The notes below the pieces were generated by a model, which had not been told where the DNA came from, did no database searches, and saw only the letters and a program-made list of their open reading frames with translations. 64,000 nucleotides of DNA, from NCBI RefSeq assembly GCF_003129465.1, contig NZ_QFFF01000001.1:1597501-1661500 (forward strand). Direction: 5' to 3'. The position numbers and the translations under genes are program-made. The DNA comes from Sphingosinicella humi. GTDB taxonomy: Bacteria > Pseudomonadota > Alphaproteobacteria > Sphingomonadales > Sphingomonadaceae. Shown piece after piece: positions 1 through 64,000 of this stretch. The first letter of the stretch is position 1, and every line of letters starts with the position of its first letter.

Positions 1-462
1 GCGATTGGCGGCTTCCATGATCGACGGGCCGCCGCCCGAGCAGACGACGAATTGCCGCTTGCCGTCGCTGTCCGGAGCGACGCGGCTGGCGAGGCGAGCG
101 AGCTTGCGTGCCTCGTCATAATATTTGGACTTGGCTTTGAGCCGCTCGGCGATGCGACGCTGATGATCGGTCGCGGCGGCCTCGATCAGGGCATCCGCCT
201 TGGAGGGCTCGGGTATGCGCGCCGAGCCGTAGAAGACCAAGGTCGAGGCAATGTTCGCCTCGTCGAACACCAGCTCCGGCTTCAACAGCTCTAGCTGGAA
301 GCGCACCGGTCGCAGATCCTCGCGCAGCAGGAAATCCAGATCCTGGAACGCAAGCCGGTAGGCGGGATGCTCGGTCTGCGGACTCGATGTCGCGTGGCTG
401 GCGACTTCGGCTTCTTCGCGGGCGGGGGAGAACACGCGCTTCGGCGGGACGAGATCGTTCAT
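1..462 (-). CDS. LOG family (TIGR00730-type) protein, 3' part outside window
   Basis: The visible 154 residues are the N-terminal half of a Rossmann-like LOG protein. They show the FYGSARIPEPS strand and the CSGGGPSIMEAANR nucleotide-binding loop; the later PGGxGTxxE motif lies beyond the window edge. Relatives include cytokinin-activating phosphoribohydrolases that release free base from nucleoside 5'-monophosphates, but many bacterial members are uncharacterised, so the substrate is not assigned. The first 40 or so residues are a charged extension common in this longer subfamily. The ATG at 460-462 lies 10 bp after the extensin-like gene, so the two probably share a transcript. Confidence 0.85.
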   Translation of the reverse strand, partial: MNDLVPPKRVFSPAREEAEVASHATSSPQTEHPAYRLAFQDLDFLLREDLRPVRFQLELLKPELVFDEANIASTLVFYGSARIPEPSKADALIEAAATDHQRRIAERLKAKSKYYDEARKLARLASRVAPDSDGKRQFVVCSGGGPSIMEAANR

Positions 463-472
463 GCGCCGACCC

Positions 473-1120
473 TTAGCGGCAATAGGGTCCCTGTCCCATG
501 TCAAAATGAAAATGGTTATGGTGGAGCGAGTTGGCTTCGGGACCAAGGGTAATGCCGAAACGACGACAGCCGGCCTGATGGACCGCCCGAAGGAAGGCGC
601 GGACATCGTCATCGTCGCTGTTCCATCCTTCGAGCACGGTGATGCGCCGGCCGTCGCGCAGGACGAAAGCGGAAATGTCGACGGCGTTGGCGCGGCCATG
701 CTCGCTGAGCTTTCCGCCGGCCATGCCATTGACCGGGCGGCAGGCGTAGGTGCCGAAGCTTTCGATCTTCACGACGTCGCTGCTCAGCCAGCTTCGGGCG
801 GCGGGCTGCACCGCCTGGCGCGTCCAGCGCGCATATTCGCGCGCGAGCGGGCAGGTCATGGCGCCCAGATTGGCCGTGGGCGTTCCGATATCGAGCAGCT
901 GCACCGCACCGATCGCCGAGCAGCCGCCGCCGAAATTTCGGTCCGGCAGCACCTCGAACCGGACACGCTCCCGCGACAGGTCGGCCAGGCATTGGCGCGT
1001 GTCGGGATCCGATCTGGCGGCGCGAGGCTCCTCCCGCGAAGGCTCGGCCCGCCGCGGCTCGCTGGAAGGAATGCATCCTGCCAGCAGCAGCGTCGCCAAT
1101 ATGAGCCCCCGTCTCCCCAT
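473..1120 (-). CDS. Extensin-like C-terminal domain lipoprotein
   Basis: A 215-residue protein with a lipobox (LLLAGC, Cys16) after a short hydrophobic signal, then an Arg/Pro/Glu-rich linker (17-40) and an extensin-like C-terminal domain (about 41-215). The domain shows LAS-peptidase-like zinc signatures: EHGRANAVD (His141, Asp148) and HHNHFHFD (His203/His205). A peptidoglycan-directed metallopeptidase role in the periplasm is inferred, not shown. The open frame extends 12 codons upstream to 1156, but only the start at 1120 places the signal peptide at the N terminus. The gene is divergent from serC. Confidence 0.8.
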   Translation of the reverse strand: MGRRGLILATLLLAGCIPSSEPRRAEPSREEPRAARSDPDTRQCLADLSRERVRFEVLPDRNFGGGCSAIGAVQLLDIGTPTANLGAMTCPLAREYARWTRQAVQPAARSWLSSDVVKIESFGTYACRPVNGMAGGKLSEHGRANAVDISAFVLRDGRRITVLEGWNSDDDDVRAFLRAVHQAGCRRFGITLGPEANSLHHNHFHFDMGQGPYCR

Positions 1121-1205
1121 CAGTAGAAGGTGACCGAGGGGGAGTCTGGCGGTCAAGACGTCACCGGCCGCGACGAGTCGAACCGTTCCCGCTACGCGCC
1201 AATAT

Positions 1206-1304
1206 GCGGCGGGCCGGTTGACAGGCCCGCCGCCTCCTTTAAGGCCGCTGGCGGGCCACGCCGTCCCAACGCGGCGCGCGCTCTCTGGAAGGAGAGACTG
1301 AAAC
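1206..1304 (+). promoter_or_regulatory. serC leader RNA candidate (two hairpins, anti-SD)
   Basis: The serC 5' leader has a perfect 10-bp hairpin (1206-1215 with 1224-1233) followed directly by CTCCTT (1234-1239). That segment is exactly complementary to AAGGAG (1289-1294), the Shine-Dalgarno of serC. A second hairpin, CTCTC (1281-1285) with GAGAG (1292-1296), also encloses the Shine-Dalgarno. Mutually exclusive pairings around the ribosome binding site suggest translational control. An alphaproteobacterial serC motif RNA is described from this position in related genomes; the match here is by location and layout, not by a covariance model. Confidence 0.55.
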
Positions 1305-2459
1305 GTGACGAATCATAAGCCAGAGGTGCGCCCGGCGCGCCCCTTTTTTTCTTCCGGTCCCTGCGCCAAGCCGCCGGGCTGGGGCCCCGAACATCTCGCA
1401 TTGGGATCGCTTGGCCGTTCGCACCGGTCGAAGCTGGGTAAGGCGCGGCTCGCCTATGCCATCGAGCTGACGAGGAAGGTGCTGCGCGTGCCGGCGACGC
1501 ACCGCATCGGGATAGTGCCCGGATCCGATACCGGCGCCGTTGAAATGGCGATGTGGACGATGCTCGGCGCCCGGCCGGTGACGATGCTCGCCTGGGAGAG
1601 CTTCGGCGAAGGCTGGGTCACCGATGCGGTGAAGCAGCTGAAGCTCGACGCGACCGTGATGAAGGCGGATTACGGCGCCTTGCCGGACCTGTCTGCGGTC
1701 GACCCCGCGACCGATATCGTATTTACCTGGAACGGCACCACCTCCGGCGCGCGCGTTCCGAACGGCGACTGGATCAGCGGCGAGCGCGAGGGTCTGACCA
1801 TTTGCGACGCGACCTCGGCCTGCTTCGCCATGGAGCTGCCCTGGGACAAGCTCGATGTCGCCACCTACAGCTGGCAAAAGGTGCTGGGCGGCGAAGGCGC
1901 GCACGGCATGCTCATCCTCGGCCCCCGCGCGGTCGAGCGGCTCGAAAGCTACACGCCGGACCGGGCGCTGCCGAAAATCTTCCGCCTGACGAAAGGCGGC
2001 AAGCTGATCGAAGGCATCTTCAAGGGCGAGACGATCAACACACCCTCGATGCTGGCGGTGGAGGACTACATCCATTCGCTCGAATGGGCGCAGGGCCTGG
2101 GGGGGCTCAGCGCGCTCATCGCCCGCGCCGATGCGAACGCCGCAGCGGTCGACGCCTGGGTCGAAGCGACGCCCTGGGTCGAGCATCTCGTTGCCGATCC
2201 CGCGATCCGGACCAACACCGGCGTTTGCCTCAAATTCGCCGACTCCGCCGTTCGCGGCCTCGACGAGGAGGGGCAGAATGCGCTGGTGAAAAGCATGTCC
2301 GCCCTGCTGGAGGCAGAAGGCGCGGCCTACGACATCGCCAGCTATCGCGATGCCCCACCGGGCATCCGCATCTGGTGCGGAGCGACGGTGGAGACTGACG
2401 ACATCGAGGCTCTCGGCCCCTGGCTCGACTGGGCCTTCGAGGAAGCCCGGACGGCTTAA
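1305..2459 (+). CDS. serC: Phosphoserine aminotransferase
   Basis: This PLP enzyme transfers amino from glutamate to 3-phosphohydroxypyruvate, making O-phosphoserine in serine synthesis (and acting in PLP synthesis). The 384-residue protein has the fold-type I pattern with the Schiff-base lysine in [11 protein letters not shown] (Lys192), TWNGTTSG around 141-148 and a C-terminal GIRIWCG strand. Length and sequence fit the alphaproteobacterial SerC subgroup (TIGR01365-like). The start is GTG, nine bases after GGAAGGAGAG. serA follows after 66 bp, so serine pathway genes are adjacent and probably co-transcribed. Confidence 0.95.
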
Positions 2460-2491
2460 GTTCACCGGCGAAAACCTGTGCCCAGACTGGA

Positions 2492-2509
2492 CCCCGGCGT
2501 TCGCCGGGG
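2492..2509. repeat. Short GC palindrome of the dispersed CCCCGGC..GCCGGGG family
   Basis: A perfect 8-bp stem with a 2-base loop (CCCCGGCG-TT-CGCCGGGG) lies in the serC-serA spacer, ending 16 bp before the serA start codon. The same core and flanking GGACC occur at 31949-31966, and related copies lie at 40887-40969, so this looks like a REP-type dispersed element and not a gene-specific regulator. Confidence 0.6.
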
Positions 2510-2525
2510 AACAAGGAAATCAAAA

Positions 2526-4103
2526 ATGCCCAAAGTTCTGATCTCGGATTCCATGGATCCCAAGGCCGCCGAAATCTTTCGCGCCAACGGCATCGAAGTC
2601 GATGAGAAGCCCGGCCTGTCAAAGGACGAGCTGAAGGCCATCATCGGCGACTATGACGGCCTGGCCATCCGCTCGGCCACCAAGGTGACGAAGGAGCTGC
2701 TCGAGGCCGCGACGAACTTGAAGGTCGTCGGCCGAGCCGGCATCGGCGTCGACAATGTCGATATTCCGGCCGCGTCGGCCAAGGGCGTGGTGGTGATGAA
2801 TACGCCGTTCGGCAACTCGATCACGACGGCCGAGCATGCCATCGCCCTGATGTTCGCCGTCGCCCGGGAATTGCCGCAGGCCGACGTCTCCACCCAGTCG
2901 GGCAAGTGGGAGAAGAACCGCTTCATGGGCGTCGAGCTCACCGGCAAGACGCTCGGCCTGATCGGTGCCGGCAATATCGGCTCGATCGTCGCCGAACGCG
3001 CGCTGGGCCTCAGGATGCGTGTGATCGCCTATGATCCCTTCCTGACGCCGGAGCGGGCGATCGACCTCGGGGTGGAGAAGGTGGCGCTAGCCGATCTCCT
3101 CGCCCGCGCCGACTTCATTACCCTTCACACCCCGCTCACCGACCAGACGCGCAACGTCCTCTCGCGGGAAAATCTGGCCAGAACGAAGAAGGGGGTGCGG
3201 ATCGTCAACTGCGCCCGCGGCGGCCTCATCGACGAGGTGGCGCTGAAAGAGGCGCTGGAGAGCGGGCATGTCGCGGGCGCCGCGCTCGACGTGTTCGTGG
3301 AGGAGCCTGCCAAGGCGAACCCGCTGTTCGGCACGCCGGGCTTCATCGCCACGCCCCATCTCGGCGCGTCGACCACCGAGGCCCAGGTCAACGTCGCCAT
3401 TCAGGTCGCCGAGCAGATGTCGGATTATCTGATGACCGGCGGCGTCACCAACGCGCTCAATATGCCCTCGCTGTCGGCCGAGGAGGCGCCGAAGCTGAAA
3501 CCCTATATGGAGCTGGCGCAGCAGCTGGGTTCGCTGATCGGCCAGCTTGTGGGGCGGCACATCACCAATGTGGCCATCGAGGTCGAAGGCGCGGCCGCGG
3601 ATCTCAACCCGAAGCCGATCACAGGCGCCGTGCTGGCCGGGCTGATGCGGGTCTATTCGGACACGGTGAACATGGTGAACGCGCCCTTCCTCGCGAAGGC
3701 GCGCGGGCTCGATGTGCGCGAGGTGCGTCACGACCGCGAGGGCGACTATCACACGCTGGTCCGCGTCACCGCGAACACGCCCGACGGGCCGAAATCGGTG
3801 GCGGGTACCTTGTTCGGCAACGCCAAGCCCCGCCTCGTCGAGATGCTCGGGATGGGCATCGAGACCGAGCTTTTCGGCGAGATGATCTACATCGCGAACG
3901 ACGATGCCCCCGGCTTCATCGGCCGGCTCGGCAGCACCTTGGGCGAAGCGGCCATCAATATCGGCACCTTCCAACTCGGCCGTCGGTCCGCCGGCGGGGA
4001 GGCCGTGCTGCTGCTTTCCGTGGACCACCATGTCGATCGCGGTCTGCTCGAACGGATCAAGGCGCTGCCCGGTGTTCGTGAAGTGAAGCCGCTGCGCTTC
4101 TAA
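2526..4103 (+). CDS. serA: D-3-phosphoglycerate dehydrogenase
   Basis: First enzyme of serine synthesis: NAD-dependent oxidation of 3-phosphoglycerate to 3-phosphohydroxypyruvate in the cytoplasm. The 525-residue long-type SerA has the split substrate-binding domain (1-100 and about 285-310), the NAD fold with GAGNIG (147-152), the catalytic Arg in NCARGGLID, Glu in FVEEPA and His in ATPHLGAST. An intervening ASB-like domain and a C-terminal ACT domain (about 450-525) follow; ACT domains commonly mediate serine feedback. The frame is open 16 codons upstream, but MPKVLISDSM is the conserved N terminus and has AAGGAAA before it. Confidence 0.96.
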   Translation: MPKVLISDSMDPKAAEIFRANGIEVDEKPGLSKDELKAIIGDYDGLAIRSATKVTKELLEAATNLKVVGRAGIGVDNVDIPAASAKGVVVMNTPFGNSITTAEHAIALMFAVARELPQADVSTQSGKWEKNRFMGVELTGKTLGLIGAGNIGSIVAERALGLRMRVIAYDPFLTPERAIDLGVEKVALADLLARADFITLHTPLTDQTRNVLSRENLARTKKGVRIVNCARGGLIDEVALKEALESGHVAGAALDVFVEEPAKANPLFGTPGFIATPHLGASTTEAQVNVAIQVAEQMSDYLMTGGVTNALNMPSLSAEEAPKLKPYMELAQQLGSLIGQLVGRHITNVAIEVEGAAADLNPKPITGAVLAGLMRVYSDTVNMVNAPFLAKARGLDVREVRHDREGDYHTLVRVTANTPDGPKSVAGTLFGNAKPRLVEMLGMGIETELFGEMIYIANDDAPGFIGRLGSTLGEAAINIGTFQLGRRSAGGEAVLLLSVDHHVDRGLLERIKALPGVREVKPLRF

Positions 4104-4167
4104 GGCACGGCTGGACGCGGCAAGCGACTCCTCCTAGAGCCGGCGGGTCATTTTCCGGGGAAGAGCT

Positions 4168-5457
<1,290 letters not shown>

Positions 5458-5481
5458 TAAACCACAGGTGCGGAAGAGACA

Positions 5482-6228
5482 GTGACCTCGAGAGAGACGA
5501 CCGGAATCCTTCCGCGCGCGCAGGCTGGCACAGAGTGGGCAAAGCATGAGCGGACCATCCGCGAATGGGCTACCCTATTCGCGTTCGGGCCGATCAACAC
5601 GCCCTGGCTGCTGAAAAGCCTGTACGGCGGCAGCCAGGAACGCAAACGCGCGCTGCTCGAAAAGCTGGACCTTCCCGCCGACGCGCTGCCGCACCTGGGC
5701 AGTTGGAAAGCCGATGTCGGGCTGCTCCATCTGGTGGCCGATCATATTCTCGACCGTCGCCCCAAGGTGGTGGTGGAATTCGGCGCCGGCGCCTCGACCC
5801 TCATCGTCGCGCGGGCGCTGCAGATGGCCGGCGGCGGCACGCACATCGCCTTCGACCAGCATAAGGAGTTCGTCGAGGCGACCGGCGACTGGCTCGCCGA
5901 GCACGGCCTTTCCGCCGATCTTCGCGCCGTGCCGCTAGTGCCGTCGCCGGGCGGCTGGCCGGGAATGTGGTACGATCATGAGCCGCTGCCCGACGCGATC
6001 GACTTCATGCTGATCGATGGTCCGCCCTGGACCATACATCCCTTCACCCGCGGCGCGGCGGCGACCCTGTTCGGCCGGATCACGCCGGGCGGCGTCGTCA
6101 TGCTCGACGACGGTGCGCGTCCCGGCGAGCGGGTCGTCGCCCGCCGCTGGCGCAAGCTCTGGCCGGATTTCGACTTCGATTTGGTCAAGAGCGGCACCAA
6201 GGGAACGCTGATCGGCCGCCGCCGCTAG
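5482..6228 (+). CDS. Class I SAM-dependent methyltransferase-like protein
   Basis: A 248-residue soluble protein. The segment VVVEFGAGASTLIVARAL (about 94-111) matches the SAM-binding motif I of Rossmann methyltransferases. DFMLIDGPPW (about 174-183) fits the motif with the acidic residue that closes the core, and a GGVVMLDDG strand follows. The substrate is unknown and no cysteine or N-terminal signal guides it. The GTG start lies 25 bp after purA and follows GGAAGAG, so it is likely at the end of the serC-serA-purA unit. The acylphosphatase gene converges on it, 4 bp away. Confidence 0.65.
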   Translation: MTSRETTGILPRAQAGTEWAKHERTIREWATLFAFGPINTPWLLKSLYGGSQERKRALLEKLDLPADALPHLGSWKADVGLLHLVADHILDRRPKVVVEFGAGASTLIVARALQMAGGGTHIAFDQHKEFVEATGDWLAEHGLSADLRAVPLVPSPGGWPGMWYDHEPLPDAIDFMLIDGPPWTIHPFTRGAAATLFGRITPGGVVMLDDGARPGERVVARRWRKLWPDFDFDLVKSGTKGTLIGRRR

Positions 6229-6232
6229 TTTC

Positions 6233-6523
6233 TTATTCGGTCGGGCGCTGCTGAAATCCGTCGGGCGCGGGCTCTCCCGTCTCCTGCACATCGACGTCGG
6301 TGACCTGCGCCGCTGACGGCCCTTGGCGGCACTGCTCGATCAGCGTCTCAATCGCCTCGCTAGGGCCGGAGGCGAGTATCTCGACGCTGCCGTCGCGGCG
6401 ATTGCGGACCCAGCCGCTGAGGCCGAGCGAGCGCGCCCGCTCCACCGTCCAGCCTCGATAGAACACGCCCTGGACGCGGCCGCGCACCCGGAGTCTCTTG
6501 GCGGTGACCGTCATGGGAGGCAC
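6233..6523 (-). CDS. acyP: Acylphosphatase
   Basis: A 96-residue ferredoxin-like-fold enzyme hydrolysing carboxyl-phosphate bonds in acyl phosphates. It keeps the signature [12 protein letters not shown], whose Arg binds phosphate, and [12 protein letters not shown], whose Asn orients the attacking water. The GTG at 6523 follows GGAG at a normal distance; an internal ATG three codons later is equally possible. It lies downstream of the permease gene on the same strand, 24 bp away. The physiological substrate is unknown for bacterial members. Confidence 0.92.
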
Positions 6524-6547
6524 GATTACCCGCTCCGGCAGCGTGAG

Positions 6548-8332
6548 TCAGTAGAGGAAGAGGATGGCGGTGCAGACTGCCACGCCGACGATGATGTTCA
6601 TCGGCACCCCGATCCTGACGAAGTCGGCGAAGCGATATTCGCCGGCCGCGTAAACGAGGGCGTTGGTCTGATAGCCGATCGGGGTGGCGAAGCATGCCGA
6701 CGCCCCGATCATCAAGGCGAGCACCAGGGGGCGGGGATCGATGCCGAGGTCTCGGGAGAGGCCGATCACGATAGGCGTCAATATCGCCGCGACGGCATTG
6801 TTGCTGAGTAGCTCCGACAGGAGGACGGTGAAACCGTAGACGAGGAAGACCAGCAAGGCCGGCGAGGCGTCGATAAGCAGGGGCGTCAGCCACGTGATCA
6901 TGAGGGCGACGCTGCCCGCTTCCTCCAGCCCGAAGCCGACGGCCAGCATGGCGACGATCAGGATCAGGACGTCGCCGTCGATCGCGCTCCACGCCTCCTC
7001 GGCATCGATGCAGCGCGTGACCAGAATGGCCGCGACGGCGAGAATGGCGGCCACGGCAATGGACATGACATCAAGCGCGGCGAGCGTGACCGCGACGGCA
7101 AGAGCCGCGACCGCGATCGGCGCCTTGTCGCGACGGAAGGCCCGGGTCGGCGCGATATCGACGCCCAGCAGATGCTGGTTCTCGCGCAGCCGGTCGATCT
7201 CGACCTCGTCGCCGGCGACGAGCAGCCGGTCGGCCGCCCTGATCCGCACATTGGTGACGTCGGGGCCGGGAAGATGGTTGTAGCGGGCGACGCCAAGCAG
7301 ACGCACGCGCAGCTTGTGCAGGAACGGGATCTCGCCCAACCGCTGCCCGATCCACGGGTGCGACGGCGCGACCATGGTCTCGACGACATTGTCGCCCTTG
7401 GTCGGCGGGCCGGCCGTGCCCGTCACCCCGACATCGAAATCGCGGCTGCTGCGCAGCGTCATCAACTCCACCGCGCTGGCGCGGACGACCAGCCGATCGT
7501 TCGCCCTCAAATGATGATCCTCGAGATCGCGCCGGATCGTCTCGGCGCCGCGCTTGATGCCGAGCAGCTTGGCATCCCGCTTGAACAGGGGGAGCTTGGT
7601 GACGGGTTTGCCGATCTGCTGGCTCTCCGCCCGGATGGTGAGTTCGGTCAGATAATGCTGCCCCCCCGCGGCGCCGCTTCTTTTCTCAGTGGAGGTGAGG
7701 TCTTTCGGAAGCAGCGGCGTCAGCACGAGCAAGCCCACGATGCCGGCGGCGAGACCGGCGAGGCCGTAGGGCGTGATTTCGAAGATGTCGAACGGCAGCA
7801 TCCCCGCCTCTTGGGCGAGACCATCGACGATCAGGTTGGTGGAGGTGCCGATCAGCGACAGGCAGCCGCCGAGCACGGCCAGGATCGACATCGGCATCAG
7901 CAGCCGCTTGGCCGGAATGCCGGTGACGTCCGCCAAGCGGAACATGATCGGTATCATGATGACCACGACCGGCGTGTTGTTCATGAACGGGGACGCGACG
8001 AGCATCCCTGCGAACACCTCGATGAGCGCGAGCCGCGGATGCTTCTCAGCTCGCGCGACGATGACGTTTGCGACGGCCTCGATGGCGCCTGTGCGCATCA
8101 GCGCGCCCGACAGGATCAGCATCGCTCCGATCGCTATCGGGGCGCTGTTGGAAAAGGCCGAGAACAGCCCGTCGGCGTCGAGCAGCCCCGTGGCCAGGAA
8201 TGCGCAGGCGCCGAGGAGCGAAACGACGGAAACCGGATAGCGCTCGCGGAGGAACTCGACGAACATCACCGCGAGGATGATCAGCCCGATGACCGCGCTG
8301 TTGGCGTCAATATACTCTTGGGCCCCCTCCAT
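6548..8332 (-). CDS. SLC13/DASS-type permease with central RCK_C domains
   Basis: A 594-residue inner membrane protein. Membrane segments occupy about residues 13-210 and 405-594, separated by a soluble part of about 190 residues containing two TrkA-C-like (RCK_C) repeats (for example LTELTIRAESQQIGKPVTKL and VETMVAPSHPWIGQRLGEI). Conserved NTP and SLIGTSTNLIVDGL in the first half and SNNAVAAILTPI and ATPIGYQTN in the second half are the paired substrate/sodium-site motifs of the divalent anion:Na+ symporter family. Members carry dicarboxylates, sulfate or other anions; the substrate cannot be read from sequence. An alternative GTG is one codon upstream. Confidence 0.85.
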   Translation of the reverse strand: MEGAQEYIDANSAVIGLIILAVMFVEFLRERYPVSVVSLLGACAFLATGLLDADGLFSAFSNSAPIAIGAMLILSGALMRTGAIEAVANVIVARAEKHPRLALIEVFAGMLVASPFMNNTPVVVIMIPIMFRLADVTGIPAKRLLMPMSILAVLGGCLSLIGTSTNLIVDGLAQEAGMLPFDIFEITPYGLAGLAAGIVGLLVLTPLLPKDLTSTEKRSGAAGGQHYLTELTIRAESQQIGKPVTKLPLFKRDAKLLGIKRGAETIRRDLEDHHLRANDRLVVRASAVELMTLRSSRDFDVGVTGTAGPPTKGDNVVETMVAPSHPWIGQRLGEIPFLHKLRVRLLGVARYNHLPGPDVTNVRIRAADRLLVAGDEVEIDRLRENQHLLGVDIAPTRAFRRDKAPIAVAALAVAVTLAALDVMSIAVAAILAVAAILVTRCIDAEEAWSAIDGDVLILIVAMLAVGFGLEEAGSVALMITWLTPLLIDASPALLVFLVYGFTVLLSELLSNNAVAAILTPIVIGLSRDLGIDPRPLVLALMIGASACFATPIGYQTNALVYAAGEYRFADFVRIGVPMNIIVGVAVCTAILFLY

Positions 8333-8341
8333 CACGAACGA

Positions 8342-8545
8342 TCAACGCGCCCGCGTGCCATTGGCCGCACCGCGGATGCCGACGCAGGGGTGATGGCGTC
8401 GACCCGTCAACAATTCCACGGGCTCGCCGGCAGCGGTCACGGTTTTCATCGGGGCGTCACGATAGAAGAGGTCGGCTTGAACGCAACCCGCCACGGCCGC
8501 TGGTCGTGGAAATGCCGCCGGCATGATCGCTTCGCGCCAGGTCAT
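8342..8545 (-). CDS. Small hypothetical protein (uncertain)
   Basis: A 67-codon frame fills the gap between the DNA methyltransferase gene and the permease gene on their strand. An AGGAA lies about 12 bases before the ATG. The product has no recognisable domain, signal or membrane segment, and its composition is what a chance GC-rich frame would give. It is listed because the gap is otherwise unexplained and the gene order is tight on both sides. Confidence 0.3.
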   Translation of the reverse strand: MTWREAIMPAAFPRPAAVAGCVQADLFYRDAPMKTVTAAGEPVELLTGRRHHPCVGIRGAANGTRAR

Positions 8546-8558
8546 CGCGCGCTCGTTC

Positions 8559-9416
8559 CTAGCGCTCCCCGGCTCTCAGGCGAGCGACGGCCGCCTTGGC
8601 ATAGGCCGGGTCGATCTCGAAGCCGGTTCCCGTGCAGCCCAGCTTCTCCGCGGCGACGAGGGTGCTGCCGGCGCCGAGGAACGGGTCCAGCACGGTCGCA
8701 TTGGCGACCCCGTGGAGCTTGATACAGCGCTCCGGCAGCTCGACGGGAAAGCCCGCCGGATGATCGAACTTCTGCGCGCGCGACTTCACCGTTCGGTAGG
8801 GGATGAACCAGCTGTTCCCCGCGCAGCGAACGGGGGAACCATGTTTCCAGCGCGAGATGTTGGTCTTGTCCTTGTAGGGTACGCCGACGGCGAGCCGGTC
8901 CACCTCGACCGCGCCGGTCTTCGTGAAATGGAATACGGCCTCGTGATTGTTGTTGAGATAGCGGCGGCTGGTGATCGGCTTGAAGTGGCCGACGGTGTCC
9001 TCGCCGATGCTGACCGACTTCACCCAGACGATATGATTCTGGAGCACGAAGCTGTCGCGAAAGGCGCCCGCCACGTCCATCGCGATCCAGGGATCCGAGT
9101 TGGTGCCGCCGACATTGAGGAAAAAGGAGCCGCTGGGCGCCAGCACGCGGGCCAGCTCCCCAGCGATACGAGCAAGCCAGGCGAGATAGTCCGCACGCGG
9201 CCGCTGGTCGTCATAGCTGTTGTAGGCGACGCCGATATTGTAGGGCGGCGAGGTTACGATGACGTCGATCGACGCGGCGGGCAGGCGGGCGAGCAGGTCG
9301 ACGCTGTCCCCGTGGACGATGCGTTGTTTTCCCACCCGCCATTCGCAAGGCTGCGCGGCGGCAACCTCCTCGGCAAGGGAAGCCTCGCCACCGGTCGACC
9401 GGCCCGGTCTGGTCAC
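8559..9416 (-). CDS. Beta-class site-specific DNA methyltransferase (orphan)
   Basis: A 285-residue DNA amino-methyltransferase. The catalytic motif IV TSPPYN (55-60) precedes the SAM-binding motif I DPFLGAGST (244-252), which is the circularly permuted beta-class order. The region between (about 110-230) would hold target recognition. SPPY is typical of N4-cytosine enzymes but is also found in some N6-adenine ones, so the modified base is open. It lacks the DPPY motif and the C-terminal domain of the cell-cycle enzyme CcrM. No restriction nuclease, specificity subunit or mobile element lies beside it, so it is probably solitary. Start choice among upstream codons is not certain. Confidence 0.85.
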   Translation of the reverse strand: MTRPGRSTGGEASLAEEVAAAQPCEWRVGKQRIVHGDSVDLLARLPAASIDVIVTSPPYNIGVAYNSYDDQRPRADYLAWLARIAGELARVLAPSGSFFLNVGGTNSDPWIAMDVAGAFRDSFVLQNHIVWVKSVSIGEDTVGHFKPITSRRYLNNNHEAVFHFTKTGAVEVDRLAVGVPYKDKTNISRWKHGSPVRCAGNSWFIPYRTVKSRAQKFDHPAGFPVELPERCIKLHGVANATVLDPFLGAGSTLVAAEKLGCTGTGFEIDPAYAKAAVARLRAGER

Positions 9417-9420
9417 GCGT

Positions 9421-9744
9421 TCACCCTGGCTGCTCCCGCCGGTCTAGCACTTCATAATGGACGGCATGCGCATCGAAGCGGGAGAGCACCGCCCTTGCCG
9501 CGGCGGGGACGTGGCTGACGGTGTAATCCTCGCCCATGAAGTCGGACACGTCGGCGATGCTGTCGAACCACATCAGGGTCTGGAACTCGACTTCGTCGCC
9601 GGCATCGCGGCGCATCAGGTCGATATGGCGGAAGCCCGGGATGCGCCGCGCCTCGATGCCGGGGATGACTTCGCCGCGGACGATCCGCTCATAGGCTGCG
9701 GCGTTTGCCGGACTCGTCCAGCCTCGCCACAGCCGGCAGATCAT
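9421..9744 (-). CDS. Antibiotic biosynthesis monooxygenase-like (ABM) domain protein
   Basis: A 107-residue single-domain protein of the dimeric alpha-beta barrel fold. The elements WRGWTSPANAAAYERIV, GFRHIDLMRRD, VEFQTLMWFDS and a late YTVSHVP segment match the ABM pattern. Such proteins include cofactor-free oxygenases and many of unknown role. The ATG overlaps the dnaN stop codon by one base (TGATG), so translation is probably coupled to dnaN; a link to replication is not implied. Confidence 0.7.
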   Translation of the reverse strand: MICRLWRGWTSPANAAAYERIVRGEVIPGIEARRIPGFRHIDLMRRDAGDEVEFQTLMWFDSIADVSDFMGEDYTVSHVPAAARAVLSRFDAHAVHYEVLDRREQPG

Positions 9745-10856
9745 CAGACCCGCATCGGCATCAGCACGTAGAGCGCCGGCGCCTTGTCATTCTCGCGCAA
9801 GAGGGTCGGGGCGGCGGCGTCGGCGAGATGGACCTCGACGGTGTCGCCTTCGATCTGGCCGAGGATGTCGAGCAGATAGCGGGCGTTGAAGCCGATCTCG
9901 AGCGCTTCGTTGGCATAGTCGCCGGGCACTTCTTCGGCGGCGGTGCCCTGCTCGGGGCTGGTGACCGATAGGGTCACGCGGTCGCGGTCGAGCGCCATCT
10001 TCACCGCTCGGGTCTTCTCGCTGGCGATGGTGGCGACGCGGTCGACGCCCTCCTCGAAGGAGCGCGGATCGATCTTCAGCAGCTTGTCGTTCGCCGTCGG
10101 GATGACGCGGCTGTAGTCGGGGAAGGTGCCGTCGATCAGCTTGGAGGTCAGGATCGCGCTGCCGAGGCCGAAGCGGACCTTCGATTCGGAAAGCGAGATT
10201 TCGACCGTGCCGTCGAGCTCGTCGAGCAGCTTGCGGAGCTCGCCGACGCACTTCCTCGGGATGATGACGTCCGGCATGCCCTCGGCGCCGGCCGGGCGCG
10301 GCACCGTCACGCGGGCGAGGCGGTGGCCATCGGTGGCGGCCGCCTTCAGCACCGGCTGCGCCTCATCCGAGACGTGGAGGAAGATGCCGTTCAGATAGTA
10401 GCGCGTCTCTTCGGTCGAGATGGCGAAGCGGGTTTTGTCGATGATCTGGCGGAGCGTCGCTGCGGGAAGCTCGAACTTGGTCGGAAGGTCGCCCTCGGCG
10501 ATCACCGGAAAATCGTCGCGGGGCAAGGTGGCGAGGTTGAAGCGGGCGCGGCCGGCATTGATCTGCATCTTGCCCTCGGCGGCGCTCAGCTCGACCTGGC
10601 TGCCTTCGGGAAGCTTGCGGGCGATGTCGAAAAGCGTGTGGGCGGAGACGGTGGTCGCGCCGGGCTGGGTGACGTTGGCCTCGACGGTCTCGTTCACCTG
10701 CAGGTCGAGGTCGGTCGCCATCAGGCGGATCGTGCCGTCTTCGGTGGCTTCGATCAGCACGTTGGACAGAATCGGGATGGTGTTCCTGCGCTCCACCACA
10801 GACTGGACGTGCCCCAGGCTCTTGAGAAGCGTAGCCCGTTCGATCGTCGCCTTCAT
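9744..10856 (-). CDS. dnaN: DNA polymerase III beta sliding clamp
   Basis: A 370-residue ring-forming processivity clamp that tethers DNA polymerase III and binds many repair factors. The three repeats of the clamp fold run end to end (MKATIERATLLKSLGHVQSV at the start; YVLMPMRV at the C terminus, the usual closing segment that lines the protein-binding pocket). The ATG at 10856 starts the conserved sequence; an in-frame codon six residues upstream is less likely. dnaA is not adjacent, as is usual in many alphaproteobacteria where dnaN is unlinked from the origin region. Confidence 0.96.
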   Translation of the reverse strand: MKATIERATLLKSLGHVQSVVERRNTIPILSNVLIEATEDGTIRLMATDLDLQVNETVEANVTQPGATTVSAHTLFDIARKLPEGSQVELSAAEGKMQINAGRARFNLATLPRDDFPVIAEGDLPTKFELPAATLRQIIDKTRFAISTEETRYYLNGIFLHVSDEAQPVLKAAATDGHRLARVTVPRPAGAEGMPDVIIPRKCVGELRKLLDELDGTVEISLSESKVRFGLGSAILTSKLIDGTFPDYSRVIPTANDKLLKIDPRSFEEGVDRVATIASEKTRAVKMALDRDRVTLSVTSPEQGTAAEEVPGDYANEALEIGFNARYLLDILGQIEGDTVEVHLADAAAPTLLRENDKAPALYVLMPMRV

Positions 10857-10934
10857 TACTGACCCCTGCCGCATTTTCCGGTTTAGTCCGCCGGTTATAA
10901 CGAGCGTGGCGACGCCCGCCAGAGGGTAGTGACG

Positions 10935-10971
10935 GAAAAAAGAAGGGCCGGACGTCGTCGCCGCCCGACCC
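10935..10971 (-). terminator. Intrinsic terminator of the outer membrane barrel gene
   Basis: Read on the minus strand, GGGTCGG (10971-10965) pairs with CCGGCCC (10951-10945), with one G-T wobble, and is followed by TTCTTTTTT. It lies about 90 bp after the stop of the barrel gene and before dnaN. The wobble works only in the minus-strand RNA, which fixes the orientation. Confidence 0.65.
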
Positions 10972-10978
10972 TAGTCTC

Positions 10979-11003
10979 GTCATGCCAGCAAAGGCTGGGA
11001 TCT
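10979..11003. repeat. Degenerate copy of the REP-like palindrome family
   Basis: GTCATGCCAGCAAAGGCTGG followed by GATCTC matches the outline of the copies at 40887-40969 (CGTCATCCCGGCGAAGGCCGG then AATCTC), with CCAGC/GCTGG replacing CCGGC/GCCGG so that stem complementarity is retained. It lies between the barrel gene stop and its terminator. Confidence 0.45.
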
Positions 11004-11059
11004 CATTTGTCAGGCTACGGCCCTTCTCCACGAGACACCGGATGACTCCGCTGCGCGGG

Positions 11060-11710
11060 TCAGAAGCGGAAGCCGACGCCGGCGACCACCTGGTGACGGT
11101 CGAGGTCGATGTTCCGGGTGACGTCGGTGGCGCCCTCGATGTTGTGCTCGATATTGTTGTAGTTCGAATAGCGATATTCGAGCTTGCCATAGGCATTGGG
11201 GCCGAACAGCTGCTCGACGCCCGCGCCGACGCGGAAGCCGTCGGCATTGTCATCGAACTCGACAGTATTGTCGACGCCCTCGTAATTCGCCTCGACGGCG
11301 AGGTTGGTGTAGCCGCCCTTGGCGTAGATCATCGTGCTCGGTGCCACCTGCATGCCAACACGGCCGCCGACATAAAGGTCGCGTCCCGTCTCGATGCTGC
11401 GGGTGAAGCCGTCGATGCTCTCGTCCGAATCCTGCTCGCCGGACGATTCCATGAACTCGCCCTCGACGCCCAGGATCACGCCGCCGACGTCATAGTCGTA
11501 GCCGACGCCGACGCCGAAGCCGACGCCGTCGATCGTTTCGTCGCCTTGGTCGGTGGCCGTGTCGGCGTCGTCCTCGCGTTCGCCGGAGCGCAGGGAGTCA
11601 TAGCCGATCAGGCCTTCGACCCGCGGGCCCGTGAAGGGCGACGTGGGTTGGGCCATCGCCGGAAACGCGACGCTGCCGGCCAGCAGGGCGGCGATAACAT
11701 AACTACGCAT
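11060..11710 (-). CDS. Outer membrane beta-barrel protein (opacity/Omp25-like)
   Basis: A 216-residue exported protein: signal peptide MRSYVIAALLAGSVAFPAMA, then alternating strands rich in Gly and aromatic residues (GVGFGVGVGYDYDVGG, YGKLEYRYSNY) ending in VVAGVGFRF, the C-terminal aromatic needed for barrel insertion. This fits a small 8-strand porin-like barrel. Acidic loops (EREDDADTATDQGDE and others) would face outward. Upstream in-frame starts exist, but the ATG at 11710 has GGAG seven bases before it and is the only one giving a signal peptide. It ends in a minus-strand terminator. Confidence 0.85.
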   Translation of the reverse strand: MRSYVIAALLAGSVAFPAMAQPTSPFTGPRVEGLIGYDSLRSGEREDDADTATDQGDETIDGVGFGVGVGYDYDVGGVILGVEGEFMESSGEQDSDESIDGFTRSIETGRDLYVGGRVGMQVAPSTMIYAKGGYTNLAVEANYEGVDNTVEFDDNADGFRVGAGVEQLFGPNAYGKLEYRYSNYNNIEHNIEGATDVTRNIDLDRHQVVAGVGFRF

Positions 11711-11849
11711 ACCTAAACTCCATTCGTTACGTGCCCTCATTGGGGAACGGCGAGCCCAGCGAACGCGGCTCCGGTAAGTTTCATTAACCCAAGATAAACG
11801 CGATTTTCTGTTGCCATCGCGCCACAGACCGTTGAACTGTGGAGGCGCG

Positions 11850-12329
11850 ATGCGGGGCGCGATCATCCTCCTTTTGTTGCTGAATCTTGCCGCTCCGGCC
11901 GCGGCCCAGCGCCAGTCGCTCGGCGCATTTTTTCAGTGGGGCGCGTTCGAGGAACCCGGCCGCTGCTTTGCGATCGCGGAGCCGGAACGTTCGCTACGGC
12001 CACTGGAGTGGAAGCCGTTCGCCTCGGTCGGCTACTGGCCGGATCGCGGCGCCCGCGGGCAGCTTCATGTCCGCCTCAGCCGGCAGAAGCGGGAGGGATC
12101 GGCCGTGCTGCTGAAGATCGACGACCGCACCTGGCAGCTGATCGGCGGCGGCAACAACGCCTGGGCGCCGGATCGACGCGTCGATGCAGAGATCGTCGCG
12201 GCGATGCGCACCGGCGTCGACATGACCGTCGAGACGCGATCGGCCAGCGGGGCCAGGGTTCGCGACTATTATCTGCTGAGGGGCGCCGCCACCGCGATCG
12301 ATGCCGCCGCCATCGCCTGCGCGCGCTAG
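11850..12329 (+). CDS. Secreted hypothetical protein, IalB-like
   Basis: A 159-residue exported protein with signal peptide [20 protein letters not shown]. The remainder has two cysteines (GRCFAIAE and the C-terminal ACAR) and a beta-rich pattern ([37 protein letters not shown]) resembling the invasion-associated locus B fold, though this is pattern similarity only. An upstream frame extension is not needed. It is divergent from the outer membrane barrel gene and its stop lies 41 bp before rlmN. Confidence 0.6.
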
Positions 12330-12370
12330 CGCTAGAAAAAAGCCACATTCGTCACTACATGGCGCCTCTC

Positions 12371-13573
12371 ATGACAGCTGCCATGCCCATTCCGGGTCTT
12401 ATCGACCCTGTTCCCGTGCCGCGCGCTCCCGCCGTGGGCGACGACCCGCGCACTGACCTCGTCGGCCTGTCGAGGGAAGCGATTCGGGCGGCGCTGGAGG
12501 AAGCGGGGCTGGATGCGCGCCAGGCGAAGCTTCGCGCCAAGCAGCTCTGGCACCAGATCTACAATCGCGGCGCCACCGGCTTCGAAGCGATGAGCGACAT
12601 CGCCAAGCCGCAGCGGGCGTGGTTCGCCGAGCGCTTCCGGATCGGGCGGCCGGACGTCGTCGTGCAGCAGGTCTCGACCGACGGCACTCGCAAATGGCTG
12701 CTCAAGGCCGGTGACGGCCATGACTTCGAGATGGTGTTCATCCCGGATGCGGATCGGGGCACGCTCTGCGTCTCCAGCCAGGTCGGCTGCACCCTCAATT
12801 GCCGCTTCTGCCACACCGGCACGATGCGGCTGGTTCGCAATCTCACCGCCGGCGAGATCGTCGGCCAGGTGATGCTGGCCCGCGATGCGCTCGGCGAATG
12901 GCCGTCCCAGCCGGAGGGGCGCATGCTTTCCAACATCGTCATGATGGGCATGGGCGAGCCGCTCTACAATTTCGACAATGTCCGCGACGCGCTGAAGATC
13001 GTGATGGACGGCGACGGCCTTGGCTTGTCGCGCCGCCGGATCACCCTTTCGACCTCGGGCGTCGTGCCGATGATGGCCAAGGCGGGCGAGGAGATCGGCG
13101 TCAATCTCGCCGTCTCGCTCCATGCCGTGACCAAGGAAGTCCGCGACGAGATCGTGCCCCTCAATCGCAAATATGGCATCGAGGAGCTGCTGGAGGCCTG
13201 CGCGGCTTATCCCGGCGCCAACAACGCCCGCCGCATCACCTTCGAATATGTGATGCTGAAGGACAAGAACGACAGCGACGAGGATGCGCGCGAGCTGGTC
13301 CGCCTGATCCGCAAATACAAGCTTCCGGCCAAGGTCAATCTCATCCCGTTCAATCCCTGGCCCGGCGCACCCTATGAATGCTCGACCGACGAGCGGGTCG
13401 AGCGCTTCTCCGACATCATCTTCGAGGCGGGCATCAGCGCCCCCATCCGCCGCCCGCGCGGCCGCGACATCATGGCGGCCTGCGGCCAGCTCAAATCGGC
13501 GGCGGAAAAGAAGAGTCGCGCGGAGCTCGATCGCCTGGCCGAGGAAAAGCTGGCGGCGCTGCCCGCCGTCTGA
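12371..13573 (+). CDS. rlmN: 23S rRNA A2503 / tRNA A37 C2-methyltransferase
   Basis: A dual-specificity radical SAM methylase of about 400 residues that makes 2-methyladenosine in the peptidyl transferase centre of 23S rRNA and in some tRNAs. The 4Fe-4S-binding CxxxCxxC is seen as CTLNCRFC, then [14 protein letters not shown], and the resolving/methyl-carrying cysteine lies near the C terminus in MAACGQL. The N-terminal helical domain ([28 protein letters not shown], given in part) matches RlmN. ATG codons at 12359, 12371 and 12383 are all in frame with no strong ribosome site; the middle one is chosen. Confidence 0.94.
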
Positions 13574-13586
13574 ACACGCGGGTGAT

Positions 13587-13662
13587 CGTCATTGCGAGCA
13601 AAGCGCAGCAATCCAGCTCGGCACAACTGGATTGCGTCGTCACTGCGCTCCTCGCAATGACG
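13587..13662. repeat. Inverted-repeat element, CGTCATTGCGAG family
   Basis: A 76-bp element whose ends are perfect inverted copies (CGTCATTGCGAG at 13587-13598 and its complement at 13651-13662) with nested complementary segments (CAATCCAG / CTGGATTG). It fills most of the rlmN to ycaQ gap between convergent genes. A second copy is at 52447-52528. No coding capacity or transposase is visible; it resembles a REPIN or a small MITE. Confidence 0.65.
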
Positions 13663-13682
13663 AGAATCTAAAACGACTTCTC

Positions 13683-14850
13683 CTAGCGGTGCCGGTGATC
13701 GATCGTTTCGAGGTCGAGCCACTTCGCCATGAGCTGGAGTTCATTTTCGAGCCACTCGCTCGTTTCCGCCGGCGCGTCAGGCTCCAGGGTCGTCGCTTGG
13801 ACCAGGAGACGGGAGTGCCGGCGGTCTGCCTTCAGATCGACGCGGGCGACGAGCCGGTCGTCGAGCAGGAAGGGCAGGACATAATAGCCATGCGTCCGCT
13901 TTTCCGCGGGCGTGTAGATTTCGATTCGATAGCGAAAGCCGAACAGCCGCTCCGCGCGACCGCGGTGCCAGATCAGCGGATCGAAAGGGGCGAGCAGGGC
14001 CTGGCCTTCGATACGTCGCGGCCAGCGGGCCTCGCGGTGCAGGTAAGCCGGTCTGCTCCAGCCTTGCACGCTCACCGGAACGAGCACCCCGTCCTCGACC
14101 AGCTCCTTCACCGCCGTCGCCGTTGATGCGGGATCCAGGCGGAAATAGTCGCGCAGGTCGGCCTCGGTGGCGATGCCCAACGCTCCAGCGGCAAGTGCCA
14201 CCAGCGCCCGCTTCGCTTCGGCTTCGGCAGGCGTCGGCAAGGTAAGGATAGCAGGCGGGATCACGCGCTCGGGGATGTCGTACACCCGCTCGAAGCTTAC
14301 GCGGCGGGTGGCAGTCGTGATGTGTCCGGCCCAGAACAGCCATTCCAGTGCCTGCTTCGTATGGCCCCAGCCCCACCAGCCGCCATTGCCCTTGCCCTGG
14401 TCGAAATCGGAGGCGGCGAGGGGGCCTTCCATCCGGATGCGCGCCAATATCGCCTCGGCTTCGGGGCGACGCTGCCCTGCAAAGGCGCGCAGGCTTCGCC
14501 AGCCGATCTCGCCCCGATCGGCCGCCGCCATGCGCCAGCGCAGGAGAGGATGCAGATCGAACGGAAGCAGCGACGCTTCGTGCGCCCAATATTCGAACAG
14601 CCGCCGCTCCCGCTTGTTTCGCCCCCAGGCCGCCCGGTCGAGAAGCTGGCGATCATAGACGCCGAGGCGGGAAAAGGCCGGCAGATAATGGGCGCGGGCG
14701 AGGACGTTGACGCTCGATCTGGTGGAGCCCCAGGCGCTCGACGGTGCGGCGGAGATGACCATGGTTGGTGCGATCGGGTCGCGTCCGACCGAAACCCTGC
14801 GCGGCGAGCGCGATGCGGCGAGCCTGGGCGAGCGAGATACGTTCTTTCAT
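13683..14850 (-). pseudogene. YcaQ/AlkX-like DNA glycosylase, frameshifted
   Basis: The product belongs to the winged-helix HTH_42 (YcaQ) family, whose Escherichia coli member unhooks interstrand crosslinks. The N-terminal part (MKERISLAQARRIALAAQGF, starting at 14850) and the main part (SVNVLARAHYLPAFSRLG to the C terminus at 13683) lie in different frames. The junction reads ATCGAGCGTCAAC where the family expects Gln-Ile-Asp-Ser-Val-Asn; loss of two bases between 14714 and 14713 explains it exactly. That codon is the Asp of the catalytic Q-hydrophobic-D motif. Either the gene is inactive, a programmed shift occurs, or the base call is wrong. The rest of the frame is intact. Confidence 0.75.
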
Positions 14851-14957
14851 GCGGCCGCGGGACTGTCCTGCATAGCGGCAGCGATGCCTCACCGGACCCC
14901 GGCTGGCAACGCTCGACGCCGATTGCTTCCGTTTCGATTTGAGGTAACATCGAGCCC

Positions 14958-16232
14958 ATGTGGCTGCTGGCTAAGCTGCTTGCGCGCGTGGTTAAGCGCG
15001 GTGAGCTTCTGGTGATCGACCATGACGGGCGGGAATATCGCTTTGGCGTCCCCGATCCGGAACGCCGCCGAGTCGTCGTCCGACTGACCGACCGGCGCGC
15101 CGCATTAGACATCGCGCGGGACCCGCGGCTCGGCGGGGGCGAGGCCTATATGAACGGCCGACTGGTGATGGTCGAAGGCGAGATACTCGATCTCCTCGAC
15201 CTGTTCCGCTCCAACGCGCCCTGGGGCCGAGGACGTGGCGACGGGGGCGTGAAGAAGAGCGGCAGCCGCCTGCTGGCGCGGCTCGACCGGCTCAACTGGC
15301 AGCAGCGCTCGAAGCAGAACGTCGCCCATCATTACGACCTGTCGGACCGGCTCTACGACCTCTTCCTCGACGCGGACCGGCAATATAGCTGCGCCTATTT
15401 CACCGATCCCGGCAACAGCCTGGACCAGGCTCAGGCGGACAAAAAGGCGCATATCGCGTCCAAGCTCTATTTGCAGCCCGGGCAGCGGGTGCTCGACATA
15501 GGCTGCGGCTGGGGCGGCATGGCGCTCTACCTCAACCGCGTCGCCGACGTGGATGTGCTCGGCATCACCTTGTCGGAGGAGCAGCTGAAGGTCGCACGCC
15601 GCCGCGCCGAGGAAGCGGGCGTCGCGGAGCGGGTCAAGTTCGAGCTGATCGACTATCGCGACATCGACGGCACGTTCGATCGGATCGTGTCTGTCGGCAT
15701 GTTCGAGCATGTCGGGCCGCCGCATTACCGGACCTTCTTCCGCCAATGCCGCAGCCTCCTTAAGCCGGACGGCGTGATGCTGCTGCACACGATCGGCCGC
15801 ATGGGCGAGCCGGGGGTGACGGACGCCTGGACGCGCAAATATATTTTCCCCGGCGGCTACATCCCGGCGCTTTCGGAAATCGTGCGGGCCAGCGAGCGCA
15901 CCAAGCTCATCCTCGCCGACGTCGAGACGCTGCGCCTTCATTACGCCTATACCGGCGAGCATTGGTATCGCCGCGTGACGGAGAAGCGCGACGAAATCGT
16001 GACGCTCTATGACGAGCGCTTCTTCCGCATGTGGCAATTCTATCTGGCGGGCGTCGTCGTCACCTTCCGCTACGGCGGCATGGTGAACTACCAGCTCCAA
16101 TACATCCGAGACCGCCACGCCCTGCCGATCACCCGCGACTATATGGCCGAGGCGGAGGACCGCTATCGGGCCGTCGCACCGACGTCCGCGCGTGCCCGCT
16201 TGCGACCGGCGGAGAGCGAGTTGGCTGAATAA
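14958..16232 (+). CDS. cfa: Cyclopropane-fatty-acyl-phospholipid synthase family protein
   Basis: A 424-residue SAM-dependent enzyme that adds a methylene bridge across the double bond of unsaturated acyl chains in membrane phospholipids. It has an N-terminal lipid-binding domain (1-115), then NVAHHYDLSDRLYDLFLD and YSCAYF (143-148), the SAM loop VLDIGCGWGGMAL (178-190), and the GMFEHVG and HTIGRM segments typical of CFA synthases. Divergent from the broken ycaQ-like gene across a 107-bp gap that must hold both promoters. Paralogues in alphaproteobacteria may act on other lipids. Confidence 0.9.
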   Translation: MWLLAKLLARVVKRGELLVIDHDGREYRFGVPDPERRRVVVRLTDRRAALDIARDPRLGGGEAYMNGRLVMVEGEILDLLDLFRSNAPWGRGRGDGGVKKSGSRLLARLDRLNWQQRSKQNVAHHYDLSDRLYDLFLDADRQYSCAYFTDPGNSLDQAQADKKAHIASKLYLQPGQRVLDIGCGWGGMALYLNRVADVDVLGITLSEEQLKVARRRAEEAGVAERVKFELIDYRDIDGTFDRIVSVGMFEHVGPPHYRTFFRQCRSLLKPDGVMLLHTIGRMGEPGVTDAWTRKYIFPGGYIPALSEIVRASERTKLILADVETLRLHYAYTGEHWYRRVTEKRDEIVTLYDERFFRMWQFYLAGVVVTFRYGGMVNYQLQYIRDRHALPITRDYMAEAEDRYRAVAPTSARARLRPAESELAE

Positions 16233-16359
16233 GCCGAGGCGCCGCTAACGCATTGGACCTCAAGTCCCGATCGTTAATCGCATTAACCATTCCTTCTAAG
16301 TTCGCTGGCTAGCTACGTGCAACGGCACAGGGTCCGACGGATAGGTGACGGAATTTGCG

Positions 16360-17379
16360 ATGACCGATCGTGACTGGCTGGCGCCGAGTATCGCCCTCAC
16401 TGTTGCGTCGGGCCTGATCGCCATCGTTCTGATCCCGGACTACGCGGGCGTCATGCCAGCGGTCATGATACTTCCTTACTGGATGCTTGCATCGGCGGTC
16501 CTGGCGAGCATCTGCTGGTTCTTGTCCATGCTGATCGCACGCGTGGATAGCCCGATTGCTCATATGCGCAAGGCTGTCGCCAATGACCCACGACGCGCGG
16601 GGCTAGGAGTATTCTGCATATTCCTTGCCGGCATCAACATGACGACCTTCATGTGGACAAAGCCATTATTGAATTACTTGGTTCCGTTTTGGGCGGACCC
16701 GCTACTGGCCAATGTTGATCATGCAGTATTTTTCGGCCGTGACCCTTGGACGCTGCTCACGTGGCTGAACTCAACTCCAGCTGCGATATTCTACCATAGA
16801 GGCTGGTTCGCACTGATGATCGTGACCTTGGTGATCGTTCTCGCCGCTCCTCCGTCGCCAAGAAAATCGGCCGTCATGCTGACTTATTTCACCCTATGGT
16901 CAGTCGTCGGTCCCCTGGTGCACTCTACTCTGCCCGCAGCGGGCCCCATTTTCTTCGATCAATTGGGTTACGGGAATCGTTTTTCAGACCTGCACAGCGT
17001 TTCGGAGACAAAGGACGCCGCGACCTATCTCTGGGCAATCTATTCGAGCAACGGTTTCGGTCCTGGCAGCGGCATCTCAGCCATGCCCTCACTCCACATC
17101 GCCACAACCGCCTGGATGATGATCGCAGTACATATTTTTGCGCGGCGCTTGATGATGCCCATGGCAATCGCGGGCATCTTCATTTTTCTACTCTCGATTG
17201 CGCTCGGTTGGCACTATGCCGCCGACGGTATTGTCGGGGCGGGGTGCGCCGTCTTGTGCTTTCAGTTGTTGCACAAATTCTATCGCGGGCGGCGCCTCTT
17301 GGCGTCGAAGCTTGCGGGCAATCCAGCTGATTCCCGGGCCACTCCAATTCAGGCCAGGGAAGCGCACGTCATCGAGTGA
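16360..17379 (+). CDS. PAP2-superfamily membrane protein, Aur1/inositolphosphotransferase-like
   Basis: A 339-residue protein with about six to eight membrane segments. It shows GISAMPSLH (238-246) and GWHYAADG (283-290), the His...His-x3-Asp arrangement of the PAP2_3/Aur1 group, whose eukaryotic members make inositol phosphorylceramide by moving a head group from a phospholipid to ceramide. Bacterial homologues can be lipid phosphatases or head-group transferases; sphingomonads make sphingolipids, so either is plausible. Its sequence is richer in A and T than the neighbours, hinting at transfer. A GTG five codons upstream (16345) is an alternative start. Confidence 0.7.
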   Translation: MTDRDWLAPSIALTVASGLIAIVLIPDYAGVMPAVMILPYWMLASAVLASICWFLSMLIARVDSPIAHMRKAVANDPRRAGLGVFCIFLAGINMTTFMWTKPLLNYLVPFWADPLLANVDHAVFFGRDPWTLLTWLNSTPAAIFYHRGWFALMIVTLVIVLAAPPSPRKSAVMLTYFTLWSVVGPLVHSTLPAAGPIFFDQLGYGNRFSDLHSVSETKDAATYLWAIYSSNGFGPGSGISAMPSLHIATTAWMMIAVHIFARRLMMPMAIAGIFIFLLSIALGWHYAADGIVGAGCAVLCFQLLHKFYRGRRLLASKLAGNPADSRATPIQAREAHVIE

Positions 17380-17497
17380 GCGGGCTCCCATCCCAGAACC
17401 AGCCGCCCTGTCTGGGGCGATCCTGGCGGCCCGTCTACGCTAGCGCTCCCTTTGTTGTCGATTGACGTCGCTCGTGAAGCAGGAAAAACGAGCTTGT

Positions 17498-19081
17498 ATG
17501 ACCGTGGGCGCAATCGGCAACGATGACGAGAAATTGCGGGGCTGGTGGCAGACCCGCAGCTTTGCGTTCGCGCTCGTCCTGCTAACCGCGCTTCCGCTGG
17601 TCTGGCCGGATATACCGCCGCTCGTCGATCTGCCCGGCCACATGGGGAGGTACGAGGTTCAGCTCAATCTTGCTTCGTCGCCCGGCTTGCAGCGCTTCTA
17701 CGATTTCGACTGGGCATTGATCGGCAATCTTGGCCTCGATCTGTTGGTGATTGGAGCGGCAAAGCTCTTTGGGCTGGAGCTCGCCGTCAAGCTGATCGTG
17801 ATCGCCATTCCGCCATTGACGGTGGCCGGCTTTCTTTGGGTGGCCCGCGAAGTTGCAGGGCGCTTGCCACCCACGGCCATATTCGCCGCGCCGCTCGCTT
17901 ATGGTTTCCCGTTTCACTTCGGCTTCCTAAATTTCGCGCTCTCGATGGCGCTGGCCTTCCTCGCCTTCGCGCTGTGGTTGCGTCTCGCGCGGCTTGGCCA
18001 TCTGGCGATGCGCGCCGCGATCTTCGTTCCGATCTCCTTTCTTATCTGGCTGGTCCACACCTACGGCTGGGGCACGCTCGGCGTCATGGCCTTCTCGGCG
18101 GAGCTCGTCCGCCAGTACGATCTTGGCCGTCCCTTCCTGAAAGCCGGGTTCAGGGCGGGACTGCATTGCCTCGTTCTGGCGCCGCCGGTCCTGCTCATGC
18201 TGCTGTGGCGCAGTGGAGGTCATGTCGAAGGCCGAACAATTGATTGGTTCAACTGGGAGCGCAAGTTCGACTGGCTGATCATGGCGCTACGGGATCGGTG
18301 GGAGATTTTCGATCTCGCCTCGCTCGCCCTAATCGGCCTGTTGCTTCTATTCGCCCTGTTCAGCCGGCGCCTTGAATATTCGCGCAATCTTGCCGCGTCG
18401 GCGGTGTTCCTGGCGCTCGTGTACCTGTTGCTCCCGCGTATCGTGTTCGGCTCCGCCTATGCCGACATGCGCCTCGTTCCCTACATGATCGCCGTCGCGG
18501 TCATCGCGATCCGCCTGAAGCCGAGCGCCGGCCGCCGCTTCGCTGGCGTGCTCGCCGCGCTCGGCATCGCCTTCCTGCTGGTCCGAACCATGTCGACGAC
18601 CGTCAGCTTCTGGCTCTACGACCGCAGCTATGACCGGCTGCTCACCGCTCTGAATCATGTTCCGCCTGATGCCCGCATGGTCAGCTTCGTCGGCAGGGGG
18701 TGCGCCGATCCTTGGACGATGTCCCGGCTGGAGCATCTTCCCGCGCTGGCGATCGTCCGCCGCCACGCCTTTTCAAACGACCAGTGGGCGATGGCGGGCG
18801 CGCAACTGCTCGAGGTGGACTATCCCGCGGCGCGCGGGTTCGACACGGATCCTTCGCAGATCGTCACCGCCACAAGTTGCCGTGGGGAAGGCTGGCGAAC
18901 CATCGACCGAGCCTTGGCTAATTTCCCGCGCAACGCCTTCGACTATGTCTGGCTGATCGAGCCGCCCGCTTATGCTCCCGTCCTTGCCCGCGGGATGGAA
19001 GAAGTCTGGCGCAGCGGCGCCAGCGTGCTCTATCGCGTGGTCGATCGGTCGACGCCGGGCGACCGCCAGCGAGGACAATGA
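17498..19081 (+). CDS. Polytopic membrane protein, GT-C glycosyltransferase-like
   Basis: A 527-residue protein with about ten hydrophobic segments in the first 380 residues and a soluble C-terminal part (about 390-527). The first outer loop holds the acidic sequence PPLVDLPGHMGRYE, the place where GT-C enzymes carry catalytic acids. No close family is recognised. The ATG at 17498 follows AGGAAAAACGAG; an in-frame TTG 12 codons upstream is less likely. Its stop abuts the ATG of the GtrB-like gene (TGAATG), so the two are expressed together and probably act on the same lipid-linked sugar. Confidence 0.6.
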   Translation: MTVGAIGNDDEKLRGWWQTRSFAFALVLLTALPLVWPDIPPLVDLPGHMGRYEVQLNLASSPGLQRFYDFDWALIGNLGLDLLVIGAAKLFGLELAVKLIVIAIPPLTVAGFLWVAREVAGRLPPTAIFAAPLAYGFPFHFGFLNFALSMALAFLAFALWLRLARLGHLAMRAAIFVPISFLIWLVHTYGWGTLGVMAFSAELVRQYDLGRPFLKAGFRAGLHCLVLAPPVLLMLLWRSGGHVEGRTIDWFNWERKFDWLIMALRDRWEIFDLASLALIGLLLLFALFSRRLEYSRNLAASAVFLALVYLLLPRIVFGSAYADMRLVPYMIAVAVIAIRLKPSAGRRFAGVLAALGIAFLLVRTMSTTVSFWLYDRSYDRLLTALNHVPPDARMVSFVGRGCADPWTMSRLEHLPALAIVRRHAFSNDQWAMAGAQLLEVDYPAARGFDTDPSQIVTATSCRGEGWRTIDRALANFPRNAFDYVWLIEPPAYAPVLARGMEEVWRSGASVLYRVVDRSTPGDRQRGQ

Positions 19082-20113
19082 ATGAGCGCTCCTGCCCTGT
19101 CGGTTGTGATCCCCTGCTACAATGAGGCGGCGTGCCTGGCCGAGCTGCATCGCCGGGTGAGCGCGGCGGCGCGGGCGAGCGCGGGCGACTCCTATGAGAT
19201 CGTGCTCGTCAATGACGGCTCGCGCGACGGCAGCTGGGCGGCCATGCAGGACCTGGCGCGGAACGACGAGCGGCTGGTGGCGATCAACCTCTCGCGCAAT
19301 CACGGCCACCAGCTGGCGCTGACGGCGGGCCTCGACCTCTGTTCGGGCGAGCGCATCCTGATCATCGACGCCGATCTCCAGGACCCGCCGGAACTGCTGC
19401 CGCAGATGGTGGCGGAGATGGACGCGCAGGGGGCGGACGTCGTCTACGCCGTGCGCCGGGCGCGCGCGGGCGAAACGCATTTCAAGAAGGCGACCGCCAA
19501 GATTTTCTACCGGTTGCTGTCGCGGCTGACGGATGTGGAAATCCCGCTCGACGCCGGCGACTTCCGTCTGATGAGCCGCCGCGCCTTGGACGCGCTGCTG
19601 AGCCTTCCCGAGCAAGCGCGCTTCATCCGCGGCATGGTGGCGTGGGTCGGTTTTCGACAGGTGCCCTTTGCTTACGATCGGGCGGAGCGCTTCTCCGGCG
19701 TCACCAAATATCCGCTGGGCAAGATGATCAGCTTCGCGCTCGACGCGGTGACCGGATTCTCCACCGCGCCGCTGCGCCTGGCGAGCCATATCGGCCTATG
19801 GCTGGTCGGCGCCTCGCTGCTGCTGCTGCTCTACATCGCGATCGGCTGGCTGAGCGGCAGCACGATCCAGGGTTGGACGTCGCTGATGCTGGTCGTTGTG
19901 ATTCTCGGCGCGGTGCAGATGTTCGTGCTCGGCATGATCGGCGAATATCTGGGGCGGCTCTATATCGAGGCGAAGCGACGGCCCCTCTACATCGTGTCGG
20001 ATATTGCCGGACGAGCCGCCGGTCGGCCGCAGCTCGGCCATGTCGCTCACGAGGCCGAGACGATCGCGACCAGCGAGACCCCAGGCGGGAAGGGCATTCG
20101 CCCGATGAGGTGA
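19082..20113 (+). CDS. GtrB/DPM1-like polyprenyl-phosphate glycosyltransferase (GT2)
   Basis: A 343-residue family 2 glycosyltransferase: N-terminal SVVIPCYNEA, LVNDGSRDGS and the metal/nucleotide site IIDADLQDPPE, then FRLMSRRALD and two C-terminal membrane segments (about 235-260 and 270-295). This is the layout of GtrB, ArnC and dolichol-phosphate mannose synthase homologues, which load a sugar onto a polyprenyl phosphate on the cytoplasmic face. It directly follows the polytopic gene. Its last 67 bp overlap the end of the opposite-strand methyltransferase gene. Confidence 0.85.
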   Translation: MSAPALSVVIPCYNEAACLAELHRRVSAAARASAGDSYEIVLVNDGSRDGSWAAMQDLARNDERLVAINLSRNHGHQLALTAGLDLCSGERILIIDADLQDPPELLPQMVAEMDAQGADVVYAVRRARAGETHFKKATAKIFYRLLSRLTDVEIPLDAGDFRLMSRRALDALLSLPEQARFIRGMVAWVGFRQVPFAYDRAERFSGVTKYPLGKMISFALDAVTGFSTAPLRLASHIGLWLVGASLLLLLYIAIGWLSGSTIQGWTSLMLVVVILGAVQMFVLGMIGEYLGRLYIEAKRRPLYIVSDIAGRAAGRPQLGHVAHEAETIATSETPGGKGIRPMR

Positions 20114-20775
20114 CGCTCGAAGCCGAACAGCGTCTCGAACAGTCCATTGACGGGTCCGGGCGGCAGCTTGTCGTCGCTGTCCTCCTTGCCGGTCAGCCGT
20201 CCCGCCAGCCGTGCGGCGGCGGCGAGCGGGAAGAGAAGACTGTTGAACCAACTCAGGAACTCGACATGCAGCCCTGCCTCCGCGACAGCCTTGCGGAGGG
20301 ACCCGCGAGTGTAGCGACGATGATGGTGGTTCACGACGTCGTGCGTGCTCCACATCCAGGGGAAGGCCGGGACCGTGATCAGGATGCGGCCGCCTGGCTT
20401 CAGCCGGCGGGCGATGCTGGCGAGCGAGGCGCTATCCTCCCCGACATGCTCCAGCACGTCGAGGATCGCGACGAGATCGTAGTGATGGGTGGGAACGCCG
20501 GGGAGGTCCGGAAGCCTTGCCTCGCTCACGGCATGGCCGAGACGGCGGCTGGCGATCGCCCGGGCGGCCGCGTCGATCTCGATCCCATCGACGTGGCCGA
20601 AGCGGCGGAGCATGGCGAGATTGTGACCGGTTCCGCAGCCGATTTCGAGGATGCGGGCGTCCTTCGGCAGCCGGATTTTCCGTTCAATGAGGCGGGCCAG
20701 TATCTCCCGCCGCGCCCGGTACCACCAATGGCGGCTGTCGAGCTCCGCCATGCGGTCGTAGACGACACGCTCCAT
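20047..20775 (-). CDS. Class I SAM-dependent methyltransferase
   Basis: A 242-residue enzyme with motif I ILEIGCGTGHNLAML (about 40-54), the acidic DGIEIDA strand end and LVAILDVLEHVGED. The N-terminal HWWYRARREIL is typical of methyltransferases found in polysaccharide and glycolipid loci. The substrate is probably a sugar or lipid head group, by context. Its ATG overlaps the GtrA-like stop by one base (TAATG), showing translational coupling, and its 3' end overlaps the convergent GtrB-like gene. Confidence 0.75.
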   Translation of the reverse strand: MERVVYDRMAELDSRHWWYRARREILARLIERKIRLPKDARILEIGCGTGHNLAMLRRFGHVDGIEIDAAARAIASRRLGHAVSEARLPDLPGVPTHHYDLVAILDVLEHVGEDSASLASIARRLKPGGRILITVPAFPWMWSTHDVVNHHHRRYTRGSLRKAVAEAGLHVEFLSWFNSLLFPLAAAARLAGRLTGKEDSDDKLPPGPVNGLFETLFGFERHLIGRMPFPPGVSLVAIVSAS

Positions 20776-21173
20776 TAGACGAAAACCCAGCGGCGGTTGA
20801 GGGCGAAGGTGACGAAGGGCGTCACGAACAGCATGGGCACGATCGGCCACCAGGTGGGGCCGTCCAGCAACGGTCCGGTCAATATCCAGACGAATATGCT
20901 ATTGAGACAGAAGCTTACCAGGGTGACGAGAAAGAAACGACCCGTCCGGCGCGCCGGATTGTCGCGACCGCCATGCCCCCGGAAACTCCAGCGGCTGTGC
21001 AGAACGTAGCCGATGGCGACGCAAAGCAGATGGGCGAGCCAATTGGCGATGAGCGGATGGACGCCCAGGAACGTCGCCGTGACCCAATAGAGGGCGGCGC
21101 CGAGCGCGGTGACGAAGGCGCCGGTAAGGCCATAGCGGACAAGCTGGCCGAACAGGACTGAAACGCCATCCAT
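20775..21173 (-). CDS. GtrA-like membrane protein
   Basis: A 132-residue inner membrane protein with four hydrophobic segments and the GtrA-family pattern (QLVRYGLTGAFVTALGAALYW at the start, LHSRWSFRG mid-way, FALNRRWVFV at the end). GtrA proteins are thought to flip polyprenyl-linked sugars made by GtrB-type enzymes, and a GtrB-like gene is encoded convergently only 660 bp away. Divergent from the STT3-like gene across about 90 bp. Confidence 0.85.
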   Translation of the reverse strand: MDGVSVLFGQLVRYGLTGAFVTALGAALYWVTATFLGVHPLIANWLAHLLCVAIGYVLHSRWSFRGHGGRDNPARRTGRFFLVTLVSFCLNSIFVWILTGPLLDGPTWWPIVPMLFVTPFVTFALNRRWVFV

Positions 21174-21263
21174 TCCTTGTCGCTCGCCTTAATCCCGCGG
21201 GTTGCCCTTTGCTTCGCAGCGACTAATGCCGGTGCAAGGGATTGGGAAGGGGCGACCGACGGC

Positions 21264-23036
21264 ATGATTTTCACCGCCGATCATTTCGACCGGCATTGGC
21301 GGCTGTTGGTGACGTTCTTCTGGCTGGCGACGGCGGCTGCCTTCGTCTGGGCGCGGTGGCAATATATCGGCTGGTTCGCGCTCGGCGATACCGACGACAA
21401 TTTGAGGATGATGGAGGCCCGGGCGCTGCTGGCGGGGCAGGGCTGGTTCGACCTCCGCCAATATCGGCTCGATCCCCCTTATGGCGCCGACATCCACTGG
21501 TCGCGGCTGGTCGACCTGCCCTTGGCCGGGCTCATGCTGCTGTTCAGGCTGTTCATGTCGGGAGCGGAGGCCGAGAAGGTGGCGGTCGCGGTCGCGCCCA
21601 TGCTGCCGATGGGGGTGGCGATGGCGTCGCTCGCCATCCTGTGCCGCCGGCTGATCGCGCCGACCGCCTATATCTTCGCCCTTCTGCTCCTGCTCTACGC
21701 CCATTCCGCCAAAAGCATGTGGCTGCCGCTGCGCATCGACCATCATGGTTGGCAATTGGCGATGCTGAGCCTGGTGCTCCTCGGCCTGACCGATCGCAAG
21801 CGCGCGCGCGGCGGCGCCGTCACCGGAATCGCCACCGCGCTCTCGCTCTCGATCGGCCTGGAGATGCTGATCTATCTTGCCGTCGCGGGCGCGGCGACGG
21901 CGCTCATGTGGATCCGCGATGCGGGCCAGGCGCGCCGATTGGCCGCTTACGGCGCCAGCCTCGCCGGCGGCACGACGCTCGGCTACCTTATCTTCGCCTC
22001 CGATGCGAACAGGGCTCCGGTCTGCGATGCGCTCTCTCCGGTCTGGCTGTCTGTGATGGCGGCGGCGGGAGCCTTGGCGGTGCTCCTCGCTTGGCTTCGA
22101 CTGGGGCGCCCGCTGCTGCGGCTTGCTGCCGCGGCGCTGGCGGGCGCACTGCTGGCGGGCGGGTTCGCGCTCGCCTGGCCGGACTGCGTCAGTCGGCCGG
22201 AAGGCGTCTCGCCGGAGCTCTACAAGATGTGGCTTAGCCACGTTCGCGAGGCTCGCCCGATCTACACCCATAGCTGGCAGACGATCGTCAACGGCTTGGC
22301 GCTGCCGGTCGCCGGGCTCATCGGCTATGGCGTGACGATCTGGCGGCTGCGGCGCGACGAGGCGGCGCTGACGCCCTGGGCGGCGATCGCGCTGTCGGCG
22401 TTGATCGCAGTGGCCCTTCTCTTCTGGCAGACGCGGGCGACGCCGGCGGCCCAGCTTCTCGCCATCCCGGGTGCCGCGGCCCTGGCATGGATGGTCGTCG
22501 GCCGGGCCTGGTCGATTCCAAACCTGGCGTTGCGCGCCGTGGCCGTCCTGGTTGCCTTCCTGCTCATCTCCGGCATCGCCGTGCAGTGGGTGGTCCGCGC
22601 CTTTCCGGAGCCGACGAGCGCCGGGGCGAAGGCCGTCAGCGCGGCCAATGCCAAATGCCCGACGCTGGCCGCGCTGCGTCCGATCGCGCTGCGGCCCAAG
22701 GGTTATGTCCTCACCCATGTCGACCTCGGGCCGCGCCTCATCACCGTCACCCATCACGACGCCGTCGCCGGTCCCTATCACCGCAACGGGGACGCCATCC
22801 TGGACGTCATGCAGGCCTTTCGGGGTTCGGCGGACAATGCGCATGCCATCGTTGCCCGGCGGGGCATCGACTATGTGCTGATTTGCCCGAACCTGTCCGA
22901 ATCGACCATCTATCGCTCTCGCGCGCCCCAGGGCTTCTACGTGCAGCTGTCACGCGGCCAGGTGCCGGATTGGCTGGAGCCGATCGCGCTGCCGAAGAAT
23001 TCGCCCTACCGGATGTGGCGCGTCGTCAGGCGTTGA
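21264..23036 (+). CDS. Polytopic GT-C/STT3-like membrane protein
   Basis: A 590-residue protein with about twelve membrane segments and a C-terminal soluble part (about 470-590). The first outer loop has ALGDTDDNLRMMEAR and later HWSRLVDLP, and a RIDHHGW segment follows; these acidic and DHH features recall oligosaccharyltransferase STT3-type and other GT-C enzymes, but no WWDYG motif is present. It could transfer the lipid-linked sugar of the neighbouring Gtr-like genes to an outer acceptor. The ATG at 21264 is chosen over an in-frame TTG at 21177, whose extra residues do not resemble a signal. Its end overlaps the MarC-like gene by 11 bp. Confidence 0.6.
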   Translation: MIFTADHFDRHWRLLVTFFWLATAAAFVWARWQYIGWFALGDTDDNLRMMEARALLAGQGWFDLRQYRLDPPYGADIHWSRLVDLPLAGLMLLFRLFMSGAEAEKVAVAVAPMLPMGVAMASLAILCRRLIAPTAYIFALLLLLYAHSAKSMWLPLRIDHHGWQLAMLSLVLLGLTDRKRARGGAVTGIATALSLSIGLEMLIYLAVAGAATALMWIRDAGQARRLAAYGASLAGGTTLGYLIFASDANRAPVCDALSPVWLSVMAAAGALAVLLAWLRLGRPLLRLAAAALAGALLAGGFALAWPDCVSRPEGVSPELYKMWLSHVREARPIYTHSWQTIVNGLALPVAGLIGYGVTIWRLRRDEAALTPWAAIALSALIAVALLFWQTRATPAAQLLAIPGAAALAWMVVGRAWSIPNLALRAVAVLVAFLLISGIAVQWVVRAFPEPTSAGAKAVSAANAKCPTLAALRPIALRPKGYVLTHVDLGPRLITVTHHDAVAGPYHRNGDAILDVMQAFRGSADNAHAIVARRGIDYVLICPNLSESTIYRSRAPQGFYVQLSRGQVPDWLEPIALPKNSPYRMWRVVRR

Positions 23037-23649
23037 AGCTGATCGCGATGCCGTCGATCACGAACTGGGCGGCGAGCGCGGCGAGGATGACGCCGAGCAG
23101 GCGGGTGATCATCGCCTCCATCTTGTGGCCGAGCAGGCGCATCAGCGGCCTCGCCATCAGCAGCGCGACAAGGGTCAGGAGCAGGATGGCGAGAAGAGCG
23201 CCGAGCACGATCAGCGATTCCTGAAGGCCGTTGCTCCGCGCCATCAGCAGCATGATGGACGCGATCGAGCCGGGCCCGGCGATCATCGGGATCGCCATAG
23301 GAAAGACGGAGATGTCCTCGATCTCCGGCGTGGCATTGACCTCCTGCGCGCGGTGCTCCCGCCGTTCGGTGCGCTTTTCGAACACCATCTCCAGCGCGAT
23401 CAGGAACAGCATGATGCCGCCCGCGATGCGGAAGGCGGCGAGGCTGACGCCGAGCGCGGAGAGGAGATCCTCGCCGAACAGGCCGAAGAAGATGAGGATG
23501 GAGGCGGCGATCAGCACCGAGCGAATCGCCATCGCCCGCCGCTGCGCGTGGGGGGCGCCCTGGGTCAGGCTGGCGAAGATCGGTGCGCATCCCGGCGGGT
23601 CGATGATGACGAAGAAGGTCACCAGCGCCGAGGTGAGGAGCTCGATCAC
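23026..23649 (-). CDS. MarC family integral membrane protein
   Basis: A 207-residue six-helix protein of the MarC/UPF0056 family, with the conserved [14 protein letters not shown] near the start and [15 protein letters not shown] in the centre. The function is unknown; an early link to multiple antibiotic resistance was not upheld. The GTG start overlaps the folD stop (GTGA), indicating coupled translation. A longer in-frame extension into folD exists but is only the folD shadow. Confidence 0.85.
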
Positions 23650-24536
23650 AGTCCGGCGGGCGGCGGCAGGCCGGCCCGGGCATGGGCGGCGACGAGGGTG
23701 TTGCGCAGCAGGACGGCGATCGTCATCGGGCCCACGCCGCCAGGCACCGGCGTAATGGCGCCGGCGACATCCCTGGCGCTCGCGAACTCGACATCGCCGA
23801 CGAGGCGGGTCTTGCCTGCCTCCTTGGCGGGGATGCGATTGATGCCTACGTCGATCACGGTGGCGCCGGGCTTCAGCCAATCGCCCCTGATCATTTCTGG
23901 CCGTCCGACCGCCGCCACGACGATGTCGGCGCGGCGGACTGCACCGGGAAGATCCCGCGTCCGGCTGTGGGCGACGGTGACGGTGCAATTCTCCTGGAGG
24001 AGCAGTTGCGCCATCGGCTTGCCGACGATGTTGGAGCGGCCGACCACGACGGCGTCGAGGCCGGAGAGATCGCCGAGCCGGTCCTTCAGCAGCATCAGGC
24101 AGCCGAGCGGCGTGCAGGGCACGAGCGCCTCTTCACCCACCGCGAGCTTGCCGGCATTGGCGATGTGGAAGCCGTCCACGTCCTTGGCCGGGTCGATCGC
24201 CGCGATCACGGCCTTGTCGTCGACACCCTTGGGGAGCGGCAGTTGGACGAGGATACCGTCGACGCACTCGTCCGCGTTCAGCCGCTCGACGAGGGCGATC
24301 AGCTCTTCCTGGGTCGTCGTATCCGGCAGCTTGTGCTCGAAGCTCTCCATGCCGGCCGCGACCGTCGCCTTGCCCTTGGAGCGGACATAGACCTGGCTCG
24401 CCGGATCCTCGCCAACCAGCACGACGGCGAGGCCGGGCTTGCGGCCCTTGGCCGAAACGAAGGTGGGCACGGCCTCCGCGATGCGGGCGCGCAGGCCCTC
24501 GGCGAAGGCCTTGCCGTCGATGATGTCGGCGCTCAT
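23646..24536 (-). CDS. folD: Methylenetetrahydrofolate dehydrogenase/cyclohydrolase
   Basis: A bifunctional cytoplasmic enzyme converting 5,10-methylene-THF to 10-formyl-THF through the methenyl form, with NADP. The 296-residue protein has the YVRSKGKA segment bearing the catalytic Lys, [10 protein letters not shown], the NADP site [14 protein letters not shown] and the C-terminal [13 protein letters not shown]. It lies 7 bp after yggT and overlaps marC, forming a three-gene unit. Confidence 0.96.
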
Positions 24537-24542
24537 GGCGGC

Positions 24543-24836
24543 TCAGTAGGCGATGTCGGCCGCGACCCCGCCGAGCAGGATACGCACGACATAGATCAGC
24601 AGCAGCACGACGAGCGGCGAGAAGTCGATGCCGCCGAAGTCGGGGAGGATGCGGCGGATGGGGCGGTAGAGCGGCTCGGTGATCCGATCGAGCGCATTGA
24701 GGAGCGAACGGACGAAATCATTATAGGTGTTGATGACGTTGAAGGCGACGAGCCAGCTTAGGATCGCCTGGATGATGATGATCCAGGTCAGCACCGTCAG
24801 CAGCAGCTGAAGAACGTCGAAAAAGGCAAGCAGCAT
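24543..24836 (-). CDS. yggT: YggT family membrane protein
   Basis: A 97-residue protein with two hydrophobic segments (about 8-30 and 70-90) flanking the conserved LDRITEPLYRPIRRILPDFGGIDFSP core (given here from its family outline). YggT proteins have been tied to osmotic response, cell shape and chloroplast complex assembly in different organisms; no biochemical role is settled. The start MLLAFFDVLQ is taken because the frame upstream of it is Arg/Pro-rich and unlike the family. Confidence 0.85.
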   Translation of the reverse strand: MLLAFFDVLQLLLTVLTWIIIIQAILSWLVAFNVINTYNDFVRSLLNALDRITEPLYRPIRRILPDFGGIDFSPLVVLLLIYVVRILLGGVAADIAY

Positions 24837-24963
24837 AGTCTCTCCCCGCGGACACCGGCTTCGCCATGTAGGGGAGTGGCGCGGGCGGAGCAATGGTGGG
24901 AGCCGCGACGGGAACACACGGCCTCGAGCGCTGTTTGAACTGCAAGGTGGCAGGGAGGATCCG

Positions 24964-25365
24964 ATGAAGGGCTATGTCGACAATATCGAGACGCGGACGG
25001 TCGAGAATGAGGATTTCAGACGCGTTCTCTATACGGGCAAGAACCTTCAGCTCGTGCTGATGACGCTGAAACCCGGCGAGGAGATCGGCGAGGAAGTGCA
25101 CCACGATCGCGACCAGTTCTTCCGGATCGAGCAAGGCCGCGGCGAAATCCGCATCGACGGGACCGCAAACGTCGTCGAGGACGATTTCGCCGTCATCGTC
25201 CCGGCCGGCGCTCGTCACAACGTCGTCAACACCGGCAGCAGCCCGCTGCGGCTCTACACGCTTTACGGCCCGCCCGAGCACCGCGACGGGGTGGTTCACA
25301 AGGACAAGGCTCAAGCCGAGTACGACCACGACAAAGACCATTTCGACGGCAAGACAACTGAATAA
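24964..25365 (+). CDS. Single-domain cupin protein
   Basis: A 133-residue cupin. Motif 1 is seen in LKPGEEIGEEVHHDRDQFFRIEQG (abridged) with His-His and Glu residues that bind metal, and motif 2 in VPAGARHNVVN with the last His. The tail is highly charged (DKAQAEYDHDKDHFDG). Such proteins can be isomerases, dioxygenases or sugar-binding regulators; no assignment is possible here. GGGAGGAT lies just before the ATG. Divergent from yggT. Confidence 0.8.
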   Translation: MKGYVDNIETRTVENEDFRRVLYTGKNLQLVLMTLKPGEEIGEEVHHDRDQFFRIEQGRGEIRIDGTANVVEDDFAVIVPAGARHNVVNTGSSPLRLYTLYGPPEHRDGVVHKDKAQAEYDHDKDHFDGKTTE

Positions 25366-25493
25366 CACCTTGCCCGCAGGGGTAAGTCCTTGGGCTCTCC
25401 AAAAGGCATCCTGGTAGTCTCGGTCAAGTATCGAATTGACAATTAGCGTTTTTTCGCGACTTTCTACTCGTCGGGGGACGAACAGGGGGACTC

Positions 25494-26885
25494 GTGAAAC
25501 GGAATCGTTTGCTGGTCGGAGCGGCGACCATCGCATTGGCTTGCTTGTTGGCTAGCTGCGGAGGAGGCGGTTCGGGGGGAGGAAGCGGGGGCGGTTCCAA
25601 CACTGCGCCACCCCCGCCACCGCCACCACCCCCGCCACCGCCGCCACCACCTCCTCCCGACCATCTCACCTTTACGACCTCACTTGGCATGCCGCTGATT
25701 GGGGTTGGCTATTTTCAAGAGCCGCCGGACCGCCCCTTCTCGAACGATGCGACGGCCGTATTCACGAACCGAAAAGGGCAGTTCGGGAACGGCGTGACTG
25801 GCGTGATCATCCCGGGGTCGCGCAGACGTTTGCCGCCGGATACGCCGACCCAGTTGGTGGGAGTACTAGGCATCGATCCGGCAAGCGGCTTCACTTGGTC
25901 CTTTAGCTCCCCCGTTGGGGGGACGACGGTATCGCCGCTCACTACAGTCATAGAAGGTGCTGGAAACTCGAGCTCCGTCATAAGCGCGCTGCGGCTGCGG
26001 GAAGGTCCTCAACCCATTTCCGACGGTCGTGATCTCCTCACCTTTCACGCCGGCGGAGGACTTAGGTCATCTGATCCCGCTACTGCGCGCGACGCTGCGC
26101 GCCTAACTTCGGTCAACCTGCAGCTGCTGGCGGTGGGCATTCTCCTTTCCCCGGGGTATGGACGAAATTCTTCTGAGGCTGACCTCTTTTCTACTGAGGA
26201 AAGCCTGCGGCGGTTTGGCGAATTCATTGCCGATGGAGGCCGAGGCGATCTGCGCTCTGCAACCGATATGGAAACGCTGATCCACTCGATGAACCTCGCG
26301 ACAGCTGCAACAGACGAGGCCACAAAGGCGGCGGCCGAGTTGCTGTCCGATTATGCCTCCGCCGTCCCGGATCTCGTCGACGACATAGATACTATAGGCC
26401 GATTCGAACTTGGATTGGTATTTGACGTAATGCCCCAGGTGCAAAGTCTGCTGAGGGGTCACGCGAATGCCGAGATTGCGTCGATTCTCGCACGAACTCC
26501 CACCAGTATCGCAGAGGATTTCGCGGTATACGCCGATACACCGCGTCAATTCGTCGAAGATCTCCTTGTCGCTGGACCCGATTATCGAGAAGTGCCTGCG
26601 GGCGGAGAGATCGTCCTCGACCAGCACGATGGTGCTTTAAGGCGACTATCGAGCAATGATTGGCGCTTCTATCCGAACATCACTTTCGGCGGGCTGACGA
26701 CGCCGATGATCGACATGATTTCGATCGCTCCCGCCAACGTCAATCACATATCCGTGGAAGTCGGATCCGACGGTGTTTTGCGAATCAAGGCTCTCCCGGG
26801 TTTTCGCGGTCTTGCCCGGTTCGACTATCGCGTCCGCGACGAAGAGCAATCTGCTAGCGGCCGAGCCTTTGTGCGGGTCCACTGA
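25494..26885 (+). CDS. Large lipoprotein with Gly-rich and poly-Pro linker
   Basis: A 463-residue surface or periplasmic lipoprotein: signal with lipobox LLASC (Cys23 or so), a Gly/Ser run, then 17 consecutive prolines, then about 400 residues of unrecognised sequence. The C-terminal 70 residues (from about NITFGGLT to FDYRVRDEEQSASGRAFVRV) look like an immunoglobulin/cadherin-like strand-rich domain. The GTG start follows CAGGGGGA. A perfect -35-like TTGACA lies at 25436-25441. Base composition and codon use are less GC-biased than in neighbouring genes, suggesting a recent arrival or fast evolution. Confidence 0.65.
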   Translation: MKRNRLLVGAATIALACLLASCGGGGSGGGSGGGSNTAPPPPPPPPPPPPPPPPPDHLTFTTSLGMPLIGVGYFQEPPDRPFSNDATAVFTNRKGQFGNGVTGVIIPGSRRRLPPDTPTQLVGVLGIDPASGFTWSFSSPVGGTTVSPLTTVIEGAGNSSSVISALRLREGPQPISDGRDLLTFHAGGGLRSSDPATARDAARLTSVNLQLLAVGILLSPGYGRNSSEADLFSTEESLRRFGEFIADGGRGDLRSATDMETLIHSMNLATAATDEATKAAAELLSDYASAVPDLVDDIDTIGRFELGLVFDVMPQVQSLLRGHANAEIASILARTPTSIAEDFAVYADTPRQFVEDLLVAGPDYREVPAGGEIVLDQHDGALRRLSSNDWRFYPNITFGGLTTPMIDMISIAPANVNHISVEVGSDGVLRIKALPGFRGLARFDYRVRDEEQSASGRAFVRVH

Positions 26886-26940
26886 GGCGTAGCCGCTGAC
26901 GTCTGTTTTTGAGCACGGTCCTCTTCACAAACGTGAGCAG

Positions 26941-26969
26941 TTGACCCACATGTGCCCCGCCGCTATAGG
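26941..26969 (+). promoter_or_regulatory. Candidate promoter of the rpsL operon
   Basis: TTGACC (26941-26946) and TATAGG (26964-26969) are separated by exactly 17 bp, a good housekeeping-sigma arrangement. It would give a leader of about 170 bases before rpsL. No other gene needs a plus-strand promoter in this 262-bp gap. Confidence 0.5.
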
Positions 26970-27147
26970 CCGCCCCTGCCTCGGGGCTGGTGGTGGTTCC
27001 TTAAACAGACCAGACGCTGCCTTTAACGGGCAAGAGCTTGAACATTGCTGCACGTTCGCGAAGGGCCTGGGGGGCCGATATGGCCGCCGGGGTTTTTGTG
27101 CATTTTGCGTGACAGTAGAGTAACTTGAGAAAAGGTGAAGGGCTTCA

Positions 27148-27519
27148 ATGCCGACGATCAACCAGCTGATCCGTAAGGGTCGCGAACCGCAGAAGGCCAA
27201 ATCCAAGGTCCCTGCGATGGACCAGAACCCGCAGAAGCGCGGGGTCTGCACCCGTGTCTATACGACGACCCCCAAGAAGCCCAACTCCGCGCTCAGGAAG
27301 GTGGCCAAGGTCCGCCTGACCAACCAGCGCGAAGTGATCAGCTACATTCCCGGCGAGGGCCACAACCTTCAGGAGCATAGCGTCGTCCTGATCCGCGGCG
27401 GCCGTGTGCGCGACCTTCCGGGCGTGCGCTATCACGTGCTTCGCGGCGTGCTCGACACCCAGGGTGTCAAGGACCGCAAGCAGAGCCGTTCGAAATACGG
27501 CGCCAAGCGTCCGAAGTAA
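27148..27519 (+). CDS. rpsL: 30S ribosomal protein uS12
   Basis: A 123-residue decoding-centre protein. The TTTPKKPNS loop is intact with Lys43 and Lys44. At the second streptomycin-relevant site the protein has RVRDLPG with Arg88, where Escherichia coli has Lys88. It opens the str operon, with rpsG 14 bp downstream. Confidence 0.98.
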
Positions 27520-27533
27520 GGGAATAGAAGAAG

Positions 27534-28004
27534 ATGTCTCGTCGTCGCCGTCCCGAAAAGCGCGAAATCCTCCCCGATCCGAAGTTCGGGGACATCGTCC
27601 TTTCCAAATTCATGAACAGCGTCATGCTCGACGGCAAGAAGTCCGTCGCGGAAGGTATCGTCTATGGCGCGCTCGACACCGTCGAAGCGCGGGCCAAGAA
27701 GGACCCGATGCAGGTGTTCCATGACGCCCTCAACAACATCAAGCCGGGCATCGAGGTCCGCAGCCGCCGCGTCGGCGGCGCCACCTACCAGGTGCCGGTC
27801 GAGGTTCGTCCGGAGCGTGCCCAGGCGCTCGCCATCCGCTGGCTGATCTCGGCGTCGCGTGCCCGCAGCGAGAACACGATGGCCGCCCGCCTGTCGGGCG
27901 AGCTGCTCGACGCCGCCAATAATCGCGGCAATGCGGTCAAGAAGCGCGAGGATACGCACCGCATGGCGGAAGCGAACCGCGCCTTCTCGCATTATCGCTG
28001 GTAA
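27534..28004 (+). CDS. rpsG: 30S ribosomal protein uS7
   Basis: A 156-residue assembly-initiating protein of the small-subunit head and autoregulator of the str operon in Escherichia coli. It begins [10 protein letters not shown] and keeps the conserved [17 protein letters not shown] and [19 protein letters not shown] segments. The 61-bp spacer to fusA contains an imperfect hairpin (28019-28029 with 28037-28048), a possible site of translational feedback. Confidence 0.98.
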
Positions 28005-28065
28005 CTGAAAACAACGTCGGGGCGCTGCCATGAAAGGGTAGCGGCCCCGGCCCTGGAGACAAGAC

Positions 28066-30159
<2,094 letters not shown>

Positions 30160-30202
30160 CAGGGCGGCGGTTAGTTAGTCAGAAAGACGAGGGTAAGGCA
30201 AA

Positions 30203-31393
30203 ATGGCGAAAGCTAAGTTCGAGCGGAACAAGCCGCACTGCAACATCGGCACCATCGGTCACGTCGACCATGGTAAGACGTCGCTGACGGCGGCGATCAC
30301 CAAGGTCCTGGCCGAGACGGGCGGCGCCACGTTCACCAGCTACGACAATATCGACAAGGCTCCCGAGGAGCGCGAGCGCGGCATCACCATTTCGACCAGC
30401 CACGTCGAGTATGAGACCGAGAAGCGTCACTATGCGCACGTCGACTGCCCGGGCCACGCCGACTATGTGAAGAACATGATCACCGGCGCCGCTCAGATGG
30501 ACGGCGCGATCCTGGTCGTGTCGGCTGCCGACGGTCCCATGCCGCAGACCCGCGAGCACATCCTGCTCGCCCGTCAGGTCGGCGTTCCGGCGCTCGTCGT
30601 GTTCATGAACAAGGTCGACCAGGTCGACGACGAGGAACTGCTTGAGCTCGTTGAGCTCGAAGTCCGCGAGCTTCTCTCCTCCTACGACTTCCCGGGCGAC
30701 GACATCCCGGTCATCAAGGGCTCGGCTCTCGCCGCGCTCGAGGACAGCGACACCAAGATCGGCCGCGATGCCGTTCTGGAGTTGATGAAGGCCGTCGACG
30801 AGTACATCCCGCAGCCGGAGCGTCCGCTCGACAAGCCGTTCCTGATGCCGATCGAAGACGTGTTCTCGATCTCGGGTCGCGGCACCGTCGTCACCGGCCG
30901 CGTCGAGACCGGCGTCGTCAAGGTTGGCGAGGAAGTCGAGATCGTCGGCATCAAGGACACCCAGAAGACGACCGTCACCGGCGTCGAGATGTTCCGCAAG
31001 CTGCTCGACCAGGGCGAGGCCGGCGACAACATCGGTGCTCTCATCCGCGGCGTCGGTCGTGACGAAGTGGAGCGTGGTCAGGTTCTGGCCAAGCCGGGCT
31101 CGATCACTCCGCACACCGACTTCCAGGCCGAGGTCTATGTCCTCTCGAAGGACGAAGGCGGCCGTCACACGCCGTTCTTCGCCAACTATCGTCCGCAGTT
31201 CTACTTCCGCACGACCGACGTGACGGGCGAAGTGGTTCTGCCGGAAGGCACCGAGATGGTCATGCCCGGCGACAACGTGAACCTGGGTGTGAAGCTGATC
31301 GCTCCGATCGCCATGGACCAGGGCCTGCGCTTCGCCATCCGCGAAGGCGGCCGGACCGTCGGCGCGGGGGTTGTCGCTTCGATCTCGAAGTAA
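30203..31393 (+). CDS. tuf: Translation elongation factor Tu
   Basis: A 396-residue GTPase delivering aminoacyl-tRNA to the ribosome. GHVDHGKT (19-26), [26 protein letters not shown] and SALAALED form the GTPase domain; domains II and III are complete. The only tuf copy in this window; a second copy elsewhere is common. A strong terminator follows, separating it from the S10 genes. Confidence 0.98.
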
Positions 31394-31404
31394 TATAGGG
31401 CGTC

Positions 31405-31443
31405 AGCCGCGCGGGTCCTTAGAGATTCGCGCGGCTCGCTTTT
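31405..31443 (+). terminator. Intrinsic terminator after tuf
   Basis: AGCCGCGCG (31405-31413) pairs perfectly with CGCGCGGCT (31428-31436) and is followed by CGCTTTT. It closes the str operon 12 bp after the tuf stop codon. A second short hairpin (31467-31480) lies further into the rpsJ leader. Confidence 0.75.
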
Positions 31444-31537
31444 CAGTTTGAGTATCGGCCGAACCGGGGCCTTGAGGCCCTGGTGACGCTTTGTTGATTG
31501 CCCCTGTTGGGGTTGGCTCTTTCGCATCGGTATGGAC

Positions 31538-31849
31538 ATGGAAACGCAGAATATCCGCATTCGCCTGAAGGCGTTCGATCATCGTGTGCTCGATCAGGCC
31601 ACTGGCGACATCGCCGACACCGCTCGGCGCACGGGTGCTCTTATTCGCGGTCCCATTCCGCTGCCGACGCGCATCGAGAAGTTCACCGTCAACCGTTCGC
31701 CGCACATCGACAAGAAGTCGCGCGAGCAGTTCGAGGTGAGGACTTACAAGCGGCTGCTGGACATCGTGCAGCCCACCCCGCAGACGGTCGACGCGCTGAT
31801 GAAGCTCGATCTCGCCGCGGGTGTTGATGTCGAGATTAAATTGGCCTAA
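31538..31849 (+). CDS. rpsJ: 30S ribosomal protein uS10
   Basis: A 103-residue small-subunit head protein (NusE, also part of antitermination complexes). [20 protein letters not shown] matches the family start; an ATG two codons upstream at 31532 is possible, and neither has a strong Shine-Dalgarno. It stands apart: a terminator precedes it and a 297-bp spacer separates it from rplC, unlike the tight spacing elsewhere in the S10 operon. Confidence 0.97.
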
Positions 31850-32146
31850 CGGCCACTGCGCTCACGGAGCGCGAACATCATTCCGATGAGAGTCGGGACT
31901 CAGGAACACGAAGCGCCTCGGAATATCGCTGAGGTCGGTGCTCTTGGACCCCGGCTTCCGCCGGGGCGACGAGAGGGGCGACGCTCCTCGCAGGATTTAG
32001 GGATACCGCACGGACTCGTCCGTGGTCTGCGTCCCCCGCATTCCGGCCCCGGCCGGGAATAGCCCAAGCGGGGCACGTATCTTTCATGGGCTGGCACGCC
32101 CGCGGCAGCGATGGCTCCCGCGGGCCTCTGTGTAAGGAGTTTGGTC
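31850..32146 (+). other. Long structured rpsJ-rplC spacer with REP-like palindrome
   Basis: This 297-bp gap has no credible gene. It contains a REP-family palindrome (31949-31966, CCCCGGC..GCCGGGG), a perfect 7-bp hairpin CACGGAC/GTCCGTG (32009-32024) and an imperfect hairpin around 32041-32061, ending in an AAGGAGT ribosome site for rplC. No clear promoter pair was found. The structures could affect mRNA stability or translation of rplC. Confidence 0.6.
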
Positions 32147-32902
32147 ATGCGCACCGGCGTGATCGCGAAGAAAATGGGGATGACCCGCCTGTTCCAGGAG
32201 GACGGCCGCCATGTGCCGGTCACCGTCCTGGCACTCGACAATGTTCAGGTCGTTGCGCGCCGCGAGGCGGACCGTGACGGCTATGTCGCCGTCCAGATCG
32301 GCGCCGGCTCGGCCAAGGCGAAGAACCTGACCAAGCCCGAGCGCGGTCATTTCGGCAAGGCCGAGGTGGAGCCCAAGGCCCGCCTCGCCGAATTCCGGGT
32401 CGCCGAGGACGCGCTCCTCGACGTCGGCGCCGAGCTCTCGGCCGATCATTTCGTCGCCGGCCAGCTGGTCGACATCCAGGGCGTGACCCAGGGTAAGGGC
32501 TTCGCCGGCGCCATGAAGCGCTGGGGTTTCGGCGGTATGCGCGCCTCTCACGGCGTCTCCATCTCGCACCGTGCCCACGGTTCGACCGGTCAGCGCCAGG
32601 ATCCGGGCCGTGTCTTCAAGAACAAGAAGATGGCCGGTCACATGGGTGCTCGCAACCGCACCCAGCAAAATCTCGAGGTCGTCCGCACCGACGCGACCCG
32701 CGGTCTCATCTTCGTGAAGGGCTCCGTGCCCGGTCACAAGGGCGGCTGGCTGCTCGTCAAGGACGCGGTGAAGGTGCCGCGGCCCGAGGGCGTGCCCTAT
32801 CCGGCGGGTCTGAAGCAGGCCCAGAACAACAACGAAGCTCCCGCTGAGACTCCGGCCGAGGCCGAGGCTCCGGCGGCGGCCACCGAAGGCCAGGAAGGCT
32901 AA
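32147..32902 (+). CDS. rplC: 50S ribosomal protein uL3
   Basis: A 251-residue early-assembly protein of the large subunit. The start [14 protein letters not shown] follows AAGGAG; the frame is open 12 codons upstream but those are not conserved. The [14 protein letters not shown] loop reaching toward the peptidyl transferase centre is present, with the methylated-Gln region [12 protein letters not shown]. An Ala/Glu-rich tail of about 25 residues extends the usual C terminus. Confidence 0.97.
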
Positions 32903-32905
32903 GTC

Positions 32906-33535
32906 ATGAAGGTCAAGGTTCAGACCCTCGACGGCGGCAAGGCCGGCAGCGACATCGAGCTCAACGACGCGATCTTCGCCGTCGAGCCCCGCGCCGACAT
33001 CCTGCACCGCGTCGTCACCTGGCAGCTCGAGAAGCGTCGCGGCACCGCCCGCGCCGCCCGCGAGCGCAGCGATGTCGCCCGCACCGGCAAGAAGTTCGGT
33101 CGCCAGAAGGGCGGCGGCACGGCCCGTCACGGCGATCGCCGCGCCCCGATCTTCGTCGGCGGCGGCAAGGCGCATGGTCCTCGCGTCCGCGACTTCAATC
33201 CGTCGCTGAACAAGAAGGTTCGCGCGCTCGGCCTCAAGATGGCCCTGTCGAGCAAGGCCCGCGACGGCAAGCTGGTCGTCATGGACAATCTCGACGTCAA
33301 GGAAGCCAAGACCAAGGCGCTGGCCGAGCAGCTCTCGAAGCTGGGCTTCGGCAAGACCGCGCTGGTGATCGACGGCGATGCCCTCAACGTCGGTTTCGCC
33401 CAGGCTTCGCAGAACCTCAGGGAGATCAACCTCCTCCCGGCGGTCGGCGCGAACGTCTACGACATATTGAAGCATGAAACCCTGGTGCTGACGCGCGCCG
33501 CGGTCGAGAAGCTGGAGGCGCGTTTCAATGGCTAA
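32906..33535 (+). CDS. rplD: 50S ribosomal protein uL4
   Basis: A 209-residue protein whose extended loop ([20 protein letters not shown]) lines the exit tunnel near the macrolide site; the loop is intact. In Escherichia coli L4 represses the S10 operon. Its end overlaps rplW by 8 bp, so the two are translationally coupled. Confidence 0.97.
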
Positions 33536-33845
33536 GAAGCCTGCCAAAGCGGCGGTCGACATCAACCATTATGATGTCGTGCTCGCCCCCCACATCACCG
33601 AGAAGTCGACCTTGCTTTCGGAGCAGAATGCGGTCGTGTTCAAGGTCGCGAACGACGCCACCAAGCCGCAGATCAAGGCGGCCGTCGAGGCTCTGTTCAG
33701 CGTCAGCGTGACGGGCGTCAACACGATCACCCAGAAGGGCAAAACCAAGCGCTGGAAGGGTCGCCCCTATCAACGTTCGGACGTCAAGAAGGCGATCGTC
33801 ACCCTGAAGGACGGCGATTCCATCGACGTCACCACCGGTATCTGA
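33528..33845 (+). CDS. rplW: 50S ribosomal protein uL23
   Basis: A 105-residue protein at the tunnel exit, the docking site for trigger factor and [24 protein letters not shown] and the [20 protein letters not shown] segment (abridged) are family hallmarks. It starts inside the rplD coding end and is followed by rplB after 13 bp. Confidence 0.97.
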
Positions 33846-33858
33846 GGCTAAGGGCAAG

Positions 33859-34695
33859 ATGGCACTCAAGACATACAACCCGACCAGCCCGTCGCAGCGC
33901 GGCCTGATCCTCGTCGACAAGTCGGCGCTGTGGAAAGGGAAGCCCGTCAAGGCGCTGACCGAAGGCAAGCGCAAGACCGGCGGCCGCAACAACAAGGGCC
34001 ATGTGACGTCGCGCGGCATCGCCGGCGGCCACAAGCAGCGCTACCGCTATATCGACTTCAAGCGTCGCAAGTGGGACATGCCGGCCACTGTCGAGCGGCT
34101 GGAATATGATCCCAACCGCACCGCCTTCATCGCGCTGGTGAAATATGAGGACGGCGAGCTCGCCTACATCCTCGCGCCGCAGCGCCTGGCGCCGGGCGAC
34201 AGCATCGTCGCCGGCAAGAAGGTCGACGTGAAGCCGGGCAACGCCATGGAGCTCGGTCAGATGCCGGTCGGCACCATCGTCCACAATGTGGAGATGAAGC
34301 CGGGCAAGGGCGGCCAGATCGCCCGTTCGGCTGGCACCTATGTGCAGGTCGTCGGCCGTGACCGCGGCATGGTCATCGTCAGGCTTAATTCAGGCGAGCA
34401 GCGTTATCTGCGCGCGGATTGCATGGGCACGGTTGGCGCGGTCTCGAACCCCGACAACCAGAACCAGAATTTCGCCAAAGCCGGCCGCACGCGCTGGAAG
34501 GGCCGGCGTCCGCTCACTCGCGGCGTCGCCAAGAACCCGGTCGACCACCCGCACGGCGGTGGTGAGGGCCGGACCTCGGGCGGCCGTCACCCGGTGACTC
34601 CGTGGGGCAAGCCGACCAAGGGCGCCCGCACCCGCAAGAACAAGGCGACGGACAAGATGATCATCCGTTCGCGTCACGCGAAGAAGAAGAGGTAA
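33859..34695 (+). CDS. rplB: 50S ribosomal protein uL2
   Basis: A 278-residue protein needed for subunit joining and peptidyl transfer. [14 protein letters not shown] opens it; the conserved [20 protein letters not shown] holds the His important for activity. Full length for the family, in the standard S10 operon place, 3 bp before rpsS. Confidence 0.98.
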
Positions 34696-34698
34696 GCA

Positions 34699-34974
34699 AT
34701 GGCCCGCTCCGTCTGGAAAGGCCCGTTCGTCGAACTGAGCCTGCTGAAGAAGGCAGAGGCTGCTCAGGAGGCCGGTGGCCGCGCTCCGATCAAGACCTGG
34801 TCGCGCCGCTCCACCATCCTGCCGCAGTTCGTCGGCCTTACGTTCAATGTCTACAACGGCCGCAAGTTCGTTCCCGTCTCGGTGAACGAGGACATGGTCG
34901 GCATGAAGCTGGGCGAGTTCGCTCCGACCCGCTTCTTCCCGGGCCACGCCGCCGACAAGAAGGGCAAGAGGTAA
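34699..34974 (+). CDS. rpsS: 30S ribosomal protein uS19
   Basis: A 91-residue head protein that contacts uS13 and t[14 protein letters not shown] and the [10 protein letters not shown] tail are typical. Three bases separate it from rplB before and from rplV after. Confidence 0.97.
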
Positions 34975-34977
34975 GCC

Positions 34978-35355
34978 ATGGGTAAAGAGGCAGCCCCCCG
35001 CAAGGTCGGCGACAACGAGGCGCTGGCGGTCGGCACGACCATCCGTGGCTCGGCGCAGAAGCTGAACCTGGTTGCGGCGATGATCCGCGGCAAGAAGGCC
35101 GAGGAAGCGCTCAACATCCTGAAGTTCTCGCCCAAGGCGATGGCGGTGGATGTGCGCAAGGTGCTGGCGTCGGCCATCGCCAATGCGGAGAACAACCATA
35201 ATCTCGACGTCGATGCCCTCGTCGTCGCCGAGGCGAGTGTCGGCAAGTCGATCTCGATGAAGCGCTGGACGCCGCGTGCGCGCGGCCGTTCGAGCCGCAT
35301 CGTCAAGCCGTTCAGCCGCGTGCGCATCGTCGTCCGCGAGCAGCAGGAAGCGTAA
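34978..35355 (+). CDS. rplV: 50S ribosomal protein uL22
   Basis: A 125-residue tunnel-wall protein. The beta-hairpin tip region ([21 protein letters not shown], abridged) that narrows the tunnel is complete, with no deletion of the kind linked to macrolide resistance. It lies between rpsS and rpsC with 3-bp gaps. Confidence 0.97.
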
Positions 35356-35358
35356 ACT

Positions 35359-36066
35359 ATGGGTCAGAAATCCAATCCGATCGGCCTCAGGCTGCAGATC
35401 AACCGGACCTGGGACAGCCGCTGGTACGCAGAAGGCGCCGATTATGGCCGGCTGCTGCTCGAGGACCTCAAGATCCGCGAATATGTGCTGAAGACGATCC
35501 CGCAGGCCGCGATCTCCAAGGTCGTGATCGAGCGTCCGGCGAAGCTCTGCCGGGTCTCCATCTATGCCGCGCGCCCCGGCGTGATCATCGGCAAGAAGGG
35601 TGCGGACATCGAGAAGCTGCGCAAGAAGCTCGGCGAGATGACGTCCAGCGACGTGTCGCTGAACATCGTCGAGATCCGCAAGCCCGAGATCGACGCCAAG
35701 CTCGTCGCGCAGGGCGTCGCCGACCAGCTCGAGCGCCGCATCGCCTTCCGCCGTGCCATGAAGCGCGCGGTGCAGTCGGCGCTTCGTCTGGGCGCCGAGG
35801 GCATCCGCATCACCTGCTCCGGCCGTCTGGGCGGCGCCGAGATCGCGCGCACGGAATGGTATCGCGAAGGCCGCGTGCCGCTCCACACGCTGCGCGGCAA
35901 TGTCGATTATGCCGAGGCCCAGGCCCACACCGCTTACGGCGTGTGCGGCGTCAAGGTTTGGATCTTCAAGGGCGAGATCCTGGGTCATGACCCGATGTCG
36001 CAGGACCGGCTGATGATGGAGGCTCAGACCTCCGGCGTCCGCCCCGCGCGCGACGATCGCCGCTAA
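35359..36066 (+). CDS. rpsC: 30S ribosomal protein uS3
   Basis: A 235-residue protein at the mRNA entry channel. It has an N-terminal KH domain with [16 protein letters not shown] (about 72-87) and a C-terminal domain with [20 protein letters not shown]. Regular length; 12 bp before rplP. Confidence 0.98.
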
Positions 36067-36078
36067 GGAACGTAGAAA

Positions 36079-36510
36079 ATGCTGCAACCCAAACGCACCA
36101 AGTTCCGCAAGGCCTTCAAGGGCCGCATCTCCGGCGACGCCAAGGGCGGAACGGCGCTCAACTTCGGCGCCTTCGGCCTCAAGGCCATGGAGCCCGAGCG
36201 GATCACCGCCCGCCAGATCGAGGCGGCCCGCCGCGCCATCACGCGCCACATCAAGCGCCAGGGGCGTCTTTGGATCCGTGTGTTCCCGGACGTGCCGGTT
36301 TCGTCGAAGCCCGCCGAAGTCCGCATGGGCAAGGGCAAGGGCAGCCCGGAATATTGGGCCGCCCGCGTGAAGCCGGGCCGCATCCTGTTCGAGCTGGACG
36401 GCGTCCCCGGCCCGCTCGCCAAGACCGCTTTCGAGCGTGCGGCCGAGAAGCTGCCGATCAAGACCAAGGTAGTCGCCCGCCTCGGTGAATCGTTGTTTGA
36501 GGAAGCTTAA
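36079..36510 (+). CDS. rplP: 50S ribosomal protein uL16
   Basis: A 143-residue protein near the A-site and central protuberance. [16 protein letters not shown] and [18 protein letters not shown] are family signatures, the latter carrying the arginine that is hydroxylated in some bacteria. Its last codons (GAGGAA) serve as the ribosome site of rpmC. Confidence 0.97.
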
Positions 36511-36514
36511 GACG

Positions 36515-36724
36515 ATGGCCAAGATCGACGATCTCAAGACCAAGACCGACGACCAGCTCACCGAGCAGCTGGGCGAGCTGAAGCGCGAGCAGTTCAACCT
36601 GCGCTTCCAGAGCGCCACCAACCAGCTCGAGAAGCCGTCGCGGGTCCGCGAGGTGCGCCGCACCATCGCCCAGATCAAGACGCTGCAGACCGAGCGCGCT
36701 CGCGCGGCTCAGGCCAAGGCCTAA
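36515..36724 (+). CDS. rpmC: 50S ribosomal protein uL29
   Basis: A 69-residue two-helix protein at the tunnel exit. The open frame begins 10 codons upstream inside rplP, but [15 protein letters not shown] is the conserved start and has GAGGAAG in front. [20 protein letters not shown] matches the family core. Confidence 0.96.
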
Positions 36725-36733
36725 GGAGTTACC

Positions 36734-37003
36734 ATGCCGAAGCGCATTCTGACCGGGACCGTGGTGTCCGACAAGACCGACAAGACCGTGGTGGTCAAGG
36801 TCGAGCGGCGGGTGAAGCACCCGCTCTACGGCAAGATCATCAAGCGGTCGAAGAAGTATCATGCCCATGACGAGGGCAATGAGTTCAAGGCCGGCGAGAC
36901 CGTCCGCATCGAAGAGACGCGGCCGATCTCGAAGCTGAAGACCTGGAAGGTGATCGAGCGTGTCGACACGCACGCCACCCCGGCCAAGGCTGACGTCGCG
37001 TAA
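36734..37003 (+). CDS. rpsQ: 30S ribosomal protein uS17
   Basis: An 89-residue OB-fold protein that binds 16S rRNA early. [21 protein letters not shown] and [19 protein letters not shown] are typical. AAGGAG lies before the start. It ends the S10 block; the 57-bp gap to rplN is the usual S10/spc boundary, with no terminator visible. Confidence 0.97.
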
Positions 37004-37060
37004 AAGTAGAAGCTGATCGCCGGGCGGGTCCCGGTTGAAGTTTAGAGAAGGAATGGATCG

Positions 37061-37429
37061 ATGATCCAGATGCAGTCTAACTTGGATGTCGCGGACAACA
37101 GCGGCGCCAAGCGCGTCCAGTGCATCAAGGTGCTGGGCGGTTCGAAGCGGCGCTTTGCGGGCGTGGGCGACATCATCGTCGTTTCCGTCAAGGAAGCGGC
37201 GCCGCGCGGCCGCGTGAAGAAGGGCGACGTCCACAAGGCCGTCATCGTCCGCACCGCCAAGGACATCCACCGCCCCGACGGGTCGACGATCCGCTTCGAT
37301 TCGAATGCGGCCGTCCTCGTCAACAACAATGCCGAGCCGATCGGGACCCGTATCTTCGGGCCGGTCGTCCGCGAACTGCGCGCGAAGAAGCACATGAAGA
37401 TCATCTCGCTCGCGCCGGAGGTTTTGTAA
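37061..37429 (+). CDS. rplN: 50S ribosomal protein uL14
   Basis: A 122-residue protein forming an inter-subunit bridge and the RsfS-binding surface. [20 protein letters not shown] and [13 protein letters not shown] are conserved throughout. First gene of the spc group; AGAGAAGGAA precedes the ATG. Confidence 0.98.
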
Positions 37430-37433
37430 GATC

Positions 37434-37754
37434 ATGGCTGCCGCGAAGATCAAGAAAGGCGACAAGGTCGTCGTCCTGTCCGGCAAGGACAAGGGCAAGC
37501 ATGGCGAGGTCACCAAGGCGTTCCCGAAGGAGGGCAAGGTGATCGTGGCCGGCGTGAACATCATCACGCGCCACCGCAAGCCGACGCAGGTGAACCCGCA
37601 GGGCGGGCTGGAGCGGGCCGAGGCGCCGCTGCACGTATCGAAGGTCGCGATCGAGGACCCCAAGACCGGCAAGGCGACCCGGGTCCGGTTCGAAGTCCGC
37701 GACGGCAAGAAGGTCCGCGTCGCTGCGCGGTCCGGGGAGATGATCAATGGCTGA
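37434..37754 (+). CDS. rplX: 50S ribosomal protein uL24
   Basis: A 106-residue assembly-initiator protein with an N-terminal KOW motif ([20 protein letters not shown]). Its end overlaps the start of rplE by 8 bp, so translation of the two is probably linked. Confidence 0.97.
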
Positions 37755-38328
37755 CGCGAAATATACGCCGCGCCTCCGGAAGGATTATGACGAGCGCATC
37801 GTCAAGGCGATGACCGAGAAGTTCAGCTACAAGAACCGTCTCGAGGTTCCCAAGCTCGACAAGATCGTCATCAACATGGGCGTCGGCGAGGCGACCCAGG
37901 ACAAGAAGAAGGTCGAGACGGCCGCTCAGGAAATGGAGCTGATTGCCGGCCAGAAGCCGGTCATCACCAAGGCCAAGAAGTCGATCGCCCAGTTCAAGCT
38001 GCGCGAAGGCATGCCGATCGGCGTCAAGGTCACGCTCCGCCGCGAGCGCATGTACGAGTTCCTCGACCGTCTCGTGACGATCGCGCTGCCGCGCGTCCGC
38101 GACTTCCGCGGGCTCAACCCGAAGTCGTTCGACGGCCGGGGCAATTATGCCATGGGTCTCAAGGAGCAGATCGTGTTCCCGGAGATCAACTATGACCGCA
38201 TCGACAAGGTTCGCGGCATGGACATCATCGTCACCACCACTGCGAAGACGGACGAGGAAGCGCGCGAGCTGCTGCGCCTCTTCAACTTCCCGTTCCCGCA
38301 GGATCAGGATCAGAAGCAGGCCGCGTAA
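37747..38328 (+). CDS. rplE: 50S ribosomal protein uL5
   Basis: A 193-residue central-protuberance protein that binds 5S rRNA and contacts P-site t[30 protein letters not shown] and [18 protein letters not shown] are present. A short Gln/Lys-rich tail ends it; 33 bp separate it from rpsN. Confidence 0.97.
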
Positions 38329-38361
38329 GCGGTCTGCTAGGAAAGGAAGAGAACTTAAGTC

Positions 38362-38667
38362 ATGGCGAAACTGAGTTCCGTGAACAAGAACGAGCGTCGC
38401 AAGCGGCTGGTGAAGAAATATGCCGGCCAATATGCGAAGCTGAAGGCGATCGCGAACGACGAGTCCAAGGACGACACCGAGCGCCTGATCGCGCGGCTGA
38501 AGATGGCCGAGATCCCGCGCAACGGCAATCCGACCCGGATTCGCAACCGCTGCGAGGTGACCGGCCGTCCCCGCGCTTATTATCGCAAATTCCGACTGTC
38601 GCGCGTCATGCTTCGGGAATTGGCCAACAAGGGCCTCATCCCCGGCGTCACGAAGTCGAGCTGGTAA
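38362..38667 (+). CDS. rpsN: 30S ribosomal protein uS14, zinc-free type
   Basis: A 101-residue protein. The C-terminal [21 protein letters not shown] holds one Cys and no CxxC pairs, so it is the long C-minus paralogue that does not need zinc. AAAGGAAGAG precedes the start. Standard spc position. Confidence 0.97.
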
Positions 38668-38677
38668 GGTTTAGACT

Positions 38678-39073
38678 ATGCCATTGACCGATCCTCTGGG
38701 CGATATGCTCACCCGCATCCGCAACGGCCAGCAGGCGCGCAAGGACAGCGTCCTCACGCCCGCGTCCAAGCTGCGCGCCCGCGTGCTCGAGGTGCTGCAG
38801 CGCGAAGGCTACATCCGCGGATACAGCGAAGAAGCGCTGGGCAACCACAAGGGCCTGCGCATCGAGCTGAAGTATTTCGAGGGCCAGCCCGCTATCCAGC
38901 ATCTGGCCCGCATCTCGAAGCCGGGCCGCCGCGTCTATTCGGGAAGCCAGGAGCTTCCGCGCGTGCGCAACGGCCTCGGCATCACCATCGTCTCTACGCC
39001 CAAGGGCGTTCTGTCCGACGCGGAAGCGCGCGATCAGAATGTCGGCGGCGAGGTGCTGGCGGAGGTATTCTGA
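38678..39073 (+). CDS. rpsH: 30S ribosomal protein uS8
   Basis: A 131-residue central-domain organiser and, in Escherichia coli, the repressor of the spc operon. It starts [18 protein letters not shown]; the C-terminal part [20 protein letters not shown] is the rRNA-binding region. The rplF ATG follows the stop by one base. Confidence 0.97.
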
Positions 39074-39074
39074 T

Positions 39075-39608
39075 ATGTCACGTATCGGTAAAAGACCGGT
39101 CCCGATGCCCGCGGGCGTCACTGCGACCACCGAAGGCCAGATCCTCTCGGTCAAGGGCCCGAAGGGCACGTTGAGCCTGAACATGGTCGACGAAGTCACC
39201 TACGACATCGCCGACGGCGCCATCTCGGTGCAGCCGGTCAACGATTCCAAGCGCGCCCGCTCCTTCTGGGGCATGCAGCGCACGATGGTGCAGAACCTGA
39301 TCACCGGCGTGACCGAGGGCTTCACCAAGACGCTCGAGATCACCGGCGTCGGCTATCGCGCGGCGGCCCAGGGCAAGAACCTGCGCCTGCAGCTCGGCTA
39401 TAGCCACGACGTCAACATCGCCGTGCCGGAAGGCCTGGAGGTGAAGACCCCCGATCAGACCACGGTCGAGATTTCGGGCATCGATCGCCAGAAGGTCGGC
39501 CAGCTGGCCGCCGAGATTCGGCGTTGGCGCAAGCCGGAGCCCTACAAGGGCAAGGGCATCAAATATCGCGGCGAGTATATCTTCCGCAAAGAAGGCAAGA
39601 AGAAGTAA
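39075..39608 (+). CDS. rplF: 50S ribosomal protein uL6
   Basis: A 177-residue two-domain protein near the sarcin-ricin loop and factor-binding site. [15 protein letters not shown] and the C-terminal signature [16 protein letters not shown] are clear. The frame opens 12 codons earlier within rpsH, but only this ATG gives the family N terminus. Confidence 0.97.
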
Positions 39609-39611
39609 GCC

Positions 39612-39965
39612 ATGGCGAAACTCTCTCTCTTCGATCGGCGCCGTCAGCGCGTCCGCACCTCGCTCCGCAAGCGCGGCGGCGACAAGCCCCGCCTGTCGGT
39701 TCACCGTTCGGGTCGGCACATCTATGCCCAGGTCATCAACGACGTGGAGGGCCGCACCGTCGCCGCCGCGTCGACCCTGGACAAGGACGGCAAGGGCAAG
39801 ACCGGTGCCACGGCCGAGTCCGCGCAGGATGTGGGCCGGCGGATCGCCGAGCGCGCCAAGGCCGCCGGCGTCACCAAGGTAATTTTCGACCGTGGCGGTT
39901 TCCTGTTCCACGGCCGCGTGAAGGCTCTCGCCGATGCCGCGCGCGAAGGCGGATTGGAGTTCTAA
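39612..39965 (+). CDS. rplR: 50S ribosomal protein uL18
   Basis: A 117-residue 5S rRNA-binding protein. [33 protein letters not shown] and the end motif [20 protein letters not shown] are diagnostic. Its stop codon is immediately followed by the rpsE ATG. Confidence 0.97.
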
Positions 39966-40697
39966 ATGGCTGACGACAAGAACCAGACCCCGGAAGCGGC
40001 CGAGCAGTCGAACCTGCCGACCGAGGCTTCCGAAGCGCCCCAGGGCGAGCAGCGCCGCGAGCGTGGTGCCCGTGGCGGGCGCGGTGGCCGCGACGACCGT
40101 CGTGGCGGCCGTGGCCGCCGCGACGACCGCCGTGGCGGCCGTGGCGGTGAGGAAGAGGGCGAGGAGCTCGTCGAGAAGCTCGTCCACATCAACCGCGTCT
40201 CCAAGACCGTGAAGGGCGGTAAGCGCTTCGGCTTCGCCGCGCTCGTCGTCGTCGGCGACGGCAAGGGCCGGGCCGGCTTCGGCCATGGCAAGGCGCGCGA
40301 GGTGCCGGAGGCGATCTCCAAGGCGACCGCGGCGGCCAAGAAGGCGATGGTCCGCGTGCCGCTGCGCGAGGGCCGCACCCTTCACCATGACGGCATCGGC
40401 CATTTCGGCGCCGGCCGCGTCTATGTCCGCTCGGCCAAGCCGGGCACCGGCATCATCGCCGGCGGCCCGATGCGTGCCGTGTTCGAGAGCCTGGGCGTGG
40501 CGGACGTCGTGACCAAGTCGGTCGGCACGTCCAACCCCTACAACATGATCCGGGCGACCTTCGAGGCGCTTGGCGATCAGTCCAGCCCCAAGGCGGTGGC
40601 GCAGCGTCGCGGCAAGAAGATTGCCGACCTGATGTCGCGTCGTGCCGGCCTGGGCGCGGCCGAGGCTCAGGCCGAAGCCGAAGCAGTCACGGAGTAA
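39966..40697 (+). CDS. rpsE: 30S ribosomal protein uS5 with RGG-rich N-terminal extension
   Basis: A 243-residue protein, much longer than the 167 residues of Escherichia coli S5. The core (about 68-220) has the dsRNA-binding [15 protein letters not shown] and the [12 protein letters not shown] segment. Before it lies an extension of about 57 extra residues: acidic/Gln-rich 1-30, then 33-61 with [15 protein letters not shown] and [14 protein letters not shown] repeats. A 20-residue Ala/Glu tail extends the C terminus. The start abuts rplR. The extension would lie near the mRNA entry channel; its role is unknown. Confidence 0.96.
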
Positions 40698-40704
40698 GCG
40701 TCCC

Positions 40705-40881
40705 ATGGCGACGATCAAGATCACCCAGACGGGATCCCCGATCCGGCGCACGCCCGACCAGCGCAAGACGCTGATCGGCCTGGGCCTCAACAAGATGCAC
40801 AAGACGGTCGAGCTGAACGACACCCCCGAGGTGCGCGGCATGATTCGGAAGGTGCAGCATATGGTGACGGTGGCGGAGTAA
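40705..40881 (+). CDS. rpmD: 50S ribosomal protein uL30
   Basis: A 58-residue protein. [20 protein letters not shown] and [18 protein letters not shown] span the whole family. The open frame starts further upstream inside rpsE, but the conserved start is 7 bp after the rpsE stop. A 128-bp spacer filled by an inverted repeat pair follows. Confidence 0.95.
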
Positions 40882-40886
40882 CACTC

Positions 40887-40969
40887 CGTCATCCCGGCGA
40901 AGGCCGGAATCTCGGCGAGACCCGCCGCGACCTTTTCGGCCTGAGACCCCGGCCTTCGCCGGGGTGACG
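40887..40969. repeat. Inverted REP doublet between rpmD and rplO
   Basis: Two copies of one element lie head to head: CGTCATCCCGGCGAAGGCCGG plus AATCTC (40887-40913), and at 40943-40969 the reverse complement of CGTCACCCCGGCGAAGGCCGG plus GGTCTC. Each copy is itself palindromic (CCGGC..GCCGG), and the pair can fold into one long hairpin. The element ends about 40 bp before rplO and makes the longest gap inside the spc operon. Confidence 0.75.
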
Positions 40970-41009
40970 GTCAAACTAAGCGCGAAAAAAGCGAAAGCGA
41001 GTGCAGACA

Positions 41010-41537
41010 ATGAATCTCAACGATCTCCGCGACAACAAAGGTGCCCGCAAGTCCCGCGTCCGTGTCGGACGCGGCATCGGTTCCGGCCTCGGCAAGACCG
41101 GCGGCCGCGGCCAGAAGGGCCAGAAGAGCCGCTCGGGCGTCTCCATCTGGGGCTTCGAGGGCGGTCAGATGCCGCTCCACATGCGGTTGCCGAAGCGGGG
41201 CTTCAACAACATCTTCGCCAAGGATTATGCCGAGGTGAACCTCGGTGCCGTCCAGAAGGCGGTCGACGCCGGCAAGCTCGACGGCAAGGGCACGATCGAC
41301 CATGCCGCGCTTAAGGCAGCTGGCCTCGCGCGTGGCGGCAAGGATGGCGTCCGCCTGCTCGGCAAGGGCGAGATCAGCGCCAAGCTGAAGTTCGTCGTCG
41401 CCGGCGCGTCTGCGGGTGCCCGCGAGGCGGTGGAGAAGGCCGGTGGTTCGGTCGAGCTGATCGGGGTCGTTCCTGCGGCTGAAAAGGCGGCCGCCAAGAA
41501 GGGCAGCGCCAAGAAGGCCGCCAAGGCGAAAGCCTGA
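41010..41537 (+). CDS. rplO: 50S ribosomal protein uL15
   Basis: A 175-residue late-assembly protein. [20 protein letters not shown] and the Gly-rich [18 protein letters not shown] are typical, with [15 protein letters not shown] following. The Lys/Ala-rich tail of about 20 residues is longer than usual. A GTG three codons upstream could also start it. Confidence 0.96.
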
Positions 41538-41582
41538 TCTTCTCGGTTGAGGGCTGACAGGCCGCGACCGATCACTATATGA

Positions 41583-41612
41583 GGCGGCGGGGGCGAACAT
41601 TCTCCCGCCGCC
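41583..41612 (+). promoter_or_regulatory. Hairpin in the rplO-secY spacer
   Basis: GGCGGCGGG (41583-41591) pairs perfectly with CCCGCCGCC (41604-41612) across a 12-base loop, followed by ACATTCTTTTCC. The T-run is short and displaced, so it may be a weak attenuator or a processing site lowering secY output relative to ribosomal proteins. This is inference from structure only. Confidence 0.4.
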
Positions 41613-41639
41613 ACATTCTTTTCCGGGGTCGAAACACAC

Positions 41640-43007
41640 ATGGCATCGCAAGCCGAACAACTGGCCGCCAATCTCTCACTGGCCAACTTCGCCAAGGCGA
41701 CCGATCTCAAGAAGCGCCTGTGGTTCACCCTCGGCGCGCTGATCATCTTCCGCCTGCTGAGCTTCGTGCCGCTGCCCGGCATCGACCCGCGGGCGCTTTC
41801 GACCCTGTTCGACACGACCCGGGGCACCGTCCTCGATTTCTTCAACACCTTCTCGGGCGGCAGCCTTGAGCGGATGAGCCTCATCGCGCTCGGCGTCATG
41901 CCCTACATCACGGCCTCGATCGTGGTGCAGCTCGCGACGTCGATGTCGCCGACGCTGGCCGCCCTCAAGAAAGAGGGCGAGAGCGGTCGCAAGAAGATCA
42001 ACCAATATACCCGCTACGGCACCGTCTTCCTCTGCATCATCCAGGGCTATTTCATTGCCGTTGGTCTAGAGGGCTGGGGCTCGGGCCAGGGCGGCTCGGC
42101 CGTGATCGATCCCGGCCTGATGTTCCGCGCCACGACCGTCGTCAGCCTTGTCGGCGGCACCATGTTCCTGATGTGGCTCGGTGAGCAGATCACCAGCCGC
42201 GGCATCGGCAATGGCGTCAGCCTCATCATCATGGCCGGCATCGTGGCCCAGATGCCGACCGCGCTCGCCCAGGTGTTCGAGGGCGGGCGGACCGGCAGCC
42301 TGTCGCCGCTGCTCATCATGGCGGTGATGGCCCTGGGGCTCGGCCTCATCGGCTTCATCTGCTTCATGGAGCGCGCGCAGCGCCGCATCCTCATCCAATA
42401 TCCCAAGCGCCAGACGGCACGGGGCCAGATGCAGGCGGAACGCTCGCACCTGCCGCTGAAGATCAACACGGCGAACGTCATCCCGCCGATCTTCGCCTCG
42501 TCGCTGCTGCTGATGCCGCTGACGGTCGCGCAGTTCGCCGGCAACCGCGTCCAGGGCGAGAGCTTCTGGGGCGACATGCTGATCACGGTGACGACTGCGC
42601 TCCAGCACGGCGCGCCGCTCTACATGTTCCTCTACGGCGCCGGCATCGCCTTCTTCTGCTTCTTCTACACCGCCGTGGTGTTCAATCCGGAGGAGACCGC
42701 CGACAATTTGAAGCGCTATGGTGGCTTCATTCCCGGCATCCGCCCCGGCAAGCGCACAGAGGAATATCTCGATTATGTGCTGACCCGCATCACGGTCGTC
42801 GGCGCCGCCTATCTGACGCTGACCTGCCTCATTCCCGAATATCTGATCGCCCGCGCCGGCATTCCCTTCTACCTCGGCGGCACCAGCCTCATCATTGTCG
42901 TGAACGTCACCATGGACACGATGACCCAGATCCAGAGCCACCTCATCGCGCACCAATATGGCGACCTCATCAAGAAGGCGAAGCTGAAAGGCGGGCGCTC
43001 GAGGTGA
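41640..43007 (+). CDS. secY: Protein translocase subunit SecY
   Basis: The 455-residue channel subunit of the SecYEG translocon with ten membrane segments. LGVMPYITASIVVQL (plug/lateral gate region), GNGVSLIIMAGIVAQ, and the cytoplasmic loop NPEETADNLKRYGGFIPGIRPG with the Arg needed for SecA are present. The stop overlaps the adk start (GTGA). Confidence 0.97.
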   Translation: MASQAEQLAANLSLANFAKATDLKKRLWFTLGALIIFRLLSFVPLPGIDPRALSTLFDTTRGTVLDFFNTFSGGSLERMSLIALGVMPYITASIVVQLATSMSPTLAALKKEGESGRKKINQYTRYGTVFLCIIQGYFIAVGLEGWGSGQGGSAVIDPGLMFRATTVVSLVGGTMFLMWLGEQITSRGIGNGVSLIIMAGIVAQMPTALAQVFEGGRTGSLSPLLIMAVMALGLGLIGFICFMERAQRRILIQYPKRQTARGQMQAERSHLPLKINTANVIPPIFASSLLLMPLTVAQFAGNRVQGESFWGDMLITVTTALQHGAPLYMFLYGAGIAFFCFFYTAVVFNPEETADNLKRYGGFIPGIRPGKRTEEYLDYVLTRITVVGAAYLTLTCLIPEYLIARAGIPFYLGGTSLIIVVNVTMDTMTQIQSHLIAHQYGDLIKKAKLKGGRSR

Positions 43008-43657
43008 ACATCATACTGCTGGGGCCTCCGGGGGCAGGCAAGGGGACCCAGGCGAGCCGGCTGGAAGCGGAGCGAGGCATGGTCCAGCTCTCGACCGGGG
43101 ACATGCTCCGCGCCGCGGTCGCCGCCAAGAGCGAGGTCGGCCTCAAGGCCAAGGCGGTGATGGACGCCGGCGATCTGGTCTCGGACGAGATCGTGACCGG
43201 CATCCTGTCGGAACGGCTCGACCATGACGATGTCCGGAAGGGCTTCATCCTCGACGGCTATCCCCGGACCGTCGCCCAGGCGGAATCGCTGGAGCGCCTG
43301 CTGACCCAGAAGGGCATGGCGCTCGATCATGTCATCGAACTGGTCGTCGACGAGGACGCCCTGATCGACCGCATCACCGGCCGCTTCTCCTGCGCCAGCT
43401 GCGGCACCGGCTATCATGAGCGCTACAAGCGTCCGCTCGTGGAGGGCGTCTGCGACGTCTGCGGCAGCCGCGAGTTCAAGCGCCGGCCGGACGACAATGA
43501 GGAGACGGTTCGCAACCGTCTCGCCGAATATCGCGCCAAGACCGCGCCGATCCTGCCCCATTACGAGGCGAAGGGGCTGGTCCGGCGGGCCGACGGAATG
43601 GCACCGATTGCCGAGGTCAACGACGCCATCGAGGCGATCCTCGACGGCGGGGCCTAG
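43004..43657 (+). CDS. adk: Adenylate kinase, zinc-LID type
   Basis: A 217-residue enzyme interconverting ATP plus AMP with two ADP. P-loop GPPGAGKGTQ (7-16), DGYPRT (84-89) and a long LID. The LID carries four cysteines as C130-x2-C133-x16-C150-x2-C153, a structural zinc site seen in Gram-positive and some Gram-negative enzymes. It starts with GTG overlapping the secY stop, so it is translationally coupled to it. Confidence 0.97.
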   Translation: MNIILLGPPGAGKGTQASRLEAERGMVQLSTGDMLRAAVAAKSEVGLKAKAVMDAGDLVSDEIVTGILSERLDHDDVRKGFILDGYPRTVAQAESLERLLTQKGMALDHVIELVVDEDALIDRITGRFSCASCGTGYHERYKRPLVEGVCDVCGSREFKRRPDDNEETVRNRLAEYRAKTAPILPHYEAKGLVRRADGMAPIAEVNDAIEAILDGGA

Positions 43658-43780
43658 CGTCGGCCTGGCCCGCGGGTCGCCAGCCGCTCTGCCGCGGCGG
43701 AACGCGCGAAGGTCATCACCTTTTGCTCCGGAAAATGGTAAGCTGGCGCCGATCTCGCGCGGTCGACTTCGGAGGTGAGA

Positions 43781-44320
43781 ATGATGAGGCCCGCTTTCCT
43801 GGCGCTGGTGCTCCTCGCGACGGCATCTCCGGCAGTCGCCGATGTGAAGCCCGCTACGCCCATCGGGTTTGAGGCCGAGGCGAAAGCGGTGGTCAAGGTG
43901 TCGCCGGCCAAGACCTATGCCGCGCTGACGCGCATCGGCGAATGGTGGGATTCGGAACATACCTATTCCGGCGATGCGTCCAACATGACCCTGGTCGCGA
44001 AGGCCGGCGGCTGCTTCTGCGAGACCATTCCGGACGACGGCGGCACGATCGAGCATGGGCGCATCATCTATGCCCGCCCCGGCCAGACGCTGAGGTTGCA
44101 GGGCAGCCTCGGCCCCCTCCAGTCCGAAGCCGCGACCGGCACGCTCACCTGGCAGCTGAAGCCGGTCGATGGCGGCACCGAAATCACGCAAAGCTACGTC
44201 GTCGGCGGCTATATCCGCGGCAGTGCCGCCAAGCTCGCGCCCATCATCGACCAGGTGATGGGACAACAACTCGCCCGACTGGCCGAGTATCTCGGCAGAT
44301 CTGCCAAGTCGGCCGATTAG
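43781..44320 (+). CDS. Exported SRPBCC (START-like) protein
   Basis: A 179-residue protein with signal peptide MMRPAFLALVLLATASPAVA and then an SRPBCC fold: AEAKAVVKVSPAKTYAALTRIGEWWD at the start and a long C-terminal helix (KLAPIIDQVMGQQLARLAEYL) that closes a hydrophobic cavity. Such domains bind lipids or small hydrophobic molecules; a periplasmic one is uncommon. GGAGG lies 5 bases before the ATG at 43781; a second ATG follows directly. Lies between adk and gdhA. Confidence 0.7.
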   Translation: MMRPAFLALVLLATASPAVADVKPATPIGFEAEAKAVVKVSPAKTYAALTRIGEWWDSEHTYSGDASNMTLVAKAGGCFCETIPDDGGTIEHGRIIYARPGQTLRLQGSLGPLQSEAATGTLTWQLKPVDGGTEITQSYVVGGYIRGSAAKLAPIIDQVMGQQLARLAEYLGRSAKSAD

Positions 44321-44426
44321 GTCTCGCTAGAATTCTCTCAAAACATGCTATGGTTGCCCGTTCTCGACTCCGCGCGAGCCGAGGGGGGTAAAGCTTTTCG
44401 CGCATATTTCATCAGGGAGCGGGTGT

Positions 44427-45806
44427 ATGAACAGGGGGGGATCTGTCCCAAAGGCGTCGGAGCATGTCGATTTCAACGCCTTCATGGAGGGCGTGAAGCG
44501 CCGCAATCCGGCGCAGCCGGAATTCGTCCAGGCTGTCGAGGAAGTGGCCGAGGACATTTTCGACTTCATCCAGGACAAGGAAGAATATCACCGCTGGCAG
44601 ATACTTCGCCGCATCGCGGAGCCGGACCGGGTGGTTTCGTTCCGCGTCTGCTGGGAGGATGACAACCACAATATCCGCGTCCAGCGCGGCTGGCGCGTCC
44701 AGAACAACAACGCCATCGGCCCCTACAAGGGCGGCATTCGCTTCCATCCGTCGGTGACGGAGAGCGTCCTTAAATTCCTCGCCTTCGAGCAGACGTTCAA
44801 AAACGCGCTGACGGGCCTGCCCATGGGTGGCGGCAAGGGCGGCGCGAACTTCAATCCCAAGGGCAAGAGCGACGCCGAAATCATGCGCTTCTGCCAGAGC
44901 TACATGACCGAGCTCTACCGCCACATCGGCGCCAACATCGACGTGCCGGCCGGCGATATCGGCGTCGGCGCGCGCGAGATCGGCTACATGTTCGGCCAGT
45001 ATAAGCGCATCACCAACAGCTTCGAAGGCGTCCTCACCGGCAAGGGCCTCGAATATGGCGGCTCGCTGATCCGCACCGAAGCGACCGGTTATGGCGCGGT
45101 TTATTTCCTGGAGAATATGCTGAAGACGCGGGGGCAGGAGCTGGCCGGCAAGCGCGCCGTCATCTCCGGATCGGGCAACGTCGCCACCCACGCCGCGGAG
45201 AAGGTCGTGCAGCTGGGCGGCAAGGTGCTGACCCTTTCGGACAGCGAAGGCTTCGTCCACGATCCCGACGGAATCGACCAGGAGAAGATAGACTGGGTGA
45301 AGGCGCACAAGACCAAGCGCCGCGGTCGAATTTCCCAATATGCGGACGAATTCAAGAGCGCGACCTTCCACGCCGGCAAGCGGCCCTGGGGCGTCGAGTG
45401 CGATGTCGCGCTGCCATGCGCGACGCAGAACGAGCTGCTGGCCGACGATGCCCGTGCTCTGGTCAAGAACGGCTGCATCGCCGTGTCCGAGGGCGCCAAC
45501 ATGCCCACCGATCTTGAAGGCGCGCATGTCTTCCGCGACGCGCAGATCCTCTATGCGCCCGGCAAGGCGGCCAATGCCGGCGGCGTCGCCGTCTCCGGCC
45601 TAGAGATGAGCCAGAATTCGGCGCGCATCAGCTGGAAGGAAGCCGAGCTTCAGCAGCTGCTGCGCGACATCATGGATGGCATCCACGGGCGCTGCCTCAC
45701 CTATGGCCGGCGCGACGGCAGCGACTATGTCGATTATGTCCGCGGCGCCAACATCGCCGGATTCAAGAAGGTCGCCGACGCCATGCTGGCGTTCGGCGTC
45801 GTCTGA
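44427..45806 (+). CDS. gdhA: NADP-type glutamate dehydrogenase
   Basis: A 459-residue hexameric-class enzyme that reductively aminates 2-oxoglutarate. GPYKGGIRFHPSV (99-111), LPMGGGKGGANFNPKGKSD with catalytic Lys137, DIGVGAREIGYMFGQYK and the nucleotide site VISGSGNVATHAAEKV are present. The length matches the roughly 450-residue NADP-dependent group; cofactor preference is inferred. CAGGGAGCGGG precedes the start. It stands alone between adk/SRPBCC and rpsM and ends in a strong terminator. Confidence 0.94.
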   Translation: MNRGGSVPKASEHVDFNAFMEGVKRRNPAQPEFVQAVEEVAEDIFDFIQDKEEYHRWQILRRIAEPDRVVSFRVCWEDDNHNIRVQRGWRVQNNNAIGPYKGGIRFHPSVTESVLKFLAFEQTFKNALTGLPMGGGKGGANFNPKGKSDAEIMRFCQSYMTELYRHIGANIDVPAGDIGVGAREIGYMFGQYKRITNSFEGVLTGKGLEYGGSLIRTEATGYGAVYFLENMLKTRGQELAGKRAVISGSGNVATHAAEKVVQLGGKVLTLSDSEGFVHDPDGIDQEKIDWVKAHKTKRRGRISQYADEFKSATFHAGKRPWGVECDVALPCATQNELLADDARALVKNGCIAVSEGANMPTDLEGAHVFRDAQILYAPGKAANAGGVAVSGLEMSQNSARISWKEAELQQLLRDIMDGIHGRCLTYGRRDGSDYVDYVRGANIAGFKKVADAMLAFGVV

Positions 45807-45812
45807 CGCTGG

Positions 45813-45857
45813 ATTGGACCGCCGCCCCTTGCGGGCGGCGGTCCAATTTGCCTCTTG
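45813..45857 (+). terminator. Intrinsic terminator after gdhA
   Basis: A perfect 15-bp stem (45813-45827 with 45833-45847) and a 5-base loop, followed by TTGCCTCTT. It lies 7 bp after the gdhA stop and insulates the following rpsM genes. Confidence 0.8.
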
Positions 45858-45874
45858 GTGCCCTGCGTTCCGGC

Positions 45875-45903
45875 TTGACTCGCGCACGGCGCATCCCTAA
45901 TTG
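45875..45903 (+). promoter_or_regulatory. Candidate promoter of rpsM-rpsK-rpoA
   Basis: TTGACT (45875-45880), 17 bp, then TAATTG (45898-45903). The -35 part is good and the -10 part poor. A promoter is needed here because the gdhA terminator lies just upstream. Confidence 0.35.
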
Positions 45904-46034
45904 CCACCTATCCCGTTCAACCGGTCGACCGGCGGCGCATTCGTGCGCGCGTCGGCTGTGCCTGTTTTAAGGGTTCAAAGCGCTGAGATAGGGCGGCTTT
46001 GCCCGCCGCCCTGTGGAGCAGGAGAAACTAGTAG

Positions 46035-46403
46035 ATGGCACGTATTGCAGGGGTGAACATCCCTTCGAACAAGCGCGTCGAAATCGCGCTGACTTATATC
46101 CACGGCATTGGGCGCACCAAGGCCAAGGAGATCACGAGCAAGCTGAACATCGCCAGCGAGCGCCGGGTGCAGGACCTCACCGACCAGGAGGTTCTCCAGA
46201 TCCGCGAAGCGATCGACGCCGACTACACCGTCGAAGGCGACCTTCGCCGCCAAGTGGCGATGAACATCAAGCGGCTGATGGACCTCGCTTCCTATCGGGG
46301 CCTCCGTCACCGCAAGGGCCTCCCGGTTCGCGGCCAGCGCACGCACACCAACGCGCGCACCCGCAAGGGCAAGGCGAAGCCGATCGCCGGCAAAAAGAAG
46401 TAA
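46035..46403 (+). CDS. rpsM: 30S ribosomal protein uS13
   Basis: A 122-residue head protein contacting tRNA and the large subunit. [21 protein letters not shown] (abridged), [26 protein letters not shown] (abridged) and a basic tail are family features. First gene of the alpha group here; rpmJ is not in front of it. Confidence 0.98.
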
Positions 46404-46448
46404 GCTGACTCGTCAGCTTCGTGATCTTCTCAGGATAGGTAGAGAAAT

Positions 46449-46838
46449 ATGGCACGCGAACCTCAGCGCCTTCGTAGGCGCGAGCGCAAAAACATCACCG
46501 CCGGCGTCGCCCATGTGAACGCCAGCTTCAACAACACGATGATCACCATCACCGACGCCCAGGGCAATGCGATCGCCTGGTCCTCGGCCGGCATGATGGG
46601 CTTCAAGGGGTCGCGCAAGTCGACGCCCTACGCCGCCCAGGTCGCGGCGGAAGACGCGGGCAAGAAAGCCGCCGACCATGGCGTGCGCACGCTCGAGGTC
46701 GAAGTGAAGGGTCCCGGATCGGGCCGCGAATCGGCGCTCCGCGCGCTGCAGGCGGTCGGGTTCCAGATCACGTCAATCCGCGACGTGACGCCGATCCCGC
46801 ACAACGGCGTCCGGCCCTCCAAGCGCCGCCGCGTCTAA
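46449..46838 (+). CDS. rpsK: 30S ribosomal protein uS11
   Basis: A 129-residue platform protein near the Shine-Dalgarno cleft. [21 protein letters not shown] and the tail [16 protein letters not shown] (with the Asn-Gly prone to isoaspartate formation) are typical. rpsD does not follow, so the alpha operon is reduced here. Confidence 0.98.
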
Positions 46839-46930
46839 AAAATCGGAGGCGCCGTGGAACGGCACCGCCGCTGAACATTTTGATCGGGAGGCGCGACCCC
46901 CAGCGCTTCCCACACAGCCAAGGGAAGATC

Positions 46931-47989
46931 ATGGCCGTCAACGCTAAAAACTGGCAGGAAATGAAGAAGCCCAACCAGCTGGAGAAGAAGCCCGGAGGCG
47001 ACGCCAAGCGCAAGGCGACGTTCGTCGCCGAACCGCTGGAGCGTGGTTTCGGCCTGACGCTCGGCAACTCGCTTCGCCGCGTGCTCCTCTCCTCGCTCCA
47101 GGGCGCCGCGGTCACCTCGATGAAGATCGAGGGCGTGCTGCACGAATTCTCGTCGCTCCAGGGCGTCCGCGAGGACGTCACCGACATCGTCCTCAACGTG
47201 AAGCAGGTCGCGCTGAAGATGGAAGGCGAGGGCACCAAGCGGCTCCAGCTTTCCGCCACCGGCCCGGGCGAAGTCACCGCCGGCCAGATCGCGACGACCG
47301 GCGACATCGAGGTGATGAACCCGGACCTCATCATCTGCCATCTGGACGAGGGCGCGACGCTCAACATGGAGCTCATCGCCGAGACCGGGAAGGGCTATGT
47401 CCCCGCCGCGGCCAACCGTCCGGCCGACGCGCCGATCGGCCTCATCCCGATCGACGCGCTCTACTCGCCGGTGCGCCAGGTCAGCTATAAGGTCGAGAAC
47501 ACCCGCGTCGGGCAGGAGCTCGACTATGACAAGCTGACCCTGACGATCGAGACCGACGGCACGGTGACGCCCGACGATGCCGTCGCCTATGCCGCGCGCA
47601 TCCTCCAGGACCAGCTGCAGCTCTTCGTCCACTTCGACGAGGCGCTGACGATGACGCAGATGCCGACCGGCGTCGCCGCCACCGCGACCGAGGCCGAAGC
47701 CGACGCCAACCAGCTCAACCGCTATCTTCTCAAGAAGGTGGACGAGCTCGAGCTGTCGGTCCGGAGCGCCAACTGCCTGAAGAACGACAACATCATCTAC
47801 ATCGGCGACCTCGTCCAGAAGACGGAAGCGGAAATGCTCCGCACGCCGAACTTCGGCCGCAAGTCCCTGAACGAGATCAAGGAAGTGCTCTCGTCGATGG
47901 GCCTCCGCCTCGGCATGGACATCCCCGGCTGGCCGCCTGAGAATATCGAGGAAATGGCCAAGAAGCTGGAGCAGGAACTGCTCGGATAA
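46931..47989 (+). CDS. rpoA: RNA polymerase alpha subunit
   Basis: A 352-residue subunit. The N-terminal dimer and assembly domain includes [21 protein letters not shown]; a flexible linker (about 245-265) leads to the C-terminal DNA/activator-binding domain with [15 protein letters not shown] and [20 protein letters not shown] (abridged). The frame opens 17 codons upstream, but MAVNAKNWQ fits the alphaproteobacterial start, after AGGGAAG. Followed by a terminator and not by rplQ. Confidence 0.98.
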
Positions 47990-48017
47990 GATTGCTTCTA
48001 CCGGTATTAAGACAGGA

Positions 48018-48048
48018 AGGGCCGCCAAATTGGCGGCCCTTTTTGTTT
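48018..48048 (+). terminator. Intrinsic terminator after rpoA
   Basis: AGGGCCGCC (48018-48026) pairs with GGCGGCCCT (48032-48040) around AAATT and is followed by TTTTTGTTTA. A textbook terminator 29 bp after the rpoA stop; it uncouples rplQ from the rest of the alpha operon. Confidence 0.9.
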
Positions 48049-48108
48049 AGGCCTCGCAATCTTCAAATCGGTTGATGGCCTGCGGCTGCACGAGGCAGGT
48101 GTGGCTCC

Positions 48109-48300
48109 TCAAGCCACCATCGCGGCGCATGGCCTCTCGTCGACGGTCGCGACCAGCTTCCCCGCTCGCCATACTTCCACCAGCCGGCCGCGAGCGATTG
48201 GCAGGCAGTAGGCGATCGCCGCATCGTCATCGGCGAACCGGCCGATTTCCCGATCACGCTCGCCGTCAACGGTTTCACTTATGATCGCGTAGTCAAACAT
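48109..48300 (-). CDS. Small conserved-type hypothetical protein
   Basis: A 63-residue soluble protein (MFDYAIISETVDGERDREI at the start, RGRLVEVWRAGKLVATVDE near the end). The pattern of an N-terminal strand, a helix with FADDDAAIAYCLPIA and two closing strands resembles small stress-type proteins common in sphingomonads and rhizobia. AAAGGGG lies before the ATG. Part of three minus-strand genes placed between rpoA and rplQ. Confidence 0.6.
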   Translation of the reverse strand: MFDYAIISETVDGERDREIGRFADDDAAIAYCLPIARGRLVEVWRAGKLVATVDERPCAAMVA

Positions 48301-48370
48301 CCGGCACCCCTTTGATATCGAAAGGAATAATCATGGCGTGTGCGAAAAACGTGGATCGTTGAAGATGGTT

Positions 48371-48673
48371 TCACGCGCGGTTCGTCGGAGCCGCCGCACC
48401 GGTCGCAGGTCGGCGCTCGACTGTTTCATCCGCGGCTGCCGGGACCTGATCGAGCCTGCTCCGCAGCTCGGAATGCCAGGGCGGCTCCTCGTTCGTGAGG
48501 CGAAAGGCGCGGTTGAGGAGGAAACGCGCCCGGTGCAGCCGCGTGAAAGCTCTCTTCCCGCGCGTTGCTTTCCGCTCGTTGAATACGCGGTCGCGCCGCA
48601 TCTGAGCTGCGGTGCGCCAGAACATATAGCTTAGCATGCCCAGCACCAGGACCGGGATAACGGCATAGATCAT
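48371..48673 (-). CDS. Small membrane-anchored hypothetical protein
   Basis: A 100-residue protein with one N-terminal membrane segment (IYAVIPVLVLGMLSYMFW) followed by a basic helix-rich region (RRDRVFNERKATRGKRAF) and a Pro/Ala-rich tail. No domain is recognised. The basic residues right after the segment suggest the rest faces the cytoplasm. Confidence 0.5.
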   Translation of the reverse strand: MIYAVIPVLVLGMLSYMFWRTAAQMRRDRVFNERKATRGKRAFTRLHRARFLLNRAFRLTNEEPPWHSELRSRLDQVPAAADETVERRPATGAAAPTNRA

Positions 48674-48728
48674 TCCAGTCGAACGATGCCTGCCCGAGCC
48701 GGTTCCCGCCCCGGTGCGCCCCTGCCGT

Positions 48729-48980
48729 TTAGCGACGAAGCGGTGCCGTGGCTGCCGAGTTTGTGGCCGTGATCTGCATCACATAGAGGATGAGGCCGGT
48801 TTGGTCCGTTACGTCGACTCGCCAGTCTTCATCGATCCAGATTTGGTTGGCGTGATCTTTCAGGAGGTCACCGACGAAGCGAGCGACCTCGATCCGCAGC
48901 TCGGTGAGATCGGCTTTTTCAACCTGCAGCGTCTCCGACACACGGCTCTCGGTTCTCAACTCGATGTTATAGCGAGCCAT
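48729..48980 (-). CDS. DUF6894-like small protein
   Basis: An 83-residue protein matching the general outline of DUF6894: MARYNIELRTE strand, an EADLTELRIEVARFVGDLL-like helix (here KADLTELRIEVARFVGDLL) and DWRVDVTDQTGLILYVMQI. Function unknown. AAGGAG lies 8 bases before the ATG, supporting expression. Its promoter must lie within the 224-bp gap shared with rplQ. Confidence 0.6.
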   Translation of the reverse strand: MARYNIELRTESRVSETLQVEKADLTELRIEVARFVGDLLKDHANQIWIDEDWRVDVTDQTGLILYVMQITATNSAATAPLRR

Positions 48981-49097
48981 GGATCGGTCTCCTTGGCAGC
49001 CCTAACTGCTTTGACCCTCGCTAGTTCCTAAGCGTGCTCCGAACGCGCGAAGCTTGACTCTGCGGGCGCAATCGGCTTTGGGAGCGCGGCATATGAG

Positions 49098-49125
49098 GCG
49101 GGGCCGCGGCTCCGCTGTTTTGTTT
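49098..49125 (+). terminator. Terminator-like hairpin in the rplQ leader
   Basis: GCGGGGCC (49098-49105) pairs with GGCTCCGC (49108-49115), with one G-T wobble, and is followed by TGTTTTGTTT. It lies 80 bp before the rplQ ATG with no plus-strand gene before it, so it may act as an attenuator. TTGAC sequences at 49011 and 49054 could be -35 elements, but neither has a good -10. Confidence 0.45.
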
Positions 49126-49204
49126 GGGGTTTGGGCCGTCCCCCATTTGGCGGCCTGGTCCGGAGTACCTTGAACGGCTCCGGGACGAACGAAAGGTAAG
49201 ACCC

Positions 49205-49627
49205 ATGCGTCATCGCGTCGGCGGGCGTAAGCTCCAGCGTACTTCCAGTCACCGGGCGGCCCTGTTCCGCAACATGGCGGCCGCGCTCATCAAGCATGAG
49301 CAGATCACCACCACCACCGCCAAGGCGAAAGAGCTTCGTCCCTATGTCGAGAAGCTGATCACGCTCGCCAAGAAGGGCGGCCTCTCCAATCGTCGCCTCG
49401 CCCATTCGCGCCTGCTCGACGACACGCAGCTGAAGAAGCTGTTCGACGTGCTGGCCGATCGCTACGCCGATCGCAACGGTGGCTATACCCGCATCATCAA
49501 GGCCGGCATCCGCGCCTCGGACGCCGCGCCGATCGCCATCATCGAGCTGGTCGACCGCGATGTCGACGCCAAGGGCCAGGACAGCGGCCCCGTAATGGCC
49601 GACGAGGACGAGTTCGAGGCGGCGTAA
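49205..49627 (+). CDS. rplQ: 50S ribosomal protein bL17
   Basis: A 140-residue protein near the tunnel exit. [23 protein letters not shown] (abridged) and [22 protein letters not shown] (abridged) are family signatures; the tail is acidic. The frame is open upstream to 49124, but the conserved start follows AAAGGTAAG. It is normally directly behind rpoA; here 1.2 kb and a terminator separate them. Confidence 0.97.
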
Positions 49628-49659
49628 ATACCGCCTCCTTTTCTCCATCCTGGTAAGCA

Positions 49660-49686
49660 AAGGGTCGCCCTCGGGCGGCCCTTTTC
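49660..49686. terminator. Bidirectional terminator between rplQ and a convergent lipoprotein gene
   Basis: An 11-bp stem AAGGGTCGCCC / GGGCGGCCCTT (49660-49670, 49673-49683) has a TTTTC tail on the plus strand and CCCTTTGCTT on the minus strand. It sits between convergent genes and can serve both. Confidence 0.75.
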
Positions 49687-50035
49687 ATTGGCGCGTCACG
49701 CGGATGGCGTTGCCGCGGTCGCTGGTGAGAGCGCGGGTCTCGCCGCGCCGGAAGGGCGCGGCGTAGGGCCAGCATTCGCGCGGAGCCCCTGTCCAGTAGA
49801 AGCAGAGGTTGCGGTTCTCGACCGACCAGCGGCCCGTGACGACGCTCTCGCCGAAGGCGGCGCGGACGGTGCCGTCGCCCTGGAAGAGCAAGTGCGTGAT
49901 CTGGCCGCGCGACGTCTGCATCCTCAGCGCCTCGCCGACCAGCTCGTCACCGGCGCGGCCCATCCCCAAGGTGGCGCAGCCGCCGAGCGTGAGGGCGCCG
50001 AGGAGGAGGGCGAGAAGGGAGTGGCGCATCTTCAT
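49685..50035 (-). CDS. Small lipoprotein, hypothetical
   Basis: A 116-residue lipoprotein with signal MKMRHSLLALLLGALTLGGC. The mature part has ITHLLFQGDGTVRAAFGE, GRWSVENRNLCFYWTG and APRECWPY: two cysteines and a beta-rich calycin-like pattern. Function unknown. The larger open frame to 50293 is not used, since the signal starts here, after GGAAAGGAAG. Confidence 0.7.
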   Translation of the reverse strand: MKMRHSLLALLLGALTLGGCATLGMGRAGDELVGEALRMQTSRGQITHLLFQGDGTVRAAFGESVVTGRWSVENRNLCFYWTGAPRECWPYAAPFRRGETRALTSDRGNAIRVTRQ

Positions 50036-50164
50036 CTTCCTTTCCGGTGCTAAGAGCGTTTCGGTGCAGTAAGGGTTCCGTGGGCCGGCGCAAGGCACCC
50101 CTTCTCCGGTGGTCATGGATCGGAAGCGCCGGCGGACCGCGTTGCCCACCGCAAGGAGGCGCGA

Positions 50165-50944
50165 ATGCTCGAATTTCTTCCCACCACCGACTCCGCCATC
50201 GCGGTCCGCATCGACGGCCGCGTGGAGGCGCGCGATTTCGGCGCCGTGCTGGACCGTGTCGAGGCCTCGCTGTCGGCGCGGGAGCGGACGCACTTCTATG
50301 TGGAGGTAGAGGCGCTTTCCGGCGTCGATATGGACGGCATGGGCGCCTATGTCGTCCGCGCCACCGGTTTGCTCGGCCGGCTGGAGCGGTTTGGCCGCAT
50401 CGCCGTGGTCGCGGATCAGTCCTGGATCCGGTGGGCCGCCCGGATCGAGAGCGCGTTGCTGCCCAAGGTTCGCTACGAGACCTTCATCCTAGCCGAGCGC
50501 GAACAGGCGCTCGCCTGGGTCGAGGGCAAGGTCGAGCACCCCCACCGCCCGGCGCTCAAGATCATCGACACGGACAAGCCGGACGTGCTCGGCTTCGAGA
50601 TCGACGGAAGGGTCACCGTGCAGGAACTCGAGGCGCTGGTCCGCGCCTTCCAGCCGGCGCTGGATCGCGGCGAGCCTTTGCGCGTCGTCGGCCGCGTGCG
50701 CGACTTCGGCGGTGTCGAGATGTCGGCTTACGCCAATCGCGACTATTTCGAGATGAAATCGCGCATGCTTCGCCATGTCGAACGCTATGCCGTGGTCGGC
50801 GGACCGGACTGGTTGAAGTCATGGATCGCGATGCTCGACCCGCTCTTCCGCGTGGACATGCGGCATTTCCAGGCGGACGAGGAGGCGCAGGCCTGGGCAT
50901 GGGTCGGCGCCTCGCCGACGGGAGAAAGGCCCGCCGTCGCCTAG
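50165..50944 (+). CDS. Tandem SpoIIAA-like (STAS/SEC14-type) protein
   Basis: A 259-residue soluble protein made of two homologous halves (about 1-122 and 130-250). Each contains a GRVEARDFGAVLDRV / GRVTVQELEALVRAF-type start, an FGRIAVVADQSWIRWAARIES / YAVVGGPDWLKSWIAMLDP middle and an ALAWVEG / AWAWVGA end. This matches the SpoIIAA-like domain (PF11964 type), usually found singly. Function unknown; related domains bind lipids or signal in the cytoplasm. The ribosome site is AAGGAGG. Confidence 0.7.
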   Translation: MLEFLPTTDSAIAVRIDGRVEARDFGAVLDRVEASLSARERTHFYVEVEALSGVDMDGMGAYVVRATGLLGRLERFGRIAVVADQSWIRWAARIESALLPKVRYETFILAEREQALAWVEGKVEHPHRPALKIIDTDKPDVLGFEIDGRVTVQELEALVRAFQPALDRGEPLRVVGRVRDFGGVEMSAYANRDYFEMKSRMLRHVERYAVVGGPDWLKSWIAMLDPLFRVDMRHFQADEEAQAWAWVGASPTGERPAVA

Positions 50945-51013
50945 CCAGGCGCCGGCTCGCATCGGCTCGCACGCCGCCGGTTGCGGGGCGGCGGCGCTTT
51001 GCTATGCGGGGCC

Positions 51014-52096
51014 ATGCGTATCTGGATGAAGCGCCTCGGCGCGGCGCTGCTGTTCCTCGTCATGGGGCTGTGCTTCGCCCCAACCCTGGTGCCGCCCTTC
51101 CTCGACCGCATCTATTATGATGGCCCTGCGAGCGGCCATTATGACGGCGAGCGCTTCTTCAATCCGGGCGGCAACGCGGCGGAGGTCGAGGTGCACGAGC
51201 GGGGACGGCTGTCATTCCTGATCGGCGGATCGACCGGCGCGGCGGCGGAATGGCCGGACCGGGTGCCGGTCAGGCAGACGGTGCCGCCGCGACGGGTGGA
51301 GGGTGAGGCGATGCGCGTCACCTGGATCGGCCATGCGACGGTGCTGGTCCAGACCCGCGGCCTCAACATCCTCACCGATCCGGTCTGGTCCGAGCGGGTG
51401 TCGCCCTTCTCCTTCATTGGGCCCATGCGGGTGCGGGCCCCGGGCGTGCGGTTCGAGGACCTGCCGCCGATCGACCTCGTGCTCGTCAGCCACAATCATT
51501 ACGATCATCTCGATCTGGCGACGCTCAAGCGGCTGTGGAAGCGGGACCGGCCGCTGATCCTCACCGGCCTCGGCAACGACACGATCCTCAAGGACGAGGG
51601 GATCGAGGCGACGGCGCTGGATTGGGGCGGGCGCGCTCGAGTGACCGACGGCGTCGAGGTGATGGTGGAGCGCAACCATCATTGGAGCTCGCGCTGGGGC
51701 ACCGATCGGAACCGTGCCTTGTGGTCGGCCTTCACGGTGACGCTCCCGGGCGGAAACATCTACTTCGCCGGAGACACCGGCTGGGGCGACGGAAGCTGGG
51801 CGACGGAAGCGGCGGCGCACGGGCCGTTCCGCCTGGCCCTGATCCCGATCGGCGCATATGAGCCGCGCGATTTCATGGCGGTGAACCACATCAATCCGGA
51901 AGAGGCGATGCGGCTCTTCGATCAGCTCGATCCGGCGGCGGCGCTGGGCATCCATTGGGGCACGTTCCAGCTCACCTGGGAGCCGATCGACGATCCGCTG
52001 CGCCGGCTGGAGGCGCTGAAGAGGACGAGGGCAGGCGCGCGGGACCGTTTCGTGACGGTCGAGGCGGGCGGATCGTTCGAGGTGCCCGGCCTCTAG
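51014..52096 (+). CDS. NAPE-PLD/UlaG-like MBL-fold metallo-hydrolase
   Basis: A 360-residue protein with an N-terminal membrane anchor (about 6-28) and a metallo-beta-lactamase fold. VTWIGHATVLVQTRGLNILTDPVWSERVSP (abridged) and the metal motif SHNHYDHLD are characteristic of the group that includes N-acylphosphatidylethanolamine phospholipase D, followed by AGDTGWGD and HWGTFQLTWEP. It may act on envelope lipids; the substrate is not proven. ATG at 51014 or 51026 could start it. Confidence 0.8.
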   Translation: MRIWMKRLGAALLFLVMGLCFAPTLVPPFLDRIYYDGPASGHYDGERFFNPGGNAAEVEVHERGRLSFLIGGSTGAAAEWPDRVPVRQTVPPRRVEGEAMRVTWIGHATVLVQTRGLNILTDPVWSERVSPFSFIGPMRVRAPGVRFEDLPPIDLVLVSHNHYDHLDLATLKRLWKRDRPLILTGLGNDTILKDEGIEATALDWGGRARVTDGVEVMVERNHHWSSRWGTDRNRALWSAFTVTLPGGNIYFAGDTGWGDGSWATEAAAHGPFRLALIPIGAYEPRDFMAVNHINPEEAMRLFDQLDPAAALGIHWGTFQLTWEPIDDPLRRLEALKRTRAGARDRFVTVEAGGSFEVPGL

Positions 52097-52103
52097 GGTC
52101 CGT

Positions 52104-52418
52104 CTAAGCGGCGACGTTGAACGCGCCTATCCTCTCCTCCCGGACGGTCAGCGCCGCGCATTGCTCGTCCAGCGCCCGGTAGGCCTCGCCGGCTGCGGCC
52201 TTAAACGCCTCGAAGTCAGACCACGATCGCCACCGATCGAGCGTTATGTATATTCCGCCGCCGCCCGCCAGCAGCTCGGTTTCGATGAAGCCTTCAGCGG
52301 TAGCGAACAGCCGCGCCCAGTCGCCGTCGCGGCCGTAGACACGCTCGAAGGCCTCGCGATTGGCATCGGCGACTTCGTACCGCCAGACGACCACGAAGGG
52401 GCCAGTGGCGCCGATCAT
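52104..52418 (-). CDS. ABM-domain protein (monooxygenase-like fold)
   Basis: A 104-residue dimeric alpha-beta barrel protein: FVVVWRYEVADANREAFERVYG, WARLFATAEGFIETELLAG and YITLDRWRSWSDFEAFKAA. It shares the fold, not close sequence, with the protein encoded after dnaN. The frame extends upstream into a repeat element (52447-52528), which is why the ATG at 52418 is preferred. Convergent with the MBL-fold gene. Confidence 0.7.
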   Translation of the reverse strand: MIGATGPFVVVWRYEVADANREAFERVYGRDGDWARLFATAEGFIETELLAGGGGIYITLDRWRSWSDFEAFKAAAGEAYRALDEQCAALTVREERIGAFNVAA

Positions 52419-52446
52419 GCCTGGTCCTTCTCGCTGAAAGCGGCCC

Positions 52447-52528
52447 TCATTGCGAGCGGAGCGAAGCCATCCAGTGCGGCGAATAGGCAAGCCTGGATGG
52501 CTTCGTCGCTTTGCTCCTCGCAACGACG
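52447..52528. repeat. Inverted-repeat element, second copy of the TCATTGCGAG family
   Basis: An 82-bp element with ends TCATTGCGAG and CTCGCAACGACG and inner inverted segments GAAGCCATCCAG / CTGGATGGCTTC. It matches the arrangement at 13587-13662 with compensatory changes in the stem (CAATCC/GGATTG there, CATCC/GGATG here). It lies in the gap between the ABM gene and a DUF3617 gene. Confidence 0.6.
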
Positions 52529-52550
52529 GATCGGCGAGCTTCTCTGCGCC

Positions 52551-53081
52551 TCAGCCGACGCATTCGCCGACGCGTTCGCCGCTGGTGCGGGCCTTGACGG
52601 TCATGGTGACGCCGCCCGGCAGGCCGCCCGTCTCCATGTCCATCGTCATGTCATAGGCTTCGTCGCTGTAGGTGCCGTCCATCTTCATCACCATCGTGCC
52701 CGGGAGCTGGCCGCCGGTGCAGGTCATGGTGCCGGTCATCCGGCCGTCCTGCATCGACCAGTCCTGATAGGTGCAGTCGCTGGTCTTCTGGACGGCGAGG
52801 AAATTGGCGTTGGGCTGGGCCGCCTGCTCGGGCGTGATGCAGTTGCTAACCGTGGTCTTCTGGCCGACCATCTGCGCCAGGGCTTCCTCCGGCACGCCCG
52901 GCGCGCTCGCCGAGATGATCTCGTTGGTGGCCTCCCACTGGCCCGGCTGGATCTTCATGTCGGCGAGCTGTTCGGCGACTTCTTCGGCGGACATGTCTCC
53001 GCCCTCCTGCTTGGGGGCGTCGAACAGGTTGCAGCCGGCAAGGGGAAGGAGAGCGGCGAAGGTGAAGGCGGCTAGTCTCAT
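52551..53081 (-). CDS. DUF3617 lipoprotein
   Basis: A 176-residue lipoprotein (signal MRLAAFTFAALLPLAGC). The DUF3617 pattern is clear: IQPGQWEATNEI, SNCITPEQA, CTYQDWSMQDGRMTGTMTCTG (abridged) and GERVGEC with paired cysteines. The family is common in sphingomonads; the function is unknown. A paralogue is encoded at 55362-55868. It sits 19 bp after the M20 amidohydrolase gene on the same strand, so they may be co-transcribed. Confidence 0.8.
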   Translation of the reverse strand: MRLAAFTFAALLPLAGCNLFDAPKQEGGDMSAEEVAEQLADMKIQPGQWEATNEIISASAPGVPEEALAQMVGQKTTVSNCITPEQAAQPNANFLAVQKTSDCTYQDWSMQDGRMTGTMTCTGGQLPGTMVMKMDGTYSDEAYDMTMDMETGGLPGGVTMTVKARTSGERVGECVG

Positions 53082-53100
53082 AGTAGGAAACTCCTGAAGA

Positions 53101-54441
53101 TCATTGCGCGGCGGCCGAAGCGCGGGCGGGAGAGAGAAGGTCGAGCACGGCGACCGTCATCGCCTCGGTGCCGAGGCGGACGGAAGGTTCGGGCTCGATC
53201 TTGAAGAGCGGCGAATGGTGGGACGGAATCGGAGGCCCGCCATTTTCGGACGCGTCGATCTCCGCCTGGGGCGTGCCGCCGACGGCGAAATAGGCACCGG
53301 GGACGCCAAGCTCCGGCTGGACGAAATAGGCAAAGTCTTCCGCGCCCATGCCTTCGCGCGGTTCGGAGTGGAGCACGTCCTTGCCGAACGCGCGTTGGAA
53401 GGCCTCGCGCATGCGGGCGGTGAGTTCGGCATCGTTCATCGTCGCCGGCGTGGATTCGCGGCTGACCTTCACCTCCGGCAGCTTGGCGTCGGGCAGGCCA
53501 TTCATCCGGCCGACATTGACGGCGATGCGCTTGATGCCCTGCAGCAACGTCTGCCGCGTCTCCTCATCGTCGGAGCGGACGGTGAGCTGCATCTCGGCGC
53601 GGTCGGAGATGATGTTGTGCTTGAGGCCCGAGTGGAAGGCGCCGACGGTGACGACGCCGGGCTTCAGCGGAGAAATCTCGCGGCTGACCAGGGTCTGGAG
53701 TGCCATGATGACCTCGGCCCCCATCACGATCGGGTCCTTGCCGGTATGGGGACTGGCGCCGTGCGCGCCGACGCCGTGGATGATGATGTCGACGCTGTCG
53801 GACGAGGAGGCGTTGAGGCCCGGTTCCATGATAAGCTTGCCGGTCGGGGTGCCGGAGGAGACATGGAAGGCCAACGCATAGTCGGGCTTGGGAAAGCGGG
53901 TGTAGAGGCCGTCCTCCAGCATCTTGCGGGCGCCGCCGATCCGCTCCTCGGCGGGTTGGGCGATGAACACGATAGTGCCCTTCCAGCGATCCTTCATCGC
54001 GGCGAGGCGGCGGGCGGTGCCGATCAGCGAGGTGATATGCACGTCATGGCCGCAGGCGTGCATCACCGGCATCTTCTGGCCTTCGATGTCGACCTGGGTC
54101 GCGGTGGAGGCATAGGGAAGGCCGCTCGCCTCCTTGACTGGAAGGCCGTCCATGTCGGCGCGGACCAGCACGGTCGGGCCCTCGCCATTCTTCATGATGC
54201 CAACGACGCCGGTGCCGCCGACGCCCTCCGTCACCGTCGCTCCGGCCGCGCGGAGCTCCTTGGCGATGATCCCGGCGGTGCGGTTCTCGACGTAGCTCAG
54301 CTCCGGATTCTTGTGGAAATCGATGAACAGCGCTTCGAGATGCTCGTCGTAATCGGCCTTCACCTCGTCGGCGAAGTCCGGCGCGGCGAGCGCGGGCGCG
54401 GCGATCAGAACAGTGGCAAGAAGCAAAGGCGTCAGGCGCAT
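53101..54441 (-). CDS. Exported M20-family amidohydrolase
   Basis: A 446-residue periplasmic metalloenzyme with signal MRLTPLLLATVLIAAPALA. The M20D core shows ADMDGLPV, HACGHDVH with the metal His/Cys, AQPAEE with the catalytic Glu, GAHGASPHTGKDPI in the dimerisation domain and MGAEDFAYF near the end. Relatives (hippurate hydrolase, IAA-amino acid hydrolase, N-acyl amino acid deacylase) cleave N-acyl amino acids; secretion suggests scavenging or peptide turnover outside the cytoplasm. Confidence 0.9.
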   Translation of the reverse strand: MRLTPLLLATVLIAAPALAAPDFADEVKADYDEHLEALFIDFHKNPELSYVENRTAGIIAKELRAAGATVTEGVGGTGVVGIMKNGEGPTVLVRADMDGLPVKEASGLPYASTATQVDIEGQKMPVMHACGHDVHITSLIGTARRLAAMKDRWKGTIVFIAQPAEERIGGARKMLEDGLYTRFPKPDYALAFHVSSGTPTGKLIMEPGLNASSSDSVDIIIHGVGAHGASPHTGKDPIVMGAEVIMALQTLVSREISPLKPGVVTVGAFHSGLKHNIISDRAEMQLTVRSDDEETRQTLLQGIKRIAVNVGRMNGLPDAKLPEVKVSRESTPATMNDAELTARMREAFQRAFGKDVLHSEPREGMGAEDFAYFVQPELGVPGAYFAVGGTPQAEIDASENGGPPIPSHHSPLFKIEPEPSVRLGTEAMTVAVLDLLSPARASAAAQ

Positions 54442-54647
54442 CGATCAATCCCCTCATTTTTGAGGATTGGTAGCGCCTGCTGGCGTCGCTGGCTATCCCA
54501 TTGCGCAGCCACCGACCCGCCTGCCGCTGATCTCGAACCAGCGGCGTCATAGGTCATTCGGGCAGCATAGTACGTAATGAGTCAGTTCTTGTTATGTTCT
54601 CGCTTTTGCGCTAGAGCTTTGCCACAGGTTCACGAAGAGGGAGCGTG

Positions 54648-55289
54648 ATGGGGTCGCACTCAATCCGGCGCGTCGGCGCTCGAAACCGTCGCAGGCTGAA
54701 ATGGGTCGCGCGGATCGGTGTTCCAATGACGATGGCGGTCGCCGTGTCGCTGCCCGCTCCAACGGTCCGCGCGACGCCTGCAACGCTTCCCACCCAGGCG
54801 CTGGTGTCCACATCTATGGCGACCTCGAACGCCAATGGGCAGAAGAGGGCGAGGCAAGAGGCGGCTCAGGACAAGTTCGACGAGATCGGTCCGATCCTGA
54901 ATGCGATAGGCGGTGAGGGGGCGGCGATCGTCGGCGGCGACCCCGACGGGTTGTACATCTATGCCGAGCTCGATGACGGCGCGGTCGTCGCTGGGGTGTT
55001 CAAGGACGAGGGCGAGACCGTCCGCTACTTTGAACCCACGCCGGAGCTTGTCGGCCTCCTGCACGACGCTTGGGAAGCCGAAAATTGGGATGAGGCCCTG
55101 CGGTGGGTAGTCATGGAATATGAGGTCGACGGCAGCCAGTTCGACGCCCAGTTCAGATATGCCGAAGAGCTCGATCCGAACGAGGATTCTAGGGATCGAC
55201 GTCGCGCTGCCCTCGAGGAGCGCTATGGCGGCAAGCCCGTGATCTATCCTCCCGTGCCCGAGCATTTCCAGGAAGTGACGAGCGAGTAA
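54648..55289 (+). CDS. Hypothetical protein with YezG/DUF600-like C-terminal part
   Basis: A 213-residue protein. The N-terminal 45 residues are basic, then hydrophobic (VARIGVPMTMAVAVSLP), which could be a signal or anchor. From about 60 on it is acidic: DGLYIYAELDDGAVVAGVFKDEG, then LLHDAWEAENWDEALRWVVMEYEVDGSQFDAQF (abridged) and RRRAALEERYGGKPVIYPPVPE. The late part recalls the YezG/DUF600 immunity fold, but weakly. AGAGGGAG precedes the ATG. No toxin gene lies beside it. Confidence 0.5.
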   Translation: MGSHSIRRVGARNRRRLKWVARIGVPMTMAVAVSLPAPTVRATPATLPTQALVSTSMATSNANGQKRARQEAAQDKFDEIGPILNAIGGEGAAIVGGDPDGLYIYAELDDGAVVAGVFKDEGETVRYFEPTPELVGLLHDAWEAENWDEALRWVVMEYEVDGSQFDAQFRYAEELDPNEDSRDRRRAALEERYGGKPVIYPPVPEHFQEVTSE

Positions 55290-55361
55290 CCGCGCACGGA
55301 TCAGCGCGCAGAAGTTCCTTCCCTGGACGTTGGGACGGCAGCGTTGGCGCGCCGCCTGACC

Positions 55362-55868
55362 CTATGCGTTTTGATCAGGCGCGCACTCGCCGATGCGTCG
55401 TCCGATCAACTTGGCCGCGATGCTGACATCGCCATAGGCGCCGAAATAGGTGTCGGCGCTCGCGCTGGCTTCGATGCTGTCGGCGGTGAACTTGCCGTCG
55501 ATCGTCCGCATCACCTGGCCGCCGAGATCGGGCGGCGTGCAGGCGATCGAGACGTTGATACGGCCGCGCGACATGTAGAAATTCTTATATTCGCACGTCT
55601 CGCCCTCTATCCCGGCGAACAGCGTGGCATCGGGCTTCTCGGCATCGGCCGCCGTCAGGCAATGGCTGAAGGTCGTGTGGCTTCCGACCTCTTGGTCGAG
55701 CGCCGGCTTCCCCTTGTCGGTGGCGACAAGGCGAGTGACTTCCCGTGAGATCTCCCATTGTCCCGGCTGCAGCGCCGAGGCGACTTCGACTTTCGGTGTT
55801 TCCTGGTCCGCCGTGGCGTCGGAGCAGGCGGCGGTCACAAGCAGTGGAATGAGTGCGAGCCTACGCAT
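55362..55868 (-). CDS. DUF3617 lipoprotein, second copy
   Basis: A 168-residue lipoprotein (signal MRRLALIPLLVTAAC). Conserved elements LQPGQWEISREVTRLV, FSHCLTAADAE, CEYKNFYMSRGRINVSIAC and GRRIGEC line up one to one with the gene at 52551, including the four cysteines after the lipid anchor. Diverged paralogue of unknown function. The gene is divergent from uvrB with a 70-bp gap. Confidence 0.78.
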   Translation of the reverse strand: MRRLALIPLLVTAACSDATADQETPKVEVASALQPGQWEISREVTRLVATDKGKPALDQEVGSHTTFSHCLTAADAEKPDATLFAGIEGETCEYKNFYMSRGRINVSIACTPPDLGGQVMRTIDGKFTADSIEASASADTYFGAYGDVSIAAKLIGRRIGECAPDQNA

Positions 55869-55938
55869 CCGCAATCCCCCCTAGTCGTCTTGTCCCGCCA
55901 AGGTAGCGCAGATCGGCCACCATGACCATATTGCCGCC

Positions 55939-58134
55939 ATGGCCATCCAGATTCGCACCGGTCTCGACGAGCCGGAAACCGGGACAAGCTTCGTTCCCCA
56001 CCGACCGCAGCGGCCGGAAAAGGCTGAAGGCGGCAAGCGCTTCAAGATCGTGTCGGACTATGAGCCCGCCGGCGACCAGCCGACGGCGATCAAGGAACTT
56101 GTCGAACAGATCGACGCGGGCGAGCAGACCCAGGTGCTCTTGGGCGTTACCGGCTCCGGCAAGACCTTCACCATGGCGAAGGTGATCGAAACGCTGCAGC
56201 GCCCGGCGCTGGTGCTGGCGCCGAACAAGATCCTCGCCGCCCAGCTCTACGGGGAGTTCAAGAGCTTCTTTCCGGAGAATGCCGTCGAATATTTCGTCAG
56301 CTATTACGATTATTACCAGCCGGAAGCCTACGTGCCTCGCTCGGACACGTACATCGAGAAGGAAAGCTCGGTGAACGAGGCGATCGACCGGATGCGCCAT
56401 TCGGCCACCCGGGCGCTGCTGGAGCGGGACGACGTGATCATCGTCGCCTCCGTCTCCTGCCTCTACGGCATCGGCTCGGTCGAAACCTATTCGGCGATGG
56501 TCTTCAGCCTCAAGAAGGGCGAGACGGTCGACCAGCGCGAGATCATCCGAAAGCTCGTCGCCCTCCAGTACAAGCGCAACGACCAGGCGTTCGCGCGCGG
56601 CAATTTCCGGGTGAGGGGCGACAATCTGGAGATTTTCCCCAGCCACTATGAGGACACGGCCTGGCGGATCAATTTCTTCGGCGACGAGATCGAGGAGATC
56701 GTCGAGTTCGATCCGCTGACCGGAAAGAAGGTCGCCAGCCTCGATTATGTGAAGGTCTACGCCAATTCCCACTATGTGACGCCGGGGCCGACGCTCAAAC
56801 AGGCGATGGAGGCGATCCGCCACGAGCTCGCCGAGCGGCTGAAGGAGCTTCAGGCGGAGGGCAAACTGCTGGAGGCGCAGCGGCTCGAGCAGCGTACCAA
56901 TTTCGACCTCGAGATGATCGCGGCGACCGGCTCCTGCGCCGGGATCGAGAATTACAGCCGCTTCCTTACCGGCCGCCTGCCCGGCGAGCCGCCGCCGACC
57001 CTGTTCGAATATCTGCCCGAGAACGCGCTGCTATTCGTCGACGAGAGCCACCAGACGGTGCCGCAGATCGGCGCGATGGCGCGGGGCGACCATCGGCGGA
57101 AGATCACGCTCGCCGAATATGGCTTCCGCCTGCCGAGCTGCATCGACAACCGGCCGCTGCGCTTCAACGAATGGGACGCGATGCGGCCCCAGTCGGTGGC
57201 GGTCTCGGCGACCCCCGGGCCATGGGAGATGGAGCAGACGGGCGGCGTCTTCTCCGAGCAGGTCATTCGCCCCACGGGCCTCATCGATCCGCCGGTCGAG
57301 ATCAAGCCGGTCGAGGATCAGGTCGACGACCTCATCCACGAGGCGAGGGAGACGGCGAAGAAGGGCTACCGCACTCTCGTCACCACGCTCACCAAGCGCA
57401 TGGCGGAGGATTTGACCGAGTTCCTCCACGAGGCGGGGCTGAAGGTCCGCTATATGCACTCCGACGTCGAGACCTTGGAGCGCATCGAGCTGATCCGCGA
57501 CCTTCGACTAGGCGTCTACGACGTGCTGGTGGGCATCAACCTGCTCCGCGAAGGTCTCGACATCCCCGAATGCGGCCTCGTCGCGATCTTGGATGCCGAC
57601 AAGGAGGGCTTCCTTCGCTCCGAGACCTCGCTCATCCAGACCATCGGCCGCGCCGCGCGCAACGTCGAGGGGCGCGTCATCCTCTACGCCGACCGCATCA
57701 CCGGCTCGATGGAACGGGCGCTGCGCGAAACCGATCGGCGGCGCGAGAAGCAGCGGGAATATAACGAGGCCCACGGCATCACGCCGACCACCATCAAGCG
57801 CAACATCGCCGATGTGCTCGCCGACGTGTCGCAGCGCGACAGCGTCGTCGTCGACACCGGCGACGAGGAGGCGCCCCATCTCGTCGGGCACAATCTGCGC
57901 GCCTATATCGAGGATCTTGAAAAGCGCATGCGCGCCGCCGCCGCCGACCTGGAGTTCGAGGAAGCCGGCCGCCTGCGCGACGAAATCCGCCGCCTCGAAG
58001 CCGACGAGCTCGGGCTTCCCGATCATGAGAAGAAGGCGCCGCTTATGGGGCGTTCCAACGAGGGCAAGCCCGGCACGCGCAAGACCCGCTATGGCAAGCA
58101 GCGGCAGATCAGGATGGGCAAGAGGCGGGCCTGA
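55939..58134 (+). CDS. uvrB: Excinuclease ABC subunit B
   Basis: A 731-residue helicase-like damage verifier of nucleotide excision repair. Walker A GVTGSGKT (69-76), the DNA-clamping hairpin [17 protein letters not shown], the helicase C part with [16 protein letters not shown] and QTIGRAARN, and a C-terminal UVR domain ([24 protein letters not shown], abridged) for UvrC contact are all present. An N-terminal extension of about 35 residues and a basic tail ([17 protein letters not shown]) make it longer than Escherichia coli UvrB (673). Confidence 0.97.
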
Positions 58135-58292
58135 CCCATCATTGCGATTGCGCTCCACTCGGCTGGGCGATCATGGATGCCGCGACGGCATGCGGCTGGC
58201 GATCCGGGGTTCTGCCGGCCTTGTCAGGAGAGCCAAATCAGGCTTTGAGGAGCGGTCGCATCAGCCGTCCGTCATGTTGGAGGAGAGACTTC

Positions 58293-58892
58293 ATGCCCCG
58301 CTTGGTCGCCTTTTCGGCCCTTCTGGTGCTCGCCGCCTGTGCCGACAGCGAACCGCCCGATCCGACGCCGGCGGACGATGACGGCGCCTACAACATGATC
58401 GATCCGGTCACTACTCAGGTGACGCAGGACACGGCTCCGGCCATCGGCAACTGGACGCGGACAATGCAAGACGAGCGGCCGGCGTTGGCCTTCGGGCCGA
58501 CTGGGGCGGAGCCGCTCTTCAGTCTGCGCTGCGACGACCGAGAGGGCATATTGCTCCACCGGCACGGCGTCGTCGAAACGGGCAGCGCCGGCATGATGAC
58601 GCTGACGCTGGGTGGGGACCAGCACCGGCTCGCGGTCGATCCGGTCGCGGGGCCGCCGCCGATGCTTCGCGCCACCGTGTCCGCGAACGACCCGGTCCTG
58701 GATGCGCTCGGCGCGCAGGAAAGCCCGCTCGAGCTGGAGGTCGGGGACGGACCGCCGCTGGTGCTGCCGCCCAGTCCGATGATCGGCGAGTTCATCGCGG
58801 CATGCGGCCGCGGCGAAGCCCCGCCGCTCGTCGGAAACGAGGAGGCGGACAATGCCGCGAATGCCGCCGCCCCCGCCGACGAGACGCCGTGA
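58293..58892 (+). CDS. Lipoprotein, tandem paralogue 1
   Basis: A 199-residue lipoprotein (signal MPRLVAFSALLVLAAC). The mature domain reads GNWTRTMQDERPALAFGPTG, AEPLFSLRCDDREGILLHRHG and a late LVLPPSPMIGEFIAACG, with an Asn/Ala-rich tail. The same plan recurs in the next gene, so the two are tandem duplicates. Unknown function; calycin-like beta structure is likely. GGAGGAGAG lies before the start; the frame opening at 58173 is not needed. Confidence 0.7.
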   Translation: MPRLVAFSALLVLAACADSEPPDPTPADDDGAYNMIDPVTTQVTQDTAPAIGNWTRTMQDERPALAFGPTGAEPLFSLRCDDREGILLHRHGVVETGSAGMMTLTLGGDQHRLAVDPVAGPPPMLRATVSANDPVLDALGAQESPLELEVGDGPPLVLPPSPMIGEFIAACGRGEAPPLVGNEEADNAANAAAPADETP

Positions 58893-58984
58893 CGACTATC
58901 GTTCTCAGCCTGCCCTAAATTCGGCGTTGGATCGAAAGCGAGGCTGTCGTGTTGTTCTGGGACGAGAGACGGGAGCGGTTTTCC

Positions 58985-59515
58985 ATGAAGTCCATGCGTA
59001 TCCTTGTGCTGTTCGGCGCGCTGGCGGCCGTGGCCTGCGTGCCCCGCCCGGCGCCGACACCCGAGCCACGACCGGAGCCGGCGCCGCAGCCACCGCCCCC
59101 TGCCGCGCCGCCGCCGCCCGCCGCCGACTGGCGCGACGTTCCACTGACGCCCGGCCACTGGGTCTATAGCGCGGAAGGGACAGCATCGCAGGCGCAGTTC
59201 GGCCCCGCCAACAGCGAGCCGCTGTTCAGTGTTCGCTGCGATCGCTCCCAGCGGCAGATCGTCCTGTCGCGCTCCGGCGCGGCGAGCGGCAACGCGATGA
59301 CGATCCGCACCACCTCCGGCGCGCGCAGCTTTCCGGCGGCGGGCGGCGGCGGGCCCCGCGCTTACGTCCAGGCCGCGGTCCCGGCGAGCGATCGCTTCCT
59401 CGACAGCATGGTCTTCAGCCGCGGCCGCTTCACCGTCGAGATGCCGGGCGGGCCGATGCTCGTCATACCGGCCTGGCCGGCGCCGGCACGGGTCGTGGAG
59501 GACTGCAGAAGCTGA
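58985..59515 (+). CDS. Lipoprotein, tandem paralogue 2
   Basis: A 176-residue lipoprotein (MKSMRILVLFGALAAVAC) with a Pro-rich linker of about 35 residues (repeated PAPTPEPRPEPAPQ type) and a domain matching the preceding gene: GHWVYSAEGTASQAQFGPAN, SEPLFSVRCDRSQRQIVLSR and MLVIPAWPAPARVVEDC. The linker would let it span the periplasm or reach the peptidoglycan. 92 bp after its paralogue. Confidence 0.7.
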   Translation: MKSMRILVLFGALAAVACVPRPAPTPEPRPEPAPQPPPPAAPPPPAADWRDVPLTPGHWVYSAEGTASQAQFGPANSEPLFSVRCDRSQRQIVLSRSGAASGNAMTIRTTSGARSFPAAGGGGPRAYVQAAVPASDRFLDSMVFSRGRFTVEMPGGPMLVIPAWPAPARVVEDCRS

Positions 59516-59583
59516 TCGGGGAAGTCGTGCACAACGCGGCGCGAAGCATGGAATCCTACCGACAAAATAGTTGAATACAAGTC

Positions 59584-59612
59584 TTGATCGGTGACTCCCC
59601 GCGACTCATTAT
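59584..59612 (+). promoter_or_regulatory. Candidate promoter of the short super-SD transcript
   Basis: TTGATC (59584-59589), 17 bp, CATTAT (59607-59612): four of six consensus bases in each box with ideal spacing, 35 bp before the start codon of the short ORF. Confidence 0.4.
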
Positions 59613-59630
59613 TGCCTTGTGTTCAACAGC

Positions 59631-59703
59631 GAAAGGAGGTGATCCGATGTCTCATGGTTCAGCAGAGGGGTCGGTTCTGTTCGTTCGGGAGATGAAAGGC
59701 TAA
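59631..59703 (+). CDS. 18-codon ORF with full-length Shine-Dalgarno
   Basis: GAAAGGAGGTGATCC (59631-59645) is a 15-base perfect complement of the bacterial 16S rRNA 3' tail, far longer than the usual 4-6 bases. One base later ATG (59647) opens an 18-codon frame, MSHGSAEGSVLFVREMKG, ending in TAA at 59701-59703. The stop codon forms the 3-base loop of a 7-bp hairpin (59694-59700 with 59704-59710). A second hairpin (59723-59729 with 59733-59739) and a terminator follow. I do not recognise the peptide. It may be a leader-type or dual-function RNA, or a ribosome-binding decoy. Coordinates include the ribosome site. Confidence 0.6.
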
Positions 59704-59754
59704 GCCTTTCCAAGGTCTTCCGGGCTGGAGCATCCGGCCGCTGACCATGTTCGG

Positions 59755-59793
59755 AGGGTCGTCGCGCGAATGCGCGGCGGCCCTTCAACTTTT
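59755..59793 (+). terminator. Intrinsic terminator of the short super-SD transcript
   Basis: A 12-bp stem (59756-59767 with 59772-59783, two G-T wobbles) around GAAT, followed by TTCAACTTTT. It ends a transcript of about 170 bases that carries no other ORF. The remaining gap to 59879 holds nothing I can identify. Confidence 0.65.
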
Positions 59794-59879
59794 ATTGGCA
59801 TTGCCGATCGAAAGACTGCACCGCTGATCTCGGCGACATCGGCGAGCAGCAACATCGCTGTTCATTCGCGGCTCGGCGG

Positions 59880-61379
59880 CTATTTGCGGGCGATCCGGTT
59901 ATCCCTATCCTTGCCGCTAGTCGGAGGGGGCGCGGACGTCAGGGTCAGGCGGAAGACGGCCCCCCCGGCGGGCCCGTTGTTCGCCCAGATCTTTCCGCCA
60001 TGAGCCTCGACGATGGTGCGGCTGATCGCCAATCCGATCCCCAGCCCTTCGGCCTTGGTGCTGTGGAAAGGCGCGAACAGCACCGCGTCGGCGATATCGC
60101 CAATGCCAGGGCCGGTATCGGCGACGGTGACCTCGATGAGATCCTCGCGAAGCAGGCGCGTTGCGATTACGATCTCGCGCACCGGCGCGGTCTCCATCGC
60201 CTCGGCTGCATTGCGGATGAGGTTGATCAGCACCTGCTGGATCTGCACCTGGTCGACATAGGCCCAGCGGGCTTCCGCGGCGAGATCCAAGCGACAGGTG
60301 ACCTGCGCCGGACTGATGTCGGACAGGGCAAGCCTGACGGACTCGTGGATTAGCAAGTCGAGATCTTCCGGTCGCGTATCGGCTGCACCTCGATAGACGA
60401 GGCCGCGCAGCCGGCGGATGATTTCGCCGGCGCGCAACGTTCCCTCCTCGGCCGCCGCCAGCGCCTCGGCGACTTCCTCGAGATTGGCTTGTGTCGGCCT
60501 CTCAAGCAGCCGACGGCTGCCGCGGACGTAATTGGCGACGGCGGTGAGCGGCTGGTTGAGTTCGTGCGCGAGCGTCGAGGCCATCGCGCCCATCGCGCTC
60601 AACCGCGCGGCATCGCCGACCTCCGATTGGAGGCGGCGCAGCGCCGCCTCCGCCGCGCCGCGCTCACGTTCGCGCCGCTCGAGGTCGGCATGGGCCGTCT
60701 CGATGAGATCCGCCAACCGCTCCTTCTCTTCGATCGTCGTCAAGAGGGTGACGGCGTTGTTGTGAAGCTGTGCGCAGATGCCAATCGACAGGCGGGTGGC
60801 GGCCAGCGCGACGAGCCCCAGCGCCAGATAATAGGGATTTCCCGACAGGATCAGGGCAAGGCCCAACAAACCGTTGACCCCCACGATGCGGCCCAATGCG
60901 ATGCGGGGGCGGTAATGATAGCGCACGCTCACCCAGGCGGCGCCGAGGGCGATGAGACCTATCATCAAGTGAACGAGCGTGTCGCCGCTGGCCAATATCG
61001 CGCGGGCGCCCATCAGGCCGATTCCGGCAGTGACGCCCCAGGAAAGCCATTCGAAGCGCCGCTCGAAGGCGCGGACCGCTTCGGCGCTTTGCTCCAATAT
61101 CCGTCGCTTTGCGTAATGGCGCCGCATCGGAACGATCGCCAGGATCGCCGCGCAGGTCGCGGCGGTGAGGGCGGCGAGCACCAGGTCGCCCGACCGCCAG
61201 GATGCCAGTCCGCCGATCGCCGCCACGATCAGCACTTCCAGCATGTTGACTGAAGGCGGCGTGCCGAACAGCTGGCCGACGAGCGCTATGTAGAGACGCG
61301 GCGGCAGCGTCCGCCAGGAGTCCGCGCTGAGAGAGTGCCGCCATCCTTCAGCCACGGATCGTTTCCCTCTGTCAGCCAT
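59880..61379 (-). CDS. Membrane sensor histidine kinase, FixL/DctB-like transmitter
   Basis: A 499-residue inner membrane kinase. About six hydrophobic segments (45-85, 113-150, 165-200) form the input part, with no PAS domain visible; a coiled coil (215-258) leads to the H-box LAHELNQPLTAVANYVRGSR (His272), then N-box LINLIRNAAEAM, G1 VADTGPGIG and G2 AEGLGIGLAISRTIV. The H-box wording is that of the FixL/DctB/TodS class. No response regulator gene is adjacent, so it is an orphan whose partner is elsewhere. Confidence 0.88.
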   Translation of the reverse strand: MADRGKRSVAEGWRHSLSADSWRTLPPRLYIALVGQLFGTPPSVNMLEVLIVAAIGGLASWRSGDLVLAALTAATCAAILAIVPMRRHYAKRRILEQSAEAVRAFERRFEWLSWGVTAGIGLMGARAILASGDTLVHLMIGLIALGAAWVSVRYHYRPRIALGRIVGVNGLLGLALILSGNPYYLALGLVALAATRLSIGICAQLHNNAVTLLTTIEEKERLADLIETAHADLERRERERGAAEAALRRLQSEVGDAARLSAMGAMASTLAHELNQPLTAVANYVRGSRRLLERPTQANLEEVAEALAAAEEGTLRAGEIIRRLRGLVYRGAADTRPEDLDLLIHESVRLALSDISPAQVTCRLDLAAEARWAYVDQVQIQQVLINLIRNAAEAMETAPVREIVIATRLLREDLIEVTVADTGPGIGDIADAVLFAPFHSTKAEGLGIGLAISRTIVEAHGGKIWANNGPAGGAVFRLTLTSAPPPTSGKDRDNRIARK

Positions 61380-61520
61380 GCGAAGCTAACTCAGCTACGA
61401 AGCGGTTGGCAATGGACGGAAAAAATGATGATTGGACCGGTCGTTGCCGGGTGAGCCTGCCGGGGCGCCGCGCAAGGAGCGAGGGCGTTGGCTTCACCAG
61501 AGCCAGTGCGGGCTGAAGAC

Positions 61521-61549
61521 GAAAAAGGCCCCGACGGGAAGCCGGGGCC
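61521..61549 (-). terminator. Intrinsic terminator of the small acidic lipoprotein gene
   Basis: On the minus strand GGCCCCG (61549-61543) pairs with CGGGGCC (61533-61527), followed by TTTTTC. It is 57 bp after the lipoprotein stop. The remaining part of the 226-bp gap to the kinase gene holds the kinase promoter region, with no clear boxes seen. Confidence 0.8.
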
Positions 61550-61605
61550 AGTATCACCGCATAAAGCTAGGGAGTTTCCGCGGTGCGTGTCTGTACGGGG
61601 CCGGT

Positions 61606-61863
61606 CTATTGGCGGTTGCTCTCGACGCTAGCGTCAGCGGCATTCGCCTCGGTGGCATTGCCGGCGTCGAGGGCGTTCACCTCGTCGCCGATAGCGTTCA
61701 CCTCGTCGCCGAGGGTGTCGTCGACCGGCGCCAGCGTTTCGTCTTCGGGCACGGCGAGCGTGTCGGTGGCGGCATTGTCGACGGCAGTCTCCTCGGACGC
61801 GCCGCTGCAGGCCCCGAGTGCGACCAAGCCGGCACCCAGGATAGCAATAGAAAGACGCTTCAT
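61606..61863 (-). CDS. Small acidic lipoprotein with internal repeat
   Basis: An 85-residue lipoprotein (signal MKRLSIAILGAGLVALGAC). The mature 66 residues are Ala/Asp/Glu/Asn/Thr-rich with a direct repeat GDEVNAIGDEVNAL and probably lack a fixed fold. Upstream, CAACAGGG occurs twice within 16 bp around the ribosome site. It has its own terminator, so it is a single-gene transcript. Unknown function; abundant small lipoproteins often tune envelope properties. Confidence 0.65.
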   Translation of the reverse strand: MKRLSIAILGAGLVALGACSGASEETAVDNAATDTLAVPEDETLAPVDDTLGDEVNAIGDEVNALDAGNATEANAADASVESNRQ

Positions 61864-62139
61864 ATGTTCATCCCCTGTTGTCTATTCCCTGTTGAACAAG
61901 GGAGAAGACATACAGGTGCCAAGCCGGGGGGCAACGCGAAACGGCCGACCAAGGCATGTTTGGAAGGATCCTGTCGTCCGCCCGACAATCGGGAGAAAGT
62001 CCTTGCGTCTCGAGCGGCGGACGAGCGGTTTCCTTCGCCTTCCGAAAATCCTTCAGCGGACGGCATGATACTGATATGGTCTCCCATTCATGCACCGATG
62101 GAGCCGCGGGAGCGCCGGCTCGGATCTCGGAGGCTTCTA

Positions 62140-62370
62140 ATGATTCCAGATAAGGATCCCGACAGCAGGTCCATGCGGGCTCCAGGCCATCCTCCGCTCG
62201 CCGGATTTTTCGGAGAGGTTCAGGAGCCGACCCACGACGATCCCGATCGCAAGGTCGCCCGGGGTGCCAACATCCTCTCGTCCCTGCGCCAGGGTAAGCT
62301 CGACCTTCCGGCGGACGATCTCGATGATTCCGATGACCTCGGCGATCGCGGCCTCCGCGGTTTCAGCTAG
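62140..62370 (+). CDS. Small hydrophilic hypothetical protein
   Basis: A 76-residue protein (MIPDKDPDSRSMRAPGHPPL at the start) without signal or membrane segment, Asp-rich at the C terminus ([19 protein letters not shown]). GGAGG lies 6 bases before the ATG, which is the main reason to accept it over the opposite-strand frame. The 276 bp before it show nothing else that I can identify on the plus strand. Confidence 0.45.
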   Translation: MIPDKDPDSRSMRAPGHPPLAGFFGEVQEPTHDDPDRKVARGANILSSLRQGKLDLPADDLDDSDDLGDRGLRGFS

Positions 62371-62411
62371 ATTATCGCAGGGGGCGTGCAGCCGGCCGAC
62401 GTCGTGCCCGC

Positions 62412-63029
62412 TCAGATCGGCGCGACGCGGCGATGGTGCCAGCTGAAGACGGCCGCCGCGCCGCGATGCGGGCGCCACGCTTCGGCGAGCTCGCGAATGC
62501 GTTTCTCGCTGGGCTTTTCGGGTAGGTTCAGGATGCGGCCGACTTCCATCTGGATGGCGAGGTCGCCGGCGGGCCAGATGTCGGTGCGGCCTTCCGCGAA
62601 GAGAAGATAGATTTCGGCGGTCCAGCGGCCGATGCCCTTGATGTGGGTGAGGAGCTTGATCGCTTCCTCGTCGTCAGTCGGAAGGTCCGCGAGGTCGATC
62701 CTCTTGGCCAGCACCTCATCGGCGAGGCTTTGGGCGTAGACGACTTTCTGGCGCGAGAGGCCTGCGCCGCGTAGCGTCTCCTCGCTCGCGGCCGCGATCT
62801 TGCGCGGATCGCCGCAGCCGCCGACCGCGGCGTCGAGCTTTTCCCAGATGGCGGCGGCGGCCTTGATGCTCACCTGCTGGCCGACGATGGCGCGCAGCAA
62901 GGTGATGTAGCCGGGCTCGCTGATCCTAGGCTCCGGATAGCCGACGCGGGACAGCGCCGCGGCGAAGGCGGGTTCCCGCTTCGCCAGCTCGTCCAGCGAT
63001 TCCCGCAATGCCTCAACCGGAATGCCCAC
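62412..63029 (-). CDS. DNA-3-methyladenine glycosylase II-type (AlkA/HhH-GPD)
   Basis: A 205-residue base-excision glycosylase that removes alkylated purines. [17 protein letters not shown], the helix-hairpin-helix [19 protein letters not shown] (127-145) and the catalytic Asp in [11 protein letters not shown] (Asp156) are clear. It lacks the N-terminal domain of Escherichia coli AlkA, like the short MAG-type enzymes. With the ycaQ-like gene broken, this is the intact alkylation-damage glycosylase in the window. Confidence 0.88.
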
Positions 63030-63123
63030 CCGCGACTCCCTTCATCTTGCCTCGCGGGTCGCGCCTAGCATAGGAGGCGGCGCGCGCATTCCTCTTTTCA
63101 GCTTTCAAGGACAGCTTTCCGCA

Positions 63124-63441
63124 ATGCCCAAGCTCACGGTCGTTACTCGCGATGGAACGGAAATGACGATCGAAGGGCGCGCCGGGCTTAGCGTCATGGA
63201 GGTGATCCGCGACAATGGCCTGGACGAGCTGCTGGCGCTATGCGGCGGCTGCTGCTCCTGCGCCACCTGTCACGTCCAGGTCGACGAGGCATGGACGGAC
63301 GCCCTGCCGCCCAAAAGTGACGACGAGGACGACCTGCTCGACAGCTCGGACCACAAGCAGGCGAACAGCCGCCTGTCCTGCCAGATCCAGTTCAGCGACG
63401 CGCTGGACGGGATGCGCGTGACGATCGCGCCAGAGGACTAA
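63124..63441 (+). CDS. 2Fe-2S ferredoxin, adrenodoxin type
   Basis: A 105-residue electron carrier. The cluster ligands fit C-x5-C-x2-C-xn-C, seen in [12 protein letters not shown] and later LSCQIQ; two extra cysteines lie inside the first loop. This adrenodoxin/putidaredoxin pattern fits electron supply to P450s, Rieske oxygenases or Fe-S assembly. No hscA/hscB/isc genes or oxygenase lie beside it. The start [11 protein letters not shown] is preferred over a frame opening at 63022 within the glycosylase start region. Confidence 0.9.
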
Positions 63442-64000
63442 GCGCGGCCCACCGTCGCCGCGTAAAGCGCGATGGCGGCGGCATTGGAAACATTGAGGCT
63501 TTCGATGCGGTCGCTGATGGGGAGGCGGGCGAGGGCGTCACAATGGGTCTCGGTGTTCTGGCGCATGCCTTCGCCCTCGGCGCCCAGGACAAGCGCGATA
63601 CGGGGCGGACCCATGGCTTCCGCCAGGGTCATGTCCGCCTCGCCGGTGAGGCCGACGCGCCAGAAGCCGGCTTCGGCGATCTCGTCGAGGGCGCGGGCGA
63701 GGTTGACGACGCGGACCCAGGGCACCGTCTCCAGCGCGCCGCTCGCCGCCTTGGCGAGCGCCCCGGATTCGGGCGGAGCGTGGCGGTCCTGGGTGACGAT
63801 GCCGAGCGCGTCGAAAGCGGCTGCGGAGCGGAGGATGGCGCCGACATTGTGGGGATCGGTCACCTGATCGAGGACCAGCAAGGGGCGGCGCTCTGGCGCG
63901 CCCTCCACAATGTCGCCGAGCCAGAGGTCCGGCAGCTTATCGACTTCGGCGACGACGCCCTGGTGCGGCGCGTCGCGCGGCACCAGCCGGCCGAGATCGG
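63438..64000 (-). CDS. rlmB: RlmB/TrmH-type rRNA 2'-O-methyltransferase, 5' end outside window
   Basis: The visible 187 residues are the SPOUT catalytic domain of a 2'-O-ribose methyltransferase that in Escherichia coli modifies G2251 of 23S rRNA. The window begins inside the linker ([20 protein letters not shown]), then [21 protein letters not shown] (abridged), [11 protein letters not shown] and [20 protein letters not shown], the knot that binds SAM. The N-terminal RNA-binding domain lies beyond the edge. Its stop codon overlaps the ferredoxin stop in the opposite strand by 3-4 bp. Confidence 0.9.

Follow-up and report, generated by a model that had tools for sequence, protein, structure and literature searches.

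Locus and layout of the element

The window analyzed here is a stretch of 64,000 nt from Sphingosinicella humi, and all coordinates refer to it. At positions 59584 to 59793 it carries a compact element that, judged by its sequence, looks like a discrete RNA gene and is apparently transcribed separately. Reading of the sequence located every element that the initial annotation had named, among them a Shine-Dalgarno (SD) sequence, an 18-codon open reading frame (ORF), a hairpin whose loop contains TAA, and a terminator. The features of the element and its neighbors are as follows.

58949-59515, + strand: lipoprotein-like ORF, the upstream neighbor, outside the RNA; marks the orthologous locus
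59584-59612, + strand: predicted promoter (-35 TTGATC at 59584-59589, 17-nt spacer, -10 CATTAT at 59607-59612)
59593-59597, + strand: distal GANTC site GACTC, 10 bp upstream of the proximal site
59603-59607, + strand: proximal GANTC site GACTC, touching the -10 box
59624-59783, + strand: match to RF01867 (CC2171), whole model 1-159
59631-59645, + strand: extended SD, GAAAGGAGGTGATCC, complementary to the 16S 3' tail
59647-59703, + strand: 18-codon ORF (ATG 59647-59649, TAA 59701-59703), peptide MSHGSAEGSVLFVREMKG
59653-59749, + strand: rod (RNAalifold and pair counts on 25 sequences; single-sequence folds of that stretch alone)
59653-59663, + strand: 5' arm of the closing helix P1, CATGGTTCAGC, codons 3-6
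59694-59710, + strand: apical hairpin GAAAGGC-TAA-GCCTTTC, TAA in the loop
59740-59749, + strand: 3' arm of the closing helix P1, GCTGACCATG, immediately 5' of the terminator
59753-59793, + strand: intrinsic terminator (15-bp stem 59753-59786, T-run 59790-59793)
59880-61379, opposite strand (convergent): kinase gene, next gene downstream

The predicted transcript is about 175 nt long, from a predicted start near 59619 to an end near 59793, and this 175-nt RNA folds better than all of 200 shuffled versions (z = -6.2). The upstream lipoprotein-like ORF matches no Pfam or NCBIfam model. Of the 33 loci searched in relatives, 28 have a homologue of this ORF (23/25 within the genus and 5/8 outside), in every case on the same strand and 113 to 719 nt upstream of the SD. 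Because this homologue precedes the SD in 28 of 33 loci, the locus of the sphingomonad type (fam1, see below) is considered orthologous. In the window, this ORF is the second of a tandem pair of lipoprotein-like ORFs (58173-58892 and 58949-59515) that are similar to each other, as seen in cross matches, and that match no Pfam model. On the downstream side, no homologue of the kinase gene was found in the 33 relatives' loci. As the next gene is convergent and lacks such a homologue, the earlier statement that the unit has no downstream gene to regulate holds. Neither a tRNA nor a tmRNA was found in the window, and these identities were rejected for the element. A serC leader (RF00517) is present elsewhere in the window, at 1249-1301, with 47.4 bits, which is above its gathering score.

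Relationship to RF01867 and distribution

In a search with 401 bases, the element matched the Rfam family RF01867 (CC2171) with 57.9 bits (E = 1.5e-11) over the full model (1-159), including the closing helix and the terminator stem. The gathering score of the family is 75 bits. Since the element falls short of it, we do not count it as a formal member of RF01867; by sequence, it is a divergent sphingomonad relative of this Caulobacter sRNA family. The initial annotation had overlooked that a homologous RNA family was already catalogued. The two share the 5' module GAAAGGAGGUGAUCC-nn-xUGUCUCAU, the closing helix (UCAUuGuC::GaCaAUG in the Rfam consensus), and the terminator hairpin. They differ in that the element has CATGG/CCATG arms whereas RF01867 has CATTG/CAATG arms, and in that the element adds a fixed 18-codon ORF, a single rod with the stop codon at its apex, the tandem GANTC sites of the genus, and a location behind the lipoprotein-like gene. 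Sequences with CATGG arms (fam1) are the sphingomonad type, plus a few Azospirillum-type look-alikes with ORFs of 57 to 59 codons.

In the literature searched, what bears on the family is an Rfam table (PMC11701678) and a Mesorhizobium sRNA list (PMC5596092). No function, ORF, or extended SD for RF01867 is described in the titles and abstract openings covered by this search; alphaproteobacterial sRNA catalogues (e.g., PMC2873474, PMC2881028, and PMC5107571) may list a homologue under another name. CcnA (CCNA_R0094) was rejected as a Caulobacter counterpart: it is located at the replication origin, with its transcription start site at position 182 (PMC8959179 and PMC5988900).

Conservation beyond the strain, which the initial annotation had left to be checked, was found with a nucleotide search that matched 36 of 60 genomes: the genome itself, all 25 other members of the genus, 9 of 10 other members of the family, and 1 of 24 from other families of the order. 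Eight of the nine family matches outside the genus are of the same type, and the ninth (G028) is of the CATTG type (E = 0.0044); the single match outside the family is weak (E = 0.0097). With a pattern allowing up to three mismatches, the 5' module was found in 78 of 385 Alphaproteobacteria sampled, compared to 1 of 385 for a reversed-pattern control. In a sample of Pseudomonadota it occurred in 49 of 299 genomes, all of them Alphaproteobacteria, and in none of the "same phylum" genomes. A short-pattern scan of GTDB contigs gave at least 120 loci. Among 80 titles listed for these loci, 77 name Alphaproteobacteria, 2 Proteobacteria without further assignment, and 1 "Candidatus Kuenenia." The "Candidatus Kuenenia" locus (L122) carries a typical CATTG-type copy, likely because of a binning error.

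An Rfam scan of 16 of these at least 120 loci placed 10 above the RF01867 gathering score. When 289 Alphaproteobacteria were searched with the RF01867 model, 61 had matches at E ≤ 0.001 and 9 exceeded the cutoff; among 14 control genomes, only Caulobacter matched. The curated 75-bit cutoff thus seems to miss many relatives. The same model finds one copy in the S. humi genome, in a search whose filters may lose weak matches. Both the CATGG and the CATTG types are present in the ten genus members for which a second match was retrieved (L032 to L039, L046, and L047). A phage or plasmid origin was rejected: the nucleotide search of the "phages" set gave no match to the element, and the matches in "plasmids" were 8 records, all from Azospirillum, covering 12 to 16% of the query. 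Three viral contigs carry the 5' module, two of them (L168 and L170, from IMG/VR) with typical copies, which may reflect either host DNA called as prophage or true carriage by phages.

Pairing with the 16S rRNA tail

The complementarity to the 16S 3' tail that the initial annotation had claimed is borne out, in that GAAAGGAGGTGATCC is complementary to the tail from a genome of the same genus. This genome was used because no 16S gene was found in the 3.03-Mb S. humi assembly. The tail was searched for in 21 genomes and matched in 2; the 16S gene of the same-genus genome (L278) ends in GGCTGGATCACCTCCTTTCTAAGG in a typical context. The match in a second genome (L279) does not resemble an alphaproteobacterial 16S, and a further locus (L280) resembles a coding stretch. 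Allowing one mismatch, the 15-mer has a single occurrence in the whole S. humi assembly, both strands included.

The exceptional strength ascribed to this SD is supported by calculation as well. Its duplex with the 16S tail is calculated at -29.9 kcal/mol, about twice the energy of the best (-14.6 kcal/mol) among 126 ORFs of the window (at least 150 codons, both strands, taken from the first start codon, gene status unchecked). The lowest value among 20,000 random 24-mers was -23.4 kcal/mol. The four SD bases beyond the search pattern read GAAA in 113 of the 120 matches listed from GTDB contigs and GGAA in the other 7, and all of these pair with the tail. When up to three mismatches were allowed anywhere, 79 places were found, and in each of them the SD pairs with 16S at no fewer than 14 of the 15 positions (all 15 in 69); the TG of the start codon is unchanged in all 79, and codon 3, by contrast, varies widely. 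In the broader set, 214 of 246 sequences pair over all 15 positions. Because the search patterns already specified parts of the SD core and the start codon, some of the conservation at these places comes from the search itself. As background, 75.4% of Caulobacter coding genes lack a strong SD (PMC4117421), and extended SD pairing controls initiation in Staphylococcus (PMC13009471).

Consensus rod and closing helix

RNAalifold applied to an alignment of 25 genus sequences gives a single rod, in which the ORF from codon 3 onward pairs with the 3' untranslated region and the stop codon sits in the apical loop. (The alignment omits L018, whose ORF duplicates that of L014; L018 was retained in the 26-locus promoter count below.) The rod has 44 pairs, with 96.6% of cells paired and double changes at 12 pairs. 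These measures were reached by none of 500 shuffles, and sliding the partners by one to three columns lowered pairing to 31.6 to 48.8%; both controls are lenient, as the alignment used for the counts is also the one that gave the structure and its sequences are not independent by descent. The terminator stem (helix 6 of the consensus structure) also covaries in the 25 sequences.

P1 hardly varies inside the genus (9 of 10 pairs are invariant), and support for it therefore comes from comparison between subfamilies. In 149 of 159 anchored sequences, the motif before the terminator contains the complement of base N of CATNG, with N being G, T, A, or C, so that by sequence comparison the bottom of the rod is subject to four-state compensation across the class. 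Thirteen of 172 sequences had no anchor and were left out of this count. Among the 10 of 159 that break the rule, at least L024 and L029 are anchor errors (both contain GACCATG), and L172 and L186 are not. Of 55 divergent members with other arms, 24 have at least five contiguous pairs near the terminator and 31 have fewer; in 2,000 arm shuffles, the number with at least five averaged 6.1 and never exceeded 15. P1 as such was already known, since the Rfam consensus of RF01867 contains the closing helix. What is new in fam1, on comparison of the sequences, is the rod with the stop codon at its apex. Contact of the stop codon with a hairpin loop is seen in 49 of 66 fam1 sequences (6.4 expected by chance) and in 28 of 93 sequences outside the CATGG type (10.8 expected).

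The S. humi element folded alone prefers another structure (-86.5 versus -81.8 kcal/mol for the rod). This minimum-energy fold consists of separate hairpins and partly buries the SD, and P1 has a pairing probability of 0.24. The second hairpin named in the initial annotation (59721-59739) is present in one of the two competing folds; covariation favors the rod at 59653-59749 instead.

The short ORF

Of the 75 fam1 sequences with short ORFs, 73 have an ORF of 18 codons (73 of 78 if the three Azospirillum-type ORFs of 57 to 59 codons, dropped from the count, are included). Stop codons among the 67 distinct fam1 ORFs are TAA (36), TGA (20), and TAG (11). The 3' motif is present in 72 fam1 sequences, and its distance from the stop varies between 34 and 122. 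Indirectly, the constant ORF length and the stops favor translation. An excess of third-position variation was looked for in the 67 distinct ORFs and not found: the entropies of codons 7 to 18 are 1.06, 1.08, and 0.76 bits at positions 1, 2, and 3, respectively, and purifying selection on the peptide is not supported. As the first two positions are no less variable than the third, the peptide is unlikely to be the product, and amino acid identity is probably not what selection holds. ORFs of the broader set (246 sequences) span 14 to 36 codons, except for six of 56 to 59; for comparison, random ATG or GTG starts in the GTDB pattern-scan loci listed give 14 to 36 codons in 204 of 930 cases.

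GANTC sites and the predicted promoter

A scan of the locus with the Escherichia coli sigma-70 consensus returned no promoter site, the consensus being of the E. coli type. The promoter boxes were read from the sequence and from an alignment of the regions upstream of the element in 26 genus loci. A proximal GANTC is present at the predicted -10 region in all 26 (N is C in 11, A in 7, and T in 8), and 23 of 26 have the tandem GANTC-N5-GANTC with sites 10 bp apart (distal N is T in 14, A in 5, C in 3, and G in 1); the background frequency of GANTC is 0.0025 per base. Outside the genus, the 10-bp pair was found in 2 of 53 fam1 sequences and in none of 100 others, and any GANTC within 90 bases upstream was found in 18 of 53 and 36 of 100, respectively. 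The tandem arrangement is thus nearly confined to the genus, and control through GANTC, if real, would be recent.

GANTC is the CcrM site (PMC5988900). The S. humi genome encodes GcrA (PF07750, E = 1.5e-41, above the cutoff) and a 374-amino-acid ORF with N6_N4_Mtase and RAMA domains that matches the CcrM model NF050803 with E = 3.2e-186 and 618 bits versus a cutoff of 830. The ORF beside this CcrM-like ORF is presumably rnhB-like. Conserved GANTC sites, together with GcrA and a CcrM-like protein in the genome, make cell cycle timing plausible, and transcription of the element in the genus is probably timed by GcrA and CcrM, as read from these sequences. A further N6_N4_Mtase domain, distinct from the genome's CcrM-like gene, lies in the window at 8589-9269 on the minus strand (E = 9.7e-44). 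A palindrome, CAAGNCTTG, at 59578-59586 overlaps the predicted -35 box and recurs, complete or partial, in many loci of the genus; in addition to the GANTC pair, it may be a site for a regulator.

A ribosome-engaged sRNA as the proposed mechanism

Sequence comparison yields homology to a known family, complementarity to 16S rRNA, a fixed ORF length, a covarying rod, and conserved GANTC sites; transcription, translation, opening gated by 30S, protection, cell cycle timing, and any downstream target are what we infer in addition. The explanation that we consider best, and to which we give about an even chance, is a stand-alone structured sRNA of about 175 nt that engages ribosomes and in which the folded RNA and the passage of the ribosome would be what matters. 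The 5' part of the RNA would pair with the single-stranded 16S tail over the whole length of the tail. Docking of 30S and its accommodation at the AUG would force open P1, i.e., codons 3 to 6 paired with the motif before the terminator. The ribosome would then read the 18 codons, which form the 5' arm of the rod, terminate at the apex, and free the 3' arm, so that the ORF would be kept as a device placing ribosomes at fixed points and not for its peptide. The bound 30S would shield the 5' end, as with STAB-SD elements (see below), and the supply of 30S would set a switch between the closed and the ribosome-opened RNA, with transcription in the genus timed by GcrA and CcrM.

P1 begins six bases after the A of the AUG, which falls inside the footprint of an initiating ribosome. 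In the energy model, the SD:16S duplex provides -26.8 kcal/mol versus 12.3 kcal/mol needed to open the footprint to +18, and a 7-nt SD would yield just -10.1 kcal/mol. A long SD can thus pay for the opening of P1, which would explain why the SD is so long. Alternatively, the SD could do no more than promote strong translation, with no gating involved.

A wider version of this proposal is less probable and is offered tentatively. The element would be an RNA switch found throughout the Alphaproteobacteria and gated by free 30S: pairing with the 16S tail would unzip the closing helix, a ribosome on an ORF of set length and indifferent sequence, stopping at the apex, would hold the RNA open, and the RNA would report ribosome supply. 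Its synthesis in the genus would depend on chromosome methylation, and ribosome capacity would thereby be connected with the cell cycle.

Alternative explanations

A classical base-pairing sRNA of the Hfq type is an unlikely alternative. The SD and ORF would then serve only for stability, and an exposed loop or the 3' arm would repress or activate target mRNAs. RF01867 is catalogued in Rfam as an sRNA gene, and many relatives have A-rich AACAAC-like repeats in the 5' leader, which could suit Hfq. Stability conferred by a strong SD without productive translation is known, too (PMC7509114). However, what is invariant in the 5' part corresponds to the 16S tail and the start region and does not resemble an mRNA seed.

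We consider it fairly improbable that the RNA is mainly a sponge or monitor that titrates free 30S through the whole 16S tail, with translation being incidental. Such a role would fit the near-complete 15-nt tail pairing kept across the class, which is far stronger than that of any of the 126 window ORFs. Yet a sponge could do without an ORF of fixed length, a stop codon at the apex, and a covarying closing helix, and titration would require near-ribosomal abundance. The 30S idea of the initial annotation is partly supported, with sequestration or sensing being presumed.

The other function suggested there, a highly expressed functional micropeptide of 18 residues, is improbable. The SD is strong and well spaced, and the start codon and ORF length are conserved, as a micropeptide would lead one to expect. 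The claim fails on the codons: besides the lack of a third-position excess in codons 7 to 18, the C-terminal part is swapped between genera (VREMKA versus xxEHYR), and codon 4 encodes Gly, Cys, Ser, or Arg, following the pairing demand of P1. The reading of a ribosome-gated, protected sRNA is favored over a pure sponge or a micropeptide.

A leader peptide or attenuator of a neighboring gene, which a small ORF followed by hairpins and a terminator resembles, is very improbable and was rejected because of its context: no same-strand gene lies directly downstream, the kinase gene at 59880-61379 being on the opposite strand and without a homologue in the 33 relatives' loci, and the consensus fold contains no antiterminator pairing to the terminator stem. 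Equally improbable is a relic, i.e., an old sRNA gene drifting without function, for although the peptide sequence drifts, the covariation, fixed length, promoter sites, and locus conservation are all contrary to it.

Comparison with known systems

The element resembles the STAB-SD elements of Bacillus cry transcripts in having, at 59631-59639, the pairing core GAAAGGAGG of the STAB-SD motif. In STAB-SDs, the bound 30S stabilizes the RNA independently of translation (PMC7509114), whereas the match in the element spans the whole tail, directly precedes a start codon, and is coupled to the closing helix and the ORF. It is also like rnTrpL of Sinorhizobium, a small RNA with a short ORF (PMC10117765); rnTrpL is, however, a leaderless tryptophan attenuator, while the element combines a maximal SD with the lack of a downstream operon and of any sign that the peptide is under selection. 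Finally, GANTC at the predicted -10 region in a genome encoding GcrA and a CcrM-like methylase recalls GcrA-CcrM promoters, from which the element differs by tandem sites 10 bp apart that are nearly genus confined among the sequences examined.

The comparisons suggest that RF01867 and relatives far below its cutoff carry a nearly invariant complement of the 16S tail as well as a short ORF, of which the sphingomonad type keeps the length and not the peptide. They lead to a sharp and testable proposal, namely, that these RNAs respond when ribosomes engage them, and this in a class in which ordinary genes may lack strong SDs. "Noncoding" labels and catalogues of small ORFs may both misdescribe such genes.

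Variants of the module

A few members of the broader set depart from the pattern described above. The module GAAAGGAGGTGATCC-x-xTGTCT heads ORFs of 56 to 59 codons in L100 (titled Azospirillum), L137, L152, L204 (one base off), L207, and L249. By sequence, these ORFs look like secreted small proteins with signal peptides, so that the module here stands on an apparent real protein gene. The members of family f178 (L241, L242, L270, and L273) have 14-codon ORFs with nearly constant C-terminal codons (KRCHLAxxAR) and represent a separate subfamily, whose peptide may be of more importance. The members of family f29 (L244, L247, L271, L275, and L276), with 18-codon ORFs, have CACCTCC or CGCCTCC near the 3' end; these seven bases complement their own SD (with a wobble in CGCCTCC) and constitute an internal mimic of the 16S tail.
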